64,000 nt of DNA from Tateyamaria omphalii (lineage in GTDB: Bacteria; Pseudomonadota; Alphaproteobacteria; Rhodobacterales; Rhodobacteraceae). Shown in pieces: positions 1-64,000 of this stretch. The stretch covers positions 310,001 to 374,000 of the forward strand of contig NZ_BMWT01000005.1 of NCBI RefSeq assembly GCF_014651375.1, read 5' to 3'. The position numbers and the translations under genes were made by a program. Under the pieces are notes generated by a model, which worked only from the letters and a program-made list of their open reading frames with translations, had not been told where the DNA came from and ran no database searches. How positions within the stretch are numbered: position 1 is the first letter of the stretch; each line of letters starts with the position of its first letter.

Positions 1-639
1 TCCGCCGAAGGGTTTGCAGGCGATGTCGGCAGCGAAGAGGGTATCGCGGCCTTGGTCGCTGAAGTGTCCAATCGTACAGACAAGCTGCACATCCTGATGA
101 ACAATTCCGGCGTCACGTGGGGCGCGCCGATGGGGCAGTTTCCACATCAGGCATGGGAAAAGGTCATGAACGTCAATGTGGCGGGCCTGTTTCACCTGAC
201 GCAGAGCCTGTTGCCGATCCTGATCAAGACCGCCACCGCAGATGACCCGGCCCGCGTGGTCAATGTGGGGTCGGTCATGGGGGATGCGCCTTTGGGTGAC
301 GGGGCCTATTCCTACGCTGCGTCCAAGGCGGCGGTCCTGCATATGACCAAGATCATGGCCAAAGAGCTGGCGGGGCATCACGTGACCGTAAACGCGCTCG
401 CACCGGGGCCGTTTGTCAGCAAGATGACGGCCTTCGCGACGGCGGACGAAGGTATGCGCGAAAAGGTCGGTGCCGATGTGCCCTTGGGCCGTGTGGGCCG
501 GGACGAGGATATTGCAGGCTGCATGCAATTCCTGTGCGGGCAGGGCGGTGCCTATCTGACCGGGGCGATCCTGCCGGTGTCCGGCGGCATTCAGGTCATG
601 TCAGGCCCGAACCTGTTCCGCGCGGCTCTGGAGGGATGA
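1..639 (+). CDS. SDR family oxidoreductase, 5'-truncated by window edge
   Basis: The reading frame is open from base 1, so the N-terminus with the TGxxxGxG nucleotide-binding motif lies outside the window. What remains is a classical short-chain dehydrogenase/reductase: NNSG (the NNAG motif), a catalytic serine in VNVGSVMG, the YAASK active site (YxxxK), and the NALAPGPF segment after it. The family is NAD(P)(H)-dependent and oxidises or reduces an alcohol/carbonyl; the substrate cannot be read from the sequence. Its stop overlaps the start of the next SDR (ATGA), so the two are translationally coupled. The thiolase downstream suggests both act on acyl-CoA or related intermediates, which is inference. 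Confidence 0.9.
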   Translation, partial: SAEGFAGDVGSEEGIAALVAEVSNRTDKLHILMNNSGVTWGAPMGQFPHQAWEKVMNVNVAGLFHLTQSLLPILIKTATADDPARVVNVGSVMGDAPLGDGAYSYAASKAAVLHMTKIMAKELAGHHVTVNALAPGPFVSKMTAFATADEGMREKVGADVPLGRVGRDEDIAGCMQFLCGQGGAYLTGAILPVSGGIQVMSGPNLFRAALEG

Positions 640-1520
640 TCCGCTTCGACGATCAGGTCGCGGTTGTGACGGGGGCCGAGGCGGGCCTGGGGCGGTCTCA
701 TGCCTTGGGGTTGGCCGCGCGCGGTGCTCGTGTTGTTGTCAACGATATGGGCGTACCCAGCACGGTGGTTTCGGAAATTGAGGCGGCGGGCGGTCAGGCC
801 GTGGCCGCTCCCGCCGACGTCTCTGATCCCGTTGCTGTCAGGGACATGGTCGCGCAGGTCATGGACCATTGGGGTCGGATCGACATTCTGATCAACAACG
901 CGGGCATCCTGCGCGACAAGACCTTTGCCAAGATGGATATGGATGACTTCGCCAAGGTGATCAATGTGCACTTGATGGGTACTGCGCAGTGCTGTCACGC
1001 CGTTTGGCCGATCATGCGTGCCCAAGGCTATGGTCGGATCGTGCTGACAGCCTCTGGATCGGGGCTTTACGGCAATTTTGGGCAGTCCAACTATGGGGCA
1101 GCCAAGGCTGCGATGGTTGGTTTGATGAATGTGCTGCATCTTGAGGGTGCGCGGGATGACATCCGGGTCAATACATTGGCCCCAACCGCAGCAACAGCGA
1201 TGACCGAAGGTCTGCTGCCACAAGCGGCGCTGGATCTGCTCCAGCCAGAAACAATCACACCGGGTGTACTGCACCTCGTCAGTCAGGACGCGCCAAGTCG
1301 TGCTATCCTGTCAGCTGGCGGTGGCACGTTCGCGATTACACAAATTACAGAAACCCAAGGTGCGTTGATAGAGGGCGAGATTACACCCGAAGCCGTGGCT
1401 GCGGCGTGGTCCAAAATCTCGGACCCAACGGACGCTGAGCCGTTGGAAAACGCTTTTGCACAGACCCGCAAATACGCACTGCGCGCGGCCAAAGCCAAGG
1501 GGGTCAACCTTGACTGGTAG
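636..1520 (+). CDS. SDR family oxidoreductase, multifunctional-enzyme-2-like
   Basis: A 294-aa short-chain dehydrogenase. The start at 636 is chosen because its ATG overlaps the preceding stop; an in-frame alternative further upstream would lie inside the previous gene. Motifs are TGAEAGLG (cofactor binding, near residue 12), NNAG (near residue 87), a serine in TASGSG and YGAAK with Tyr153/Lys157. The protein is longer than a minimal SDR. Its C-terminal extension of about 70 residues resembles the dehydrogenase unit of peroxisomal multifunctional enzyme type 2, which oxidises 3-hydroxyacyl-CoA. A role as 3-hydroxyacyl-CoA dehydrogenase ahead of the thiolase is plausible but unproven. Confidence 0.88.
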   Translation: MIRFDDQVAVVTGAEAGLGRSHALGLAARGARVVVNDMGVPSTVVSEIEAAGGQAVAAPADVSDPVAVRDMVAQVMDHWGRIDILINNAGILRDKTFAKMDMDDFAKVINVHLMGTAQCCHAVWPIMRAQGYGRIVLTASGSGLYGNFGQSNYGAAKAAMVGLMNVLHLEGARDDIRVNTLAPTAATAMTEGLLPQAALDLLQPETITPGVLHLVSQDAPSRAILSAGGGTFAITQITETQGALIEGEITPEAVAAAWSKISDPTDAEPLENAFAQTRKYALRAAKAKGVNLDW

Positions 1521-1560
1521 CGGGCAATGCGCCTTCATCTTGCCAAGTAAACTCCGGGGT

Positions 1561-1577
1561 CCGGGGCAGCGCCCCGG
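1561..1577. repeat. Short intergenic palindrome, copy 1
   Basis: Between the second SDR and the thiolase lies CCGGGGC-AGC-GCCCCGG, a perfect 7-bp stem with a 3-nt loop. A second intergenic element with the same core GGGGCAGCGCCCC and the same loop lies at 6393-6409. The two also share flanking features, including a CTCAA a few bases downstream. No T-run follows it, so it is described as a repeated palindrome rather than a terminator. Confidence 0.5.
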
Positions 1578-1611
1578 TCCACTACTCTCAACCCCAATAA
1601 GGACCAGATAA

Positions 1612-2808
1612 ATGCGCGACGCTGTCATCGTCTCAACCGCTCGTACCCCTATTGGCAAGGCCTACCGCGGGGCATTCAATGCGACGATGCCGCAGGCTTT
1701 GGCGGCACATGCCATCGAACACGCCGTCAATCGGGCCGGTGTTGAAGGCGGCGAAGTGCAGGATGTGATCCTTGGGGCTGCGCTGCAACAAGGGCACACT
1801 GCCAGCAACATAGCACGACAGGCGGCTATTCGGGCCGGGTTGCCCGTGACCGTAGCCGGCATGAGCCTGGATCGGCAATGCGCGTCGGGCATGATGGCGA
1901 TTGCGACAGCTTCCAAACAAGTGGTCCAGGATGGGATGGATGTGGTCATCGGCGGCGGGGTTGAATCCGTGTCCATGGTGCAAACACCCGAAATGCGGGC
2001 GCATGGTGATCCGTGGCTCAAAGAGAAAAAGCCGGAAATCTACATGACCATGTTAGAGACGGCGGAGACTGTAGCTGATCGGTATGGAATTAGCCGCGCG
2101 GCCCAAGATCGTTACGCGGTACAATCCCAAGCTCGTACCGCTGCCGCCCAAGAGGCCGGCAAATTTGCGGACGAGATTGTGCCCATGTCAACGGTGATGA
2201 AGTTTCAGGACAAAGAAACAAAGGCAATCTCGGAGCATGAGGTCACCCTGGAGAAGGACGAGGGCAATCGCCCTGGCACGACGTATGAAAACATTGCCGG
2301 TCTCAAGCCAGTGTTTTCAAATGGCATTCATGTGGAGCAAGGCGAGTACATCACTGCCGGAAACGCATCGCAATTGTCCGATGGTGCGTCTGCGGCTGTC
2401 GTCATGGAAGCGTCACTGGCCGAAAAGAAAGGCCTTGCGCCGCTTGGACGTTGCGTTGGTGTGATGGCAGCAGGTTGCGAACCTGACGAGATGGGTATCG
2501 GCCCTGTTTTTGCCGTGCCACGCCTGCTTGAAGCGCATGGCCTCACGATGGATGACATAGGCCTGTGGGAGCTGAATGAGGCCTTTGCCGTTCAGGTGCT
2601 TTATTGCCGCGATACACTCGGTATCCCGGATGAGTTATTGAACGTGAATGGTGGTGCCATCTCGATCGGGCATCCCTATGGCATGTCGGGTGCCCGGATG
2701 GTCGGTCATGCATTGATCGAAGGTAAGCGGCGCGGCGCCAAGCATGTAGTGTGCACCATGTGCGTCGGTGGCGGCATGGGCGCGGCTGGCCTGTTCGAGG
2801 TGCTTTGA
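1612..2808 (+). CDS. Acetyl-CoA acetyltransferase (thiolase)
   Basis: A 398-aa thiolase of normal family length with all catalytic elements: nucleophilic Cys90 in DRQCASGM, His354 in SIGHPYG, and the second Cys384 in CVGGGMG. It carries out CoA-dependent cleavage of 3-ketoacyl-CoA, or the reverse condensation, in the cytoplasm. AAGGA lies a few bases before the ATG. It follows the two SDRs by about 90 bp and precedes a nitronate monooxygenase-like gene on the same strand. It is therefore probably the last step of a beta-oxidation-like route in this cluster. The chain-length preference (acetoacetyl versus longer) cannot be decided here. Confidence 0.95.
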
Positions 2809-2859
2809 GCAACACATCTTTGAGCGGTCGAGAATTTTGGTGAAACAACGGGCTAGGCG

Positions 2860-3870
2860 ATGAATGTACACATGACACGGCAGGACAAATTGCCAGCAGC
2901 ATTGCAGGGCCTGCGCATCCCAATGATCGCAGCCCCTTTGTTCATCATTTCGGTCCCCGAATTGGTGGTCGCCCAATGCAAAGCAGGCATCGTCGGTTCG
3001 TTTCCGGCGCTGAACGCCCGTGAGGACGAGGGCGACCCACCGCTTCTGGACGCGTGGCTGACGCAGATTTCAGAAGAGCTTGACCGTCACAACCAGGCCA
3101 ATCCTGACAGACCCGCAGCCCCCTTTGCTGTCAACCAGATCGTGCACCGGTCGAACGGGAGGCTGGAGCGCGACCTGGAGATATGTGTTCGGCACAAGGT
3201 GCCAATCTGGATCACATCGCTGGGCGCACGGGTTGAAGTGAACGAGGCCGCACATTCCTGCGGGGGTGTTGTTCTGCATGACATCATCAACAACACGTTT
3301 GCCCGCAAGGCGATAGATAAGGGTGCGGATGGTCTGGTCGCCGTCGCGGCGGGGGCAGGCGGGCACGCGGGCCAGCAATCACCCTTTGCTCTGATCCGTG
3401 AAATCCGGGAATGGTTTGATGGTCCAGTTGCTCTTTCTGGCGCCATCGCTACGGGTGAAGCCCTGTTGGCTGCCCGCGCGTTGGGTGCCGATTTCGGCTA
3501 CGTTGGCTCACCTTTCATTGCGACGGACGAAGCCAACGCGGTGCAGGGGTACAAGGACATGATCGTGGACAGTGGCGCAGAGGATATCGTCTATTCCTCA
3601 CTGTTTACAGGTGTGTGGGGCAATTACCTACGCGGTTCGGTCGAGGCGGTTGGTATGGATCCTGACAACTTGCCGACGGCAGATGCGGCATCGATGAACT
3701 TCTCTTCAGGGTCTTCAAAACCCAAGGCGTGGAAGACGATTTGGGGGTCAGGACAGGGGGTGGGGGCTGTGACCTCAATAGGACCGGCAGCCGCAATCGT
3801 CGACAGGATCGCCCGGGAATATGCGGAAGCCGGGGCGCGGTTGGTCGGGGATTTTTCAGGAAAACTGTGA
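2860..3870 (+). CDS. Nitronate monooxygenase / 2-nitropropane dioxygenase family flavoprotein
   Basis: A 336-aa protein of the FMN-dependent nitronate monooxygenase TIM-barrel family. Family landmarks include the N-terminal RIPMIAAPLFIISVPELV, the AVNQIVH strand, and GAGGHAGQQSPF (near residue 165) carrying the His that serves as base in the family. Proven members oxidise nitronates, but many homologues inside acyl-CoA catabolic clusters act as 2-enoyl reductases or have unknown substrates, so the exact reaction is open. A second in-frame ATG lies four codons in (2872). The stop codon overlaps the start of the following phosphotransferase. Confidence 0.85.
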   Translation: MNVHMTRQDKLPAALQGLRIPMIAAPLFIISVPELVVAQCKAGIVGSFPALNAREDEGDPPLLDAWLTQISEELDRHNQANPDRPAAPFAVNQIVHRSNGRLERDLEICVRHKVPIWITSLGARVEVNEAAHSCGGVVLHDIINNTFARKAIDKGADGLVAVAAGAGGHAGQQSPFALIREIREWFDGPVALSGAIATGEALLAARALGADFGYVGSPFIATDEANAVQGYKDMIVDSGAEDIVYSSLFTGVWGNYLRGSVEAVGMDPDNLPTADAASMNFSSGSSKPKAWKTIWGSGQGVGAVTSIGPAAAIVDRIAREYAEAGARLVGDFSGKL

Positions 3871-4898
3871 TGGACACCCAGACGCTTGATACTGCCGCTG
3901 TGGCGGCCTTTCTCAAAGACAGATTGCCGGGGTTCGACAAATCCATCGAGGCGACAAAGTTCGCGGGTGGCCAATCCAACCCGACGTTCCTTTTGCAGAC
4001 ACATGCCAGGAATTATGTTTTGCGGCGCAAACCTCTGGGTCAGCTATTGAAATCGGCCCATGCAGTGGACCGGGAGTTTCGCGTGCAAAAGGCGCTTTAT
4101 GGTTCGGATGTGCCGGTGGCCAAAATGCATGTGCTGTGTCAGGATCCGGCTGTTATCGGATCAGACTTTTACGTGATGGATCAGGTTGTTGGCAGAAATT
4201 TCAATGAACCAACCATGGACGGGGTCGGCAACGAGGATCGATCCGCAATCATCAGCGATATGAACCGGGTCCTGGCCGCATTGCATGACATTGATGTCGA
4301 CGCTGTTGGATTGTCAGATTTCGGCCCGCCCGGGCACTATCTGGAACGGCAGGTCGGACGCTGGACCAAGCAGTACCGCGCCTCTGAAACCCAAAATATT
4401 CCGTCGATGAACAAGTTGATTGAACGGCTTGAGGCAGACATGCCGCCGGATGACGGTCAGCGGACGCTGGTGCATGGCGATTACCGTATCGACAACATGA
4501 TCTTCGAAACCGAGGGCACGCGCTGTCTCGCGGTGCTGGATTGGGAACTCAGCACAATCGGTCATCCGTATGCTGATCTAGCATCTGTTATCATGCAATG
4601 GCAGCTGCCAGCCGGACCACAAGGACGTGGATTAATGGGCGTTGACCGCGCCGGTTTGGGACTGCCTTCGGATGCCGAGTTTGTTGCATCTTATTGTGAG
4701 AGACGTGGGTTGGATCGCGTTGACCGGTTCGGTTTCTTCGTTGCTTTTTGTTTTTTTCGAATGGGTGCAATCATTCAGGGTGTCCTGAAACGGGCGATCG
4801 ATGGAAATGCATCCAATCCGGAACGCGCCATGCAGCTCGGTGCGTTTGTCCCAGTCTTCGCTGACAATGGGTTGCAGGCATTAAATAACGATAAATAA
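3870..4898 (+). CDS. ACAD10/11-type aminoglycoside-phosphotransferase-like kinase
   Basis: A 342-aa kinase-fold protein; the start overlaps the previous stop (TGATG). It has the phosphotransferase catalytic loop HGDYRIDN (near residue 202) and the metal-binding LDWELSTIGHP (near residue 223). N-terminal AGGQSNPTF is the nucleotide-binding loop typical of the branch fused to acyl-CoA dehydrogenases in eukaryotic ACAD10/ACAD11. In those proteins the kinase phosphorylates 4-hydroxyacyl-CoAs before dehydration. Here it stands alone beside a thiolase and SDRs, which supports a role in hydroxyacyl-CoA catabolism, although no acyl-CoA dehydrogenase is in the window. It is not an antibiotic-resistance gene on this evidence. 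Confidence 0.85.
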   Translation: MDTQTLDTAAVAAFLKDRLPGFDKSIEATKFAGGQSNPTFLLQTHARNYVLRRKPLGQLLKSAHAVDREFRVQKALYGSDVPVAKMHVLCQDPAVIGSDFYVMDQVVGRNFNEPTMDGVGNEDRSAIISDMNRVLAALHDIDVDAVGLSDFGPPGHYLERQVGRWTKQYRASETQNIPSMNKLIERLEADMPPDDGQRTLVHGDYRIDNMIFETEGTRCLAVLDWELSTIGHPYADLASVIMQWQLPAGPQGRGLMGVDRAGLGLPSDAEFVASYCERRGLDRVDRFGFFVAFCFFRMGAIIQGVLKRAIDGNASNPERAMQLGAFVPVFADNGLQALNNDK

Positions 4899-4899
4899 C

Positions 4900-4920
4900 A
4901 AAGCATTTCGAGAGTGCTTT
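4900..4920 (+). terminator. Weak hairpin after the phosphotransferase gene
   Basis: AAAGCA and TGCTTT form a 6-bp stem around a 9-nt loop directly after the kinase stop codon, but no good T-run follows. It may separate the catabolic genes from the importer operon. The rest of the 4899-5081 gap shows only the strong ribosome-binding site (AGGGAGGAAT) of the next gene. Confidence 0.3.
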
Positions 4921-5081
4921 AAAGCAATACATTAAATAAAGACCGTGCATTGCAAAGGACCGACGGAATTCAACCTATACGCTTGACTTATCCTGTACCT
5001 GTGCAACGCTGGACCTATCCCACCTCGTAAACTGGCCCGAAAGAGGCCACCGCGGCGGGCCGCATCCTAGGGAGGAATATC

Positions 5082-6323
5082 ATGCGCACTACCACCATGC
5101 TTGGGCTGACCACCGCTCTTACCCTGGCCGCCAGCGCCTTCGCTGCTGGTGCCGATACAATCAAGATTGCCTTCATTGACCCATTGTCTGGTCCCTTTGC
5201 AGGGACGGGTACCAACGGTTTGCATCAGTATGAATTTGCCGCCGAAGAGTTGGTGAACAAGAAGGGCGGCGTTTTAGATGGCGATATGTTCGAGATCGTT
5301 GGCTTTGACAACAAAATCAGTCCTAAGGAATCGCTGATCCAGCTTCAGGTCGCGATCGATCAGGGCATCCGCTACATCGCCCAGGGGAACTCGTCTGGCG
5401 TTGCCAATGCCCTTACCGAAGCAATCAACAAACACAATCGCCGCAATCCGGACGATAGGGTCCTGTTCCTGAACTATTCCGCTGTTGATCCGGCACTAAC
5501 CAATGACAAGTGCAATTTTTGGCACTTCCGCTTTGATGCGAACGCGGACATCAAGATGGATGCTCTGACAGACAGTATCGTCAGCAATGATGCCATCGAA
5601 AAGGTTTACATCATCGGCCAGGACTACAGTTTTGGCAAAGCCGTTGCTGCGGCGGCTGTGAAATACTTGGGCGAAAAGGCACCCGAAATTGAAGTCGTGG
5701 GGAACGAGCTGCATCCCATTGGCAAGGTCAAGGATTTCACACCCTACAGCCGCAAAATCGTTGCCTCGGAGGCGGATGCGGTCATCACGGGCAACTGGGG
5801 TGCTGATATGGTGGGGCTTGGCAAATCCGTACTCGAAAACGGGTTCACCGGACCAATCTACACCTATTACGCAGCTGCTGACGGGATCACGGCGGCCTTC
5901 GGAGACGCCGGCGTCGGAAGCTTGCGGCTTGTGGCCGAGGGGCAATTGAACCCGCCGCCAAACGATCGCGCTTCCGAGTACATTCAGGCGTTCAAGGCAA
6001 AGTATCCAGATGGCAACTTGAGCCAGGCGCGTATCACCAACGTGATTGAGATGCTGGCCAAAGCCATAAACGAAGCCGGCACCGCCGAGGATGTTGTTCC
6101 TGTCGCCTACGCTCTGGCTGGCATGGAGCATGAAAGCCTTTGGGGTGGCAACCTGATGATGCGCGAAAGCGATCATCAGCTGATCCAGAACGTGCACATC
6201 ATGGAGCACACGGATGACGTCGTTCACGATCACGACAATTCGGGCTTCGGTGTGAAAGTGGTCAAGACGGTTGAGATGGCAGCAGCCGACAGCCCCACCA
6301 CGTGTAAAATGCGACGCCCATGA
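5082..6323 (+). CDS. Branched-chain-type ABC transporter substrate-binding protein
   Basis: A 413-aa periplasmic binding protein of the Leu/Ile/Val (Peripla_BP_6) family. It starts with a Sec signal peptide (hydrophobic core LGLTTALTLAASAFAAGA) and continues with TIKIAFIDPLSGPFAGTG, the usual first strand of the family. A strong ribosome-binding site (AGGGAGGAAT) precedes the ATG. It is followed by a terminator-like hairpin and then two permease and two ATPase genes, so it supplies ligand to that importer. The ligand need not be an amino acid: importers of this class beside thiolase/SDR clusters often carry aromatic or lipid-derived acids. That is inference only. Confidence 0.93.
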   Translation: MRTTTMLGLTTALTLAASAFAAGADTIKIAFIDPLSGPFAGTGTNGLHQYEFAAEELVNKKGGVLDGDMFEIVGFDNKISPKESLIQLQVAIDQGIRYIAQGNSSGVANALTEAINKHNRRNPDDRVLFLNYSAVDPALTNDKCNFWHFRFDANADIKMDALTDSIVSNDAIEKVYIIGQDYSFGKAVAAAAVKYLGEKAPEIEVVGNELHPIGKVKDFTPYSRKIVASEADAVITGNWGADMVGLGKSVLENGFTGPIYTYYAAADGITAAFGDAGVGSLRLVAEGQLNPPPNDRASEYIQAFKAKYPDGNLSQARITNVIEMLAKAINEAGTAEDVVPVAYALAGMEHESLWGGNLMMRESDHQLIQNVHIMEHTDDVVHDHDNSGFGVKVVKTVEMAAADSPTTCKMRRP

Positions 6324-6331
6324 GCGCGCCG

Positions 6332-6368
6332 CACAGGGCCGCTGACATTCGGCCCTGTGTTTCTTCTG
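6332..6368 (+). terminator. Intra-operon hairpin after the binding-protein gene
   Basis: CACAGGGCCG (6332-6341) and CGGCCCTGTG (6350-6359) form a perfect 10-bp GC-rich stem with an 8-nt loop, followed at once by TTTCTTCT. It has the form of an intrinsic terminator placed 8 bp after the binding-protein stop and before the permease genes. This would give partial termination and a higher level of binding protein than of membrane components. Confidence 0.75.
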
Positions 6369-6392
6369 GCCAAAAAATACCACGGGGAGTTT

Positions 6393-6409
6393 GAGGGGCA
6401 GCGCCCCTC
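6393..6409. repeat. Short intergenic palindrome, copy 2
   Basis: GAGGGGC-AGC-GCCCCTC is a perfect 7-bp stem with a 3-nt loop, nested inside a wider TTTGAG...CTCAAA pair. The core GGGGCAGCGCCCC is identical to that of the element at 1561-1577. It sits between the terminator-like hairpin and the first permease gene. Confidence 0.5.
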
Positions 6410-6460
6410 ATTCTCAAACAGAAATCGCGTCGCGTAAGCGGCATTGGGATCACGCGTGAT

Positions 6461-7417
6461 ATGGACCTCATCCTCGTCAATTTAATTGATGGACTTGTGA
6501 CCGGCCTGTTGCTTTTCATGTTGTCGGCTGGCCTCACTCTTATTTTCTCCATGATGGGAGTGCTCAACTTCGCGCATGCAAGTTTTTACATGCTCGGCGC
6601 ATATTTTGCCTTTCAGATCAGCCTTTACATGGGCTTTTGGATGGGCTTGCTCATCGCGCCGCTCGTGGTCGGTGTTTTGGGGGCAGGAGTTGAACGATAT
6701 GGTTTGAGGCGCGTGCATCAATACGGCCATGTCCCAGAACTGATTTTCACTTTTGGACTCGCCTTGCTGATCGAGGAAGTCGTCCAGTTCATCTGGGGCA
6801 AGAACCAGATGCCTTATGCGACGCCCGAGGTTCTGCAATTCACGGCCTTCTCAATCGCTGGCAACTCCATCCCCGCCTACAAAATTTTCATGATCTTCAT
6901 CTCGGTCGCGATCTTTGTCGGGTTGCTCTACATCCTGACACGCACGCGGGTGGGTATGATCATTCAAGCGGCTCTCACCTATCCCAAAACGGTCGAAGCC
7001 TTGGGGCACAACGTCCCACTGATATTTATGGGGGTATTCGGTGTCGGAACCGCTTTGGCCGGTGTGGCCGGTGTGATTGCCGGTCCAGTCCTTGGCACGT
7101 TTCCAGGTATGGCGTTCGTACTTGGCTCCATCGTTTTCGTGACGATCGTCATTGGTGGTTTGGGTAGCTTGTGGGGTGCCCTTGTCGCCTCACTGCTTAT
7201 TGGATGGATCACAACATTCTCAAAAGCCTACAATCTGCGGATGGAGGATCTTTTGACGTGGCTGGGCTTCACCAAGCCTGAGCCGATCTGGGATAGTGCA
7301 TGGCGGGATATGTGGTCCATCACCAGTCCCCAAATCGCGGATATCCTGCCCTATATCCTGATGGTTCTGATCCTCATCTTCCGCCCCTATGGACTGTTTG
7401 GAAAGCGTGACGCATGA
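6461..7417 (+). CDS. livH: Branched-chain-type ABC transporter permease (LivH family)
   Basis: A 318-aa inner-membrane permease with multiple hydrophobic segments. It shows the LivH-family start (LVNLIDGLVTGLLLFMLSAG), the FAHASFYMLGAYF segment and the GGLGSLWGALVASLLIG segment near the C-terminus, which forms the contact with the ATPases. It pairs with the LivM-type permease, whose start overlaps its stop (ATGA). The ribosome-binding site is weak. The symbol denotes the family and does not prove leucine transport. Confidence 0.92.
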   Translation: MDLILVNLIDGLVTGLLLFMLSAGLTLIFSMMGVLNFAHASFYMLGAYFAFQISLYMGFWMGLLIAPLVVGVLGAGVERYGLRRVHQYGHVPELIFTFGLALLIEEVVQFIWGKNQMPYATPEVLQFTAFSIAGNSIPAYKIFMIFISVAIFVGLLYILTRTRVGMIIQAALTYPKTVEALGHNVPLIFMGVFGVGTALAGVAGVIAGPVLGTFPGMAFVLGSIVFVTIVIGGLGSLWGALVASLLIGWITTFSKAYNLRMEDLLTWLGFTKPEPIWDSAWRDMWSITSPQIADILPYILMVLILIFRPYGLFGKRDA

Positions 7418-8712
7418 CTGATCAGTCTACCACCGACCCAACCAAGCCCGCGCAGCGTATGCGGGCCGGCTCCATGGCAATCCCGTTGCTGCCGTGGTGT
7501 GTCGCGGCCGTGTTATTGCTGGTTCTGCCGTTCATCTTTACCGCCAATTCCGCGATCACGATCATGAACCAGATGGCTATCACAATCATCTTTGCGCTGG
7601 CTTACAACATGCTTCTTGGGCAGGGTGGGATGTTGTCGTTCGGCCATGCGGTCTATGCGGGTGTCGGCGGGTTTGCCTGTGTTCACATCATGAATATGGA
7701 CGACTTCTTTGCAAGCATTCCTCTGCCGCTCCTGCCCATTTTCGGTGGGTTGATGGGGATGGGTCTTGCCACCATTGTCGGCAGCTTTTCGACGCGCAAA
7801 GCTGGTACAGTGTTTGCTATGATCAGTCTGGGTGTGGGCGAGCTGATTGCCGCCTGTTCAGTCATCATTGTTGCATTCTTTGGCGGGGAAGAGGGGATTT
7901 CGGGTGACCGCACCTATGGAATGCCTTTTTTTGGTGTCGAGTTTCTTCAGCAAATCGAAGTCTATTACCTGATCGCCGTGTGGCTGATGATCTCGGCCGC
8001 GCTGATGTACCTTTATTCGCGGACACCATTGGGACGCATGGCCAATGCTGTCCGGGACAACCCCGAACGCGCCGAATTCCTTGGTTATTCTGCGCGCTGG
8101 GTACGGTTCTATTCCTTCGTGGCTTCAGGGTTCTTTGCTGGGATTGCCGGGGCTTTGTTTGCAATAAACTATGAAATCCTGACCGAAGAGAATCTGAACA
8201 CCACACAATCTGGCATCATTCTTCTGGTGACGTTCCTGGGTGGTGTCGGTTTCTTTTTCGGACCCATCCTGGGAGCCATTGTATTCACGCTAGTGCAAAC
8301 AGTGCTGAGCCTTCAGACCGAGCTTTGGGCTTTTTACCTTGGTATCGTTTTCGTTGTGACAGTCATGTTCTTCCCGGGCGGTCTTGCTGGGATCATCATG
8401 ATGCATGTGCCTGCCATGCGGTTGGGCAAGCTGGGACGATTGGGGGTGCCGTATCTGAAAACCCTTGGCGCAGGAATGATCGGTTGTTTTGGGGCGGCTG
8501 CATTGATCGAGATGACGTTTCATTTCCGGCATGCCAGTACAGGTGATCATGAAATGACGATCTACTGGACGACATTCGACAGCCACACCGTGCTCCCATG
8601 GATCATCGCCATTGCATTTACAGTGTTTGGCTTTGGTGTTGCGCGCCGGACGGCCCCAGACTTGGTTGACGCATGGAATGATGCGAATACGCCAAACGGA
8701 GCGACACAATGA
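7414..8712 (+). CDS. livM: Branched-chain-type ABC transporter permease (LivM family)
   Basis: A 432-aa membrane protein, longer than the roughly 320 residues usual for LivM. The core carries NQMAITIIFALAYNMLLGQGG and SFGHAVYAGVGGF near residues 50-90. The ATPase-contact region lies around ARWVRFYSFVASGFFAGIAG, with GGVGFFFGPILGAIVF after it. A C-terminal extension of about 100 residues adds two more hydrophobic segments (around GMIGCFGAAALIEM and LPWIIAIAFTVFGFGV). It overlaps both the upstream permease and the downstream ATPase gene by 4 bp, showing a single translationally coupled unit. Confidence 0.92.
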   Translation: MTDQSTTDPTKPAQRMRAGSMAIPLLPWCVAAVLLLVLPFIFTANSAITIMNQMAITIIFALAYNMLLGQGGMLSFGHAVYAGVGGFACVHIMNMDDFFASIPLPLLPIFGGLMGMGLATIVGSFSTRKAGTVFAMISLGVGELIAACSVIIVAFFGGEEGISGDRTYGMPFFGVEFLQQIEVYYLIAVWLMISAALMYLYSRTPLGRMANAVRDNPERAEFLGYSARWVRFYSFVASGFFAGIAGALFAINYEILTEENLNTTQSGIILLVTFLGGVGFFFGPILGAIVFTLVQTVLSLQTELWAFYLGIVFVVTVMFFPGGLAGIIMMHVPAMRLGKLGRLGVPYLKTLGAGMIGCFGAAALIEMTFHFRHASTGDHEMTIYWTTFDSHTVLPWIIAIAFTVFGFGVARRTAPDLVDAWNDANTPNGATQ

Positions 8713-9464
8713 GCGCGGCGTTGGAACTGGACGGGCTTAAAAAGTCTTTTGGTCAAACCGAGATCATTCGCGGTGTCGATCTGAGCATCGGCAAAGGAGA
8801 GAGGCACGCCATCATCGGACCCAATGGTGCCGGAAAATCCACGCTCTTTAATCTGATCACGGGGCGCTTCCCACAAACCGCGGGCGCGATCCGGCTCCAT
8901 GGTCAGGATTTGGCGGGGAAGGCCCCGTACGAGATCAACCGCATGGGTCTTTCACGGAGCTTTCAGATCACCAATATTTTCCCGAAAATGACGGTGTTTG
9001 AAAACGTGCGTTGTTCTCTGCTCTGGTCTATGGGCTACCGGTACAACTTTTGGTCTGTGGTCAGTCGCAGTCGCGCGCTGACTGAGGGCGCCGACAGCAT
9101 TCTGGAACAGATCAACCTGACGGCCCGCCGTGATTTGCCCGCCGGTGTGCTCAGCTATGCCGAGCAACGCGCTCTGGAGATCGGGATAACGATCGCTGGC
9201 GGCGCGGATGTGATTATGTTGGACGAACCAACTGCCGGTATGAGCCATTCGGAAACTGACTACATCGTTGATCTCATCCGGACGGTGACAACAGGAAAGA
9301 CACTGGTCATGGTTGAGCATGACATGGGCGTGGTCTTCGGTCTTGCGGACCAGATATCTGTGTTGGTGTATGGTGAAATCATCGCAACGGGCACGCCAGA
9401 GGATGTACGTGCAAACCCCAAAGTTCAGGAAGCATACCTGGGCGAAGCATTGGAGACGCACTGA
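8709..9464 (+). CDS. livG: Branched-chain-type ABC transporter ATPase (LivG family)
   Basis: A 251-aa ABC ATPase with Walker A GPNGAGKST, signature-like LSYAEQRALEIG in place of LSGGQ (usual for LivG), Walker B VIMLDEPTAGM, and the switch His in VEHDMGVVF. It energises the two upstream permeases together with LivF. Its ATG overlaps the livM stop and its TGA overlaps the livF start (TGATG). Confidence 0.94.
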   Translation: MSAALELDGLKKSFGQTEIIRGVDLSIGKGERHAIIGPNGAGKSTLFNLITGRFPQTAGAIRLHGQDLAGKAPYEINRMGLSRSFQITNIFPKMTVFENVRCSLLWSMGYRYNFWSVVSRSRALTEGADSILEQINLTARRDLPAGVLSYAEQRALEIGITIAGGADVIMLDEPTAGMSHSETDYIVDLIRTVTTGKTLVMVEHDMGVVFGLADQISVLVYGEIIATGTPEDVRANPKVQEAYLGEALETH

Positions 9465-10165
9465 TGCTCGATGTTACAGACCTGCACGCGTATTATGGAA
9501 AATCCCACATTCTACAGGGTGTTAACATCCAGATTGCCGAGGGTGAAATCGTCGCTCTCTTGGGCCGAAATGGGGTCGGGCGGTCGACGACCTGCAAGGC
9601 CGTGATGGGCGAAGTTGAGCCGCATGGTTCGGTCAAGTTTCGCGGGCAGGAGATTGCGGGCAAGAAGGCCTACGAAGTTGCCAATCTCGGGATTGGATAC
9701 GTGCCTGAAAACAGGGACATCTTCCCAGGGCTGACAACGCGCCAAAACCTTATTCTTGGTCTCAAACCTGGCCAGAAGGACGGGCAGGGGCGTTGGTCGA
9801 TGCAGGATATGTTCGATATGTTCGAAAACCTTGCCCGCCGGGCCGATGTCGAAGCATCGGTGTTGTCGGGTGGAGAGCAGCAAATGCTGACCATGTGCAG
9901 GACGCTTATGGGCGATCCGGACCTGGTGATGATCGATGAACCGACAGAGGGGTTGTCTCCTCAAATGGTGCAGCGCGTCGCACAATTACTTCAGGAAATT
10001 GCCAACCGGGGCATTGCGACGCTGCTGGTTGAGCAAAAACTCTCAATCGCTTTGGACATTGCGCACCGGGTCTATGTCATGGGCCACGGGCAGGTGGTGT
10101 TCGAAGGGACGCCCGCTGAACTGAAAGCCCGTGATGACATTCGCAAGGAGTGGTTGGAAGTTTGA
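9464..10165 (+). CDS. livF: Branched-chain-type ABC transporter ATPase (LivF family)
   Basis: A 233-aa ABC ATPase and last gene of the importer operon. The signature LSGGEQQML, Walker B LVMIDEPTEGL and switch region VEQKLSIAL are normal. Walker A reads GRNGVGRST: the invariant lysine is Arg40. The P-loop lysine contacts the ATP phosphates, so this half-site may hydrolyse poorly and leave LivG as the main motor. The substitution also occurs in some other LivF-like ATPases to my recollection, so it need not mean loss of function. Confidence 0.92.
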   Translation: MLDVTDLHAYYGKSHILQGVNIQIAEGEIVALLGRNGVGRSTTCKAVMGEVEPHGSVKFRGQEIAGKKAYEVANLGIGYVPENRDIFPGLTTRQNLILGLKPGQKDGQGRWSMQDMFDMFENLARRADVEASVLSGGEQQMLTMCRTLMGDPDLVMIDEPTEGLSPQMVQRVAQLLQEIANRGIATLLVEQKLSIALDIAHRVYVMGHGQVVFEGTPAELKARDDIRKEWLEV

Positions 10166-10238
10166 TGTGCTTCCGCTTGCAATGACGACTGTGCCCGGTC
10201 CCGCGTCCCGTAAATGATCTTGCCCAATGTACGATGGA

Positions 10239-10850
10239 TCAAAGGGCGGCTGCCTTTTTGTAGGCAGGACGTGTCATCAACCGATCCACATATTCAATCA
10301 GCCGTGGCATGTGTGACATGTCGATCCCAATTCCCTTTGCCGATATTGCCGCCGACCCCGTCATGATGTCCGCAGCAGAAAAGTCACCCGCCAGGTAATT
10401 GCGCCCGTCGAGTGCGCTGTCCACTGGCGCCAGCATCTGTCCCAATAGTTTTTTAGCGCGTTTGGCATGTGTCTCGGACTGTCGTTCGGGTGGCAGAAAA
10501 AATGTCTCGACCATATAGCTGTTCACTTGCGGCATCAGCATCCCTTCGGAGTAGTGCAACCATTGAAGGTAAGCGGGGTATTCGCGGTTGGTCGGAGCAG
10601 GGCGAAACCGGTCACCGTCATGCCGCGTGATCAAGTATTCGAGGATCGCGCCACTTTCCATGATCTGCACATCGCCATCCACCAGCACAGGCACGCGACC
10701 CATGGGATGAATATCAGCGCGGTATTCGGGGCTGCGCATGGCCGGGTCACCAAGGGCATAGGACACAAGTTCGTAGTCGAGATCCATCTCTTCCAGCAAC
10801 CATGCCACGCGTATGGCCCGGCTGCGTGGTGCGAAGTAAAGCTTGAGCAT
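10239..10850 (-). CDS. Glutathione S-transferase family protein
   Basis: A 203-aa GST: thioredoxin-like N-terminal domain (LKLYFAPRSRAIRVAWLLEE, then MGRVPVLVDGDVQIMESGAI with the cis-proline VP and the glutathione-contacting ES) and an all-helical C-terminal domain with the N-capping box-like FSAADI near residue 157. It is cytoplasmic and would conjugate or reduce electrophiles using glutathione. It is convergent with the importer operon and divergent from the hydrolase gene at 10928. The substrate is unknown; neighbours suggest detoxification linked to the catabolic cluster. Confidence 0.88.
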   Translation of the reverse strand: MLKLYFAPRSRAIRVAWLLEEMDLDYELVSYALGDPAMRSPEYRADIHPMGRVPVLVDGDVQIMESGAILEYLITRHDGDRFRPAPTNREYPAYLQWLHYSEGMLMPQVNSYMVETFFLPPERQSETHAKRAKKLLGQMLAPVDSALDGRNYLAGDFSAADIMTGSAAISAKGIGIDMSHMPRLIEYVDRLMTRPAYKKAAAL

Positions 10851-10927
10851 CGTGATCCTCCCTTGGCTTCAGGCTATCTCCCTGTCTTTCATCTTGGCAA
10901 GGCGCGTTGACGTCGTATCGTGGGCCC

Positions 10928-12136
10928 ATGTCATTGACCTTAGATTCACATCGTCTTGCCCGAATTCAGAACTGGGCAGATCGCTACACCTCGGACCGCA
11001 AGTTTGCGGGTTTATCTGTACTGATACGTCAACATGGACACGAAGTTTTCTATGCTCAATCCGGTGTGAAGGACCTTGAGAGCGGCGCCGCCTTTGAGCG
11101 AGACACAGTGGCGCGTATCTATTCGATGACGAAACCTGTCACGTCGCTGATCCTCATGATGCTGGTTGAAGAGGGCTTGCTGCACCTGGATGCGCCATTG
11201 TCGCGGTTTCTGCCCGCGTTCTCGGACATGCATACGCTTCGGCCCGGTGCAGGTGATCTGTCACAAACAGAACCCTGCGCCACACCGATGCTACACCAGT
11301 TACTGACCCACCGATCCGGTTTTAGCTATCCGTTCAATCCGGGTCTATTGCCAAAGGCCATGGCGGAGCAGGATTTACTTTTCAAACCCGCGGCGGGCAC
11401 GTTGGCCCAACAGTGTGACGCGCTTTCTGACTTTCCACTGGCTTTTGCGCCGGGGCAGCGATGGGAGTACTCGGTTGGGATCGACGTCATCGGCAGAGTG
11501 ATCGAAACAGTTACCAGCCAATCACTTGATGACGTTTTCCGGGAAAGAGTGCTGGACCCGCTTGGAATGCGAGACACCAGCTTTTCAATCGCTGATCATG
11601 CGCTTGACCGATTTGCGAGCCTGTACACACCGCTGGCGGGGGATGCGATGGACCTGAATGCAGCGGCAGATGGGGATGCGTCCCTACGGCTTTTTGACGA
11701 CGCCATGCATTCGCCGTTTCGCAGTACGATATGTTTCAGCGGCGGTGGCGGTCTGGTCGGAACCATCGACGATTACATGGCCTTTAGCGAGTGTTTGCGA
11801 AACCGGGGCCAAGGGCTGATCTCTCCGTCGACGGCGGACTTCATGATGTCCAACCATTTGCCAGGCGATATTGCGAGCCTTGGCCCTGCCAGCTTTGCTG
11901 AGCAACCTATGGACGGTATGGGGTTCGGGATTGGAGGCGCCGTTGTGATTGATCCGGCGCGCAGCCGCGTACCGTCATCGCTTGGTGACTTCAGCTGGGG
12001 TGGGATGGCTTCGACATTCTTCTGGGTCGACCGCGTGCACGATGTAAGCGTCGTCTTCTTTACCCAGCTCAGCCCATCCTCCAGCTACCCCGCCCGAGCG
12101 GAACTCAAAGCGCTGGTGCATGCGGCACTGATGTGA
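10928..12136 (+). CDS. Serine hydrolase of the class C beta-lactamase / esterase fold
   Basis: A 402-aa protein. The ATG at 10928 is preferred to a TTG seven codons upstream. The SxxK motif is SMTK (Ser66, Lys69). The second motif appears as EYSVGID, a Y-S-x variant of the YxN of true AmpC enzymes, and a WGG element (SWGGMAS) stands where KTG would be. This pattern is typical of the esterase/transesterase branch rather than of antibiotic-hydrolysing enzymes. No signal peptide is seen, so it is probably cytoplasmic. The downstream acyl-CoA thioesterase is 13 bp away on the same strand, suggesting co-transcription. Confidence 0.85.
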   Translation: MSLTLDSHRLARIQNWADRYTSDRKFAGLSVLIRQHGHEVFYAQSGVKDLESGAAFERDTVARIYSMTKPVTSLILMMLVEEGLLHLDAPLSRFLPAFSDMHTLRPGAGDLSQTEPCATPMLHQLLTHRSGFSYPFNPGLLPKAMAEQDLLFKPAAGTLAQQCDALSDFPLAFAPGQRWEYSVGIDVIGRVIETVTSQSLDDVFRERVLDPLGMRDTSFSIADHALDRFASLYTPLAGDAMDLNAAADGDASLRLFDDAMHSPFRSTICFSGGGGLVGTIDDYMAFSECLRNRGQGLISPSTADFMMSNHLPGDIASLGPASFAEQPMDGMGFGIGGAVVIDPARSRVPSSLGDFSWGGMASTFFWVDRVHDVSVVFFTQLSPSSSYPARAELKALVHAALM

Positions 12137-12149
12137 CAGGACGATCCAC

Positions 12150-13019
12150 ATGACAGATGCACATCAGACGCTGCTCGACTTGTTGGCTGTGGAACGGCTT
12201 GAGGTCGATATGTTCCGAGGCACGGGGCAGGGCGGTGAAACCCCGACGCGCATCTTTGGTGGGCAAGTGATTGGGCAGGCCCTCGCTTCGGCATACCGGA
12301 CGGTTGAGGACCGGTTGTGCCACTCCCTGCACGCGTATTTCATTCGTCCGGGCGATCCTTCCATTCCTGTCGTCTATCAGGTGGATCGCGCGCGGGACGG
12401 CGGAAGCTTTACCACCCGCCGCGTTGTCGCGATCCAGCATGGACGACAGATTCTGAACATGTCGGCGTCCTTTCACGCCGATGAGGACGGGTGGTCACAT
12501 CAACATCCGATGCCAGATGTTGAAGGACCGGAAAACCTGTCTGATCGCGTGACACTTCGCAAAGCTGTCGTGGATCGTATTCCCGAAAAGTTTCACGAGG
12601 AGTTCTTGCGTCCGCGTCCGATCGATATCAGGGAAGTGGCACCGCGCGACTTCTTTACACCGGACCCGATGGATGACCGCAGCCATCTTTGGTTCCGCAT
12701 GGCGGCGGCGCGTGGGATCAGCCCGCAATTGCAGCATTGTCTTTTGGCCTACGCATCCGACCTGAATTTGTTGGGAACGGCGTTGCGTCCGCACGGACAA
12801 ACCTGGTTCACGGGCCGCGTCATGGCGGCCAGTCTTGATCACGCCATGTGGTTTCATGCGCCCGCAGAATTCTGTGATTGGCATCTGTACACGATGGACA
12901 GCCCTTGGTCGGGCAAGGGCAGGGGTTTTAACCGAGGTATGATTTACGACAAGGATGGCACTCTTGTCGCGTCTGTTGCACAAGAAGGGCTTATTCGTCC
13001 GATCACACCCAAGAGCTAG
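12150..13019 (+). CDS. tesB: Acyl-CoA thioesterase II (TesB family)
   Basis: A 289-aa double-hotdog thioesterase that hydrolyses acyl-CoA to free acid and CoA. Seen features are FRGTGQGGETPTRIFGGQVIGQAL near the N-terminus (first hotdog), RDGGSFTTRRV and ILNMSASFH, then SDLNLLGTALRPHG and MAASLDHAMWFHAP in the second hotdog with the catalytic Asp. Family length is about 285. The 3' end overlaps the convergent SDR gene by 17 bp. Confidence 0.92.
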   Translation: MTDAHQTLLDLLAVERLEVDMFRGTGQGGETPTRIFGGQVIGQALASAYRTVEDRLCHSLHAYFIRPGDPSIPVVYQVDRARDGGSFTTRRVVAIQHGRQILNMSASFHADEDGWSHQHPMPDVEGPENLSDRVTLRKAVVDRIPEKFHEEFLRPRPIDIREVAPRDFFTPDPMDDRSHLWFRMAAARGISPQLQHCLLAYASDLNLLGTALRPHGQTWFTGRVMAASLDHAMWFHAPAEFCDWHLYTMDSPWSGKGRGFNRGMIYDKDGTLVASVAQEGLIRPITPKS

Positions 13020-13779
13020 TGCTGTACGTGCGGTTCAGTTTCTGCATTCCGGCAATCCAACGATCATAGTCTGCCGCTTTGAGCTGCATGTACTTCAGGA
13101 CATTTGCGTGTGGAAGAACGAGAAATGTCTCATTCTGGATCGCAGTGATGCAAGCCCGGGCCGCATCCTCGGGTTCGAGCATACCATCAATGGCCGCGAC
13201 GTGGTCTTCGTGACCTTCGGTCATGGCTGTGCGAACGGCTTGTGGGCACAGGACTGAGACCTTGATGCCGGCATCACCATGCGTGATGGCCAACCATTCT
13301 GCCAGCCCTACGGCGGCATGTTTCGTAACACCGTAGGGCGCCGATCCGATCTGGTTCAAAAGACCTGCCGCAGACGCGGTGTTCAGCAAGTAACCACTGC
13401 CGCGGTCCGCCATGCGTGGCACGACGTGCCTCGCGGCCCAGACATGCGCCATCACATTGATATCCCACAGCCTTTGCCATTCGGCGTCCAGCGCATCCGC
13501 ACCGCCTTCGACCAGCACCCCGGCGTTGGAGCAGAAAATGTCAATCGGGCCGATTGAGGCTTCGGTCGTGTCAATCAGTGTCTTGATCTGGTTTTCGTCG
13601 GCAACATCGACCGTCACGGCGGTGCCCCCGATCATATGCGCGGTTTCTTCAGCGCCTGCTGAATCCCTGTCGGCGCAAATGACGTGCTTGGCGTTCTGGT
13701 CGGAAAACGCCTGACACAGAGCCCGCCCGATGCCTCCTGCCGCACCGGTAACAACGACAATCCTGTCTCTGATGTCCAT
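13003..13779 (-). CDS. SDR family oxidoreductase
   Basis: A 258-aa short-chain dehydrogenase. The start at 13779 (MDIRDRIVVVTG) is chosen because the frame upstream has no SDR similarity. It shows TGAAGGIG for cofactor binding, CSNAG as a variant of NNAG, a serine in NTASAAG, and YGVTK as the active site. The aspartate after the second strand (CADRDS) suggests NAD(H) rather than NADP(H). It is convergent with tesB, overlapping its end. The substrate is unknown. Confidence 0.88.
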   Translation of the reverse strand: MDIRDRIVVVTGAAGGIGRALCQAFSDQNAKHVICADRDSAGAEETAHMIGGTAVTVDVADENQIKTLIDTTEASIGPIDIFCSNAGVLVEGGADALDAEWQRLWDINVMAHVWAARHVVPRMADRGSGYLLNTASAAGLLNQIGSAPYGVTKHAAVGLAEWLAITHGDAGIKVSVLCPQAVRTAMTEGHEDHVAAIDGMLEPEDAARACITAIQNETFLVLPHANVLKYMQLKAADYDRWIAGMQKLNRTYSTSSWV

Positions 13780-14137
13780 GAACAGCCCCAAATACAACGC
13801 ACCAAAAACGGCACCGTTCCACACTAGGTTGCATCGGTATTGTTGCCAAGCCAAGCCGCGCAGATCCAGAGGCTCTTGCTTGTGGTATTGAACCGGCCCG
13901 CCGCACCGTTGGCAGGGTACCGGGAATTGTCAATTCTAAAGACGAATGTTATGTCGATGGTTGAGGAACAATTTCACAATGGGAGGGCACAAGCTGAGCA
14001 TGCGCATCACACGCCGACTTCAGCATGGTCCCCGTTTCGCCCTGTAAACTCGTTTGCAGGGCTGACCACAGGTAATCTGAACACCGGGTCTGCCCAAAGC
14101 CGCATTGCGGCCCCTCTTTATGTGTTTCGAGATTCCT
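13780..14137. other. Intergenic region with a possible promoter for the ABC-F gene
   Basis: About 360 bp between the divergent SDR and ABC-F genes. A sigma-70-like pair TTGTCA (13927-13932) and TATGTC (13950-13955) with 17-bp spacing points toward the ABC-F gene. A GGGAGG at about 13981 is not followed by a convincing gene. Nothing else is recognised. Confidence 0.3.
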
Positions 14138-15655
14138 ATGGCGATCCTGCATGCAAATGCTCTGGCGGTAACGCTGAGCGACCCACTGTTTTCCAACCTC
14201 AACCTCACCATATCCAAAGGCAATCGTATTGGCTTGATTGCTCAAAACGGCGCTGGAAAGTCCACGCTTCTGTCCTGTCTTGCAGGGGATGTTGATCAGA
14301 CCAACGGCGAAGTCACGCGCGTTCGTGGATTGCGTGTTGGTTATGTAAGGCAACACCTGCCGACGCAGGCCCTGTCACACACTATGTACGACTGGGTGTT
14401 GGCAGCGCTTCCGCCAGATCAGGCAGATTACGAAAGCTGGCGTGTCGACGTGGTCCTGGACGATTTATCGGTCCCTTACGAACTGCAGCGCAGCCAGCTT
14501 GCAGAACTAAGCGGCGGATGGCAGCGCATCGCAATGATTGCGGCGGCCTGGGTCAATGAACCCGGTTTGTTGTTTTTGGATGAGCCTACAAATCACTTGG
14601 ATTTGCACCGCATCTCTCTTCTTGAGCATTGGTTGGCTGCGCTCCCCAATGATTTGCCAATTTTGATGACCTCGCATGACAGAGCATTTCTTGATGCCGT
14701 GACCAATTGCACGTTGTTCCTGCGTCCGGAGAAATCACGTTTCTTCGCGCTGCCTTTCTCTGCAGCTCGCGCTGCGCTTGATGAGGTGGATATGGCAGAT
14801 GCACGTCGGTTCGCCAATGATCTGAACAAGGCGCAGCAACTGCGGAAACAAGCCGCAAAGCTGAAGAATGTCGGCATAAACTCCGGGTCTGACCTGTTGT
14901 TGACCAAAACAAAACAGCTAACCGAACGGGCGAGTAAGATAGAGGCCGCCGCCAGACCGGCGCACAAGGAGAAGTACGCTGGTGACATAAAGCTGTCCAA
15001 CAGTGGGACACACGCCAAAGCACTGATAACTTTGAACGATGTGACAATCAGTACCCCCGATGATCGTTTGCTATACAAAACGGGCAAGAAATGGATTTCG
15101 CCGGGGGATCGGGTGGTTTTGCTAGGCGCCAACGGGACAGGCAAGTCCCAGATGGTGAAGTTGATCGCACGTGCTCTGAACGGTGAAGCGACGCAGATCA
15201 AATGTGCTGCATCTGCTATTCCAGCCTACTCTGATCAGCACTTGCGCCAGCTCTCGAGCACGGAAACCCCCATGAGCACTGTGACAAGTCTGTTTGACAT
15301 TGGTGATCAACGTGCGCGCGGCGTGTTGGCAGGTGCTGGCGTGCACTACCGTATGCAGGACACAAAAATAGCGGCCTTGTCCGGTGGGCAGAGGGCGCGT
15401 TTGGCCATGCTATTGCTGCGCCTCAAGAATCCAAATTTTTATTTGCTGGACGAACCGACGAACCATCTGGATATCGAGGGACAGGAAGCGCTGGAAAACG
15501 AATTGATTACGCGTGACACATCCTGTCTGTTGGTCAGCCACGACAGGCATTTTCTGCGACATGTCGGGAATCGTTTTTGGTGCATTCAGGGGCAAAAACT
15601 GGAAGAGGTTGATTGCCCGGACGAATTTCTGAACGCTGAAATGCAAGCGCCTTAG
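14138..15655 (+). CDS. ABC-F family ATPase
   Basis: A 505-aa soluble protein with two ABC ATPase domains and no membrane segment. Domain 1 has AQNGAGKST, LSGGWQRIAMI and LLFLDEPTNHLDL; domain 2 has GANGTGKSQ, LSGGQRARLAML and FYLLDEPTNHLDI. The DEPTNHLD double motif is the hallmark of ABC-F proteins. These bind the ribosomal E site and relieve stalling or provide antibiotic protection; they are not transporters. The start at 14138 (MAILHANAL) is preferred over a TTG 11 codons upstream. The linker between domains (around residues 205-300) is Lys/Ala-rich and helical as expected. The specific subfamily is not assigned. Confidence 0.9.
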   Translation: MAILHANALAVTLSDPLFSNLNLTISKGNRIGLIAQNGAGKSTLLSCLAGDVDQTNGEVTRVRGLRVGYVRQHLPTQALSHTMYDWVLAALPPDQADYESWRVDVVLDDLSVPYELQRSQLAELSGGWQRIAMIAAAWVNEPGLLFLDEPTNHLDLHRISLLEHWLAALPNDLPILMTSHDRAFLDAVTNCTLFLRPEKSRFFALPFSAARAALDEVDMADARRFANDLNKAQQLRKQAAKLKNVGINSGSDLLLTKTKQLTERASKIEAAARPAHKEKYAGDIKLSNSGTHAKALITLNDVTISTPDDRLLYKTGKKWISPGDRVVLLGANGTGKSQMVKLIARALNGEATQIKCAASAIPAYSDQHLRQLSSTETPMSTVTSLFDIGDQRARGVLAGAGVHYRMQDTKIAALSGGQRARLAMLLLRLKNPNFYLLDEPTNHLDIEGQEALENELITRDTSCLLVSHDRHFLRHVGNRFWCIQGQKLEEVDCPDEFLNAEMQAP

Positions 15656-15826
15656 ACGCCCGGTTTTGTCCTGAGATCCTGCTTGCGCGGCGCGTCATGG
15701 TCGGCATGCGGCATACCATGTCGTATGTTATCCATGATGCGCCGATAGTCAGGTCGCATTGGACAAACACGCCACAGTTAATATTCTAACTCGGAGGCCG
15801 AGAGCAGAACCGTTTTGGAGGAAACG

Positions 15827-17653
15827 ATGTCTGCAGTAGAACATATCAAAGAGATTGAAGCCGCTCTGTCAGAACGCCCCGTGCAACGCGACGACTTTGT
15901 TGTGGCGTCATGGCGCAGATGTGTTGAACAACATGGCCTTGATCCAACCAAACCTACGCCTGCGTATATTTTGCCGGAACGCGAACTGCGGCATCATCAG
16001 CAACAGGCTGAACGATTGACGTTGATCGCAAGGTCGGGCTTGGAAGACCTGTTTCGGCAGGTTGCGAGCCAGAACTATGTTCTATTGCTTACGGATGCTC
16101 AGGGTATCACTGTCGACTACTTTGGTGACGCAAATTTTGAAGACGATCTTCGCGCCTCCGGTCTATTCCTTGGGTCGGCATGGTCGGAAGCACAATCAGG
16201 AACAAATGGCATAGGCGCTTGTATCGCCACAGGTAGGGCCGTCACGGTTCATCAGAAGGATCATTTTGATCTGCACCATGTCCCCTTAAGTTGCAGCGCT
16301 GCGCCCATTTATGATCTTCGGGGCAGTTTGGCAGCTGTACTAGACGTGTCTTTGCTGCGATCCCCGCAACCAAAGGCGACGCAGGCCCTGGCGTTGCACA
16401 TGGTCAAGACGGCGGCACGGCGCATTGAACTTGCAAACTTGACGGCCGAAATGAGCACTAAGTGGGTGTTGCGTTTGTCCAGGCGGCCCGACTTCGTCGA
16501 TGTGGACCCGGACGGCGCATTGGCCGTCGATGATGCCGGGACAATCATCGGGGCCACACGACAGGCGCAACTCTTGTTGAGGGATCCGTCAAACAGCCAG
16601 GTGGTAGGGCGCTCTCTGACCTCGGTTCTCGACCTCGATCTTGACGACCTTCCTACGTTCTCAAGGATCCGTTCGACGAAAGAGCGTTGCGTGTTCCTGA
16701 AATCAGGTGATGTCGTTTACGCCCACGCAATCGCTCCGCAACCTCGGGTTCGAACGCGCAGAGATTCTAAGCCTTCAAAACTATCAGGCCCGTTTGCGGC
16801 CTTGCACTGCGGTGATTGGAACGTCGAACAGACATTGAACAAGGCGGAACGCTTGGCACAAAATGACTTGCCGATCTGGATAACCGGGGCCAGTGGCACT
16901 GGTAAGGAACGGCTCGCGCGTGCAATACACAGTAAACGCGATGAGCGCGCTCCGTTTGTCGTCGTTCAATGTGCGGACTACCCCGGAGCTGAGTTGGAAA
17001 CGATCTTGTTCGGCACCAGGGGCGATGATGATGGTTTGATTACGCATGCTCGTGATGGTGTGTTGTTTCTGGATGCAGCAAATGAAATGTCCGCGGCCGT
17101 TCAATCACGGCTGGCGCGTGCGCTGACAGATGATGGGATCCGACCAGCAAACGGTGCTAACCCAATATCCATAAAGGCCAAAATTATTTCGGCCAGCACG
17201 ATGCCCATATCGGACTGCAAGCTGCGCGACGATCTGATGTTTCGCCTTGGCGGCGCGTGTCTTGACCTGCCCAATTTGGATGATCGTGCCGATATTGATG
17301 GTCTGGTCGACAAGATCATAAGACTGGCTGGTATTGCAGCGCCAAAGACATTCAAAATCTCGGACGGTGCCCGGTCGCACCTTAGAAACCGCAGCTGGCC
17401 CGGCAACATCAGAGAACTGAAGAACACCTTGAGGGTTTCAATGGCTCTTAGCGACGATGGGTTCATTGATTTGGAACACATTCCTCAACCCGTCACCAAA
17501 GCGGCGACAGGTCATGAGGGTCATAACACTGCAGACCTTGAACGCTGTTTGGATGAATGCGGTTGGAATATATCGCGTGTGGCGCGCCTCCGCGGCGTGG
17601 ACAGAACAACAATCCACAGACAGATGAAGCGGGCCGGGATCACGCGCCCTTAA
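15827..17653 (+). CDS. AcoR-like transcriptional regulator with degenerate AAA+ domain
   Basis: A 608-aa regulator. The start at 15827 is preferred because TTGGAGGAAACG before it supplies the ribosome-binding site. The order is AcoR-type N-terminus (SWRRCVEQHGLDP), a GAF-like sensor (about 65-200, with GTNGIGACIATG), a PAS-like stretch, an AAA+ domain (about 340-540) and a FIS-type helix-turn-helix at the C-terminus (NISRVARLRGVDRTTIHRQM). Walker A is intact (GASGTGKE, near 355). The GAFTGA loop that touches sigma-54 is missing (LFGTRGDDDGLI), and Walker B reads FLDAANE where FLDEIG(D/E) is normal. It probably regulates without sigma-54 and may not hydrolyse ATP. The flavin monooxygenase gene 145 bp downstream is the likely target. 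Confidence 0.88.
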   Translation: MSAVEHIKEIEAALSERPVQRDDFVVASWRRCVEQHGLDPTKPTPAYILPERELRHHQQQAERLTLIARSGLEDLFRQVASQNYVLLLTDAQGITVDYFGDANFEDDLRASGLFLGSAWSEAQSGTNGIGACIATGRAVTVHQKDHFDLHHVPLSCSAAPIYDLRGSLAAVLDVSLLRSPQPKATQALALHMVKTAARRIELANLTAEMSTKWVLRLSRRPDFVDVDPDGALAVDDAGTIIGATRQAQLLLRDPSNSQVVGRSLTSVLDLDLDDLPTFSRIRSTKERCVFLKSGDVVYAHAIAPQPRVRTRRDSKPSKLSGPFAALHCGDWNVEQTLNKAERLAQNDLPIWITGASGTGKERLARAIHSKRDERAPFVVVQCADYPGAELETILFGTRGDDDGLITHARDGVLFLDAANEMSAAVQSRLARALTDDGIRPANGANPISIKAKIISASTMPISDCKLRDDLMFRLGGACLDLPNLDDRADIDGLVDKIIRLAGIAAPKTFKISDGARSHLRNRSWPGNIRELKNTLRVSMALSDDGFIDLEHIPQPVTKAATGHEGHNTADLERCLDECGWNISRVARLRGVDRTTIHRQMKRAGITRP

Positions 17654-17798
17654 AGCCACAAGGTGTGGCACTGGTCCGCAATGCAACACAAATCCGCAAT
17701 CACTTGCGCTGCAATGCGGCGCCCGCCACCTCTTTGGATAGGCCAGCGTCACATTGCCAGTAATGATCGCATCCAATTACGAAAGGGAGGATCAGTTT

Positions 17799-19598
17799 AT
17801 GCTGGATACATCACACGGCGATCAAATGGAGAGCATGCTCAATCGGTTCGGGAACGCCTTGGAAAATGGGCGAGTTGATGAGGCAGTTTCCATGTTCCAG
17901 ACAGATTGCTATTGGCGCGACCTGGTCTCATTTACCTGGAACATCCGCACGATGGAGGGGCAGGACGCGATCCGCGACATGCTGCAAACACAGCTTTCAG
18001 CTATCAAACCCACGGGTTGGCAAATTGCGGAGGGCGAGGCGGTCACGGAAGACGGCGGCATCGTCACGGCATGGATCACCTTCGAAACCGGTGTTTCACG
18101 TGGCTATGGCCTTGTCCGTGTGAAAGATGGTTTGATCTGGACGTTGCTTACGTCGATGACAGAGCTGAAGGGTTACGAAGAGCCGCTTGGCTATGAACGT
18201 CCCTTGGGCGCCAAACACGGCGCGGGAAAGGGTCGGAAATCCTGGCGTGAAGAACGTGACGATGAGATTGCTGAGCTTGGCCATTCTGTCCAGCCTTACA
18301 CGGTAATCATCGGAGGCGGGCAGGGCGGAATTGCCCTTGGCGCACGGCTGCGTCAACTGGGTGTGCCCACAATCATCATTGAGAAAAATGACAAGCCTGG
18401 AGACAGCTGGCGCAATCGCTACAAGTCGCTCTGCCTGCATGATCCGGTCTGGTATGATCACCTGCCTTACCTGCCGTTTCCATCAAACTGGCCCGTTTTC
18501 GCGCCCAAGGACAAAATCGGCGATTGGTTGGAGATGTATACCAAGATCATGGAGTTGAACTACTGGACCAATACGACAGCAAAATCGGCCAAGTTCGAGG
18601 ATGAGACCGAGGAATGGACCGTTGTCGTAGAGCGTGATGGCAAGGATATCACGTTAAGGCCGAAGCAGTTGGTTATGGCCACCGGTATGTCGGGAAAAGC
18701 CAATGTGCCGACCTTCCCCGGTATGGAAAAGTTCAAGGGCGATCAGCACCATTCGTCAAAGCATCCCGGCCCGGATGCCTACAAGGGCAAGAAGGCCGTT
18801 GTTATCGGCTCAAACAACTCGGCCCACGATATCTGCGCTGCACTTTGGGAAAACGACGCCGACGTGACGATGGTTCAGCGTTCGACAACGCATATCGTCC
18901 GGTCTGATCCACTCATGGAATTCGGCCTCGGGGACCTGTACTCGGAGCGCGCCCTCGAAGCGGGTGTGACAACACAGAAGGCAGACATGATCTTTGCCTC
19001 TTTGCCCTACAAGATCCTGCATGAGTTCCAAAAACCTGTGTATGACAAGATCAAGGAAGTGGACGCAGACTTCTACGACGGGCTTGAGAAGGCTGGTTTC
19101 CGACTGGACTGGGGTGCCGATGGATCAGGACTGTTCATGAAGTACCTGCGTCGCGGTTCAGGCTACTATATCGACGTCGGCGCCAGCCAGTTGATCATCG
19201 ATGGCAAGATCAAGCTCGCCAATGGTCAGGTGAGCGAAGTGGTCGAGGATGGTGTGTTGCTCGAGGATGGGACCAAACTTGACGCTGATCTGATCGTTTA
19301 CGCCACGGGCTACGGCTCGATGAATGGTTGGGTTGCGGATTTGATTGATCAGGACACCGCGGACAAGGTTGGCAAGTGTTGGGGGCTTGGCTCTGACACA
19401 CCCAAGGATCCCGGACCTTGGGAAGGTGAGCAGCGCAATATGTGGAAGCCGACACAACAGGAAAGCCTGTGGATGCATGGCGGCAATTTGCATCAGTCGC
19501 GCCACTATTCGCAATATCTCTCTCTGCAGCTGAAAGCGCGCTACGAAGGCATCGACACACCCGTTTATAAGCTGCAGGAATCCCATCATCTGGGTTGA
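17799..19598 (+). CDS. NTF2-like / flavin-containing monooxygenase fusion
   Basis: A 599-aa protein. The ATG at 17799 follows GAAAGGGAGG at ideal spacing; upstream in-frame starts lack this. Residues 1 to about 130 form an NTF2/SnoaL-like alpha-beta domain (ALENGRVDEAVSMF, YWRDLVSFTW). Then follows a class B flavin monooxygenase: FAD site IIGGGQGGIALGARL (near 170), an ATGMSGKANVP segment, and NADPH site VIGSNNSAHDICAAL (near 335), with YATGYGS near the C-terminus. Such enzymes insert oxygen into carbonyl compounds or oxygenate N/S atoms. It is the only gene between the AcoR-like regulator and a terminator, so it is probably controlled by that regulator. Confidence 0.9.
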   Translation: MLDTSHGDQMESMLNRFGNALENGRVDEAVSMFQTDCYWRDLVSFTWNIRTMEGQDAIRDMLQTQLSAIKPTGWQIAEGEAVTEDGGIVTAWITFETGVSRGYGLVRVKDGLIWTLLTSMTELKGYEEPLGYERPLGAKHGAGKGRKSWREERDDEIAELGHSVQPYTVIIGGGQGGIALGARLRQLGVPTIIIEKNDKPGDSWRNRYKSLCLHDPVWYDHLPYLPFPSNWPVFAPKDKIGDWLEMYTKIMELNYWTNTTAKSAKFEDETEEWTVVVERDGKDITLRPKQLVMATGMSGKANVPTFPGMEKFKGDQHHSSKHPGPDAYKGKKAVVIGSNNSAHDICAALWENDADVTMVQRSTTHIVRSDPLMEFGLGDLYSERALEAGVTTQKADMIFASLPYKILHEFQKPVYDKIKEVDADFYDGLEKAGFRLDWGADGSGLFMKYLRRGSGYYIDVGASQLIIDGKIKLANGQVSEVVEDGVLLEDGTKLDADLIVYATGYGSMNGWVADLIDQDTADKVGKCWGLGSDTPKDPGPWEGEQRNMWKPTQQESLWMHGGNLHQSRHYSQYLSLQLKARYEGIDTPVYKLQESHHLG

Positions 19599-19607
19599 TG
19601 ACGTCTT

Positions 19608-19635
19608 TATCCGGGCGGCATATGTTGCCCGGATA
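19608..19635 (+). terminator. Terminator-like hairpin after the monooxygenase gene
   Basis: TATCCGGGC (19608-19616) pairs perfectly with GCCCGGATA (19627-19635) around a 10-nt loop, 10 bp after the stop codon; only a short AT-rich tail (ATTCATTC) follows. It lies between convergent transcription units (monooxygenase and matB), so it may serve either strand. Confidence 0.55.
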
Positions 19636-19736
19636 ATTCATTCGGCAAATTCGGAAGGCTGCTCTGTTGTTAACATGCCGGATTTGAGGTTTTCGATAAG
19701 CCGTCGCGCCCACAAGCAAGCTCGGCCAATAGCCTT

Positions 19737-21248
19737 TCAGGCGAACGTGCCCGCAAACTGTTCTCTCAACGCTTTCTTCTGAACTTTCCCCATCGTGTTT
19801 CGGGGAAGTTCCGGTAGCAACACCAACTGTTGTGGCTGTTTGAAGCGTGCAAGCGACGCCGTCATGTTGGCAGCTATGGCGTCAAGGTCCGGCTCTTGGT
19901 CGGGCTTGGCAACGATGACAGCCAGAACACTTTCGCCGAAATCAGGGTGAGGCACCCCGATAACGGCACTTTCCAGAACGCCGTCTTGCTCATCCAAAAT
20001 CAGCTCGATTTCCTTGGGGTAGATATTGTACCCGCCAGAGATAATGAGGTCTTTGTTGCGCCCGACGATTGTCACATAGCCGTCCTCGTCAACCATTCCC
20101 AAATCGCCGGTGATAAAGAAACCGTCCGTGCGAAGCTCCTCAGCGGTTTTATCGGGCATCTGCCAATACCCCTGAAAGACATTTGGACCGTGCACCTCTA
20201 TCTGGCCGATGTCACCGTTCGGGATTGTCTGGCCAGTCTTGGGGTCGGTGATCTTTACCTCGATCCCGGGCAACGGAAAACCAACCGTCCCGGCGCGGCG
20301 CTCACCCTCATAGGGATTTGAGGTGTTCATGTTGGTCTCGGTCATTCCGTATCTTTCAAGAATACGATGACCCGTTCGTTCTTCGAATTGTATGTGGGTG
20401 TCCGCCAAGAGCGGGGCGCTGCCCGACACGAAAAGCCGCATGTGGGCGCTCAGCTCTTTAGTGAACCGCTTGTCACCCAGTAGGCGTGTATAGAATGTCG
20501 GAACGCCCATCATTGCAGTGGCGCGCGGAAGTTCTGTGATCACTTCGTCCAGATCGAACTTTGGCAGAAAAATCATCTGGCCACCGCACAGTAGGGTGAT
20601 GTTGGTCGCCACGAACAGCCCATGTGTGTGAAAGATGGGCAACGCGTGCAACAAGATGTCCTGCGACGTGAAACGCCACTCCTGCCTCAGCACCTGAGCG
20701 TTGGACAGCAAGTTACCCTGGCTCAACATTGCCCCTTTTGAACGACCAGTCGTACCAGAGGTGTACAGCAGGGCCGCGAGATCACCTTCTGAGCGTGGAA
20801 CAGTCTCGAAGGATGCGGGGAACGAGACTGCCAGGGACGGAAAGGAGCCCGCCCCATCAGCATTCAGAGTCTCCAGTTTCGCGTTGCACCGATCTGCTAT
20901 GGTTGCGAGGGCGTCACGTCTGCTTTCGTCTCCCAAGACCAGACGCGCGCCGCTGTTCTCAACGAAATATGCCACTTCCGCAGGCGTGTAAGCGGTGTTG
21001 AGCGGAAGGAAGACAAGACCTGCCTGCACACACGCTGCATACACAGCCAGCGTTTCCGGCGATTTTGCGGTTTGAACGGCGACGCGATCCCCGACAACAA
21101 GGCCCATGCTGGTCATGGCGCCTGCATATTGTGCAGCACGGTCAAGGAACGCTTTGTAGCTTAACGAACGCCCGCCGGGCAGTTGAAGAAACTCCGCATC
21201 GCTCGTGCTATGTTGGCCGAACAGTGTGTCGAAAAGTGGGTTGGGCAT
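19737..21248 (-). CDS. matB: Malonyl-CoA synthetase
   Basis: A 503-aa ANL-superfamily acyl-CoA synthetase, MatB-like in length. Seen are the P-loop-like LLYTSGTTGRSKGAM, the ERYGMTE motif, TGDLGMVDEDGY, the hinge GRNKDLIISGGYNIYPKEIE, and the catalytic lysine in PRNTMGKVQKK. The reaction is malonate + ATP + CoA to malonyl-CoA + AMP + PPi. It is the last gene of the operon, 16 bp after the malonyl-CoA decarboxylase, with a TRAP transporter upstream. That context is what makes malonate (rather than another acid) the probable substrate. Confidence 0.9.
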   Translation of the reverse strand: MPNPLFDTLFGQHSTSDAEFLQLPGGRSLSYKAFLDRAAQYAGAMTSMGLVVGDRVAVQTAKSPETLAVYAACVQAGLVFLPLNTAYTPAEVAYFVENSGARLVLGDESRRDALATIADRCNAKLETLNADGAGSFPSLAVSFPASFETVPRSEGDLAALLYTSGTTGRSKGAMLSQGNLLSNAQVLRQEWRFTSQDILLHALPIFHTHGLFVATNITLLCGGQMIFLPKFDLDEVITELPRATAMMGVPTFYTRLLGDKRFTKELSAHMRLFVSGSAPLLADTHIQFEERTGHRILERYGMTETNMNTSNPYEGERRAGTVGFPLPGIEVKITDPKTGQTIPNGDIGQIEVHGPNVFQGYWQMPDKTAEELRTDGFFITGDLGMVDEDGYVTIVGRNKDLIISGGYNIYPKEIELILDEQDGVLESAVIGVPHPDFGESVLAVIVAKPDQEPDLDAIAANMTASLARFKQPQQLVLLPELPRNTMGKVQKKALREQFAGTFA

Positions 21249-21264
21249 TGGTCTCTTTGACTAT

Positions 21265-22506
21265 CTAGTTCTTTGACGGGTGGCACGCCGCAAGCGCATG
21301 CACTTCGGGCGAGGCAGCGACAGCCTTGTCAGTTACGAAATGCTCGTGGTTGGCTGTGATGCGTGACAGATCATAGATGTAGTTCACCATTGCACCTCTG
21401 GATTGCTGCAAACCCTTTTCGGACAGATCTGCGTCCGCATGGACCGCATGTATGGACGCTCCATTGCCCAAATGAAACCGCGCAACCGGGTCCACAGGCA
21501 ATCCATCCGCGCGTTTTGCCTCAAGCAAGTAATGGGCAACACTGACCTCAATCGCTGTGCTGCTTTGCAAAAGCGGTTGCGTCTCCTTGTCCAGCCAACG
21601 TTTCAGGCCCGGCACGGGCGACAACGTCACGAATGTTTCGAGGCCAGAAAGGTCCCGCGACAGATCGGCGACCACTTGTTTGATCAGTGAGTTTCCGAAG
21701 GAAATTCCAGCGAGGCCGTCCTGACAATTGGAGATGGAATAAAAAACCGCGGTATCCGCCTCCTCTTCTTCAATCGGATCACGTCCGTCGGCCAGAAGGG
21801 TCTGAATGGAACTCGGGATGCCCCGGGTGAGCGCGACTTCGACAAAGATCAATGGATCGTCTGGTATGGCGGGATGAAAGAACCCAAAACACCTGCGGTC
21901 CGAAGGCTGCAATCGGCGACGCAAATCGTCCCAGCTGTCGATCGCGTGGACAGCTTCGTACGCAATGATTTTTTCCAGTATTTCTGCCGGGCTGGACCAA
22001 TCAATGGGCCGCAGAACCAGAAAGCCGCGGTTGAACCATGATGTAAACAAATGCTGAAAATCGACATCAAGCGGTTCGAGCGTTGGCACGTCACGCATCA
22101 TCCGCAAGAGGTCCTTGCGCATGGATACCAAGTGCTGAGTGCCCCCGGGCACCTGGTTCAAACGGCGCAACAACTCTTGCCGCTTCGGTTCGCTGGCGCG
22201 TACAAATTCACTGTAGCTGCTCTTTGAAGGGGTTTCCTTGTAGATCTTGAGGCTTTCGACAACATCCACAGGGTCAATTTCCAGGTCGTGCATCATGAAC
22301 GCAAAGAATGCTTGCCTATGCTGATCGTCGCCGCTGCTATATTGCCGAAGAATAAGATGTGCGAGCGTGCTGCCTGACACTTCTCCACGCGCGCCAAGTA
22401 GGTCCCGGGACAGTTCTGTTATCGTACGGCCTTGGGCGTCAGATGAGACAGCACGTGCATAGCGCCGCTCGAAAACTGTGGAGATGAGATCAGCGAAGTA
22501 ACTCAT
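21265..22506 (-). CDS. matA: Malonyl-CoA decarboxylase
   Basis: A 413-aa malonyl-CoA decarboxylase: an N-terminal helical domain (about 1-150) and a C-terminal acyltransferase-like catalytic domain. It shows HLVSMRKDLLRMM, WSSPAEILEKIIAYEAVHAI, FHPAIPDDPLIFVEVAL and the C-terminal FHLGNGASIHAVHADADLSE followed by GAMVNYIYDL, all typical of the family. It converts malonyl-CoA to acetyl-CoA + CO2 in the cytoplasm. Together with MatB it channels imported malonate to acetyl-CoA. Its start overlaps the stop of the TRAP large subunit (ATGA). Confidence 0.94.
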   Translation of the reverse strand: MSYFADLISTVFERRYARAVSSDAQGRTITELSRDLLGARGEVSGSTLAHLILRQYSSGDDQHRQAFFAFMMHDLEIDPVDVVESLKIYKETPSKSSYSEFVRASEPKRQELLRRLNQVPGGTQHLVSMRKDLLRMMRDVPTLEPLDVDFQHLFTSWFNRGFLVLRPIDWSSPAEILEKIIAYEAVHAIDSWDDLRRRLQPSDRRCFGFFHPAIPDDPLIFVEVALTRGIPSSIQTLLADGRDPIEEEEADTAVFYSISNCQDGLAGISFGNSLIKQVVADLSRDLSGLETFVTLSPVPGLKRWLDKETQPLLQSSTAIEVSVAHYLLEAKRADGLPVDPVARFHLGNGASIHAVHADADLSEKGLQQSRGAMVNYIYDLSRITANHEHFVTDKAVAASPEVHALAACHPSKN

Positions 22507-23819
22507 ATCGCGGTGCCCATGACAGCGTTAGGCAGCCATGTGGCCAGACCCGGGAAGATACACAACAGGATGATCGCGATCACCATACACGCCACGAAAG
22601 GAAGCGATCCCTTGAGGATCGTTTTAAGCGAGATATCAGGTGCAATGCCGTTGATGACATAGAGGTTCAAGCCAACCGGAGGCGAAATCAGTCCGATTTC
22701 CATGTTGATGGTCAACACCACAGCAAACCAGATAGGGTCAAACCCCGCCGTTGTTATGATGGGCAGTAGGATGGGGGCCGCCATCAAGATCACGGCAACC
22801 GGAGGTAAGAAGAACCCAGCAATCAAAAGGAAAACATTGACGGCTCCCATAAGCACCCAGGGGTTCACGTCCAGTGTGCCAATCCATGCCGCAATGGACT
22901 GCGTGATGAACAGGCTGGACAACATGTAGGAAAAGACACCTGCCGCCGCGATGATGAACAGGATCATCACGCTTTCCTTTGTGCTGTCACGCAGCACCAA
23001 CCACAGGTCCTTGGGGTTCCACAGCTTGTAGATGATCATGGCGATCATCAGGCACAGAAGCGCTCCGACAGCTGCTGTCTCAGACGGCGTCGCGACACCA
23101 CCGTACATCGCATACAGCACGCCAATAATGATAAAGATGAATGGCAGGACCCGCGGCAGTATTTCGAGCCTTTGCCGCCATGTGTAGTTTGCGTGGGCCA
23201 GCAAGGCACGATCCCCGGACCGCCATGTCGAATACAAAGACCACACCATAAACAGACCCACCAGCAACAAGCCTGGGATGACACCAGCGAGGAACAGGCG
23301 ACCGATAGATTGTTCGGTCGCGATGCCGTAGACGATCATGGTAACCGACGGAGGGATCAGGATACCAAGAGTGCCACCCGCCGCAATCGAGCCCGCTGCA
23401 ACGCCATCGGGATACCCACGCTTGCGCATCTCGGGAATACCCATCTTACCAATCGCGGCGCATGTTGCGGGGCTGGATCCGGACATTGCGGCAAACAGGG
23501 CACATGCCCCTAGGTTCGAGATCACAAGCCCACCGGGAACGCGGGTGAGCCACCGTTCAAGCGCTTCGTAGAGGTCGGCCCCCGCCCGGGTTGATGCAAT
23601 CGATGCGCCCATGATGATGAACATCGGGATCGACAACAGCGCGAAGTTGTCCAACTTGCCGAACAGGATCTCTGGCATCAATTCCAGCGAACGCACGCCG
23701 TCAAAAACCATGATGAAGCCTGTTGAGATAATCAGCAGCCCCAGTGCCACCGAAACACCTGAGAACAAGACCAGGATCGTGCAAACCGCGACAAGAGCAC
23801 CAAGCGTGAGCGGGTCCAT
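22503..23819 (-). CDS. matM: TRAP transporter large permease (DctM family), probable malonate uptake
   Basis: A 438-aa membrane protein with about a dozen hydrophobic segments. The start at 23819 (MDPLTLGALVAVCTILVLFS) is chosen because it overlaps the small-subunit stop and begins the first membrane helix. Family motifs include the GSSPATCAAIGKMGIPEM stretch and GGTLGILIPPSVTMIVYGI. It is the channel subunit of a sodium-driven TRAP importer. Order P-Q-M followed by matA and matB matches the malonate matPQMAB arrangement described in rhizobia. Confidence 0.92.
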   Translation of the reverse strand: MDPLTLGALVAVCTILVLFSGVSVALGLLIISTGFIMVFDGVRSLELMPEILFGKLDNFALLSIPMFIIMGASIASTRAGADLYEALERWLTRVPGGLVISNLGACALFAAMSGSSPATCAAIGKMGIPEMRKRGYPDGVAAGSIAAGGTLGILIPPSVTMIVYGIATEQSIGRLFLAGVIPGLLLVGLFMVWSLYSTWRSGDRALLAHANYTWRQRLEILPRVLPFIFIIIGVLYAMYGGVATPSETAAVGALLCLMIAMIIYKLWNPKDLWLVLRDSTKESVMILFIIAAAGVFSYMLSSLFITQSIAAWIGTLDVNPWVLMGAVNVFLLIAGFFLPPVAVILMAAPILLPIITTAGFDPIWFAVVLTINMEIGLISPPVGLNLYVINGIAPDISLKTILKGSLPFVACMVIAIILLCIFPGLATWLPNAVMGTAI

Positions 23820-24370
23820 CACACGTCCTCCAGGCCGAATGGTTTTTCGATCCCAAGCAGCATGGCGACCATGTCGGCAACCAATTGCAGCAGGAAAAGT
23901 GCAAAACCGAATGGCAGCGCCAGATAGGGTATCCACAATCTGACGCCCCAAACCGTGTCCGAGCGCCAGTTCCGTTCCCAGGTCAGATGCCAGAACTCAT
24001 AGCTGTACCACAGCATGATCGACACCATGATGATGGACAGGGATAGGGTGAAAACGGCGAGGGCAAAGCGCAAACGTTTGCTCAACGCCAGTGGCACAAG
24101 GTCTACGTTCACGTGCCCACGAAGACGCTGGACGTAGGGCAGGCCTACCAACGTTGCCCCGATGGCAAGATAGATAACCGCTTCTGTTTGCCAGATGGTC
24201 GATCCATTCAAAACAAAACGGATGAAGATCATCTGGCAAGTAATTGCAACAGCTGAAACAATCATCGCTGCAGAGCACCAACCCGCCAGTGTCGATAGTG
24301 CAGCCACAAAGCGCAGAAACGGATTGTTACCCGTGCGCGCTATCGCGGCGGAGCTTTGACCCGCCATCAT
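23819..24370 (-). CDS. matQ: TRAP transporter small permease (DctQ family), probable malonate uptake
   Basis: A 183-aa protein with four hydrophobic segments typical of DctQ (around LAGWCSAAMIVSAVAITCQ, AVIYLAIGATLVGLPYV, FALAVFTLSLSIIMVSIML and IPYLALPFGFALFLLQLV). It forms the membrane complex with the large permease, whose start overlaps its stop. Two adjacent ATG codons (24370 and 24367) are possible starts. Confidence 0.9.
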   Translation of the reverse strand: MMAGQSSAAIARTGNNPFLRFVAALSTLAGWCSAAMIVSAVAITCQMIFIRFVLNGSTIWQTEAVIYLAIGATLVGLPYVQRLRGHVNVDLVPLALSKRLRFALAVFTLSLSIIMVSIMLWYSYEFWHLTWERNWRSDTVWGVRLWIPYLALPFGFALFLLQLVADMVAMLLGIEKPFGLEDV

Positions 24371-24398
24371 GGAATCCTTGGAAAAAGATGTGTTTGTA

Positions 24399-24420
24399 GG
24401 GCCGCCAGATCAGGCGGCCC
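24399..24420 (-). terminator. Intra-operon hairpin after the malonate binding-protein gene
   Basis: GGGCCGCC (24399-24406) pairs perfectly with GGCGGCCC (24413-24420) around a 6-nt loop, between the binding-protein gene and the small-permease gene. On the minus strand the run CTTTTT follows only after about 13 bases, so it may protect the upstream mRNA end rather than terminate strongly. Confidence 0.55.
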
Positions 24421-24432
24421 CGTAGAAGGGTA

Positions 24433-25419
24433 TCACTCTACGGCCAACGCCATATCCAAAAGCTCTTGGCCGCCTTCGACTTCGGATACGAACTTGGCAT
24501 AGGATGTTTCCTGTGCCAAAGCGCGCCAAGCCTTGAAGTCTTCCGGTGACATTTGCGCAATTTCGACGCCTGCGTCGCGGAATACTTGTTCAGATGCCGC
24601 GTCTTGTTTCTTAGCCTCTTCGAGATAGAAAGCTTGCGCTTTCGCCGATGCGTCAAGCAGGGCTTGCTGTTGATCGGACGTCAGCCCGTCGAAGCGCGAT
24701 TTGTTCATGAGCAAGGGTTGATACATGAACCACAGGGCAACATCGCCCGCAGGCGTATAGCAACTGACCTGTTCGTAGATGCGGTAAGACACAAAAGACG
24801 ATGACGAAGTGTTTGCCGCCGTCAGTACGCCTGTTTGCATCGCATTGTAGATTTCCGAAGATGCCATTGAAGCAATGGATGCCCCGGCACCCGCAAGCAT
24901 TTGCTCAAAGGCCTTCCCCGCAGCGCGCGTTTGCAAGCCTTCAACGTCTTCCGGCTTCGTGATGCACTTGTCTTTGCCGACGAAGCCACCTGCAAGATAA
25001 CCATGTACCAAGACCATCACATCATCATCGGCCATCTTCTCTTCGAGGGCTTCCATGAAAGGTGACGCGCTCAGGCGTGCGGCGTGGTCGTGGTTCTTAA
25101 CCATGCCAGGCATGAGGGTCAGGTTGTAAGCCGGTTGTTGGCCGCCTGCATAACTAAGCGGCAGGACGGTCATGTCCAACTGCCCACGGCTAAGCGGGCG
25201 ATACTGCTCGCGCGGTTTGAACAGCGACTTCGAACCGAAAATCTGTATCTCTAGATCAACGCCTGCGGCCGCCACCTCGTCGGCAACCATCTGGGCGACC
25301 TGATGGCGCACGTCCTTGTTGGACCATTGGTGTGATAGGCGAAGCGTTTCTGCACTTGCCGTCGATGCGGCCGCGACACATGTCACAAGTGCGGCAGCCG
25401 TCAGTGATTTGAAATTCAT
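24433..25419 (-). CDS. matP: TRAP transporter substrate-binding protein (DctP family), probable malonate uptake
   Basis: A 328-aa periplasmic protein with a Sec signal peptide (FKSLTAAALVTCVAAASTASA). The DctP core includes LRLSHQWSNKDVRHQVAQM near the N-terminus and the RTRAAGKAFEQML-like section (LQTRAAGKAFEQMLAGAGA), where the conserved Arg binds the carboxylate. TAGGGAGGA precedes the ATG. As first gene of the operon, it is divergent from the GntR regulator across a 141-bp region with a palindromic operator candidate. Malonate as ligand is inferred from the two malonate enzymes in the operon. Confidence 0.9.
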   Translation of the reverse strand: MNFKSLTAAALVTCVAAASTASAETLRLSHQWSNKDVRHQVAQMVADEVAAAGVDLEIQIFGSKSLFKPREQYRPLSRGQLDMTVLPLSYAGGQQPAYNLTLMPGMVKNHDHAARLSASPFMEALEEKMADDDVMVLVHGYLAGGFVGKDKCITKPEDVEGLQTRAAGKAFEQMLAGAGASIASMASSEIYNAMQTGVLTAANTSSSSFVSYRIYEQVSCYTPAGDVALWFMYQPLLMNKSRFDGLTSDQQQALLDASAKAQAFYLEEAKKQDAASEQVFRDAGVEIAQMSPEDFKAWRALAQETSYAKFVSEVEGGQELLDMALAVE

Positions 25420-25503
25420 TTTATCCTCCCTAGGCGTGAATCAACGTTTGTGCGTTGAAACGGCGACTTCGACGGTTCCACACCGTGCATAACAAGTCAA
25501 CTT

Positions 25504-25517
25504 TCTTGTATACAATA
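25504..25517. promoter_or_regulatory. Candidate MatR operator
   Basis: TCTTGTATACAATA contains the perfect palindrome TTGTA-TACAA (25506-25515) in the 141-bp region between matP and the GntR-family gene. From memory, the MatR site of Rhizobium leguminosarum is close to TCTTGTA-TACACGA, which agrees in 10 of 14 positions or better. It is well placed to control both divergent units. No other strong palindrome was seen in this gap. Confidence 0.7.
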
Positions 25518-25560
25518 TTAAGGTGTTTGCATTTGAGGGGGCAAATGGTACATCTTTTTC

Positions 25561-26208
25561 ATGGATATTAGGCGCGCCGATCAGATTGCAGCATCCCTTG
25601 AGCAACTTGTTTTCTCGGGGGAATTTCGCGACGGCGAGCGACTGGACGAGTTGCGTTTGGCGGAACAGTTCCACGTGTCACGAACACCCATTCGCGAAGC
25701 GTTGCAGGTCTTGGTGACGTCTGGATTAGCTGAACAGGTGCCGCGTCGGGGGGTGTTTATACGACAACCTGGCCCGGTTGAGCTGATGGAAATGTTTGAA
25801 ACGATGGCTGAAATCGAAGCAGTCTGTGGCCGCCTTGCTGCCATGCGGATTACTGATGAAGATCTAGAGGCACTGACAGCAGCAAACGACCGCTGTTTAC
25901 AAGCGGCTCGAGAGTCCGATCCCGACGGCTATTATGCCGAGAACGAGATGTTTCATCAGATTATCTATCGTGCTGCAGCCAACAGCTTCCTCGAAAAACA
26001 AGCACTTCATCTGCAAAACCGTCTCAAGGCGTATCGTCGCATTCAACTAAGGTTCCGGGGCAGGCTTGACCAATCGATGAGCGAACACTCCAAGATCCTG
26101 CACGCCCTCAAAGAGGGAAATGCAGAAAAAGCTGCATCCGTACTACGCAGTCACGTGGCAATCCAAGGCGAGAAATTTCATCAACTTGTCGCAAGTCTGA
26201 AACGCTGA
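25561..26208 (+). CDS. matR: GntR family regulator (FadR/FCD subfamily), probable malonate regulator
   Basis: A 215-aa regulator with an N-terminal winged helix-turn-helix (LRLAEQFHVSRTPIREALQVL, residues about 30-55, with the GntR signature SRTPIREAL) and an all-helical FCD ligand-binding domain (about 75-205). The FCD domain carries a metal/ligand-binding pattern with FHQIIYRAA and the EHSKILHALKEGN histidine segment. It is divergent from matPQMAB, with the TTGTATACAA palindrome between, so control by malonate or malonyl-CoA is likely. The name follows context. Confidence 0.88.
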   Translation: MDIRRADQIAASLEQLVFSGEFRDGERLDELRLAEQFHVSRTPIREALQVLVTSGLAEQVPRRGVFIRQPGPVELMEMFETMAEIEAVCGRLAAMRITDEDLEALTAANDRCLQAARESDPDGYYAENEMFHQIIYRAAANSFLEKQALHLQNRLKAYRRIQLRFRGRLDQSMSEHSKILHALKEGNAEKAASVLRSHVAIQGEKFHQLVASLKR

Positions 26209-26395
26209 AGCTATCCGTTGCTCGCGAATGAGCTGGCTGCAAGAAGGAAATTCTTGAGGCTATAGCCAGCTATTGAGGCGCAAACCGCGCAAGGACACAA
26301 ACAGACAAAACGAGTTCCGCACCCTTGTCCGGTCGTTTCGCGCACTGCATCAGGCACGTTCAAACTGTCTTCGTGCAAAAGCAGTGCTTTGCGCT

Positions 26396-27124
26396 TTAGC
26401 TGGCCCGCATCCCCATATCCCAAAAACCGACTTCCAGCCGTGTGGCCGTCGTAAACCGGTGCTGCAACCGAGACCATCGCGGCACATTTTGCGGATCATC
26501 ACCCAAACGGCGCGCCACTGCGTCATCCATCATACGGCCGATTTCGACCATGACCGATTGGTAATCCTCGCCCGCATACGTGTTGATCCAATCGTTGTAT
26601 GGTGTGTCGGAAGCGGCGCTTGCGGCCAAACGCGTTCCGATTTCTCCATAGCCAAAACAGCAAGGGGCTAAAGCCGCCATCAAATCGAGAAAATCACCCT
26701 GCAAACCGGCGTCCGTTACATAGCGGGTATAGGCGAGGTTCTCGAACTCCTCCGATGCGTTGAACAGTGTCGCTTCGTCTATGCCTTCGGCCGCGCATGT
26801 GCCGATGTGCAATGCCATCTCGTGATTGACCAATGCATCGACCGTGCGCGCGCAGGTTTTCATTTCAAGCTGCGTTTCCGCTTTGACGACGCCAAGCGAC
26901 CATGCGCGAGAGAAGTGGACAAGAAAGACGTAGTCCTGAATCAGGTAGTGCAGGTAAGCAGATCGGGGCAGGGCGCCCGTACGCAAACCTTCGACAAAGC
27001 TGTGGTGCGTGTAAGCGTGCCAGGGGTCCGGACAGCCGTTGCGCCAAGCTGCAAAAGTGTGTCCATAGGGTTGTGCCTGTCGTTGACCCTGTCGGTTTGA
27101 AACTGAGGCTGTCAGCAGTGTCAT
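26396..27124 (-). CDS. tenA: Aminopyrimidine aminohydrolase / thiaminase II (TenA)
   Basis: A 242-aa TenA-family helical protein. Key features are WRNGCPDPWHAYTHHSFVEGL near the N-terminus, the YLIQDYVFL helix, and LAPCCFGYGEIG with the catalytic cysteine (Cys155 by alignment to the PC motif). TenA hydrolyses aminomethyl-pyrimidine thiamine breakdown products to HMP for salvage. It is the last gene of the thi operon, and its ATG overlaps the thiD stop. The 187 bp after it (26209-26395), shared with the convergent GntR gene, hold nothing recognised. Confidence 0.9.
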   Translation of the reverse strand: MTLLTASVSNRQGQRQAQPYGHTFAAWRNGCPDPWHAYTHHSFVEGLRTGALPRSAYLHYLIQDYVFLVHFSRAWSLGVVKAETQLEMKTCARTVDALVNHEMALHIGTCAAEGIDEATLFNASEEFENLAYTRYVTDAGLQGDFLDLMAALAPCCFGYGEIGTRLAASAASDTPYNDWINTYAGEDYQSVMVEIGRMMDDAVARRLGDDPQNVPRWSRLQHRFTTATRLEVGFWDMGMRAS

Positions 27125-27939
27125 GCGCGGTCTCCTTCGGATTGCGCATAGAGCGCAGCAAAGTGATGGGTTGGACCGTGCCCACTTCCAACCGACAAGT
27201 GGTCTGCTTGTGCGATAGCGTTCTTGACATAAGCTTTGGCCGCGGCAACGGATGCGCCAATGTTACTGCCTTTCGCCAGATGTGCAGCGATTGCCGAAGA
27301 CAGAGTGCACCCGGTCCCATGGGTGTTTGGGGTTCTGGTCCTTGGACACTCGTACCAGCGGGCTCCCTGGGCCGTAACGAGGCAATCTGGACTGCCCGGG
27401 CCCTCAAGATGACCGCCCTTCATCAAAACAGCACTTGGTCCAAGTTGCATCAAAGCCTTTCCTTGCGCTTCCATCTCAGCGCGCGTGGTGGCCGTGGCCT
27501 TACCCAAAAGGTGTGCTGCTTCTGGCAAGTTGGGGGTCAGCAGCGCGGCCCGTGGCAGCAAATGACGCCTTACAGAATCTACTGCGTCCGGTTCCAAAAG
27601 TCGGGCGCCGCCCTTGGCGACCATAACAGGGTCAAGAACAATTGCGGCTTTGCATTGGGCAAGGGTGGCTGCAACAGCACGCGCGATCTCTGCATTTGCA
27701 ATCATGCCAATTTTCACCGCGTCTACATGTATGTCGTCTAGAACCGTCCGTACCTGCGCAGCGACAAAGTCCGGTGGAACAAGGTGAACACCAGAGACAC
27801 CTTGTGTGTTTTGCGCTGTCAGAGCCGTCAAAGCCGCCAATGCGTAAGCGCCATTTGCAGAGATGGCCTTTATGTCTGCTTGGATTCCGGCGCCACCAGA
27901 TGGGTCTGACCCTGCAATACTCAGAACATTGGCTATCAT
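27121..27939 (-). CDS. thiD: Hydroxymethylpyrimidine/phosphomethylpyrimidine kinase
   Basis: A 272-aa PfkB-superfamily kinase. The start at 27939 is chosen for its ATGA overlap with thiE and its fit to the family N-terminus IANVLSIAGSDPSGGAGIQA, which binds HMP. The C-terminal GTGCTLSSAIAAHL holds the anion hole and catalytic aspartate region (here GTGC, as usual in ThiD). It phosphorylates HMP to HMP-P and HMP-PP for thiamine synthesis. It is co-translated with thiE and tenA. Confidence 0.94.
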   Translation of the reverse strand: MIANVLSIAGSDPSGGAGIQADIKAISANGAYALAALTALTAQNTQGVSGVHLVPPDFVAAQVRTVLDDIHVDAVKIGMIANAEIARAVAATLAQCKAAIVLDPVMVAKGGARLLEPDAVDSVRRHLLPRAALLTPNLPEAAHLLGKATATTRAEMEAQGKALMQLGPSAVLMKGGHLEGPGSPDCLVTAQGARWYECPRTRTPNTHGTGCTLSSAIAAHLAKGSNIGASVAAAKAYVKNAIAQADHLSVGSGHGPTHHFAALYAQSEGDRA

Positions 27940-28574
27940 GGATTCAATTCCACTTCTGAAAAAGCGCGCGCAGCATTGGTAACGTCGGACTGTCCGCAAA
28001 TGGCGGAGACAACGGCCACCCCATCGGCACCACAGTCGCGCACTGCATCTCGGTGTTGTGCTGTGAGCCCTCCGATCGCGACAGTGGGGAGAGGCGAAAG
28101 TGCAACCAGCCCCGCCAAACCGCCAAAGCCGATAGGCTGCTTGTGATCCGGTTTGGTCCGCGTCCCAAAGACCGGGCCAAGACCCAGATAGTCCACGATG
28201 GCGGGATTGACCGCATGGACCGCCACGGCACTTTCACAAGACAATCCTAGTATTTTGTCAGGCCCCAAGAGTGCGCGTGCGTGGGCGGCTGACATGTCAC
28301 CCTGACCGATATGGGCGCCATCAGCATCGGCGGCAATTGCGGCTTCAACATCGTCGTTGATGATCAATGGGATGTCTGTGCCCGACAGAACATTCTTCAA
28401 AACCCGCGCCATCTCGACGCGGTCTGCCGTTGTTGCCTGCTTATCGCGCAACTGAACCATCGTGACACCGCCCGCAACTGCATGTCGTACGGTGTTTTCC
28501 AAACCTTCGGCACTGCAAAGATGCGGATCAGTCACAAGGTACAAACGCAAACATGCTCGAATGTCTTTCATCAT
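27936..28574 (-). CDS. thiE: Thiamine-phosphate synthase
   Basis: A 212-aa TIM-barrel enzyme joining HMP-PP and HET-P to thiamine phosphate. Motifs are LYLVTDPH near the N-terminus, GGVTMVQLRDK (pyrophosphate binding), LIINDDVEAA, GAHIGQGDM, LGLGPVFGTRTKPDH and AIGGLTAQH. The length is standard. The start overlaps the thiM stop and the stop overlaps the thiD start, so all four salvage genes form one coupled unit. Confidence 0.95.
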   Translation of the reverse strand: MMKDIRACLRLYLVTDPHLCSAEGLENTVRHAVAGGVTMVQLRDKQATTADRVEMARVLKNVLSGTDIPLIINDDVEAAIAADADGAHIGQGDMSAAHARALLGPDKILGLSCESAVAVHAVNPAIVDYLGLGPVFGTRTKPDHKQPIGFGGLAGLVALSPLPTVAIGGLTAQHRDAVRDCGADGVAVVSAICGQSDVTNAARAFSEVELNP

Positions 28575-29344
28575 GACACCGCCTCGGCCAATTCGGCTGG
28601 TTGAGTGCTGGCTAGCGCGTCAAGGAAATGCATCTGAAAGCTTCCCGGCCCGCGTGCCTGAGATCCGGCCCGCAATCCGGCAACTTTGAAGTGTGAAAGC
28701 GCCCCGATTGCGGCATCGTAAGCAGGGCCGACTGCTGCATATGCGCCCATGAGTGCAGTCTGTGCGCATCCCAAGGCGGTGACGTTCGGCATGATCGGTG
28801 AACCGCCGTGAACCCGCGCAACCCTGGACCCATCCGTCACAAAATCAATTGGACCAGTGACCGCGACGACCGCACCAAATTGTTCCGCAAGAGAACGAGC
28901 TGCGTTCGCGGCTGCTTCAACCGTATCACCACTGTCCGCGCCTTTTCCCGCGCCTGTTTCTCCGGCTAGGGCCATGATTTCCGATGCGTTTCCGCGAATG
29001 ATGGTTGGACGCAACTCCAGCAGTTCCTGAGCCGCGGCCTTGCGAAAGGCACTAATGAAATGGGCGACCGGATCGAACACCCAGGGAACCTTTGAGTCAT
29101 TTGCCAGTTGCGCAGCCAAAGTCATGCTGGGCATCCACGAGGTGGACAGTGTTCCAATGTTGAGTGTCAGGGCTCCAACAATTGGAGTGAAGTCCGCAAT
29201 TTCTTCTTTGGCATGGACCATCGCCGGAGAGGCACCGGAAGCAAGAACAACATTCGCGGCGACATTCATTGCAACGTAGTTGGTGATGCAATGCACCAAA
29301 GGATTCTGGGAACGGAGGGGGGTCAACAGGTCTTGGAACACCAT
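28571..29344 (-). CDS. thiM: Hydroxyethylthiazole kinase
   Basis: A 257-aa ribokinase-like enzyme that phosphorylates hydroxyethylthiazole. Family signatures are NPLVHCITNYVAMNVAANV, ALTLNIGTL, PWVFDPVA and the C-terminal MPNVTALGCAQTALMGAY, where the usual GTGC motif reads ALGC. The second position of the anion-hole motif is therefore altered (GTGC to ALGC), a variant seen in several ThiM proteins. AAGGAG precedes the ATG. It is the first gene behind the TPP riboswitch. Confidence 0.93.
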   Translation of the reverse strand: MVFQDLLTPLRSQNPLVHCITNYVAMNVAANVVLASGASPAMVHAKEEIADFTPIVGALTLNIGTLSTSWMPSMTLAAQLANDSKVPWVFDPVAHFISAFRKAAAQELLELRPTIIRGNASEIMALAGETGAGKGADSGDTVEAAANAARSLAEQFGAVVAVTGPIDFVTDGSRVARVHGGSPIMPNVTALGCAQTALMGAYAAVGPAYDAAIGALSHFKVAGLRAGSQARGPGSFQMHFLDALASTQPAELAEAVS

Positions 29345-29402
29345 GCAATCTCCTTTTTCGCAGGCGAAATCGGAGACCTGTCACTGATTGTAGAGTGACC
29401 TG

Positions 29403-29478
29403 TGACCTCCCTCCGCCAGCATTATCTGGTTCAGGTTCGAAGGGTACGTCTCAGCTTTGCAGCGCCCCTGGCACGTTG
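29403..29478 (-). promoter_or_regulatory. TPP (thiamine pyrophosphate) riboswitch
   Basis: The minus strand carries the THI-element landmarks in order: CCAGGGGCGC, GCTGAGA, ACCCTTCGAACCTGA, then ATAATGCTGGCGGAGGGA. These form the P1-P5 core that binds thiamine pyrophosphate. It lies about 60 bp before the thiM start, so binding of TPP would shut off the thiM-thiE-thiD-tenA salvage operon, probably by hiding the ribosome-binding site or by termination. Confidence 0.95.
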
Positions 29479-29479
29479 A

Positions 29480-29508
29480 GATGTAGGATGATGAGTTCGC
29501 TTAGTCAA
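29480..29508 (-). promoter_or_regulatory. Predicted sigma-70 promoter of the thi operon
   Basis: On the minus strand TTGACT (29508-29503) and TACATC (29485-29480) are separated by exactly 17 bp. The expected start lies at the 5' edge of the TPP riboswitch. The rest of 29509-29719, between this promoter and the aminotransferase end, holds no gene that can be supported. Confidence 0.5.
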
Positions 29509-29719
29509 ACAAGCCAGAGCTCTTTTTTTGAATGGTCCGGAAATGGTTTGGCACTGGCAAACAAGAATCCGTTTATCGCAGCTGGGAGGACACCGAACCG
29601 CGCGATCCGCACAGCTGATTTCTTGCCACAGACGAATAGAACATGCACTCAGATGATGTTGGCCACGCCCGCGCGCAAACGTGACTGAACATCTATGCGG
29701 GCTGAAGATTGGTACGACC

Positions 29720-31042
29720 CTATTGCAAGGCGTCCTCCAGGCTTTTTGCCAGCTTCCCAACCAACTCGTCGATCTGACCTTCGGTGCAGATGTAAGGTGG
29801 CGCCAACAAAACGTGATCGCCATTCCTGCCGTCAATGGTCCCACCATTGGGATAGCATATCAGGCCATTGTCCATCGCCTTGGCCTTGATTGACTTTGCC
29901 AAGCGCAATTCGGGGTCGAAGGGAGTTTTGGTCTCTTTGTCTTTGACAAGTTCCAATGCGCGAAACATGCCGCGTCCCCGAATATCACCAACATGACTAT
30001 GTTGCCCGAATTGCGCATCCAGCGCACTTTCAAGATAGTGTCCCATCCGTGCCGAACGGTCCACCAGCCCACCTTGGGTCAGCTTTTGTACAACTGCATT
30101 TGCTGCTGCGCAGGCGATTGGATGGCCCAGGTAAGTGTGCCCGTGCTGAAAGAACCCGCTACCGCGTTCTATGGCGTCGTGAATAGCGCCCGAACACAGC
30201 ATTGCGCCAATGGGTTGGTACCCACCACCAAGACCCTTCGCAATCGTAACGATGTCAGGACGCACGTTTTCCTGTTCGCAGGCAAAGAATGTGCCGGTTC
30301 TGCCCATGCCGCACATCACCTCGTCAAGGATCAGGAGCACACCGTATGCATCGCAGATCTCGCGAATTCGCTTGAAGTAACCGCGCGCCGCGGCGACTGC
30401 TCCGGCAGTGGCGCCGACAACCGGTTCGGCAATGAAGGCTATGACTGTTTCCGGGCCGAGCCTCAGGATTTCATCTTCCAGTTCATTTGCTGCGCGCAGC
30501 GCATATTCGTCTCCGGTTTCGCCATCTTCTTGCAGTCGGTATGCGTAGCAGGGGGCGATATGTGAGGCGGACACCATAACAGGATCGAACGGCTCTCGCC
30601 GCCACATGTTGCCACCGGTTCCAAGTGCCCCCAAAGTGTTGCCATGATAGCTTTGGCGCCGGGAAATAAAGTGTTTGCGCTCGGGCTGACCAATCTCGAG
30701 CATGTATTGACGTGCGAGTTTGAGGGCCGCTTCGACCGCCTCGGACCCGCCAGACACAATGTATACCTTCTCAATCCCTTCCGGCGCATGAGAAACGAGA
30801 CGCGTTGCAAGGCTTTCAGCAGGTTCTGACGTGAGAAAACCTGTATGGGCAAATTCCAACTTGTTCATCTGCGCGGACATCGCGGCGATGACATCGCCGT
30901 CACCGTGACCCAGGCATGAAACAGCCGCTCCGCCTGATCCATCCAGGTAGGATTTCCCTTTTGAATCAAACAAGTAAACCCCTTCTCCTCGTACTGCAAC
31001 GGGCAGAGACGTTTTCGAGTTGCGCGAAAATACATGCGACAT
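29720..31042 (-). CDS. Class III PLP-dependent aminotransferase
   Basis: A 440-aa fold-type I aminotransferase. Seen are VSGGSEAVEAALKLAR (cofactor phosphate), SYHGNTLGALG, the aspartate in LILDEVMCGMGRTG that holds the PLP nitrogen, and the Schiff-base lysine in TIAKGLGGGYQPIGA. Class III enzymes act on omega-amino acids, diamines, taurine or similar amines. It is divergent from an RpiR-type regulator and a TAXI-TRAP importer, so it probably handles the imported substrate or a product of it. The amino donor is not predictable. Confidence 0.9.
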   Translation of the reverse strand: MSHVFSRNSKTSLPVAVRGEGVYLFDSKGKSYLDGSGGAAVSCLGHGDGDVIAAMSAQMNKLEFAHTGFLTSEPAESLATRLVSHAPEGIEKVYIVSGGSEAVEAALKLARQYMLEIGQPERKHFISRRQSYHGNTLGALGTGGNMWRREPFDPVMVSASHIAPCYAYRLQEDGETGDEYALRAANELEDEILRLGPETVIAFIAEPVVGATAGAVAAARGYFKRIREICDAYGVLLILDEVMCGMGRTGTFFACEQENVRPDIVTIAKGLGGGYQPIGAMLCSGAIHDAIERGSGFFQHGHTYLGHPIACAAANAVVQKLTQGGLVDRSARMGHYLESALDAQFGQHSHVGDIRGRGMFRALELVKDKETKTPFDPELRLAKSIKAKAMDNGLICYPNGGTIDGRNGDHVLLAPPYICTEGQIDELVGKLAKSLEDALQ

Positions 31043-31084
31043 GGCTGATCCAGTGAAGTCCTAAGAGTGCCGCAACTGAAACAG

Positions 31085-32014
31085 ATGAAACATGCGTTGA
31101 CAATGACTGAAACAAAAGAAACACTTTCGTCATGTCCTGAGGGGGGCCATTTGGATTCGACTTATGAAACGCGGCTTTCTGCGCGGTACAGTGATCTGAG
31201 CGATACACTGCGCCAGGCAGCAGACTACCTCGCAAGCAACCCGGTCGACGTCGCATCGCGCACTTTGCGCTCTGTTGCGGCGGAAAGCGGGGTTTCTCCG
31301 GCGGCTTTTTCCCGCTTGGCGCGGGCGTTGGACTACACCGACTTTGAAGAGTTGCGTGAAGAACTGCGCACGAAAATCGGGCGACGAGTAAAGAATTTCG
31401 CAGAACGAGCTGAAAGGCTTCACGATCAACATCACGAAGGGCGCGCCAGTTTTGTGGATGCGCATCTGGCGGCGTGCCAGTCAAATCTTCAGACTTTCAT
31501 GGATGGGCTTGATCTTGGTTCACTTGAACACGCCGTGGACAGAGTCTCGGCCGCCCGCAAAGTGATGCTGTTGGGTGCATTGGGGTCAACGGGAGTGGTG
31601 GAATACTTGTCGTATATGGCCAGCTTTTGTGCCGACAACTGGATGATGGCAAGTCGTATGGGCGCGTCACTGGGCGGTGGCATGGCGGGTCTGGACGAAC
31701 GCGACGCTTTGATCATCGTGACGAAACCACCGTTTTCGGAACGTACAATTCAGGCAGCTGCCCTCGCGCAGCAGCAAGGTGTATACGTTGTGCTGATCAC
31801 AGACACGCACAGATGTCCGGCGTTGAAACATGCGTCTGCACGTTTCATTGTGCCCACAGACAGTCCACATTTTTATTCATCTTACGTCGTGACCATTTTT
31901 CTCGTTGAAGCCTTCATCGGCGTGTTGGTCAGTCGAACAGGGCCTACAGCCAGAAAAAGAATTGCCGAGGTAGAAGCGGCCAATAGGGTGCTTGCCGAGG
32001 TTTGGGATCAATGA
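31085..32014 (+). CDS. RpiR/MurR family transcriptional regulator
   Basis: About 309 aa; starts at 31067 (GTG), 31085 or 31103 are all possible and no ribosome-binding site decides. It has an N-terminal RpiR helix-turn-helix (YLASNPVDVASRTLRSVAAESGVSPAAFSRLARAL region) and a C-terminal SIS domain (about 130-270: VMLLGALGSTGVVEYLSYMA, DALIIVTKPPFSERTIQAA) that usually binds phosphosugars. RpiR-type proteins also control amino-acid and amine catabolism. The gap to the divergent aminotransferase is under 70 bp, so one control site probably serves both. The TAXI transporter lies just downstream. Confidence 0.88.
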   Translation: MKHALTMTETKETLSSCPEGGHLDSTYETRLSARYSDLSDTLRQAADYLASNPVDVASRTLRSVAAESGVSPAAFSRLARALDYTDFEELREELRTKIGRRVKNFAERAERLHDQHHEGRASFVDAHLAACQSNLQTFMDGLDLGSLEHAVDRVSAARKVMLLGALGSTGVVEYLSYMASFCADNWMMASRMGASLGGGMAGLDERDALIIVTKPPFSERTIQAAALAQQQGVYVVLITDTHRCPALKHASARFIVPTDSPHFYSSYVVTIFLVEAFIGVLVSRTGPTARKRIAEVEAANRVLAEVWDQ

Positions 32015-32048
32015 TCTAAAACTGAGTATCAACCAAAGGGAGAACCTA

Positions 32049-33017
32049 ATGTTCAATAATTTCAAGTTAATGGCAGCCGGGGTTGCGGTTGCAACCCTGA
32101 CCGCGCCGGTCGCGATGGCGGAAGAGTTCATCACAATCGGGACTGGTGGCGTCACGGGTGTTTACTACCCAACAGGTGGCGCAATCTGTCGCCTCGTGAA
32201 CAAAGGTCGCCGCGATCACGGCGTGCGGTGTTCTGTCGAATCTACTGGTGGATCAGTCTATAACATCAACACAATTCGTGAAGGCGAATTGGAATTTGGT
32301 GTGGCTCAATCCGATTGGCAGTACCACGCGTTTAACGGGTCTTCGCGCTTCGAAGAGGCCGGGGCATTCGAGGGGCTGCGCGCGGTTTTCTCAGTCCATC
32401 CAGAACCCTTTACCGTGGTTGCACGTGCAGATTCCGGGATCACAAGCATCGAAGATCTCAAGGGCAAGCGTGTGAACATCGGCAACCCGGGCTCCGGTCA
32501 GCGCGGCACGATGGAAGTGCTTATGGGCGCCTTGGGCTGGACCACTGACGATTTCGCACTGGCGACCGAGCTGAAAGCGGCGGAACAATCTGCAGCCCTG
32601 TGCGACAATCAGATCGATGCGATGGTGTACACTGTTGGTCACCCCTCGGGTTCGATCCAGGAGGCAACAACCGCCTGCGACTCTGTTTTGGTCGAAGTTG
32701 CGGGTGATGCCGTCGACATGCTGGTTGAAGAAAACTCATTCTACCGCACGGCGACGATTCCCGGCGGGATGTATCGCGGCAACGACAGTGACACGATGAC
32801 CTTTGGTGTGGGCGCTACATTTGTCTCGTCCGCAGATGTATCCGAAGACGTAGTATATACCCTTGTGAGCTCCGTCTTTGAAAACATTGACGATTTCAAA
32901 GGTCTGCACCCCGCATTTGCGAACCTGGTGCCGGAAGAAATGGCATCGGCTGGTCTGTCTGCGCCGCTGCATGACGGCGCTGCAAAATACTACCGTGAAC
33001 AAGGCTGGGTTGAGTAA
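32049..33017 (+). CDS. TAXI family TRAP transporter substrate-binding protein
   Basis: A 322-aa periplasmic protein. The start at 32049 has AAGGGAG in front and begins a Sec signal peptide (MAAGVAVATLTAPVAMA). The mature N-terminus EFITIGTGGVTGVYYPTGG is the typical TAXI start; ERR-like GKRVNIGNPGSGQRGTME lies in the middle. TAXI proteins feed fused TRAP permeases. The ligand is unknown; glutamate and other amino acids are known for the family, which suits the neighbouring aminotransferase. Confidence 0.92.
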   Translation: MFNNFKLMAAGVAVATLTAPVAMAEEFITIGTGGVTGVYYPTGGAICRLVNKGRRDHGVRCSVESTGGSVYNINTIREGELEFGVAQSDWQYHAFNGSSRFEEAGAFEGLRAVFSVHPEPFTVVARADSGITSIEDLKGKRVNIGNPGSGQRGTMEVLMGALGWTTDDFALATELKAAEQSAALCDNQIDAMVYTVGHPSGSIQEATTACDSVLVEVAGDAVDMLVEENSFYRTATIPGGMYRGNDSDTMTFGVGATFVSSADVSEDVVYTLVSSVFENIDDFKGLHPAFANLVPEEMASAGLSAPLHDGAAKYYREQGWVE

Positions 33018-33038
33018 AACCACCTATTTTTGATGAGG

Positions 33039-33062
33039 CCAAGGGCGTTTATACGCCCTTGG
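33039..33062 (+). terminator. Intra-operon hairpin after the TAXI gene
   Basis: CCAAGGGCG (33039-33047) pairs perfectly with CGCCCTTGG (33054-33062) around the 6-nt loop TTTATA. It lies 21 bp after the binding-protein stop and before the permease gene, with no T-run following. It is best read as an mRNA-stabilising or attenuating stem. Confidence 0.55.
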
Positions 33063-33121
33063 TATACAAAGCCGCCAAAAGAGCGGTGCGCGGGCACAAG
33101 CCAACAAACAATGGGGACACT

Positions 33122-35734
33122 ATGACACAATCCGACAACCGAGCACTTAGCGAACAAGAGCTTCAGGAACTGGTTGCGGCCAGCGATAGCGGAGCCCGAA
33201 GCCCCACGGGGGCAATTGGAACAGCAATTGCGGCAGTCGCCCTGATTTGGTCGGTGTTTCAGGTTCTTCTGGCGTCACCCGCTGCACCCTACATTCTTCC
33301 TGGTGACCTCATTAACAACTCGCGCCAAATTCATTTGGCGTTCGCCGTTTTCCTTGCGGCAATGGCCTATCCACTGTTCAAGTCTTCACCGCGCGATCGC
33401 ATACCGTGGTATGATTGGGTTTTGGGGCTGGGCGGTGCATTTCTTGCCCTCTATGGCTATTTTTTCTACGACAAGATCGTGGCGGCAGGGGGACTTGCCG
33501 ATGCTGCGGATGCCAATTTTGCGTTGGCGGGTCTGACGCTGCTGTTCATTGCGGCTTATCGCACACTTGGCCCTGTGATGGTCATCCTAGCTGTTGTCTT
33601 CTTATGCTACGTATTCTTCGGTTCTTCAGAATGGGTCCCGGATCAAATCCGGTGGGCAGGTGCGTCCCTGCGCAAGGCGATGAGCCACATGTGGATCACA
33701 TCCGAAGGCGTATTTGGGATTGCTTTGGGGGTCTCGACCAAATTCGTTTTCCTCTTTGTTCTGTTTGGCGCGTTGCTCGATAAGGCCGGGGCAGGGAACT
33801 ACTTTATCAAAATGGCGTTTGGCGCTTTGGGCCACCTGCGCGGCGGCCCGGCCAAAGCGGCTGTTGTTGGATCAGCTGCAACCGGACTGATCTCAGGCTC
33901 TTCAATCGCAAACGTCGTAACGACAGGTACATTCACCATCCCGCTGATGAAACGCGTTGGCTTCAGCGCAGAAAAGGCTGGGTCCGTGGAAGTCGCTTCC
34001 TCTGTGAACGGCCAGATCATGCCACCCGTGATGGGTGCCGCTGCCTTTCTGATGGTGGAATATGTCGGCATTTCCTATGTCGAGGTGATCACGCATGCCT
34101 TCCTGCCTGCGGTGATCAGCTACATCGCACTGGTGTATATCGTTCACCTGGAAGCTGTGAAAAACAATATGCCGACAATCGGCAACAAGGTTGTCAGCAT
34201 GGGGCGGACAATTGGCGGCATGTTCGCATTCTTTGCCGGTTTCGCGGTCCTGTGTTACGCGACGCAATACCCGGTTGGTTGGGTCGTATCGCTGTTCCCA
34301 TCTGGGTCAGGTTTGGTCCTGTCGGTTCTGCTTGGGCTGATCTACGTCGCTTTGATTTACTTGGCATCACAAGTGCCGGACCTGGAGCCCGATGACCCGA
34401 ACGCCGAAGTCGTGGAATTGCCGGATGTGGCAAAGATCTACAAGTCGGGACTGTACTATCTGCTTCCGATCATCGTTCTGGTGTACTTCCTTATGATCGA
34501 ACGGAAATCGCCTGGCTTGTCCGCCTTCTGGGCGACCTTCCTGCTGTTCGGAATATTGCTCACTCAAAAGACTTTGAAAGCAACGTTCAGAGGCGAGGCT
34601 AACGCCATCAGTCGGCTCAGAGACGGCGTTGTTGATCTGATCGAAGGAATGATCGACGGCGCGCGCAACATGATCGGCATTGGTTTGGCCACAGCGACCG
34701 CCGGGATCATCGTCGGCACCGTGTCATTGACGGGGATCGGTCAGGTTATGGCGGACTTCGTCGAGTTCCTGTCGGGCGGAAACCTGGTCCTCATGTTGAT
34801 CTTCGTGGCCATTCTGTCCCTCATCTTGGGGATGGGCTTGCCAACCACTGCCAACTACATCGTCGTGAGTTCGCTTATGGTGGCCGTTGTGGTCGAACTC
34901 GGCGCTCAGTCTGGTCTTATTGTGCCGCTCATCGCCGTCCACCTGTTCGTGTTCTATTTCGGGATCATGGCAGATGTGACACCGCCGGTCGGATTGGCCA
35001 GCTTTGCTGCGGCTGCCGTGTCAGGTGGTGATGCTATCCGAACTGGTTTCACGGCGTTCTTTTATTCACTACGTACCGTGGCCTTGCCATTTGTGTTCAT
35101 CTTCAACACCGATCTTTTGCTGATCGATGTCACGTGGACGCAGGGCATCATCGTGTTTGTCGTGGCGACGATCGGGATTCTCGTCTTTACGGCAGCCACG
35201 ATGGGTTGGTTCTTTGCGCGTAATCGCATCTGGGAAACTGTTGCGCTACTTGTGATCGCCTTCGCGCTGTTCAGACCGGGCGTGTTCATGAACCAGATCC
35301 AACCACCTTTCGAGGATATTGCGCCCGCAGCCTTTTCCGAGGCCGTTGGGAATGCATCCGTGAATGATCAGCTGAGGATCGTTGTCTCGGGTCCGGATTT
35401 CGACACTCTTGAAGTGAAGGATCTGACGGTGCCAGTCACCATTCCTGATGTCGACGGCGCAGAAGCACGCCTGGATCAGCTTGGTTTCTTGCTTGTTACA
35501 GATGGGGACACAATCATTCTAGAAGAACCGCTGTTCGGGACCGAGCTGGGCGATGCTCTGGGATCGTTTGACTTCTATGGCGACACGCCGGTTTCAATCA
35601 GTTCTGTTCGCGCGACTGCGCAGCAGTTACCGAAGGAACTTATCTTCATCCCCGCTCTGTTGCTCTTGGCAATGATCATATGGCTGCAAACCCGACGGGC
35701 GACACCGGCAGTGCGCGAAGGAGAAATGGCATGA
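33122..35734 (+). CDS. TRAP transporter fused permease (4TM/12TM) with C-terminal DUF3394
   Basis: An 870-aa membrane protein combining the small and large TRAP subunits. The start at 33122 (MTQSDNRALSEQEL) is preferred to an upstream GTG-type start. The N-terminal part (about 40-190) has the four DctQ-like helices. The rest up to about residue 690 has the DctM channel with GSAATGLISGSSIANVVTTG, SSVNGQIMPPVMGAAAF and GMGLPTTANYIVV. Residues from about 715 form the soluble DUF3394 domain, ending in one more membrane helix (LIFIPALLLLAMIIWLQ). It partners with the TAXI protein; its stop overlaps the UspA start. Confidence 0.92.
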   Translation: MTQSDNRALSEQELQELVAASDSGARSPTGAIGTAIAAVALIWSVFQVLLASPAAPYILPGDLINNSRQIHLAFAVFLAAMAYPLFKSSPRDRIPWYDWVLGLGGAFLALYGYFFYDKIVAAGGLADAADANFALAGLTLLFIAAYRTLGPVMVILAVVFLCYVFFGSSEWVPDQIRWAGASLRKAMSHMWITSEGVFGIALGVSTKFVFLFVLFGALLDKAGAGNYFIKMAFGALGHLRGGPAKAAVVGSAATGLISGSSIANVVTTGTFTIPLMKRVGFSAEKAGSVEVASSVNGQIMPPVMGAAAFLMVEYVGISYVEVITHAFLPAVISYIALVYIVHLEAVKNNMPTIGNKVVSMGRTIGGMFAFFAGFAVLCYATQYPVGWVVSLFPSGSGLVLSVLLGLIYVALIYLASQVPDLEPDDPNAEVVELPDVAKIYKSGLYYLLPIIVLVYFLMIERKSPGLSAFWATFLLFGILLTQKTLKATFRGEANAISRLRDGVVDLIEGMIDGARNMIGIGLATATAGIIVGTVSLTGIGQVMADFVEFLSGGNLVLMLIFVAILSLILGMGLPTTANYIVVSSLMVAVVVELGAQSGLIVPLIAVHLFVFYFGIMADVTPPVGLASFAAAAVSGGDAIRTGFTAFFYSLRTVALPFVFIFNTDLLLIDVTWTQGIIVFVVATIGILVFTAATMGWFFARNRIWETVALLVIAFALFRPGVFMNQIQPPFEDIAPAAFSEAVGNASVNDQLRIVVSGPDFDTLEVKDLTVPVTIPDVDGAEARLDQLGFLLVTDGDTIILEEPLFGTELGDALGSFDFYGDTPVSISSVRATAQQLPKELIFIPALLLLAMIIWLQTRRATPAVREGEMA

Positions 35735-36171
35735 AGAAAACAGTCTTATGTGCTGTCGATATCAATCGACCGCAAGATGAAGCCAAGGTCCTGCAGGCCG
35801 CAAAGCGAATGGCAGACATGGAAGGTGCACAACTTGATCTGATCACAGTTGTTCCGGATTTCGGTGCCAGTGTTGTAGGGGCATACTTCAGGGACCACCA
35901 TGTTGAAACAGCACAGGATGGGGCTGCTGAGTTGTTGTCATCGTTTGGAGAAGAGGTGCTGGGCGCAGAGGTGAACCAGTCTGTTCGACATCTTGTTGCG
36001 ACGGGCAGTGTCTACGAAGAGGTCTTAAAAGCAGCAGAACTGGATAATGCGGATCTGATTGTTCTCGGTGCCAACCGCCCCGATCTCAAGGATTTTTTGC
36101 TAGGTCCAAATGCAGCGCGCATTGTGCGGCATTCCAACTGCTCAGTCTACGTTGTCAGAAGCGATCGGTAA
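35731..36171 (+). CDS. Universal stress protein (UspA family), TRAP-linked
   Basis: A 146-aa UspA-fold protein. The start at 35731 is preceded by GAAGGAG and overlaps the permease stop (ATGA). It carries the strand MKKTVLCAVDINRP, and the ATP-binding pattern G-2x-G-9x-G-(S/T) is represented by VLGANRPDLKDFLLGPNAARI. The usual Ser/Thr after the last glycine is replaced (GPNAAR), which may alter nucleotide binding. UspA proteins encoded with TRAP importers (TeaD of Halomonas) damp transport activity, the likely role here. Confidence 0.85.
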   Translation: MKKTVLCAVDINRPQDEAKVLQAAKRMADMEGAQLDLITVVPDFGASVVGAYFRDHHVETAQDGAAELLSSFGEEVLGAEVNQSVRHLVATGSVYEEVLKAAELDNADLIVLGANRPDLKDFLLGPNAARIVRHSNCSVYVVRSDR

Positions 36172-36252
36172 TGTCTTAGAATTGACTGCTGGAGACGGCA
36201 GGGGGCTGTGATTGGCACGTACTGACGTCAAGCTTAAGACACACATAGAAAA

Positions 36253-36288
36253 CCCTCCGACACTGGTCAAAGATCCGATGTCGGAGGG
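36253..36288. terminator. Bidirectional terminator hairpin
   Basis: CCCTCCGACA (36253-36262) pairs perfectly with TGTCGGAGGG (36279-36288). Read on the minus strand the stem is followed directly by TTTTC, so it suits termination of the small-protein unit ending at 36371. From the plus side it can also close the TRAP-uspA operon. Confidence 0.7.
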
Positions 36289-36370
36289 ATGCTTGAAGTA
36301 TAGATTGTTTTAAATTCCTTGACCTTTGATGTTCATCGACAGGTCGTTTGCATAGGTGCTTTGATGTGGA

Positions 36371-36724
36371 TCAGCACTTGCCGAAAGATTTTGAAACGAT
36401 CACCTTGCCCGCAACGCTAATGGTCACTTTTACACCCGTGGGGATGCCCCAGGTGGTGCAAATGTGCAGGCACGCTTCAGCAGCGGTTCCGTTCGGAATG
36501 ATGCTTGGAATTGGGAAGCAATACTTGCCAAAGCCCAGTGGTAGGTTGATGCAGACTTTGCCATTTTCCACGGTGACCGATATACATCCAGCCGCCATGG
36601 CCAGATGGCCATCCTCTGTGACGCTTTCAGCCATCGCGTCCGCTTTGTCAGCATAGTGAGCCCGCGCTGCTTCAAGCGCTGCGGCCACCGCGTCATTGTC
36701 AAATTCATAAACCTGGTCAGCCAT
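36371..36724 (-). CDS. Hypothetical protein with six regularly spaced cysteines
   Basis: A 117-aa protein not recognised as a known family. It starts with a helical, Ala-rich half (DNDAVAAALEAARAHYADKA), then switches near residue 45 to a beta-rich half with alternating valines. Six cysteines lie at 47, 58, 69, 85, 89 and 117; the first three are exactly 11 residues apart. No signal peptide or membrane segment is seen, so disulfides would be unusual and metal binding is possible. AAGGAG precedes the ATG. Its first bases overlap the end of the small gene at 36717-36947, and the terminator at 36253-36288 follows. Confidence 0.75.
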   Translation of the reverse strand: MADQVYEFDNDAVAAALEAARAHYADKADAMAESVTEDGHLAMAAGCISVTVENGKVCINLPLGFGKYCFPIPSIIPNGTAAEACLHICTTWGIPTGVKVTISVAGKVIVSKSFGKC

Positions 36725-36947
36725 CTGTAATCTCCTTGTCGAAAGTTTTCATTGTGTGCGGATCAAACCCTGTTGCAGTGCTGGGCAACCAACCGTCACG
36801 ACCCGCTCCAACAGCATCACCGAACATCCAAAAAATGTCTTGAAATCCAGGCGAAACCTTTCCGAAATGGAAAAGTCCTTGTTTCTGGCTGTGTTGGCTT
36901 GAGACTTCGGAAAGCTTTTCGAAGTCTTTCCGTATGCGAACCACCAT
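36717..36947 (-). CDS. Small hypothetical protein, coupled to the six-cysteine protein
   Basis: A 76-aa open frame whose stop lies inside the start of the downstream gene (8-bp overlap ATGGCTGA), a typical coupling arrangement. GAGGGACGGA stands before its ATG at suitable spacing. The product is rich in Phe, Gly and Asp with FQDIFWMFGDAVGAGRDGW in the middle. No family is recognised. A near-perfect 24-bp palindrome at 36903-36926 lies within its first codons. It is supported only by coupling, the ribosome-binding site and composition, so it could still be spurious. Confidence 0.45.
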   Translation of the reverse strand: MVVRIRKDFEKLSEVSSQHSQKQGLFHFGKVSPGFQDIFWMFGDAVGAGRDGWLPSTATGFDPHTMKTFDKEITDG

Positions 36948-37235
36948 TCCGTCCCTCTATGAACACAGAGAGGGGCAGGGGGCGTTTGTAGCCGCAATTG
37001 CAATGGGTCAGTCGAAACACATTTTTCGTTCGCGACGAACGCTACTGCTCGTCATAAACACCAAATACGGCGCTGCAGGATACTGGGTGTTCATGCGACG
37101 TGCGGCACGCATTGCATTCAGCCACACCATGGCAGGATTCACTATCCTATCGGCTGCGTAACAGAGGTCATAATTTGGTTGACCTTGGCTGATGTCATCC
37201 ATGACCAATCGACCGGGGAGGGGGACCAGCGCTTG

Positions 37236-37553
37236 CTAGGCTCTTTGATGGTACAGTGCGAATATTGCGTCTTTGACCTGGCGGTTCACTGCAACGTGGA
37301 GGGCCTTCATTGGCTCACTTCCCCCGTCAACATAGTTCCAACAATGTAGTGAGGCTTGATGATCGTGAAAACACATCTCCACCAAGACCTCAACTTCGGG
37401 GAAACGAGCATCATAGCCCTCATGATGGGCGCGCTCCCACACTCGCCACGAATGCACATAACCTTCTGATTTGAGATGGCCACAAAACGCATCAAACGCA
37501 TGTTTGAAAGAGGGAATTGTTTGCTCATCTCTCAAATTGAACGCTCCAAACAT
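37236..37553 (-). CDS. Hypothetical protein, about 105 aa
   Basis: The open frame extends upstream to 37904, but the upstream part is Arg/Ser-rich and looks non-coding. From the ATG at 37553 the product resembles a compact alpha-beta protein: FNLRDEQTIPSFKHAFDAF, then a GYVHSWRVWERAHHEGY stretch, a VEVLVEMCFHD strand and a C-terminal helix (VNRQVKDAIFALYH). This is reminiscent of small ferredoxin-like-fold proteins of the DUF6614 type, but the match is from memory and weak. The ribosome-binding site is poor. It stands alone, with no coupled neighbour. Confidence 0.5.
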   Translation of the reverse strand: MFGAFNLRDEQTIPSFKHAFDAFCGHLKSEGYVHSWRVWERAHHEGYDARFPEVEVLVEMCFHDHQASLHCWNYVDGGSEPMKALHVAVNRQVKDAIFALYHQRA

Positions 37554-38101
37554 TGAGCAATTGCCTGAATGTGAGCCGCACATTGATCCCTCGTGGTCTG
37601 CTGTGGCACTTGCAGAATAACGGCTTGGTGCGGTCCAACACGTTTGGTCGCGACCAAGATCCGATCGATTCCGCCCAACGTTATCTCGACCACGCGACCT
37701 GCAACGTGCCGTTCGTTGCTTGGGCGTGAAACCGACCGAATGCGAATAAACTCGACTTTTACTGCGACTGAACCAATGGCGGCTGCGAGAGTTCCTCATT
37801 CTCACAACTTGGGACAAACCGCCGTTGAGCAAATCTTGTTTGTTGCTTTCATTCCTGCGCCTCAAGACGTGTAGAAACGATCTGGTCATCAAGCTTGCCA
37901 GCACCGGTTAGGAATAAAGCAATGCATGTGGCGGTTTTGTCGGACAACTGTCAGTGTGAAAACTTGAAGCCGCATGATCCTCAGGCTTTTCCGCTTCTGC
38001 ATGACAACAGCCAACCACTTGGGCTGCGGCGAAAATGCAATCCTCGCTTTGCGAAACACCGAGCTTTCCAGAGAGCGTGAAGACAGTTCAGGAGGATAGG
38101 G
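37554..38101. other. Intergenic region without a supportable gene
   Basis: About 550 bp between the small hypothetical gene and the end of the giant gene. Open frames here are short and of odd composition. No hairpin with a T-run was found after the giant gene stop. The similar gap 36948-37235 also shows nothing beyond short open frames. Confidence 0.5.
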
Positions 38102-41100
38102 TCACCACCAATCTGCACTGTCTTTCGGAACTGGAATCACAAGCTCTTGGAATTGCACCAGCGGTAGTCTGTCATTGTCCGCCACGATCGTGGTCGCAAA
38201 CACGGTCAGCAAGAACTTGAGACTGCTGTCGGGCGATTGTGCGCCTGTGGTGGATTGCCAATTGGACAGGTTTGATGCGATTTGGCCCGCCAGGCTCTTT
38301 TCGTCACCCGGATCAACTTTTCCAGCGACTAGGAACACCGGCAGGATACTGTAAGCACTGCTACCATTGTTCGCCATCACCTCATACCGATACGCAATCG
38401 AGCTTTCGGTCTCCAGCGGCGGGTTTGTGCCGTTCTGGACAGAGTCTGCTGGCGGGGTGGTCAGGCTGACAAACAGGGCCTCGATCGCCTCGGCCAACGT
38501 AGACTTCGGATCAAGGTCGATCTGGTCGGGCGCGCTGTTCAATGGAACAATCGGCGTGGGCCACGCAACCGTTTCCGTGCGATAGACAAAATCCGGATTT
38601 GTTTGCTGTGGCGGAACTGCGAGGTTGCGGTTGCGCTCTGTAAACGCGCTTGGCAGCACGTTTTGGTAATCAAGCACATACAAGTCGTTCCATTGCAGCG
38701 TCAAACTGCGTTCAGATTTGCCGCCATCAGGTGAATAAATTGCCACGTCAGCACTGGCGGACTTGAACGTGTAACCCATGATCGTTGGCCAGGGCGGCGT
38801 GCCACTTGCGCGTGACCACGCTGCTTTTACCTGCAGATCCGTGTTGCTTTCGACATTCTGGATCTCAAAGTGCCAAACCTCAGTGTCGTCGTCCGGCTCG
38901 ACCAGGTTCAGCCCACCAAGATGAGGTTCAGGGGGGTGCCAGCTGCTCCAAGTTGCCGCAACACCTGCTATGATGGAGCTAAAGTCCTTGAGCGCATTCA
39001 CAGATTCAGCCCCGCCATCGGCAGGCAACTGCTCGATCTTGGGTTGGAGTTGTGGATATTCATACACAAATCGCGCCAACGCATCGAACAGGTCATTGGG
39101 CGGATCACGCCCGTCGTTCGCAGCCAGCAGGGCAGCGTCAGGAGCGGAACCGGGCACCGTAGTCGTCTGCAACTGGTTAAACGTTAGCGACAGATTCAGA
39201 GTATCCTGGTCAGCAGCCGAGCGTTCGACCTGCAGCTCATAGTCCCAGACCAGCGCGTCCTGAATGGTGCTTACAGTTGTCTTGGCTTGCGCTTTGGTCG
39301 ACAACAGTTTCGGCAGGGGTGGATAGCTGCGCAGCGGGATCGGGATACGTGTTTCGCCAATCGGTTGCGTCAGAGTGTTTTCTTGTGCCTGCGGCAGATC
39401 TCCGGGGTTTTGTTGCAAGACAAAGGTCAGCCAGCTTGACGGAACATAGCCGCGATCCGATGCCTGACCATCACGCTGATGCTCCAGCTGGTTTACCTCA
39501 TAGTTGAGGTCCAGATTGAAGGCGCGTTGTGCTTCCGGGTCACTTGCGGATGCCAGGAAGTTAAGCCAGTTCTTATGATCGGCGGTCGTTTGCACCAGAG
39601 GAAGGGTCGACGGTGTCAATGCGTAAGGCAACGTACCCGGGTCCCCCTGTCCTGGGACCTGCACGGCGCCATAGAGCTGTGGCGGCAGTGTAGAATCCCC
39701 ATTCGGTTCAATCGAACCGTTGAGGTTCACAATCGCCTCCAGCTGCGTCAGCGTCGAGAAGCCGTAGTCGTTGGCCAGCGTTCGCAGCAACGCTTGCCGC
39801 CAGGTCTCTTTGGCAGACTTGGGATCGCCCGTGCCGTCCGGTTCGTCGTAAACATATGTGATCTTGTCCGAAATCGAGCCAGCCAAGGTCTCTTTGTTCT
39901 GGACGAAGGGATCATACAGCTCGTCCTCACGGCTGGAGTGATCAGCAACTGCCGGGGCCATTATCGGGCTGAAAATAGTTTCCACCGTGGTCAGGAACAA
40001 CGCCCCCCACTGATCCATATCCGTGCTGTTGAAAATGCGGTTGACCAGGTCGTAGCCTTTTTCCGATCCGCTGGGATTGCCATAGTCCTTCAGGTCCGGC
40101 ACATCCCGTGTGATCAACTGACGGCTAAGTGGTGTTGGGGCATAGAAGATCGGCTCCGGCTTGCCATCGTCACCTTTGACGATCTCAACTTCGGTGCCCA
40201 CACCCTTGCCCCAACGCTGCAACCAGATGCTGCGGCGACCGAAGCGTTGGCTGGTGATATCGCTGTTCTGACCGGTAGCAACCTTGACGACACCGACCTT
40301 GTCATCGAACGGGTAATAGGCCGTCTCGAATTTGTCAGCAAAGCTCGTCAGACCCGAAGGATCGGCTTTCTCGCCGGTGTCCTCGACCGGCTGCAATGGA
40401 GAATTGACCAAGCGGACTTCGGGCGCCTTGTCAGCGATTTCATCGGAGACATTGGCGCGCTGCAGTACCAGGCTGACAACCAATTCTTGCAAGTCACCTG
40501 CCCAGTTTGCGGGCTGGGATTTGTCGAGCGGCATGGCGAGCGTGACCGGGGCAGGTGCATCGCCACTGCCGCCCGCTCGCAACCAATCCAACAGCGGTTT
40601 CACATAACCGACCAGGCCCGAAATTACACTCGCCCCCGAAGTCAGTGCACCCAAAGGGGTCGGCGCCAGCGTACCACCGGTGTCCACGGCAGCGCTGGTA
40701 TTGGGTTGATCTGTCAGTTGTTCGTAAATCTTGGCGTATGCTTGTGTCGTCACCTGCAACTGTTCCGCATTCACCTTGCCCTCGGAGTCCTGAATCGTCG
40801 ACGGGTCGAATGACATTCGCAGGCCCAGCTGTACGCCACCCTTATCTTCGACTGCGTAGTAGACTTGAGTGCCCGACCAATCGGCCAGCCCCATCAAATC
40901 ATCGTTGTAGACAACCTTAAGGTCGGTTGTGTCCATCAGCGATGCAGGTACCGAGTTGCCGAACACATCCTCAATCGAGATACGAACGGTAAACACATCA
41001 TCAACCGCGCCATAGCGGTTGTCGCTGCCCACCAACTGTGCAGTTTCAAATGCCTTTGAATAAATCCAGGTGACTGTGTCAGCATCGGCGCCGCTTTCGT

Positions 41101-44100
41101 CATTGGCGTTGATCGGACGGCTCCAGTTCGCATTGGGTTGGGCTGTGCCATTGATCTTTTTGATCCGATAGCTGACCATCTGGTACAGTCCCTGCAGGAA
41201 GTCTCCGCTGCCTGCGTCTGCCTCGTCCGGGGCATTGTCCCAAGTGATCGACCAGCCCACCGAACCACCGGCATATGCAGCGGTGTATCCTTGGACAGGA
41301 GTGCCCTCGGAGTTTTCGGCTAAGGTACTGAAGATCGCCTTGCCATTTTCAGGGGCCGATCCGATCAGCGCGTTTTGGTAAGGTGCAGCGGGTGTAATCG
41401 ACCCTTTGCTCCCGAACTGCACGACCAGTGCCAGATCAGCAGGACCGTTCTGGAACATGTTCAGGTCAAGGCCTTCAACCTGTAAGTAGAAGCCCGACGA
41501 ATGCACAACGGACACTTCCCAGGTCAGACGCAGGAAACGGGCAAATTGGACACCACCTTCGCCGGGTTTCGCCCAATTGAGGCTGGGAGTCGGATCACTC
41601 TCCACACCAGTATTCGCTTCAGCCACCGCCTCTGCGGCAGCGACACCAGCAGGTGTACTTACGGTTGACAGATCCGTGCGCACGAGAACCCGTGGCGTTT
41701 TTGCAGAGGCCCAATTGCCCCGGCTTTCGCTTACCAGCAGGTTGATGGAGTTCACGGCCTCGTTGCCAGCGTCGATCTCGTCCAACAAGGCTTGCAACAT
41801 CGCCCGGTTGGCTTCGTCCGTGCCAAGCAGCGAAAATGTATCGACGAGAATGGCGCCGGGCTCCACTGCGTCAGGGTCAGGTATTGATGCCAAACGGATC
41901 GGCAGAACCAGTGCGCTGTCCGCTTCCCACGGAGTGCCACCAGTCGACAAATCTGTTTGTTGATCGGCATCTGCCTCACCTCCAAACAGTTGGTTGACCA
42001 GCCATGGCCCGGTTGTGGCGCCGTTGTCTTTGCGCCAGTCACGCACCGACTGGACCACATCTTCGGACAAGACGCTGATGATGTATTCATCCTCTCCATC
42101 AGACCACTTGTTGATGTTGTTCATCGGGAAGATCAGCGGTTTCTCAACCAAAGCGCGCAATGGGCCCACAGTCCACGGCGGTGACACCGGACCGCTGGTG
42201 TGTACCATCGACGGCTCAAGGCTGGACGTTGCATCATCTGCAACCTTGACCCATTCAGGTGTATCCGGCGTGCTGGTTAGCCGCGCGTTCAACACCCAGG
42301 CGTCATCCTTTTTGGCAAGCGGAAACTGCTGGCCAGTAAGGACATAAAGAGCCTCCAGTTTGCTTGTGTCGTTGGGATCCGGCAGACGCACGCCGCCCAT
42401 CAAGAAACGCGAGACGAAACCGCCCAAATCATCAATGCTGATTTCACTCAATGCCGTGGCCAGATCGGGCGCGCCGGTTTCGATCAGCAACTGAATGACC
42501 TGCTGACCCAGCAGGTTGAAATACTCGTCGAACACCAAGCCGGCTGTCGATTCCTCGACTCTTTCGGATGCTTGCAGAATGTCGCCGCCGCCGAAGTAAG
42601 CCGCGACAATGGCGGAATAGTTCGACGGCAGGCGCAAATGCCCAAAGCTGGCGATTGAGTCACGCAACGAAGCGTTCATCACCTTGCCACCGTTGTACTC
42701 CAGGCCCAAGCTGTCAGGCATTGCCATCGATACAACGGCTGTATCTGCGGCGAATGCGGTCTTTCCGATGTTGAATATGAACGTTTCGGACAACGCTGCC
42801 AGTATGGCTGCACGATCGAATTCACCACTTTGCAAAGCGGTTTCGGTTGTCACCAACTGTTCGTGGAACGTGGTGGACGCGCCTCCATAGGCGTCGATAA
42901 GCCAACTCGACAACTCTGATGCAAGAACGCCAAAGGGGCTGTTTAGACCACCCGACTCCAGCACTAAGGTCGCTACGCCTTGCGGAGCCCAGTTTTCGGT
43001 CGAGTCATTGGTCGCAATAGCCGTGGGTTGCAGGACAAAGCCCACATCGATCTGGGTCTTGTCTTCGGCCCTGCGCGTGTGAACGCCTTTGGACAGTCGA
43101 GCCCACGGTGCCTGACCGGGAATGGCCATCGCTTCGCGCAAATCCTGCGCTTCCAACGGACGGCCGGAATTGACCGCTGTCGGGGTCGGTCCGCTGAGTT
43201 TTGCAACTGCCGACCCGTTTCCGATAACGGTGTCGATAAGATCCAGCTTGGCTTTGAACGAGAATGAGATCTTCACGAAAACGATCTTGACCGAGGCTTT
43301 CGCAACGACTTCTGCGGTCAACTTCAACGGCGACGAGTGCGCTGTTTCAATTGCAAAGGCCACGGTCAGCGAAATGGTCAGGGACACATCCACCGCAATG
43401 ATTTCGAAATCGACTTTTCCGAAGACATTTCCAGTCAATGAGAGGCTGACGCCCCACCACCAATAGTCGACGCCTGTCTGGGTCATCTTGCCATCGAACG
43501 ATGCCAGGAACCCTTCGATTGTGCAGCCGAGCATAAGACTTGCTCCGGCCTTGAGCGGGCCTTTCTCGAACTCCTTGCCGACGCCACCAGCAATCCCAAG
43601 ACCAAAGGTCCAGATCAGGTTGAATTCGGTGCTGAACTGATCAGGGGCGGCAGCGCTGCTGAGTTTGCCCAGGTAAAACCCCGCCTTGACGATCAGTGGC
43701 AATGGGCCCGCTTGGAACTGCACCGTAATCGGGTGGGCCGTTGCGCCGGTAAATGGCCATCCGACGGCAAATCGCCAATCGCCGTTGGTCCAGATCGAGA
43801 TGCTGAAATTGGGCAACGATAGCATAACCGCGCCCAATGGTATGGTGCCCAGATCGAGATAGATGTCTGCTGAATATACACCCACCTCATCGCTGACTTT
43901 GCGATAGATGATCGTAAAGGTGAAACCTTTGACCTTGCCCAGGAATCCGCCTTCGTCATCCTCCTTGTCATCGTCGGCCAACACGGCGGTGCCATTGCTT
44001 GCAACCAGCTCCTTGCCGCCGCCACCTGTGCCACCGCCACCATCGTCCGGATCCTTTTTCTTTTGCGGCGTAATGTTGATCTGCAGGCCGTAGAAACTGG

Positions 44101-47100
44101 AATCGATCAGAACAGTGGTCAGCTTGAGGCTTTGGTATTTGAACTGCAGTGCAAAGGCGATGCCCGCGTCCGAATTGTAGAGGTCGAGGTTGGCAAAGAT
44201 CAGCCGCGCCACCTGTTCGACCGTCTTGTCAGTCATCAGGTTCAACTGATTGAACACCTCGGTGATCACATTTGGATTGGTCGGGTCAGTCTTGATTTCG
44301 AAAGATCTGCCCAGATAGCCCTGTGGTACGTCCACCAGCGTCACGCTGATCGTTGGCCCATCCCAGTTTGTGTCCGTGGATTTACCGATCCAGAACAGTG
44401 AGTTGCGGCCACCTGGGTCGCCGGGCGCACCAAAGATGCCCAAATCCTTGGGGCCGACGCCGTAGCTCAGGAAGAAATTCAGCAACATCGATTGGAAGTG
44501 CATGAACCGCAGCATCGAGACATAGGTCGTCTCGCCGAATTCGAAGCGGTCGAGCTGCACATATTCAAAGTCTGACGCAATGACGCCTTCGAACATGAAC
44601 CCTTTGGGTCCTGAAATCTCGGGGGGCAGGCGCAGGATCACACCGACCTGTTTATCCGGATCCGTGGTCTCCGGGTCCCAACCGATCAACAGAGTGGCTG
44701 TCAGGTCGGTCTTGAACGACGCCAGCATACCGAACGTGCCCAAGGGCACTTCAAACTGGAGACTGTAACGCGGGGCGCCAGTGTTGGTCCCGCTGCCCGT
44801 TTTGACCTGCCATTCCCCTATCTCGGATGGGGTCAATCCGTCGGGGGAGCGCACTACTGCTTCAATCGTTCCTGGGAATGTGCGCTCAAAACTGTGGTCC
44901 CGCGCCTCGCTCAGCATCTGGTCCACCTTAATGCCGGTCAGGTTGGTCGGGATACCGTCAACTAGATCGGCAGTGTTGTCAGCCTTGATACAGGTCGTCA
45001 TGTCAAAGCCGTAATCGGTGATCGCCAAACCCTTGGTGGGGAGGTTGTCGGCAACCTCACCATAGGAAAACAGATCGCCCGCAATGTTGTCCTTGAATGC
45101 CAGTAACCCACTGATACGGAAGGCAGAGGCGGCGATGACTTTGCAATCGTCGGTACCATCGCGCCGTGTGACCGGCACCAGCGTTGCCTCGGTGATTGAT
45201 TGGGCCACAAGAGCGGTAAACGTGTCGCCGGTGTCGTCATAAACGAAACTGCGCTCGTCTTTAGTCGAGAACAACAGCGATCCGGTGCCATCCTCGAACA
45301 GAGTATAGACGCCGTCGATGACAATGGTCCCGTATTCGGGATAATCCATCACTGGCCCCGGCTGCAGGGTTACACTGCTGCCGAACAGTTCTTTGATGCT
45401 GAACGCGATCTGGGAGTCGAAAACCGCCAATTTGCTGTTGGCGTATTGCACATTCAACAGCAGGACTCGGAAATCGGGGAATTCGGTCGGCGGTGACTCT
45501 GGGATAGTATAGGGTGGGTTCAGCTTTGCGGAATCATAGTTGATAACCGAAAACAGCGAGCTGTGCTGAACAGACGTCACGCTGTCCATATCCTCGACGC
45601 GATTGATCGTAATGCCAAAATGGTGCGCCAGAAGTTGACCCTTGATCCCTCCCAAAAGGATCTGGATGTCCAATGGCAGCTCATCGTATTTGAGCGGACA
45701 GTTGAACACCAGGATGCCATTCCAGTTGGGATCATCAATTGTCTTGCGGAAAGCGTCGAACAGATCGCCGCCGTCGTCAGCCGCCTTCACGTAAGCCAGC
45801 AACCGGGCCTGAACATCTGATTTGGTCGCACCGTCTTGGATCAATGTAGTCCAGGTGTTGTCATCCTCGATCAGTTCACGTGCCGTCACACCGGGTACAA
45901 ATTTGAAGATCGAAACCGCCTGATTGTCGGCATTGCCCATTTGAACATCAAAGGTGAAGTCACCCAGCTTGATGTCTTTGTCGGGAAACGGCTCGAACGC
46001 AGCCTGATCCGTCGCAACAAGAAAAAGGCTGTCGTTCAATACAGTGTTCGAAAACGTTGGGTTGACCACGCCGTTGCTGTCTTCATCCGAGGTCAGTTGC
46101 AGAAGCTGGTCGGGGTTTTGTGGACTGCGGGCGAGGATCAGGTTCTTGATCGTCCCTGCAGGTGGCGTACCACCGTCGACGGGATTCAACTCAGCCAGCA
46201 GGCCAAGAGGTGTGCGCGCATAGCCGCCATCAAAGGCCAGGTTGGTGGATGTATCGAAGAAAATGGGTCCGTAGTCGACACTGAAATGTGGTTGCAGCGT
46301 ATTCCGCCGGTCAGGCGACACCACTTGCCGTTCAATGGCAGACAGTTCCTCTGCGGACAGGTTGGCGTTGGGATTTACAATCCCTTCGTCCTCGTCGGAA
46401 TAGAACACCCCCCCATAGGGCAGCATAGGGAAAGCCACGTCCTGGTTCGCTTGTTGGAACTGCAGCAGGCTTGCTCCCACCGCGATCGGGAACTCGTAAC
46501 GCGCTTTCGCTTTGTCCAACTCACGTCCGAAATAGGTCGAAGACGACGCCTGCGCACAATAGCTGGTGTCGACCACTTCAACACCAGCAGCCGCATCAAG
46601 TGTTGACTGTTTAAGCACACGAATCCAGCTTGTGGTCAGTGCGTCGTCAAGGGTTGTGGGCGTACCATTTTGCGGGTCATAAGACGTGGCAAAGGCGGGT
46701 TTGCCCGCTTCAAACACCAGCCGGTCACCGGGTTCGACAAGGACGTATTCGGTTCCAGCCAAGCCGCTGCGGATCTGCACACGTTCTTCTGAGGTCAGAC
46801 CGTCGCCCGAACCTACCTCAAACTCACCCACCGGGCACAGATACCGGTCACTTTCCTCCGCCCCGGTATTCTTGGCAAAGCCAAACCCGCCCGTCAGATC
46901 CTGTGTTTTGGGGACCGCAGGCGTGATCGAAACCGGCGCATTGGTCGTACTGGACAGGTAGTGCGAGATCAGAGCACTCTGCTTGCTCAAATCAAGCGCC
47001 ATGCGCGTGCGTAGGTCATTCAGCGGGGCCAGCGGTTGCAGGTAGACGTTGAAAAACAGGTCCTTGACCCGGATGGGCCCGGGATCGGATGCCGGTGTGA

Positions 47101-48199
47101 ACAGTGGGTATTGCGCGGCATCAGCGCCCGCAGCATCCGGACCATAGAAAATACGCTGCAACCCCGCGTACTGCTGGCCGAGCTCGTAGTGGCTCCAGTC
47201 CCAGGCGAAGGTCAGCGTGCCGCGGTGATTGCCGGACAAAGGCAACACCACTTGCGTCGGACGCGTGCCGACGGGCTGCGGCAGGTCGTTCTCGACGATC
47301 TGCACCAAAATGCTCTCTTCGCCTGATGCTTTGTCAAACTTTATGGCGGGAGCATCGATATCGAGTGAAATCCGCGTGTTACGCCGCAATTCCAGTTGCC
47401 ATGTCCCGATCTGCAACGTCGCGTTTGTCGGCACTGCATATGCGGTTGACGATGCAACAATATCATAGGTGTCAGAAGCATGACGCCATGCAACACGGGA
47501 AAACGTGGTGGGTTCTCTGGTGAGAACACCATTCAGTTCCGCCAGCAGATCATTGGGGTCAACGTCTTCGTCAGAAAAGACATAAGCACCAGTGCTGTCG
47601 TAGCTTTCGGATAAGGTCAGTGTATCCGTCGTACTTTGACCTTCGAACAGATAGTAGTAGGTCAAGGCAACATGCCCGTCGCCGGACCCGTTGTTGCTGG
47701 CGACATATAAAGTCGCTTTGTCATCGGTTGCGGCCAATGCGAAAGTGATGTCATCCCCGCTTTCATGCGGAACAACTGCCGGTGCCGAACGGGTTGTGAA
47801 CAGCGCAGGATCCGGTTCAGCCTCCTCGATCACGGACTTCGCGATCGTCTCGTTCTCATCAAAGAGGAGAACAGTGATCTGAAATCCGTCCGTTGTCACC
47901 GTGTTGCGCGGCTGAAGGCTGTTGTCGAAAACGATGATCTGCACATCGAGAACGGTTTTGACTTCAGGTCCGACTTCGATAACGTACGTTATCGTGGCGC
48001 CACCATTGATATTGACGATCAACTCGTTATGGCCGATGCCCAGAACATCACGCTGTGGCGCCGAAGCCCACCCATATACGGTGGTCATGTCCAACTGCGC
48101 CTCTTGGAGGTCCAGCCCCTTGATATGGCGTTTGCCACCCTGGTTCAAAACCAACTCGACATCGCTGACCGAACCATTCAGAAAATATGCATTCGCCAT
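38102..48199 (-). CDS. Giant 3365-aa protein with a small-protein-like N-terminal domain
   Basis: One uninterrupted frame of more than 10 kb. I do not recognise it as a known toxin, adhesin, NRPS/PKS or phage-tail family. There is no signal peptide, and no clear membrane helix was found. Residues 1 to about 115 (starting MANAYFLNGS, with KTVLDVQ and a late ITV strand) are paralogous to the small proteins at 48317 and 49155. Near residues 1370-1405 is a Lys/Asp/Gly linker (DPDDGGGGTGGGG, then ADDDKEDDEGG). Residues about 1420-1660 are strongly beta-type with alternating hydrophobics (LSLTGNVFGKVDFEIIAVDV). The long C-terminal part is acidic, Pro/Asp/Asn-rich and ends in DSADWW. GGGGGTGAT precedes the ATG. 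Last gene of its operon, after a hairpin. Confidence 0.92.
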   Translation of the reverse strand: MANAYFLNGSVSDVELVLNQGGKRHIKGLDLQEAQLDMTTVYGWASAPQRDVLGIGHNELIVNINGGATITYVIEVGPEVKTVLDVQIIVFDNSLQPRNTVTTDGFQITVLLFDENETIAKSVIEEAEPDPALFTTRSAPAVVPHESGDDITFALAATDDKATLYVASNNGSGDGHVALTYYYLFEGQSTTDTLTLSESYDSTGAYVFSDEDVDPNDLLAELNGVLTREPTTFSRVAWRHASDTYDIVASSTAYAVPTNATLQIGTWQLELRRNTRISLDIDAPAIKFDKASGEESILVQIVENDLPQPVGTRPTQVVLPLSGNHRGTLTFAWDWSHYELGQQYAGLQRIFYGPDAAGADAAQYPLFTPASDPGPIRVKDLFFNVYLQPLAPLNDLRTRMALDLSKQSALISHYLSSTTNAPVSITPAVPKTQDLTGGFGFAKNTGAEESDRYLCPVGEFEVGSGDGLTSEERVQIRSGLAGTEYVLVEPGDRLVFEAGKPAFATSYDPQNGTPTTLDDALTTSWIRVLKQSTLDAAAGVEVVDTSYCAQASSSTYFGRELDKAKARYEFPIAVGASLLQFQQANQDVAFPMLPYGGVFYSDEDEGIVNPNANLSAEELSAIERQVVSPDRRNTLQPHFSVDYGPIFFDTSTNLAFDGGYARTPLGLLAELNPVDGGTPPAGTIKNLILARSPQNPDQLLQLTSDEDSNGVVNPTFSNTVLNDSLFLVATDQAAFEPFPDKDIKLGDFTFDVQMGNADNQAVSIFKFVPGVTARELIEDDNTWTTLIQDGATKSDVQARLLAYVKAADDGGDLFDAFRKTIDDPNWNGILVFNCPLKYDELPLDIQILLGGIKGQLLAHHFGITINRVEDMDSVTSVQHSSLFSVINYDSAKLNPPYTIPESPPTEFPDFRVLLLNVQYANSKLAVFDSQIAFSIKELFGSSVTLQPGPVMDYPEYGTIVIDGVYTLFEDGTGSLLFSTKDERSFVYDDTGDTFTALVAQSITEATLVPVTRRDGTDDCKVIAASAFRISGLLAFKDNIAGDLFSYGEVADNLPTKGLAITDYGFDMTTCIKADNTADLVDGIPTNLTGIKVDQMLSEARDHSFERTFPGTIEAVVRSPDGLTPSEIGEWQVKTGSGTNTGAPRYSLQFEVPLGTFGMLASFKTDLTATLLIGWDPETTDPDKQVGVILRLPPEISGPKGFMFEGVIASDFEYVQLDRFEFGETTYVSMLRFMHFQSMLLNFFLSYGVGPKDLGIFGAPGDPGGRNSLFWIGKSTDTNWDGPTISVTLVDVPQGYLGRSFEIKTDPTNPNVITEVFNQLNLMTDKTVEQVARLIFANLDLYNSDAGIAFALQFKYQSLKLTTVLIDSSFYGLQINITPQKKKDPDDGGGGTGGGGKELVASNGTAVLADDDKEDDEGGFLGKVKGFTFTIIYRKVSDEVGVYSADIYLDLGTIPLGAVMLSLPNFSISIWTNGDWRFAVGWPFTGATAHPITVQFQAGPLPLIVKAGFYLGKLSSAAAPDQFSTEFNLIWTFGLGIAGGVGKEFEKGPLKAGASLMLGCTIEGFLASFDGKMTQTGVDYWWWGVSLSLTGNVFGKVDFEIIAVDVSLTISLTVAFAIETAHSSPLKLTAEVVAKASVKIVFVKISFSFKAKLDLIDTVIGNGSAVAKLSGPTPTAVNSGRPLEAQDLREAMAIPGQAPWARLSKGVHTRRAEDKTQIDVGFVLQPTAIATNDSTENWAPQGVATLVLESGGLNSPFGVLASELSSWLIDAYGGASTTFHEQLVTTETALQSGEFDRAAILAALSETFIFNIGKTAFAADTAVVSMAMPDSLGLEYNGGKVMNASLRDSIASFGHLRLPSNYSAIVAAYFGGGDILQASERVEESTAGLVFDEYFNLLGQQVIQLLIETGAPDLATALSEISIDDLGGFVSRFLMGGVRLPDPNDTSKLEALYVLTGQQFPLAKKDDAWVLNARLTSTPDTPEWVKVADDATSSLEPSMVHTSGPVSPPWTVGPLRALVEKPLIFPMNNINKWSDGEDEYIISVLSEDVVQSVRDWRKDNGATTGPWLVNQLFGGEADADQQTDLSTGGTPWEADSALVLPIRLASIPDPDAVEPGAILVDTFSLLGTDEANRAMLQALLDEIDAGNEAVNSINLLVSESRGNWASAKTPRVLVRTDLSTVSTPAGVAAAEAVAEANTGVESDPTPSLNWAKPGEGGVQFARFLRLTWEVSVVHSSGFYLQVEGLDLNMFQNGPADLALVVQFGSKGSITPAAPYQNALIGSAPENGKAIFSTLAENSEGTPVQGYTAAYAGGSVGWSITWDNAPDEADAGSGDFLQGLYQMVSYRIKKINGTAQPNANWSRPINANDESGADADTVTWIYSKAFETAQLVGSDNRYGAVDDVFTVRISIEDVFGNSVPASLMDTTDLKVVYNDDLMGLADWSGTQVYYAVEDKGGVQLGLRMSFDPSTIQDSEGKVNAEQLQVTTQAYAKIYEQLTDQPNTSAAVDTGGTLAPTPLGALTSGASVISGLVGYVKPLLDWLRAGGSGDAPAPVTLAMPLDKSQPANWAGDLQELVVSLVLQRANVSDEIADKAPEVRLVNSPLQPVEDTGEKADPSGLTSFADKFETAYYPFDDKVGVVKVATGQNSDITSQRFGRRSIWLQRWGKGVGTEVEIVKGDDGKPEPIFYAPTPLSRQLITRDVPDLKDYGNPSGSEKGYDLVNRIFNSTDMDQWGALFLTTVETIFSPIMAPAVADHSSREDELYDPFVQNKETLAGSISDKITYVYDEPDGTGDPKSAKETWRQALLRTLANDYGFSTLTQLEAIVNLNGSIEPNGDSTLPPQLYGAVQVPGQGDPGTLPYALTPSTLPLVQTTADHKNWLNFLASASDPEAQRAFNLDLNYEVNQLEHQRDGQASDRGYVPSSWLTFVLQQNPGDLPQAQENTLTQPIGETRIPIPLRSYPPLPKLLSTKAQAKTTVSTIQDALVWDYELQVERSAADQDTLNLSLTFNQLQTTTVPGSAPDAALLAANDGRDPPNDLFDALARFVYEYPQLQPKIEQLPADGGAESVNALKDFSSIIAGVAATWSSWHPPEPHLGGLNLVEPDDDTEVWHFEIQNVESNTDLQVKAAWSRASGTPPWPTIMGYTFKSASADVAIYSPDGGKSERSLTLQWNDLYVLDYQNVLPSAFTERNRNLAVPPQQTNPDFVYRTETVAWPTPIVPLNSAPDQIDLDPKSTLAEAIEALFVSLTTPPADSVQNGTNPPLETESSIAYRYEVMANNGSSAYSILPVFLVAGKVDPGDEKSLAGQIASNLSNWQSTTGAQSPDSSLKFLLTVFATTIVADNDRLPLVQFQELVIPVPKDSADWW

Positions 48200-48240
48200 A
48201 GCTCATCACCCCCAAAAAACGTGCGGTAACGGGAAAACAC

Positions 48241-48264
48241 CCGACCGGAAAATCTACCGGTCGG
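48241..48264 (-). terminator. Hairpin between the small-protein gene and the giant gene
   Basis: CCGACCGG (48241-48248) pairs perfectly with CCGGTCGG (48257-48264) around an 8-nt loop; on the minus strand GTGTTTTCC follows. This is a terminator-like stem 53 bp after the 121-aa gene and before the giant gene. It could let only part of the transcripts enter the 10-kb giant gene, giving many small proteins per giant. Confidence 0.65.
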
Positions 48265-48316
48265 ACATCAACTGATTTTAGATCATGTCAGGCCGCCATA
48301 GCGCCGCTTTGACAGG

Positions 48317-48682
48317 TCAGGTGTCCAACCTGTTGACCAAGGTGATCGTGATGCCAGAACTGTCGCCAGTGGCATCCTCGCCGACGATCGTGTCTTCGAA
48401 CATGAAGAAATACAGATCCAGCACGGTCGAAACCTTGGATGTAATGGAGTAACGCCGGGTTGCTGTCCCTTGCTTCGACACGAACAGCAGCTCATTGTCA
48501 TTCATATCCCCGCCGAACACGTTCGCGTCAGGGCGCGCATTGATTTCTGCCGCCCATGCAGGGCCTGAAACCGCTGTGCCGTCTGAATTCACCGAAATCG
48601 GTGCCAAGGGGTTCTGTGCGCCTGCGTTCAGGGTGACCTTCACTTCGGTGGGACTTGCATTGATAAAGTACGCTTTTGCCAT
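48317..48682 (-). CDS. Small MAKAYFIN-domain protein (121 aa)
   Basis: A 121-aa protein of unknown family. It begins MAKAYFINASP and carries NVFGGDMNDNELLFV, ITSKVSTVLDLYFFMFED and GDSSGITITL. The same sequence blocks in the same order occur in the 142-aa protein at 49155 and, more weakly, in the first 115 residues of the giant protein, so it is a free-standing copy of that domain. No signal peptide is seen; the pattern is all-beta. AGGAGGAAG precedes the ATG. It sits directly upstream of the giant gene in the same operon, separated by a hairpin. Confidence 0.85.
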   Translation of the reverse strand: MAKAYFINASPTEVKVTLNAGAQNPLAPISVNSDGTAVSGPAWAAEINARPDANVFGGDMNDNELLFVSKQGTATRRYSITSKVSTVLDLYFFMFEDTIVGEDATGDSSGITITLVNRLDT

Positions 48683-48736
48683 TTCTGGGCTTCCTCCTGG
48701 TTGGATAGTGAAATCTGAACTCTAAAACTGACTCCA

Positions 48737-49084
48737 TCAGCTTGGATAAATCTTTTCACCCAACTGCTTTCCAAGCTGTGAAATTACCAAATACCCATCG
48801 AATACCCACAACAGCATTTCTGTATTCGGCGCCGCACCTTCCGGATCATGAAGATCATTGTACGTTTGCGATCCCGAAACCGCCTTGGATTTGATGACCA
48901 GCGTGTTGATCCGTCCCCACACTCCGGGTGTGGGAGCATTCGTCGGCTCGCGCCGAACCGATAGCGAATCCGGTATGTAGTTGTGTTTTGCCTCGCTCGG
49001 CTTGAGTTCAGACAAGACTTTGGTGTTCAGCGTCGACGTCATCTTGTCCGCTTGCCAGTTAACTATGCGTAGGTTTGCAGACAT
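48737..49084 (-). CDS. Small hypothetical protein of the giant-protein operon (115 aa)
   Basis: A 115-aa protein. The start at 49084 is fixed by a strong ribosome-binding site (AGGAGGGCGAG); the longer open frame upstream runs into the previous gene. It begins MSANLRIVNWQADKMTS and ends in a strand-rich stretch with NTLVIKSKAVSGSQ and MLLWVFDGYLVISQLG. It lacks the MAKAYFIN start but lies between two genes that have it, and its SKAVSG and WVFDGYLVI blocks faintly echo theirs. No family is recognised and no signal peptide is seen. Confidence 0.8.
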   Translation of the reverse strand: MSANLRIVNWQADKMTSTLNTKVLSELKPSEAKHNYIPDSLSVRREPTNAPTPGVWGRINTLVIKSKAVSGSQTYNDLHDPEGAAPNTEMLLWVFDGYLVISQLGKQLGEKIYPS

Positions 49085-49154
49085 AACTCGCCCTCCTGTC
49101 GTGAAAACTGACGAGATGCAGGCAAACCCTTCACAGCAGTGTTCGGAGTGCCTG

Positions 49155-49583
49155 CTACTTGCGCCACTGCTGAATGCTGCGTGTACCCAGAGATTGCGCG
49201 CGCATTGCTCCACCCAAACCTTGGGTCCACGGAACAACGGTAATACCCGAACTGTCGCCGGTCATGTCCACGCCGTTGATCCTGCCGTCTCGGACGTAGA
49301 AAAACAAATCCAGCGCGATCGATACCTTTGACTGCACATTGAACACCAATGGCGCGGTGTGGGACTCTAAAAATACTGTAACCGCATTGATAAGGTTCGA
49401 CCCGCCAAACGCATTGCGCCCAGGATACGCGGCAATTGTCGCAGGCCATGAATGGTACGTCATCACAGGCGTGTTGTCTCTTTTGACAACCTCGAAACGA
49501 TCCAGTGGATTGTTCTTCGGATTTGCGTTCAGGTTGACCGTCATTGCGAAGGGCGTTGCGTTGATGAAATATGCCTTGGCCAT
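49155..49583 (-). CDS. Small MAKAYFIN-domain protein (142 aa)
   Basis: A 142-aa protein, first gene of the giant-protein operon. It shares with the 121-aa protein the start MAKAYFINA, NAFGG, SKVS-x2-LDLFF and GDSSGIT, and has an extra C-terminal tail (GLGGAMRAQSLGTRSIQQWRK region, basic). No signal peptide and no clear ribosome-binding site are seen before the ATG. A promoter with an overlapping palindrome lies 180 bp upstream, leaving a long leader. Function unknown. Confidence 0.82.
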   Translation of the reverse strand: MAKAYFINATPFAMTVNLNANPKNNPLDRFEVVKRDNTPVMTYHSWPATIAAYPGRNAFGGSNLINAVTVFLESHTAPLVFNVQSKVSIALDLFFYVRDGRINGVDMTGDSSGITVVPWTQGLGGAMRAQSLGTRSIQQWRK

Positions 49584-49762
49584 AGAGTAATGGGTAACCG
49601 CTTAGCTGCGGTGTTAAAAGTGTCCGTTCAGTCAAGCGCACAGCCATGCCGTCAGTCGTTTCAAAAAAACGCGCGGTTTCGAGAGACACGGAATACATCC
49701 TTTAAAAGGGCTTTCAATTTGGGCGGGAAACCGAAAATTGCCACCACTCGCCTCATGGTAGA

Positions 49763-49791
49763 ATTTTAGTTCGTTGACGTCACGTCAACAA
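49763..49791 (-). promoter_or_regulatory. Promoter with palindromic operator for the giant-protein operon
   Basis: On the minus strand TTGTTG (49791-49786) and TAAAAT (49768-49763) are 17 bp apart. The 17-bp palindrome GTTGACGTCACGTCAAC (49773-49789; 8-bp arms, one central base) fills the spacer and touches the -35 element. This is a classic repressor-site position. No regulator gene is adjacent to suggest which protein binds. Confidence 0.55.
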
Positions 49792-50774
49792 TTTTTCAGG
49801 ACGGCCGATATGTCTCTTGACATATTGAAATCAAAGGGGATTTTCTTGGAATGCGTGAATGTTTTTTGCAAGCGCCGGGTTCAGAATCACTCATTCAATG
49901 CCGCGTATCGGTCCGTATTGTGCGGCACTTGCTTATCACGGCGTCAGGCCAAAAACCGGACATAGTACGTGCCCATTCCACAAGGAAGCTTGCCAGTCGC
50001 ATGAGCTTTGGCCTTGTGGAGAACTGATAAGGTTTTGGTAACACTCCGGCACAGGGCGCATAAGCATCTCGTCACGGTATTCGATGCGCAACGTCAACGA
50101 CAAAGCTTTGATCATCAACGGTTGAGCCGCCGGAATTAGATTTGCTCTCGCTAGGGCTTTCAAGAACGAATGTGCCAAGCTTGTGATCGCGTCTCGACGG
50201 AAGGAACAGCTCGAAAAGGAAGCCGGTGCTCTGCGATCGGGGCTGTGAGACAAGCGGCATGACCTGCGATGCCGAAAGCGCAGAATTCACTTGGAACACA
50301 TATGGACGTCTCGCTGTTCTCATCAACGATGCGGGTGTGCTGCAACTCCAAGTCGAGATTATCTATTTGGAGATTGGCGCTGCGCAAAATCTTCTATTTG
50401 AAGTTTTTTGGCATTGTAAATGGCATGCGACTTTCAGCTAAGAGTTCCGTAAACAAGCGCTAACCCGCGCCAGCCACACCATGAAATCGAAAAACAGCAT
50501 CTTGATCGGTTTGCCGAGTCTCTGTGCCTAAGTCGCGGCAAAATTTGCCTTGTTTAGATGATGACAGCTCGATGCGACAAGCACCGACCAAGTGGATGTC
50601 CGGTTGCTGCTATCAGGTTGTGTCATCTTCGAAATACCTGCGGCACCCCGCACCTCCAAGTCATATATCGTGCGGTGTTGAGCTAAGTGCTTCCAGACAT
50701 CCACAGTAGGGCGGTGCCTCTTTGAAGTTTCTGTACTGGTTCTGCTCGCATGGAACTTTTGGGGTATTACAATC
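49792..50774. other. Gene-poor stretch upstream of the giant-protein operon
   Basis: About 980 bp with only short open frames on both strands and no ribosome-binding sites or family motifs that would support a gene. It may hold remnants of decayed genes. No tRNA or insertion-sequence ends were recognised. Confidence 0.45.
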
Positions 50775-51116
50775 TCAAACGCGCGCAATCTCGCCCTTCA
50801 TATGCGGGTGGAACACGCAGAAGTACGAGGTTTGCATGTCGTCGGTGACCAAAACCTCAGCGACTTGATTTTGCGTAAGCTCGCCTCTGTCCCACTCAAA
50901 ATCGTCTGCAGTGGCGGTGTGCGGAGCAAGGTCTTCATTGACCCACTGAATTGTATCCCCAACTCTTGCGTCGATACGCTCCGGCACAAAGGCAAAGCTC
51001 TTGATCCGGACGACATGGGTCGTCGGTCCAGATGCGGCACTTGGTCCAGCTTTGAAAGCGGTTGCAACTGCAGCCGCTCCCATCAAAACTGCGCGTCGTG
51101 TTTTGTACACTTGCAT
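50775..51116 (-). CDS. Cupredoxin (blue copper) domain protein with twin-arginine signal
   Basis: A 113-aa plastocyanin-like protein. The N-terminus has a Tat-type signal (KTRRAVLMGAAAVATAF). The mature part begins HVVRIKSFAFVPERI and has all type 1 copper ligands: His66 in APHTAT and the Cys100, His103, Met106 set in CVFHPHM (CxxHPxM). It would work in the periplasm as an electron carrier or copper-binding protein. Its ATG overlaps the stop of the DUF4142 gene, so the two are co-translated, which suggests a shared role in copper or redox stress. Confidence 0.9.
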   Translation of the reverse strand: MQVYKTRRAVLMGAAAVATAFKAGPSAASGPTTHVVRIKSFAFVPERIDARVGDTIQWVNEDLAPHTATADDFEWDRGELTQNQVAEVLVTDDMQTSYFCVFHPHMKGEIARV

Positions 51117-51643
51117 CAGTACTTCAGACCTTTGACCATCATTTCTGCGTGCCTTTCATGCGCCTTGAAAATCTCTAGGCCCTGTTCGAAAAGCGCCTTT
51201 ACTTCAGCGTTGTCGATGTTGGGGATCATCGTGCCCTCGACCAGCGCGTTGACCTCCTGATGGTACGCCAGTTCGTTTTCGGCATACGCCATGTCAAAGG
51301 CTTTTCCGTCCAACTCGATGAAGCCCGCAATGATCTTGTCGGCACGCTCATTGAGAGACTGGCTGACTGCGTTGTCCTGCGCGGTTGCACCAAGCTTTTC
51401 CAATAGTCCCAGCGCAGCGTCATTTACTGCTTCATGATCGCGGATCATGGTGCGCGCAAATTCGTGGATGTCCGGGTTCTTCGACAACGCCAGTGCCAGA
51501 TGAGCATAACGGATATCAATGTTGTCGGCGGTGTAAGCAATATGCGCAAATTCCAAGTCGCTCATCGCAGCGATGTCTTGCGCTTGGGCTTGAAGGCCAA
51601 ACATTGTGGCAGCGACGGCCAAAGCAGATACGAGTTTCTTCAC
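51116..51643 (-). CDS. DUF4142 periplasmic protein
   Basis: A 175-aa protein with a Sec signal peptide (KLVSALAVAATMFGLQAQAQ) and a helical ferritin-like DUF4142 domain. Family blocks are FAHIAYTADNIDIRYAHLAL, FARTMIRDHEAVNDAAL, and AYHQEVNALVEGTMIPNI with its AHERHAEMM end. The conserved His/Glu residues could bind metal, but no function is established. Co-translated with the cupredoxin downstream and 178 bp after a permease gene on the same strand. Confidence 0.9.
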   Translation of the reverse strand: MKKLVSALAVAATMFGLQAQAQDIAAMSDLEFAHIAYTADNIDIRYAHLALALSKNPDIHEFARTMIRDHEAVNDAALGLLEKLGATAQDNAVSQSLNERADKIIAGFIELDGKAFDMAYAENELAYHQEVNALVEGTMIPNIDNAEVKALFEQGLEIFKAHERHAEMMVKGLKY

Positions 51644-51821
51644 GACATTTCCTCCAGGTCGATAGGTGACGTGAATGCAATATCGTGTGTACGGATGTCG
51701 GGCCTATGCCCCACAGTTCGTATTTCTATACAGATCGTTCAAGCCTTTGAACAAAGGCGAATTCAAACATGTTCGGTAAATGCTGGACCACCTTCTGCGC
51801 TGGTCGGTTGTACCCTCGACC

Positions 51822-52844
51822 TCAGACGATCCATCCAAAGATGTACCCAGTTCCGAGCGAGCCGAGAATGGCAAGCAGCAAATAAAGCATGAATGGTTTC
51901 AATTTGAGAACCGGTGCAATGGCCATCGCGCCCCAGATGCTGACCACGCCACCCGAGACGAGAAAGGCCATCGCTGCGCCTTCGGACATACCGTTGTCAA
52001 TCAACCCTCGCGTAAGTGGAAGCGCGGCATAGCCGTCGATGTATGCAGGCGCTCCGACAAAAACAGCGGCGGGTATGGCCCACCATTTGTCTTCGCCAAG
52101 ATATGCGGCCAGTGCCCCAGGTGTCAGTGCGGCGTTCAAGGCATACTCGGCGGTAAATGCAGGGATCAGACAGATCAGGATCAATCGCATGGTTGCCCCG
52201 AACTGCCTTCTGAAAGACTGCCGTCGCTCTTCGGACTGCCACACCCAAGGATCGAATGGCCGATCCTCGCTGCATCGTTCAGCACCTAGTTGACGCGCCA
52301 AGCCATTGTCTCGAAGCGCACTCATTGCCCAAGGTGTCTTGACGAAGAGCCCGGTGATGGCACCACCGAACAGGCCCAATCCGAAGGCGGCGAGCGTTTT
52401 GCCAATCGCAAAGCTCAGGCCAAGGGTTGCAGCGGTTGTCGCGAGCATCGCGGGGTCCGTTATTGGTGAGGACAGCCAAAACGCCATGATCGGAGCAAGC
52501 GGCACGCCCGCGGCCAGCAATCCAGCCATCAAAGGCAGCACGGTCACGCCGCACACAGGCGTGATGGCGCCTATGAGGGACGCGGTAAACACTGCTCGCA
52601 GCGTTCTGCCCTCGAATACGTCGGCGATGTGAGCATCTGCGCCGCTGGCAATGATCCAGGCCGCAAGAACAATGCCTGGAATAACGAAAGGAGCCACGAC
52701 GATCAGGCCCCAGACGACGAACTTTGCGGCGTTTGCTGCGTGGTCTGGCCAGGCGAGAGCAAGACCTGCCAACAGAAGCACAGAAACGCCCCACACCAGG
52801 GGTTTTCGGTTGGATACTCGGTGGGCAGCGGTCTGATCGGACAT
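51822..52844 (-). CDS. Permease of the YraQ (DUF318) family
   Basis: A 340-aa membrane protein with about eight hydrophobic segments. The start at 52844 follows AAAGGAG. Family hallmarks are the repeated VCGVTVLPLMAGLLAAGVPL with AFWLSSPITDPAM, and the second-half AAVFVGAPAYIDGYAALPL with GAAMAFLVSGGVVSIWG. YraQ permeases are predicted efflux or uptake channels, often in arsenic, cobalt or redox contexts, without a settled substrate. A LysR-type gene is divergent 85 bp away and probably controls it. Confidence 0.88.
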   Translation of the reverse strand: MSDQTAAHRVSNRKPLVWGVSVLLLAGLALAWPDHAANAAKFVVWGLIVVAPFVIPGIVLAAWIIASGADAHIADVFEGRTLRAVFTASLIGAITPVCGVTVLPLMAGLLAAGVPLAPIMAFWLSSPITDPAMLATTAATLGLSFAIGKTLAAFGLGLFGGAITGLFVKTPWAMSALRDNGLARQLGAERCSEDRPFDPWVWQSEERRQSFRRQFGATMRLILICLIPAFTAEYALNAALTPGALAAYLGEDKWWAIPAAVFVGAPAYIDGYAALPLTRGLIDNGMSEGAAMAFLVSGGVVSIWGAMAIAPVLKLKPFMLYLLLAILGSLGTGYIFGWIV

Positions 52845-52929
52845 CGGATACTCCTTTGATCTTGAAAAATAGCTGTCCATCAGGCATCTGTGAAACGGGT
52901 AGTTTCAATCTCAGGTATTGAAAAAACAG

Positions 52930-53787
52930 ATGGAGAATTTGGACAGCGATCTCTTGCGAACCTTCATCGCCGTGGCAGAGGCCGGCAGCGTTACGGAAGG
53001 TGCGGCACGGATCCACCGATCTCAGTCTGCGACGAGTCTTCAGATCAAACGTCTCGAAACCATCCTGCATCAACCCGTCTTTGACCGTCATGGTCGCGGG
53101 GTGGTCTTAAGTGACACGGGACGAAAGCTTTTCCCAGTCGCGCAGGAGGTAACGGCTCGTCTCGACGCAGCGCTACAAGAGATTTCCCAGAATTCATTGG
53201 GCGGGAAATTGCGCTTGGGCATACCCGACGATCATGGACAGACCAAACTTGCTGAGATCATTGCGGCCTTCACCCGCCACCATCCGAAAGTCGAATTGGA
53301 TGTGACCTGCGCATTGAGCACAAGGTTCCCCGAGGACCTCAACAAGGGTCTGTTAGACCTCGCGATCTATGAGGTCGAAAGCCCATCAGGGCACGAAGAA
53401 GTTCTGTATGAAGACCCGACATGTTGGATGTCATCGGTACATCGCAGTTTTCAGCCCGATGAATGCCTCCCGGTGGCCTTGTTCGATCATGCGTGCTGGT
53501 GGCGCGATGTTGCGAGTACTTCACTGCAAGCCCGTGGAAAACCATATCGTGTTGTCTATTCCAGCCAAAGTGTCTCAGGCGTGCTTGCAGCAGTCGAAGC
53601 GGGGATCGCTGTCGGTCTGCTCGGCCGCTCATCGCTGCAAGGCGGTTTGTCGGTGGTGAACGAGGCATTGGGCTTTGCCAGCACGCCGTCCTCCAAACTG
53701 GTGATGGCATCGCGCAAAGCGAGTGAGTGCCAGTCTCAGAATGCCATGAAAGCCGCGATCCGTGGCGCGTTTATGGCTCGGATGTGA
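52930..53787 (+). CDS. LysR family transcriptional regulator
   Basis: A 285-aa LysR regulator. The ATG at 52930 is preferred to a TTG four codons before, since LDSDLLRTFIAVAEAGSVTE is the family start. The winged helix-turn-helix (GAARIHRSQSATSLQIKRLE) is followed by the linker and a ligand-binding domain from about residue 92 (LRLGIPDDHG). Divergent from the YraQ permease, its likely target; the 85-bp gap must hold the site. The inducer is unknown. Confidence 0.9.
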   Translation: MENLDSDLLRTFIAVAEAGSVTEGAARIHRSQSATSLQIKRLETILHQPVFDRHGRGVVLSDTGRKLFPVAQEVTARLDAALQEISQNSLGGKLRLGIPDDHGQTKLAEIIAAFTRHHPKVELDVTCALSTRFPEDLNKGLLDLAIYEVESPSGHEEVLYEDPTCWMSSVHRSFQPDECLPVALFDHACWWRDVASTSLQARGKPYRVVYSSQSVSGVLAAVEAGIAVGLLGRSSLQGGLSVVNEALGFASTPSSKLVMASRKASECQSQNAMKAAIRGAFMARM

Positions 53788-54976
53788 AACGTTGACCCTC
53801 AGCGTGCTCCTGACGACTGGGCAGATACGGGCTCACGGCTGTCGTCAAATCGATCCCAGCATCGCTTTCCAGACACTTGCTGCGATCAATACCTCATGGA
53901 TCATGAATCTGTTCTGCTTTTCGCTGCGGTCGCCCCCGAGGCGTTGTGCGCCGATTGCCTAGACACTGACTTCATTGCGCCTGCGCCGCGCGGAGTACGG
54001 GCAACAACCCCGGTCAAAGTGCCAATCGGACAAAGGCTTAAGACAACAACCGCGCATTCTAAACTGTTCCAAGCGAAAGGATTTCATCGCTCAATGTCTT
54101 TTGCGAAACATGTAACGCTGCGCGACCGTAAGGGTACAAAGGCGGACCATTGGTCTGATGCAGATTCACTATAACACTATTGACCGAGGGATGCGATTAT
54201 CGGGAGCGCTTGCTATGCTCGCAAGGGCAGGGGGCGGACCACTTCCATGCACTTCGGCTGAAGAGTTGACGGTCCCTTTGGACGCCGGCAACGTTTCAGT
54301 AAGTTGAGAAGATTCGCTTTCGACCAACGACTTACATACATTGACGTTGATCGCGCGCTTTCCTGGCATCTGTCAGCGAACTGTGGCACGTACTGGGGTG
54401 GCCAAGAAACCGTACATCGGTGAAGAAACGTCCAATAGACAATTGCGGGTCGACTGGTGCCCACTTTGCTGCGTGGAAGACAGAGTAGGGGGCGGCACCA
54501 TTATTTGCGTCCGACCTAGTCTTTGGCTTTTGTCACGACGTGCCCATTTTGCAATCGGTCGCCAATTGAACGTGGCCTGACATGCTACTGTTTCGTAGCA
54601 GGCGAATACTAAACCATACATAACAAGCAAGTGGCACCAATATACCAGCACTGATTTACTTCGCTGGACGGCAGGTTTGGATACGATTGCGTCTTCGGCA
54701 AGGACGCACAGTTCGGAATGCAGATCACGCCGTAAATCTCGGCATACGAACAGGTTCACAAAACATCATCAAAAGACGAACAGAGAGTTCAAAGGCGCTG
54801 CGTATCATCTCAGGGCTTCCCGTCGTGCTTGACCATGTGCTGCGCGCTGAAAAGCCGGCGAGCATCGTCTAGGCGACATGCTCGGCAGCTTGTGCTTTCC
54901 ATCGTCCAAAAGCTGGAGTTTCCAGCAGCTCCGGAAGGTGTTTTGCAGGACGTTCAATTGGCGGTAGTTCTGAGGA
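53788..54976. other. Gene-poor stretch between the LysR gene and the SRPBCC fragment
   Basis: About 1.2 kb in which the open frames are short, overlap on both strands and show no family motif or convincing ribosome-binding site. It probably contains decayed sequence. No tRNA, integrase or terminal inverted repeat was recognised. Confidence 0.45.
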
Positions 54977-55147
54977 ATGATTGAAAAATCAGAGAAAAAG
55001 AAATCGCGTCATTTGACGGTGGTTGTACGTCGGGAATTTCCGATGTCAGTCGAGGAAGTCTTCTCGGCATGGGGCGATCCAGAAATCCGGTTAAGTGTGT
55101 TCGTCCATGGGTGCCATAAGAACAGCGTTACGGAATGTGACGTTTGA
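54977..55147 (+). pseudogene. N-terminal fragment of an SRPBCC/AHSA1-type protein
   Basis: A 56-codon frame with TGAGGA just before the ATG. It encodes LTVVVRREFPMSVEEVFSAW then GDPEIR, closely resembling the first strand and helix of AHSA1-like START-fold proteins (pattern: R-x-F-x-A-P-x-E-x-V-F-x-A-W-x-D-P-E). The family normally has about 140-160 residues. Here the similarity ends at about residue 38 and a stop follows at 55147, so it is most likely a truncated remnant. Confidence 0.55.
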
Positions 55148-55296
55148 GAATGTGGTCTTGAGCGGTACGAGGATAGTTGGGAAAATCGTGTCTACACACG
55201 GCTAATCCGCATAATCCAAATTATGTAAATTTAATAATGCCGAGAATGATGTAAAAATCTTTTTTATGCAATGGCTTACAGTGGAACCCTAATGAA

Positions 55297-55986
55297 TCAA
55301 CCCAAGGCGTAGCCAGCCCCACGAACAGTACGCACAGGATCGTTCCCACCAAAACACGTGAGCGCTTTACGCAACCGACCAATGTGTACATCAACCGTAC
55401 GAGTGTCGACGTAAATGTCGCGCCCCCACACACGATCCAGCAATTGCTCACGGCTCCAGACTCGGCCAGGTTTTTCCATGAATGTGCTCAACAACCTGAA
55501 TTCTGTCGGGCCAAGCTTCAGCTCGTCCTGGCCGCGAGTCACCTTGTGGCTTTCGGAATCCAGAACGATGTCATCGAACTCCAACCTTTGGCCCACAGTC
55601 GCAGGCCTTACACGGCGCAACTGGCTGCGCACACGCGCCATCAGCTCGATCACTGAATACGGTTTGACCACATAGTCATCCGCACCCGTTTCAAGGCCTC
55701 GCACTTTGTCGATTTCTTCGGACCTAGCTGACAGCATGATCACCGGAATACTGCGTGTTTCGGGCTTGATCTTGAGTCTCCGGCAGACTTCAATGCCGGA
55801 CAAGTTGGGCATCATCCAGTCCAGTACGATGATGTCGGGCATCTCTTCATTGACAAGCAACAGCGCTTCCTCACCATTTTGCGCGCGGCTGACTGCAAAA
55901 CCCTCGGCTTCGAGGTTGTATGCGAGCACTTCGCGTTGTGCTGGCTCATCTTCGACAACCAGAACTCGGGGCTGATCGACGGACAT
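55297..55986 (-). CDS. phoB: Phosphate regulon response regulator PhoB
   Basis: A 229-aa OmpR/PhoB-type regulator. The receiver domain has the acidic pair VVEDE, the phosphorylated Asp56 in IIVLDWMMPN, a Ser in MLSARSEE and the Lys in DDYVVKPYS. The winged-helix DNA-binding domain (about 130-229) shows LKLGPTEFRLLSTFM, REQLLDRVWG and VDVHIGRLRKAL. It activates genes with Pho boxes when phosphate is scarce. It is the last gene of the pst operon, 12 bp after phoU. Confidence 0.97.
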   Translation of the reverse strand: MSVDQPRVLVVEDEPAQREVLAYNLEAEGFAVSRAQNGEEALLLVNEEMPDIIVLDWMMPNLSGIEVCRRLKIKPETRSIPVIMLSARSEEIDKVRGLETGADDYVVKPYSVIELMARVRSQLRRVRPATVGQRLEFDDIVLDSESHKVTRGQDELKLGPTEFRLLSTFMEKPGRVWSREQLLDRVWGRDIYVDTRTVDVHIGRLRKALTCFGGNDPVRTVRGAGYALG

Positions 55987-55998
55987 ATGCCTTGTCTC

Positions 55999-56700
55999 CT
56001 AAGCCTGAATGGATGTTTTGTCGGCCTTCTGGCGGTTTTCTTCCGGGGTCGATCCGGTCACCAGATACACAACCTGTTCTGCAATCGACGTTACATGGTC
56101 GCCCATGCGTTCGATGTTCTTTGCAATGAAATGCAGATGCATACACGCCGTAATGTTGCGCGGATCCTCCATCATGAAGGTCAGGAATTCGCGGAACAGT
56201 GCGTTGTACATCTGATCGACTTCGGCGTCGCGATCAATCACGTCCTGCGCCAGTTCTGCATCACGCGCAACGTACGAGTCCAATGCATCCTTGAGCATGC
56301 GTTCAACTTCTTTTGCCATGCGACGCAGCGCACCGGCACTGTCATTCACCGGTGCCATTTGGGACAAAACACTTGTGCGCTTGCCCATGTTTTTTGCATA
56401 ATCTCCAATGCGTTCCAGGTTGGCGCTCACCTTGATCACAGACAGCAGAAGACGCAGGTCGATTGCAGTTGGCGCGCGCAGTGCAATCACACGCGCGGCC
56501 TCCTCATTGATCAACTCCTCCAGCTCATCAATGGCCTTGTCGCCCTTGCGAACCTGTTCCGCCCGCTCTTCATCACGGGTTTCGAGGCTGATGGCTGCCT
56601 CAAGAATTGCGTTTTCAACCAGGCCGCCCATCTTCATGATCTGCGCCTGGATCGCTTCAAGGTCTCGGTCAAAGGCCGATGCGATGTGTTGGTCTTGCAT
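55999..56700 (-). CDS. phoU: Phosphate signalling regulator PhoU
   Basis: A 233-aa protein with the two PhoU three-helix repeats. Metal-binding EXXXD-type motifs are visible in repeat one (around ERAEQVRKGDKAIDELE) and repeat two (AQDVIDRDAEVDQMYN). PhoU links the Pst transporter to PhoR and represses the Pho response when phosphate is plentiful. It lies between pstB (11 bp) and phoB (12 bp). Confidence 0.96.
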   Translation of the reverse strand: MQDQHIASAFDRDLEAIQAQIMKMGGLVENAILEAAISLETRDEERAEQVRKGDKAIDELEELINEEAARVIALRAPTAIDLRLLLSVIKVSANLERIGDYAKNMGKRTSVLSQMAPVNDSAGALRRMAKEVERMLKDALDSYVARDAELAQDVIDRDAEVDQMYNALFREFLTFMMEDPRNITACMHLHFIAKNIERMGDHVTSIAEQVVYLVTGSTPEENRQKADKTSIQA

Positions 56701-56711
56701 GAATCTGCTCC

Positions 56712-57509
56712 TTAGCCGATGCGGCCAGTGATATAGCTTTCGGTCCTTGGATCGACCGGATTGGTAAAGATCTGGCCCGTCTCACCGTATTCAACAAGAT
56801 TGCCGAGGTGGAAAAATGCCGTCTTCTGGCTGACCCGTGCTGCCTGTTGCATCGAGTGGGTGACAATCACCACGGAATAGCTTTGGCGCAACTCGTCGAT
56901 CAGTTCTTCGACCTGAGCGGTTGCAATGGGATCAAGGGCCGAACACGGCTCGTCCATCAGCAGAACCTCAGGTTCTGTTGCAACAGCACGTGCGATACAC
57001 AGGCGCTGCTGCTGACCACCGGACAGCCCGGTTCCAGGCGCATCCAGACGGTCTTTCACTTCATCCCAAATTGCGCCACGGCGCAGAGATTTTTCAACCA
57101 ATTCATCCAGTTCCGCCTTGTTCTTGGCGAGGCCGTGGATACGCGGTCCATAGGCGACGTTGTCATAGATTGACTTCGGAAACGGATTCGGCTTCTGGAA
57201 TACCATACCCACTTTGGCCCGCAACTGCACCGGATCGACCTTCGGGTCATAGATGTCTTCGCCGTCGATCTGGATATCACCCACCACGCGACACACATCA
57301 ATTGTATCGTTCATCCTATTGATGCAACGAAGAAATGTCGACTTTCCGCAGCCTGACGGCCCGATAAATGCAGTCACCGTCTTGTCATCAATTTCGACAT
57401 CCACATCCTTGATGGCGTGGTTGTCCCCATAGTAGACCTGCACACCTTTGGCTGCGATCTTGACGTCGTTTGTGTCCACGTCTCTCTCCAGAATTCTCAT
57501 GTCGTTCAT
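56712..57509 (-). CDS. pstB: Phosphate ABC transporter ATPase PstB
   Basis: A 265-aa ABC ATPase. Walker A is GPSGCGKST (residues 50-58), the signature [16 protein letters not shown], Walker [13 protein letters not shown] (the PstB-specific CSALDP), and the switch His in [12 protein letters not shown]. The start at 57509 has AGGGGG before it; an ATG at 57500 is also possible. It powers phosphate import through PstC and PstA. Confidence 0.97.
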
Positions 57510-57518
57510 GACGGCCCC

Positions 57519-58847
57519 CTACCAGCGGCGTTCAAACCGGCGCCGCAAGATCACAGCGATGGTGTTCATGGTGATCAGGAACAAGAGCAGCACGATGATG
57601 CCGCCCCAAGCTTTTTCAGTAAAGACTGCGTCCGAACGCGCAGCCCAGTTGTAGATTTGCGCCGGCACGGCCGAGTTGGGTTCGATGAAACCCTCAACAA
57701 AGGTGTCCGGGTAACGCGCCACAAAACCAACCATCCCAATCAGCAAAAGCGGTGCTGTTTCACCAAGGGCTTGCGCCAAACCGATGATGGTACCCGTCAG
57801 AATGCCGGGCGCCGCCAAAGGCAGCACATGGTGGAAAACCGCCTGCATTTTCGAGGCCCCTACCCCAAGTGCCGCATCTCGGATCGACGGAGGCACAGCT
57901 TTCAGCGATGCACGGGTCGAGATGATGATTGTCGGCAATGTCATCAGCGTCAGAACCAAACCACCGACAAGCGGCGCGGATTGCGGCAGATGCGCAAACT
58001 GGATGAACACGGCAAGTCCCAGAATACCGAACACGATAGACGGTACAGCGGCCAGGTTGGAGATATTGACCTCGATGAAATCAGTGAAGCGGTTCTTAGG
58101 CGCAAACTCTTCCAGGTAGATAGAGGCAGCAACACCTATCGGCAGGCTCAACACCAAGACGACAAGCATCATGAAAAACGACCCCAACACAGAGGCGCCA
58201 ATACCCGCGCCACCGGGATTGTCTACGCCAGTGTCAACGCCTGTCAGGAAGTTCCAGTTAAACACCTGCTTGATCAAGCCAGCTTCGCGCATGGCATCGA
58301 TCAGGTTAAAATCCTCGGGCATGAAGAAGCGGTTGCCACTTTGCAGGTCTTCTCGCTTGAACGTGCCCTTCAGGTAGCGATCGACACGTGACGCGGCCGC
58401 AAGTTCGAAGGAAACCGGTGTTCCCAACTGATCCTCATTTTCACGGTAGTAAGCCCGCAAGTCGCCACCAACTTTACCCAAGAGACGTTCAATCGCCTTT
58501 TTGTCGAATTCGATCTCGACGCCTTCGCTCTCCATCGCATCAGTCAAGGACGTGACAAAATACTCTGTGTATTTGCCAGTTTTCAGCAACGCTTTTTCGG
58601 CTTCGTCATATTGCTCTTGCGTCAGCGTGAACGGCACTTCGACAACGGCTTGCCGAAAGGCTGGAAGACCCGAGCTCAGAATTGCTGCAAGAAGTGCGAT
58701 CAAGAAGAACATGCCGGTGCAGATTGCGCCGATGCCATAGGCATGGAACCGTCGCTCTGCCGCGTTGCGCTTCTTGGTCCGCTCATCTGCATGGGTCAGA
58801 GACTTCGACGGATGCGCGCTGTCGGGTGTCATGGCTGCGTCAGTCAT
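57519..58847 (-). CDS. pstA: Phosphate ABC transporter permease PstA
   Basis: A 442-aa permease, about 145 residues longer than the E. coli protein. The extra length is a hydrophilic periplasmic-type insert between the first helix (GAICTGMFFLIALLAAILSS) and the core (GVDNPGGAGIGASVLGSFFM). The ATPase-contact loop reads AALGVGASKMQAVFHHVLPLA. Such inserts are common in alphaproteobacterial PstA. Its ATG overlaps the pstC stop (TAATG). Confidence 0.95.
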   Translation of the reverse strand: MTDAAMTPDSAHPSKSLTHADERTKKRNAAERRFHAYGIGAICTGMFFLIALLAAILSSGLPAFRQAVVEVPFTLTQEQYDEAEKALLKTGKYTEYFVTSLTDAMESEGVEIEFDKKAIERLLGKVGGDLRAYYRENEDQLGTPVSFELAAASRVDRYLKGTFKREDLQSGNRFFMPEDFNLIDAMREAGLIKQVFNWNFLTGVDTGVDNPGGAGIGASVLGSFFMMLVVLVLSLPIGVAASIYLEEFAPKNRFTDFIEVNISNLAAVPSIVFGILGLAVFIQFAHLPQSAPLVGGLVLTLMTLPTIIISTRASLKAVPPSIRDAALGVGASKMQAVFHHVLPLAAPGILTGTIIGLAQALGETAPLLLIGMVGFVARYPDTFVEGFIEPNSAVPAQIYNWAARSDAVFTEKAWGGIIVLLLFLITMNTIAVILRRRFERRW

Positions 58848-60319
58848 TATTCATACTGCTCCCGATACTTGCGCACGATGTAGAGGGCGAAAACGTTGAG
58901 CCCGAGCGTCATGATGAAAAGGGTCATGCCAAGTGCAAAAGCGACAAGAGCTTCCGGCGAAGCAAAATCACTGTCACCTGTCAGCTGTGATACGATCTTT
59001 GCCGTGACGGTTGTCATGGCCTCAAAGGGGTTCAGACTTAACCGCGCTGCGGCCCCTGCCCCCAATACCACAATCATGGTCTCACCAATGGCTCGGCTGG
59101 CCGCCAGAAGGATCGCCCCGACAATGCCCGGCAAGGCTGCAGGAAGGACAACCTGTTTTATGGTTTCCGATTTGGTTGCGCCCAAGCCATAGGAGCCATC
59201 TCGCATGGCCTGAGGGACCGCGTTGATGATGTCGTCAGATAGTGAACTGACAAATGGGATCAGCATGATGCCCATGGCCAGACCGGCCGTCAGCACTGCT
59301 CGTTGCCCCTGCATCCATCCCAATCCGTCATCGCCAAAAACAGACAGCAGGATCGGGCCAATCGTCAGCAGCGCAAACAGACCATAGACGATGGTCGGGA
59401 TCCCGGCGAGGATCTCAAGCATCGGCTTGGCGATGCTGCGCATCTTGGGCCTGGCATATTCTGACAAATAGATGGCGGCAAAAAGACCGATGGGCACTGC
59501 GACCAGCAAAGCCACGAAGGAAATATACAGGGTACCCCAGAGCAACGGCAGTATCCCAAGACTGGATGCGCCACCGCGGCCGGAAAAGCTGGGCGCCCAT
59601 TCCAACAAAAAGAAGAATTCGGATGCCGGATATAGGCGGAAGAACTCAATCGTGTTGAAAATCAACGAAAGAATGATCCCGATGGTCGTCAGGATTGCCA
59701 CCGAAGCAGCAGCAATTAATAGGGCCAAAACACCCTGCTCTACCGTGTTCCTTGCCCTGAACGACTTGGTACTTTCCATTGTGCCCCAAGCTGCCCCGGC
59801 AACGGCGACAATCAGTACAGCGATTGTCATCATAATATTCGATGTCTGCGCCATCGACCTGTAGGCTTGAGACGCATTCAAAACGGTCTGTGTGATCTCG
59901 CTGGTCACCACCTGCCCGGCATCTTTCAAACGCTGTGTGACATCCGCCAGATCAGCAGCACCATTCCGAGCTGTTTCCTCATCCAGCAGCCCAACGTCCA
60001 CTGCTTTCGAAAGCCCGTCTGCGGTACGCCGTACCTCGGACATGACAAGTCCAACATTTGACCCCTGGGCAACTTCGTTTTCGGGGATCATCTGAACAAC
60101 GCGATTGTCGATGAACAGTGGCTGAACCAGCATCCAGAGCACCATCAGACCAAAGGCTGGAACAATGGATTTCATAAACGCGTTGGAGCCATAGTAGATT
60201 GGAAGCGAATGCAGGTTGCGGCTGTCGCCACCAGCGCTTGCAAGTGCTCGCTGGCGCCCCATGAAGAACCCAATCGCCGAGATCGCCAGAACGATCAGCG
60301 TGAGCCAGATAGCAGGCAT
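58847..60319 (-). CDS. pstC: Phosphate ABC transporter permease PstC
   Basis: A 490-aa permease, much longer than the roughly 320 residues of E. coli PstC. A long N-terminal region holds additional membrane helices (first at WLTLIVLAISAIGFFMG) and a soluble segment. The core has LLWGTLYISFVALLVAVPIG, AGIPTIVYGLFALL and the contact loop GSYGLGATKSETIKQVVLPA. It forms the phosphate channel with PstA. A hairpin separates it from pstS. Confidence 0.95.
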   Translation of the reverse strand: MPAIWLTLIVLAISAIGFFMGRQRALASAGGDSRNLHSLPIYYGSNAFMKSIVPAFGLMVLWMLVQPLFIDNRVVQMIPENEVAQGSNVGLVMSEVRRTADGLSKAVDVGLLDEETARNGAADLADVTQRLKDAGQVVTSEITQTVLNASQAYRSMAQTSNIMMTIAVLIVAVAGAAWGTMESTKSFRARNTVEQGVLALLIAAASVAILTTIGIILSLIFNTIEFFRLYPASEFFFLLEWAPSFSGRGGASSLGILPLLWGTLYISFVALLVAVPIGLFAAIYLSEYARPKMRSIAKPMLEILAGIPTIVYGLFALLTIGPILLSVFGDDGLGWMQGQRAVLTAGLAMGIMLIPFVSSLSDDIINAVPQAMRDGSYGLGATKSETIKQVVLPAALPGIVGAILLAASRAIGETMIVVLGAGAAARLSLNPFEAMTTVTAKIVSQLTGDSDFASPEALVAFALGMTLFIMTLGLNVFALYIVRKYREQYE

Positions 60320-60367
60320 ATGTCCCCCAAAAACGAAAGCCGCACGTTTGCGGTCTTGTCAGAAGAA

Positions 60368-60395
60368 GCCGGGCAACGATCCTTCGACGCCCGGC
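60368..60395 (-). terminator. Intra-operon hairpin between pstS and pstC
   Basis: GCCGGGC (60368-60374) pairs perfectly with GCCCGGC (60389-60395) around a 14-nt loop; on the minus strand TTCTTCT follows at once. Partial termination here would give much more PstS than membrane components, the usual need of this system. Confidence 0.65.
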
Positions 60396-60429
60396 CTGTT
60401 GTTGTGGCAGTCACCAGCAATCCGCTGGA

Positions 60430-61470
60430 TTACGAGTTGCTGCCCATTGTTTCTTCGTCAGCGATCATTTGCTGTGTGTCGGCGAGTTCCGGGTCGGATA
60501 CCAGGCCGTAAGCTGCAAGTGGTCCATCGGGCCCAGCCACTTCATCCGCTACGAAGAACTGAGCGTATTCCTTCAAGCCGGGGATGACGCCGATATGGGC
60601 TTTCTTGATGTAGAAATACAGCGGGCGCGACACCGGATACTCGCCCTTGGCGATGCTCTCGGTTGTCGGCTCAACACCGGACATTGTGGCCACTTTCAGC
60701 TTGTCGGTGTTGTTTTCGTAGAATGCCAAGCCGAACACGCCGATGGCGTTTGTGTTGGCGTCGATCGAAGCCAGCGTTTCTGTGTAGTCACCATCGATGT
60801 CGACAGAAAGGCCATCGGTGCGCACGCTTAGGCACGCATCTTCTGCATCGTCTTCCGACATGCCGCCAGCGATCATTGCTTCCATCGCGCCTGTGGCTTC
60901 ACAGCCAGCTGCGATCACTTTTTCTTCGAACACTTCGCGTGTGCCGTGTTTGGTTCCGGGAATGAAGGCCAGAATGTCAGCAGCAGGCAGATCAGCGTTG
61001 AAGTCGGACCATTGCTTGTGCGGGTTGTCGACCAGAGCACCGTCTACCATGACCTGTGGGGCCAGAGCGTTGAAGATGTCGGAAGGTGTAAACGCCGTGT
61101 AGTCGGGCCCCTGAATTTGCGAAGCAAACACGATCCCGTCATAACCAATGCGAACTTCGATGATGTCTGTCACACCGTTTTCGGCACATGCCTTGATCTC
61201 TTTGTCGCGAATAGCGCGTGATGCGTTTGCGATGTCAGTGTGCTCAGTGCCAACGCCTTGGCAGAAACGCTTGAGGCCAGCCGAAGAACCACCTGACTCC
61301 ACAACCGGTGTCGGGAAGTCGAAGTTTTCGCCGAAGGCTTCGGCAACAATCGAAGCGTAGGGCAAAACGGTGGACGAGCCAGCAACCTGAACCTGATCGC
61401 GCGCCACTGCCGCAGTCGCAGCCATGGCCGTAAGGGCCAGCGCGGATGTGGTGAGTTTCACAAAGGACAT
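60430..61470 (-). CDS. pstS: Phosphate-binding protein PstS
   Basis: A 346-aa periplasmic protein. The start at 61470 follows CAGGAGA and opens the signal peptide (VKLTTSALALTAMAATAAVA). The mature part starts QVQVAGSSTVLPYASIVAEA, with the phosphate-contact GSS and VVESGGSSAGLKRF, then NASRAIRDKE and GTKHGTREVFEEKV. It binds phosphate and delivers it to PstCA. It is the first gene after the Pho box. Confidence 0.96.
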   Translation of the reverse strand: MSFVKLTTSALALTAMAATAAVARDQVQVAGSSTVLPYASIVAEAFGENFDFPTPVVESGGSSAGLKRFCQGVGTEHTDIANASRAIRDKEIKACAENGVTDIIEVRIGYDGIVFASQIQGPDYTAFTPSDIFNALAPQVMVDGALVDNPHKQWSDFNADLPAADILAFIPGTKHGTREVFEEKVIAAGCEATGAMEAMIAGGMSEDDAEDACLSVRTDGLSVDIDGDYTETLASIDANTNAIGVFGLAFYENNTDKLKVATMSGVEPTTESIAKGEYPVSRPLYFYIKKAHIGVIPGLKEYAQFFVADEVAGPDGPLAAYGLVSDPELADTQQMIADEETMGSNS

Positions 61471-61554
61471 GAATGTCTCCTGTTTGAGCATTTTCTTTAT
61501 GATCCCCCCCATGAGGATCTTAGGGCCCGTCTAGGCACCACTCGCAATGCTTTT

Positions 61555-61583
61555 GTGACAGATGCGTAACAATTTTATGACAG
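61555..61583 (-). promoter_or_regulatory. Pho box (PhoB binding site), three repeats
   Basis: On the minus strand CTGTCAT (61583-61577), TTGTTAC (61572-61566) and CTGTCAC (61561-61555) follow each other with 4-bp AT-rich or mixed spacers, an exact 11-bp period. This matches the PhoB repeat CTGTCAT. It lies 85 bp before the pstS start; a TAAGAT suitable as -10 lies about 30 bp further on. Confidence 0.9.
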
Positions 61584-61602
61584 CAAGCAGTTTGCCGCCG
61601 CG

Positions 61603-62664
61603 TTATCCAAAACTTTTTTGAACCGGCAGAATGACGGTAAAGGTTGCGCCCTCGCCCAACGTGCTTTCAACCCGCAACCGGCCCCGATGGCGATTGATGA
61701 TATGCTTGACGATGGCAAGGCCAAGGCCAGTACCACCCAGCGCACGGCTGCGATGATCGTCCGCCCTGTAAAACCGCTCAGTAATGCGCGGCAGATGCAC
61801 AGGGTCGATGCCGGGCCCGTAATCCACAAGCTGAACCCGGACCCCAGGTGCACGCAGGGCCGGTTCCCGAGCGCTGGTGGTCACGCGAACAGTGACGCGC
61901 CCACCCGATCCACCGTATTTGATCGCGTTCTCAGTCAGGTTCGTGAAAACCTGCTTCAATTGATCAGCATCCGCGATCAGATGCACGGTCTCATCTCCGA
62001 ACTCACGCTCAAACGTGACACCCGCTTCGTCTGCAAGCGAACGTAGGGTGCGCAATGTGGAATCAAGCACATCATTCAGCACAACAACCTCTGTCGGGCG
62101 TACACGCTCGTCGCCCTCCACCCGGTTCAATGACATCAAGTCCCCGACCAAACGGTTCATCCGCTCTGCTTCATCCTGCATGATGTTCAGAAAGCGCTCG
62201 GCCGCTGCAGGATCATTTCGTGCTGGTCCGCGCAGTGTTTCGATGAACCCCATAAGCGCGGTCAGCGGTGTGCGTAACTCGTGACTGACATTTGCGACGA
62301 AATCGCGGCGCATCTGGTTGGTTTGCTCGACATGAGTGACGTCTTCGAACACCAGCACCGCCAAACCGCCGCCGTCGCGTCCCAAACCCGGGCCCGCGCG
62401 CACGCTCACGCTAAACGTCGTGTCCTGTGCGCCATCATTGCCAAGGTACCGCGTCGTCCGCGCCTTTCCGTCTTGTAGTGTGGCCTCGACAGCATCAAGC
62501 AGTGCCGGCTGGCGCAACATCGTCACGTAATTCCGATCCAACGCCTGTTGGCCGATCAGTGTAAGCGCCTCGACATTGGCTGCCACGATGCGTTCGGAGG
62601 CATTTATAGCGAGCGTGGGCAAAGGAAATGCCGCAAGCAATGCGCCCAGCACATCGTCACCCAT
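61603..62664 (-). CDS. phoR: Phosphate regulon sensor kinase PhoR
   Basis: A 353-aa histidine kinase. The start at 62664 (MGDDVLGALLAAFPLPTLA) is chosen over an upstream frame that overlaps the neighbouring gene. A PAS domain (about 10-110) is followed by HisKA with His128 in FVANVSHELRTPLTAL and HATPase_c with NLTENAIKYG, DYGPGID and GTGLGLAIVKHI. No membrane helix is visible, whereas many PhoR proteins have one or two. It phosphorylates PhoB. It lies upstream of pstS with its own unit, 15 bp after the transsulfuration gene. Confidence 0.93.
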   Translation of the reverse strand: MGDDVLGALLAAFPLPTLAINASERIVAANVEALTLIGQQALDRNYVTMLRQPALLDAVEATLQDGKARTTRYLGNDGAQDTTFSVSVRAGPGLGRDGGGLAVLVFEDVTHVEQTNQMRRDFVANVSHELRTPLTALMGFIETLRGPARNDPAAAERFLNIMQDEAERMNRLVGDLMSLNRVEGDERVRPTEVVVLNDVLDSTLRTLRSLADEAGVTFEREFGDETVHLIADADQLKQVFTNLTENAIKYGGSGGRVTVRVTTSAREPALRAPGVRVQLVDYGPGIDPVHLPRITERFYRADDHRSRALGGTGLGLAIVKHIINRHRGRLRVESTLGEGATFTVILPVQKSFG

Positions 62665-62678
62665 CGCCCTGCCCCCTC

Positions 62679-63839
62679 TTACGCCAGTGCAGCCTCGACC
62701 GCGCGCGTGAACACATCGCACAGCACGTCCGGGTCTTCGAGGCCAACCGAGATGCGGAAGAACCCCTCGGACATTCCAAGCTCCGCACGCTTCTCGGCCG
62801 TCAACGCCCGGTGAGATGATGAGGCCGGATGCGAAATTGTTGTTCCAATGTCGCCCAGCGTCGGGGCAAAGTTCAGACCGTCGGCCCCGCGGGCAAAGGC
62901 ATTGGCCGCCTCGCGCCCGCCGTCGATTTCAAAACTGACCATGTTGCAATACTGGCCCTTGAGCAGCGCTTCGGCGCGGGCATGGTCGGGGTGGTCGCGA
63001 CGGGCCGGATAGATGACCCGCTTCACCCCGGGCAAAGCCGACATATGTTCGGCCAACTTCGCTGCGGTCGCTTGTGCCCGGTCATAACGCAATTCAAAGC
63101 TCAGAAGCCCACGCTCGGCCAACCAGCAATCAAAGGGGCTCGGGGTCATCCCCGCAGTTACGGTAAACACGCGCAACCGATCATTGATGGCTTGGTCCTT
63201 TGCCGTGACATAGCCCAGCATCACGTCGGAATGACCAGACAAGAGCTTGGTCAAGGAATGTATGACAATATCTGCGCCGTGATCGAACGCTTTGAACGCC
63301 CTTGGCGTGGTGAACGTGTTGTCGATGACCAACAACACGCCCGCCTCTTTCGCCAACGCAGACAGGCCCAACACATCCGCAACACGCAAGGTCGGGTTCG
63401 AAACAACCTCGACCAAGATCATCTTGGTCTCGGGGCGTAGGGCCGCCCGCACAGCGCTGGCGTCGCCAGGATCAACCATCGACGTCTGAATCCCAAGCCG
63501 TGGGAGGTCTTCGGACATCATACGCAAAGACCGGCCATACAGCTGGTTGCCGCCGATCACGTGATCACCTGACGTCAGCAGCCCCAGCAGGACGGCAGAT
63601 ACAGCTGCCATACCCGACGAGGTCAGCACACCCATATGCGGCGCGCCCTCCATTCGGTCGATAGCCTGCGCCACCACATCTGCATTTGGATGCCCCTCTC
63701 GGCTGTAGGTGTAGCCCTGCAGATTGCCATCATACTGAGCATCCAGCATGTCTGGCGTGTCCGAAGCATAGACGACCGAGGGGCTGAGCGGCGTCACGAC
63801 CGGGCTCGAAGCGCTGTCTGGCAGCGGCGTCGGTCGCAT
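62679..63839 (-). CDS. PLP-dependent transsulfuration enzyme (cystathionine gamma-synthase/lyase family)
   Basis: A 386-aa Cys/Met-metabolism PLP enzyme. Seen are GYTYSREGHPNADVVAQAID, the SSGMAAVSAVLLGLL phosphate-binding stretch, LLVIDNTFTTP, and the PLP lysine in DIVIHSLTKLLSGHSDVMLG. Starts at 63839 (AAAGGGA before it) and 63866 (overlapping the stop of the upstream gene) are both possible. It could cleave or form cystathionine or use O-acetyl/succinyl-homoserine; the exact reaction is not decided. phoR follows after 15 bp, so the two may share a transcript. Confidence 0.9.
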   Translation of the reverse strand: MRPTPLPDSASSPVVTPLSPSVVYASDTPDMLDAQYDGNLQGYTYSREGHPNADVVAQAIDRMEGAPHMGVLTSSGMAAVSAVLLGLLTSGDHVIGGNQLYGRSLRMMSEDLPRLGIQTSMVDPGDASAVRAALRPETKMILVEVVSNPTLRVADVLGLSALAKEAGVLLVIDNTFTTPRAFKAFDHGADIVIHSLTKLLSGHSDVMLGYVTAKDQAINDRLRVFTVTAGMTPSPFDCWLAERGLLSFELRYDRAQATAAKLAEHMSALPGVKRVIYPARRDHPDHARAEALLKGQYCNMVSFEIDGGREAANAFARGADGLNFAPTLGDIGTTISHPASSSHRALTAEKRAELGMSEGFFRISVGLEDPDVLCDVFTRAVEAALA

Positions 63840-63862
63840 CAGAGATCCCTTTGAGTTCGAAA

Positions 63863-64000
63863 TCATTCGAGGAACTCCGTGTGATAGGTCTGAGAACTGA
63901 AGGTGATGTCCACACTCAACCAACAGGGTCGCGGCAAGTGCGCAGAAATCAAATCAACCAGGTCCTTTTGCAACGCAGCCGTGAACGCGGTGTTTCGATG
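63863..64000 (-). CDS. C-terminal end of an unidentified protein, cut by window edge
   Basis: An open frame of 45 codons plus TGA (63863-63865) enters from the right edge on the minus strand. It reads HRNTAFTAALQKDLVDLISA and then a strand-rich end. The stop overlaps a possible ATG (63866) of the transsulfuration gene in the ATGA manner, which favours a real upstream gene. No family is recognised from this fragment. Confidence 0.5.
   Translation of the reverse strand, partial: HRNTAFTAALQKDLVDLISAHLPRPCWLSVDITFSSQTYHTEFLE

Follow-up and report, generated by a model that had tools for sequence, protein, structure and literature searches.

The protein encoded at positions 15,827 to 17,653 of the window, by which we mean the whole stretch of 64,000 nucleotides of Tateyamaria omphalii DNA analysed here, is a bEBP variant without the GAFTGA motif, made unusual by the graded natural series to which it belongs, and its independence of sigma-54 is well supported by sequence comparison. 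As a fuller explanation, we consider it rather probable that it is a bEBP-derived, sigma-54-independent regulator, controlled by a ligand of its GAF domain, that activates the neighbouring flavin monooxygenase (FMO) gene together with sigma-70 polymerase and keeps ATP bound as an assembly aid that would scarcely be hydrolysed.

The regulator and its AAA+ domain

The reading frame of this regulator (P0001) opens with an ATG preceded by GGAGG, and Pfam assigns to its 608 residues a GAF domain (67-203), a Sigma54_activat match (332-475, 92.9 bits), AAA_lid_14 and HTH_8. Its features are the following.

15827..17653, + strand: regulator gene, GAF + degenerate sigma-54-activator AAA+ + Fis-type HTH, 608 aa
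16025..16435, + strand: GAF sensor domain, residues 67-203
16820..17278, + strand: AAA+ core, residues 332-484, with a predicted fold like that of the NtrC1/PspF AAA+ domains
16886..16909, + strand: Walker A GASGTGKE, intact, residues 354-361
16967..16969, + strand: Q at the equivalent of PspF N64, the glutamate-switch partner
17006..17041, + strand: loop 1 (L1) region LFGTRGDDDGLI, residues 394-405, without GAFTGA
17060..17089, + strand: Walker B VLFLDAANEM, residues 412-421, with A where E is normal (codon 17075-17077)
17225..17245, + strand: RxDxxxR (arginine-finger) motif RDDLMFR, intact
17396..17419, + strand: Sensor II WPGNIREL, intact
17537..17632, + strand: Fis-type HTH (HTH_8)

AcoR has the domain order GAF, AAA+ and Fis HTH, and the GAF, AAA+ and HTH_8 domains that mark the AcoR/DhaR architecture are all present in P0001. 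The name "AcoR-like" given by the initial annotation is fair as a class name, whereas the best NCBIfam profile is that of DhaR, whose equivalog cut-off lies far above the score obtained (551 against 216.2 bits). P0001 shares its domain order with AcoR-type sigma-54 activators, a type to which the loop-bearing homologues next to the same FMO belong; it differs from them in lacking GAFTGA, the N64 and E108 equivalents and a sigma-54 partner. A search of the genome contigs for related loci returned one close locus only.

Translation and alignment confirm the motifs that had been quoted from the sequence, namely Walker A GASGTGKE, LFGTRGDDDGLI in place of a GAFTGA loop and FLDA at Walker B. The loop 1 region is 9 residues shorter than in the loop-bearing homologue L013 (G117). 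Aligned with PspF, the protein keeps K42, E43, D107, R162, D164, R168 and R227, the last being the sensor II arginine, and has Q for N64 and A for E108. Apart from R227, PspF residue numbers follow PMC3419264, and their equivalence to P0001 was set by alignment. In an AlphaFold2 model (36 rows; mean pLDDT 87.4, pTM 0.53) the AAA+ fold is kept: the top Foldseek chains are multi-domain NtrX of Brucella, with a TM by target of about 0.5, and AAA+-only chains such as 1ny6 (NtrC1) and 4qnm (PspF E108Q) reach 0.82-0.85.

A sequencing error at the two motifs was rejected, because the two nearest orthologues, from the same genus, read likewise at both: G255 (84% identity) has LFGDNSGDGGLV and FLDAADEM, and G263 (73% identity) has LFGDQQGNEGLI and FLDAVNEL. 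The reading frame is intact in all three species, and comparison with G255 gives a dN/dS of 0.08 for the whole gene and 0.07 for the AAA+ core, with synonymous sites near saturation. On these values the gene is under purifying selection.

In PspF, N64 and E108 are described as a "glutamate switch" pair that couples substrate binding to the ATP site (PMC4132715). The reported Vmax falls from 39.5 to 0.15 per min in E108A, with a Km of 100 instead of 250 uM, and to 1.5 per min in N64Q (PMC3419264); according to the same two sources, PspF without the Walker B glutamate has nearly abolished hydrolysis and retained ATP binding. These laboratory mutants are changed at the same two positions as P0001, but they are engineered single mutants that keep GAFTGA, which P0001 does not. 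Given the PspF mutants, the Walker B lesion taken by itself would be insufficient as proof of sigma-54 independence. What P0001 lacks extends beyond that residue: of the features of functional sigma-54 bEBPs, a GAFTGA-type L1 loop, a Walker B DE with the N64/E108 pair, and a genomic sigma-54 with a -24/-12 site at the target were each sought and not found in P0001, its genome and its target. P0001 does show what marks GAFTGA-less, sigma-54-independent bEBP relatives: the AAA+ fold of bEBPs together with a Fis-type HTH, and no L1.

Sigma-54, the monooxygenase promoter and the half-sites

The genome, of 4.75 Mb and 100% complete, gave no hit with profiles for the RpoN domains Sigma54_DBD and Sigma54_CBD, which were positive in 4 of 14 controls, and RpoN exceeded the cut-off in none of the 20 genomes of the genus, one of which (G262) gave a sub-threshold match. 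Sigma-54 dependence is therefore excluded for this host as far as the assembly goes. Five further bEBP-like proteins in the same genome also lack GAFTGA. These (L001, L002, L004, L005 and L006) are response regulators showing decay of varying degree, including loss of the Walker A lysine in L006 (GAPGTGIS) and LED at Walker B in L004; two of the five look, by inspection, like NtrX and NtrC.

A search of the family matched 28 of 246 genomes, with a best match of at least 42% identity in 23, a count that leaves out hits of 25-30% identity (G078, G039, G065, G156, G073) and additional distant copies in G041, G112 and G208. The loop-less form occurs in 20 of these 23 genomes, and a GAFTGA/NSFTGA form with FLDE in three (G117, G196, G165). 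RpoN is present in all three of the latter and in 12 of the 20 loop-less genomes, and on this ground the idea that the loop disappeared as a consequence of losing RpoN was rejected. Sampling of the class matched 10 of 337 genomes, nine of them outside the family and all nine RpoN-positive. On this sampling of sequences, the loop-less state is common to a whole lineage.

Downstream of the regulator lie the following features.

17654..17798, + strand: regulator-FMO gap, 145 nt
17655..17688, no strand assigned: putative operator GCCACA-N3-TGTGGC-N13-GCAACA, found by inspection
17799..19598, + strand: type II flavin monooxygenase (FMO), SnoaL-like N-domain + FMO, 599 aa

The nearest PDB relative of the FMO is 8acs (JsFMO; E 6e-286), for which a SnoaL-like N-domain and ketone and thioester substrates are described (PMC10028610). 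Pairing of regulator and FMO is conserved in relatives across the phylum. Beyond the FMO, at 19737-23951 on the minus strand, convergent genes for an AMP-dependent acyl-CoA ligase, a malonyl-CoA decarboxylase and a TRAP transporter (DctM) probably form a cluster for malonate use, which is found at the same place in G255 and not in G263.

The initial annotation had found no sigma-54 promoter before the monooxygenase gene, and this holds: the best match to TGGCACG-N4-TTGC in the 145-nt gap is 6/11, no better than in shuffles. A consensus scan recognised no sigma-70 -35/-10 pair in the same gap. For comparison, loci were gathered around regulator hits and FMO hits; of 397 genomes of the phylum, 45 had an FMO with an E value of 1e-180 or lower. 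Of 77 loci searched, 67 have an FMO and ten do not; 44 loci in 43 genomes have an adjacent regulator, and the 23 FMO loci without one by the limits used were left out, with a distant or remnant regulator in L061, L153 and L159. A 367-aa row of the loop-bearing L124 locus was dropped, being a second frame there with a GAF domain only.

Among the 44 pairs, 13 regulators carry a GAFTGA-type loop with FLDE and 31 are loop-less. Shuffled gaps yield a 9/11 match at a rate of about 2-4%. Of the 13 loop-bearing loci, 12 have a match of 9/11 or better, located between -48 and -120 relative to the FMO start; G636 is the exception, with a best match of 8/11. Over the whole gap the proportions are 12/13 against 3/31 in loop-less loci (Fisher p 3e-7), and over the last 135 nt before the FMO, or fewer where the record ends, 12/13 against 0/31 (Fisher p 6e-10); the 9/11 threshold and the 135-nt zone were chosen after the data had been seen, and the p values overstate the case because the 44 loci are related, with perhaps three independent switches (the main clade, G046, and G770/G824). 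All three loop-less matches lie at -144 to -152 and owe their TTGC part to a GTTGC half-site. A -24/-12 site hidden in loop-less loci and visible by relaxed matching was rejected, these three GTTGC-based matches beyond 135 nt being the only candidates.

Gene pairs are divergent in 7 of the 13 loop-bearing loci against 1 of the 31 loop-less ones. Within 400 nt downstream of nine canonical regulators the best -24/-12 match is 11 in G403 and G303, 10 in G117 and G397, 9 in G196 and G543, and 8 in G484 and two G555 copies; G543 and one G555 copy have an 11/11 match on the divergent side. Elsewhere, L153 (G641) retains an N-terminal regulator remnant only, before an FMO with a perfect -24/-12 match (11/11), perhaps an orphaned sigma-54 promoter, and seven family FMO loci (L134-L140, 75-81% identity) have no regulator of the P0001 type in the few kb retrieved around them.

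At the regulator end of the gap, P0001 and its orthologues in G255 and G263 share a putative operator GCMACA-N3-TGTKGC-N13-GCRACA, whose half-site TGTGGC/GCCACA resembles that of the canonical G403 locus (TGTGGC...GCCACA), where the half-sites lie at the same end of the gap, ahead of the -24/-12 site. The gaps of 25 of the 31 loop-less loci contain GTTGC-N(4-7)-GTTGC-N4-GCAAC, whose palindrome has its centre between -114 and -128 relative to the FMO start; by shuffling, 0.004 gaps would be expected to contain a palindrome of this sort. The arrays had first been spotted by eye and were afterwards counted in the same gaps. The array is absent from the three window-clade loci, from G046, G770 and G824, and from 13 of 13 loop-bearing loci, and the operator sequence thus differs between loci. 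What the loci have in common is thus the placing of half-sites next to the regulator, with drift in their sequence and change in the core promoter. In several of the gaps of L059-L072, a loosely conserved TGCCAGCCTC-like box was noticed by eye about 45-60 nt before the FMO start; it may belong to the core promoter or be what is left of the -12 box.

Possible order of loss and alternative readings

Among the 44 pairs, neither N64 nor E108 survives in any of the 29 loop-less regulators that have an AAA+ domain. R168 and R227 are kept in every one of them, and position 42 holds K in 28 and R in the other; E43 is present in 17, R162 and D164 in 18 and D107 in 5. The 13 loop-bearing regulators keep all nine of these residues. 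What goes first is thus the pair that serves coupling and catalysis; one subclade shows partial losses beyond it, and the lysine of Walker A, R168 and sensor II are spared.

The regulator of G470, one of the nine RpoN-positive genomes matched outside the family, has a shortened loop LFGSTGTHGPTRHGLI with N64, D107 and E108 intact; its best downstream -24/-12 match is only 7/11, and the contig ends soon after, with no FMO seen. Trees unite G470 with the window clade and with a clade of 21 rows from the family to which the window clade belongs (support 100/98; 100/97 without the motif columns) and place G470 beside the 21 rows, not outside (97/88; 94/84 without the motif columns). This position would imply two separate losses of E108, one in the window clade (FLDA) and one in the 21 rows, whose Walker B mostly reads LRG or LRR, although with a single origin forced the AU test gives p 0.054 and one loss is not rejected. 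G046, which has lost loop, N64 and E108, forms a long branch among the canonical rows; its losses are seemingly independent, and the tree program warns that such a row is placed with little certainty. A loop-less regulator beside an FMO occurs also outside the family, in G779. G770 and G824 belong to another class of the phylum; their regulators have no AAA+ domain at all, and the reading frame, which encodes GAF + HTH in 392 codons in G770 and 419 in G824, ends 82-84 nt before the FMO. Regulators of this kind directly before an FMO were seen at L143 (G770), L144 (G824) and also L115 and L119, with no -24/-12 site.

The last of these states bears on the best surviving alternative, which we judge unlikely while giving it real weight: that P0001 works as a GAF + HTH regulator, its AAA+ domain being a decaying scaffold that needs no nucleotide and serves as a spacer or an aid to dimerisation. 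Besides the AAA+-less proteins of G770 and G824, it is favoured by the loss of E43, R162 and D164 in 11-12 of the 29 regulators and by column conservation, where the AAA+ domain is the lowest of the domains in a 25-row loop-less clade (0.624, against 0.80 for N-terminus + GAF, the best conserved part) and the highest in 12 canonical rows (0.767, against 0.652), two sets that differ in depth. Against it, the pattern in the 29 regulators is selective, not random, with N64 and E108 gone and K42, R168 and R227 almost invariably kept, and dN/dS in the AAA+ core is 0.07 against G255.

A second alternative, to which we give somewhat less credence, holds that P0001 today chiefly represses the FMO gene, at a sigma-70 promoter, and that ligand lifts the repression. 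TyrR also acts as a repressor, which counts in favour of this reading, and an activator-type promoter was not identified in the gap. The GAFTGA-less NtrC of Caulobacter is likewise described as repressing some promoters (PMC10274813). Three weak points stand against repression: the arrays in the 25 loop-less gaps are nearly fixed in position at the regulator end, canonical G403 has its half-sites there too, and a repressor site would instead be expected over the core promoter.

That P0001 is a pseudogene decaying after the loss of RpoN, as the length of the stem leading to the window clade (0.98 changes per column) might suggest, is highly improbable, being contradicted by purifying selection on an intact frame, by the conserved HTH residues and half-sites, and by the loop-less forms in RpoN-positive family genomes. 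Continued service to sigma-54 through an unusual loop, for which one may cite the kept AAA+ fold and the reported action of PspF E108 variants on pre-opened DNA (PMC4132715), is less credible still, and for this host it is contradicted by the missing RpoN domains in genome and genus and the missing -24/-12 site.

Proposed mechanism and relation to known regulators

In the explanation that we prefer, a canonical bEBP would be the ancestor of P0001, which probably binds the repeated half-sites just 3' of its own gene and, to judge from the conserved pairing, probably has the adjacent type II FMO as its target. A ligand of the GAF domain would alter the assembly of the protein on DNA, and DNA-bound P0001 would recruit or assist the housekeeping sigma-70 polymerase, remodelling of polymerase by the AAA+ domain having presumably been abandoned. 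The retained Walker A, RxDxxxR and sensor II motifs suggest that ATP is still bound, and with the contact loop and both glutamate-switch residues gone, hydrolysis, by comparison with the PspF mutants, would be very low, so that ATP may act as a poorly hydrolysed assembly aid. We infer DNA binding, the ligand, activation rather than repression, the sigma-70 contact, ATP binding and the absence of hydrolysis. The initial annotation had the protein acting with sigma-70; sigma-54 independence, the first half of that proposal, is borne out by the absence of RpoN and of a -24/-12 site and by the link between loop and promoter in relatives, whereas sigma-70 itself is reached by elimination. The further idea of a possible nucleotide-sensing switch draws on the residues that remain at Walker A, R168 and sensor II. 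The two relatives without an AAA+ domain speak against an ATP-gated view in that ATP binding may be dispensable. Also to be weighed against the preferred explanation are the gap's lack of a recognised sigma-70 promoter, the incomplete retention of E43, R162, D164 and D107 in the 29 regulators together with the one R at position 42, the low conservation of the AAA+ core, the absence of the GTTGC array from loop-bearing loci and the hydrolysis that Caulobacter NtrC is reported to need.

GAFTGA-less bEBPs working with sigma-70 are established, among them the NtrC proteins of R. capsulatus, other Rhodobacterales and Caulobacter, and VpsR; R. capsulatus NtrC, with its L1/GAFTGA loop deleted, is described as needing ATP binding rather than hydrolysis, and Caulobacter NtrC as requiring hydrolysis (PMC10274813). 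Rhodobacter NtrC resembles P0001 in the missing loop, but it is a two-component response regulator with another target, whereas P0001 is a GAF protein; the host's own L005, taken for NtrC by inspection, keeps the Walker B DE (LIDEIGDI) that P0001 lacks. DhaR, TyrR and HupR are listed as bEBP homologues without GAFTGA that act with sigma-70 (PMC3162934), and E. coli DhaR is thus like P0001 in its missing motif, sigma-70-dependent according to that source, yet no dihydroxyacetone kinase occurs among the eight proteins scanned in the neighbourhood of P0001. HupR, TyrR and VpsR are, like P0001, bEBP relatives that have lost interaction with sigma-54 (PMC3162934, PMC10274813); they have other targets. 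FleQ is reported to be active at both sigma-54 and sigma-70 promoters (PMC10723142). About 110 homologues with minor GAFTGA deviations, one of them in the sigma-54-less Jannaschia sp. CCS1, are reported in PMC3162934, and this set could include members of the P0001 family. Among the papers listed by searches of open-licence PMC, none dealt with the regulator-FMO pair or on the joint loss of loop, N64 and E108.

We tentatively suggest, as a possibility that we rate below the mechanism itself, that loop, promoter and glutamate switch are lost as one functional unit, loop and promoter before the catalytic pair and probably repeatedly. A sigma-54 motor would thereby have become a hydrolysis-dead, ATP-gated assembly module driving sigma-70 polymerase in a lineage of AAA+ regulators that is widespread around the host's family of Alphaproteobacteria, within a single conserved regulator-target pair, and one further lineage would have dropped the AAA+ domain altogether.

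GAFTGA-less bEBPs have become known one by one, and how an activator and its promoter move jointly from sigma-54 to sigma-70 is less clear. Here a single regulator-FMO pair is found in several states, canonical with a -24/-12 site, without loop, glutamate switch or -24/-12 site, and without the AAA+ domain, and G470 adds a relative in which the loop is shortened and the catalytic residues are intact. Exchange of parts between such natural relatives could test in what order the losses came and whether ATP is needed. In genomes without RpoN, labels such as "sigma-54 activator" on proteins of this kind can mislead.
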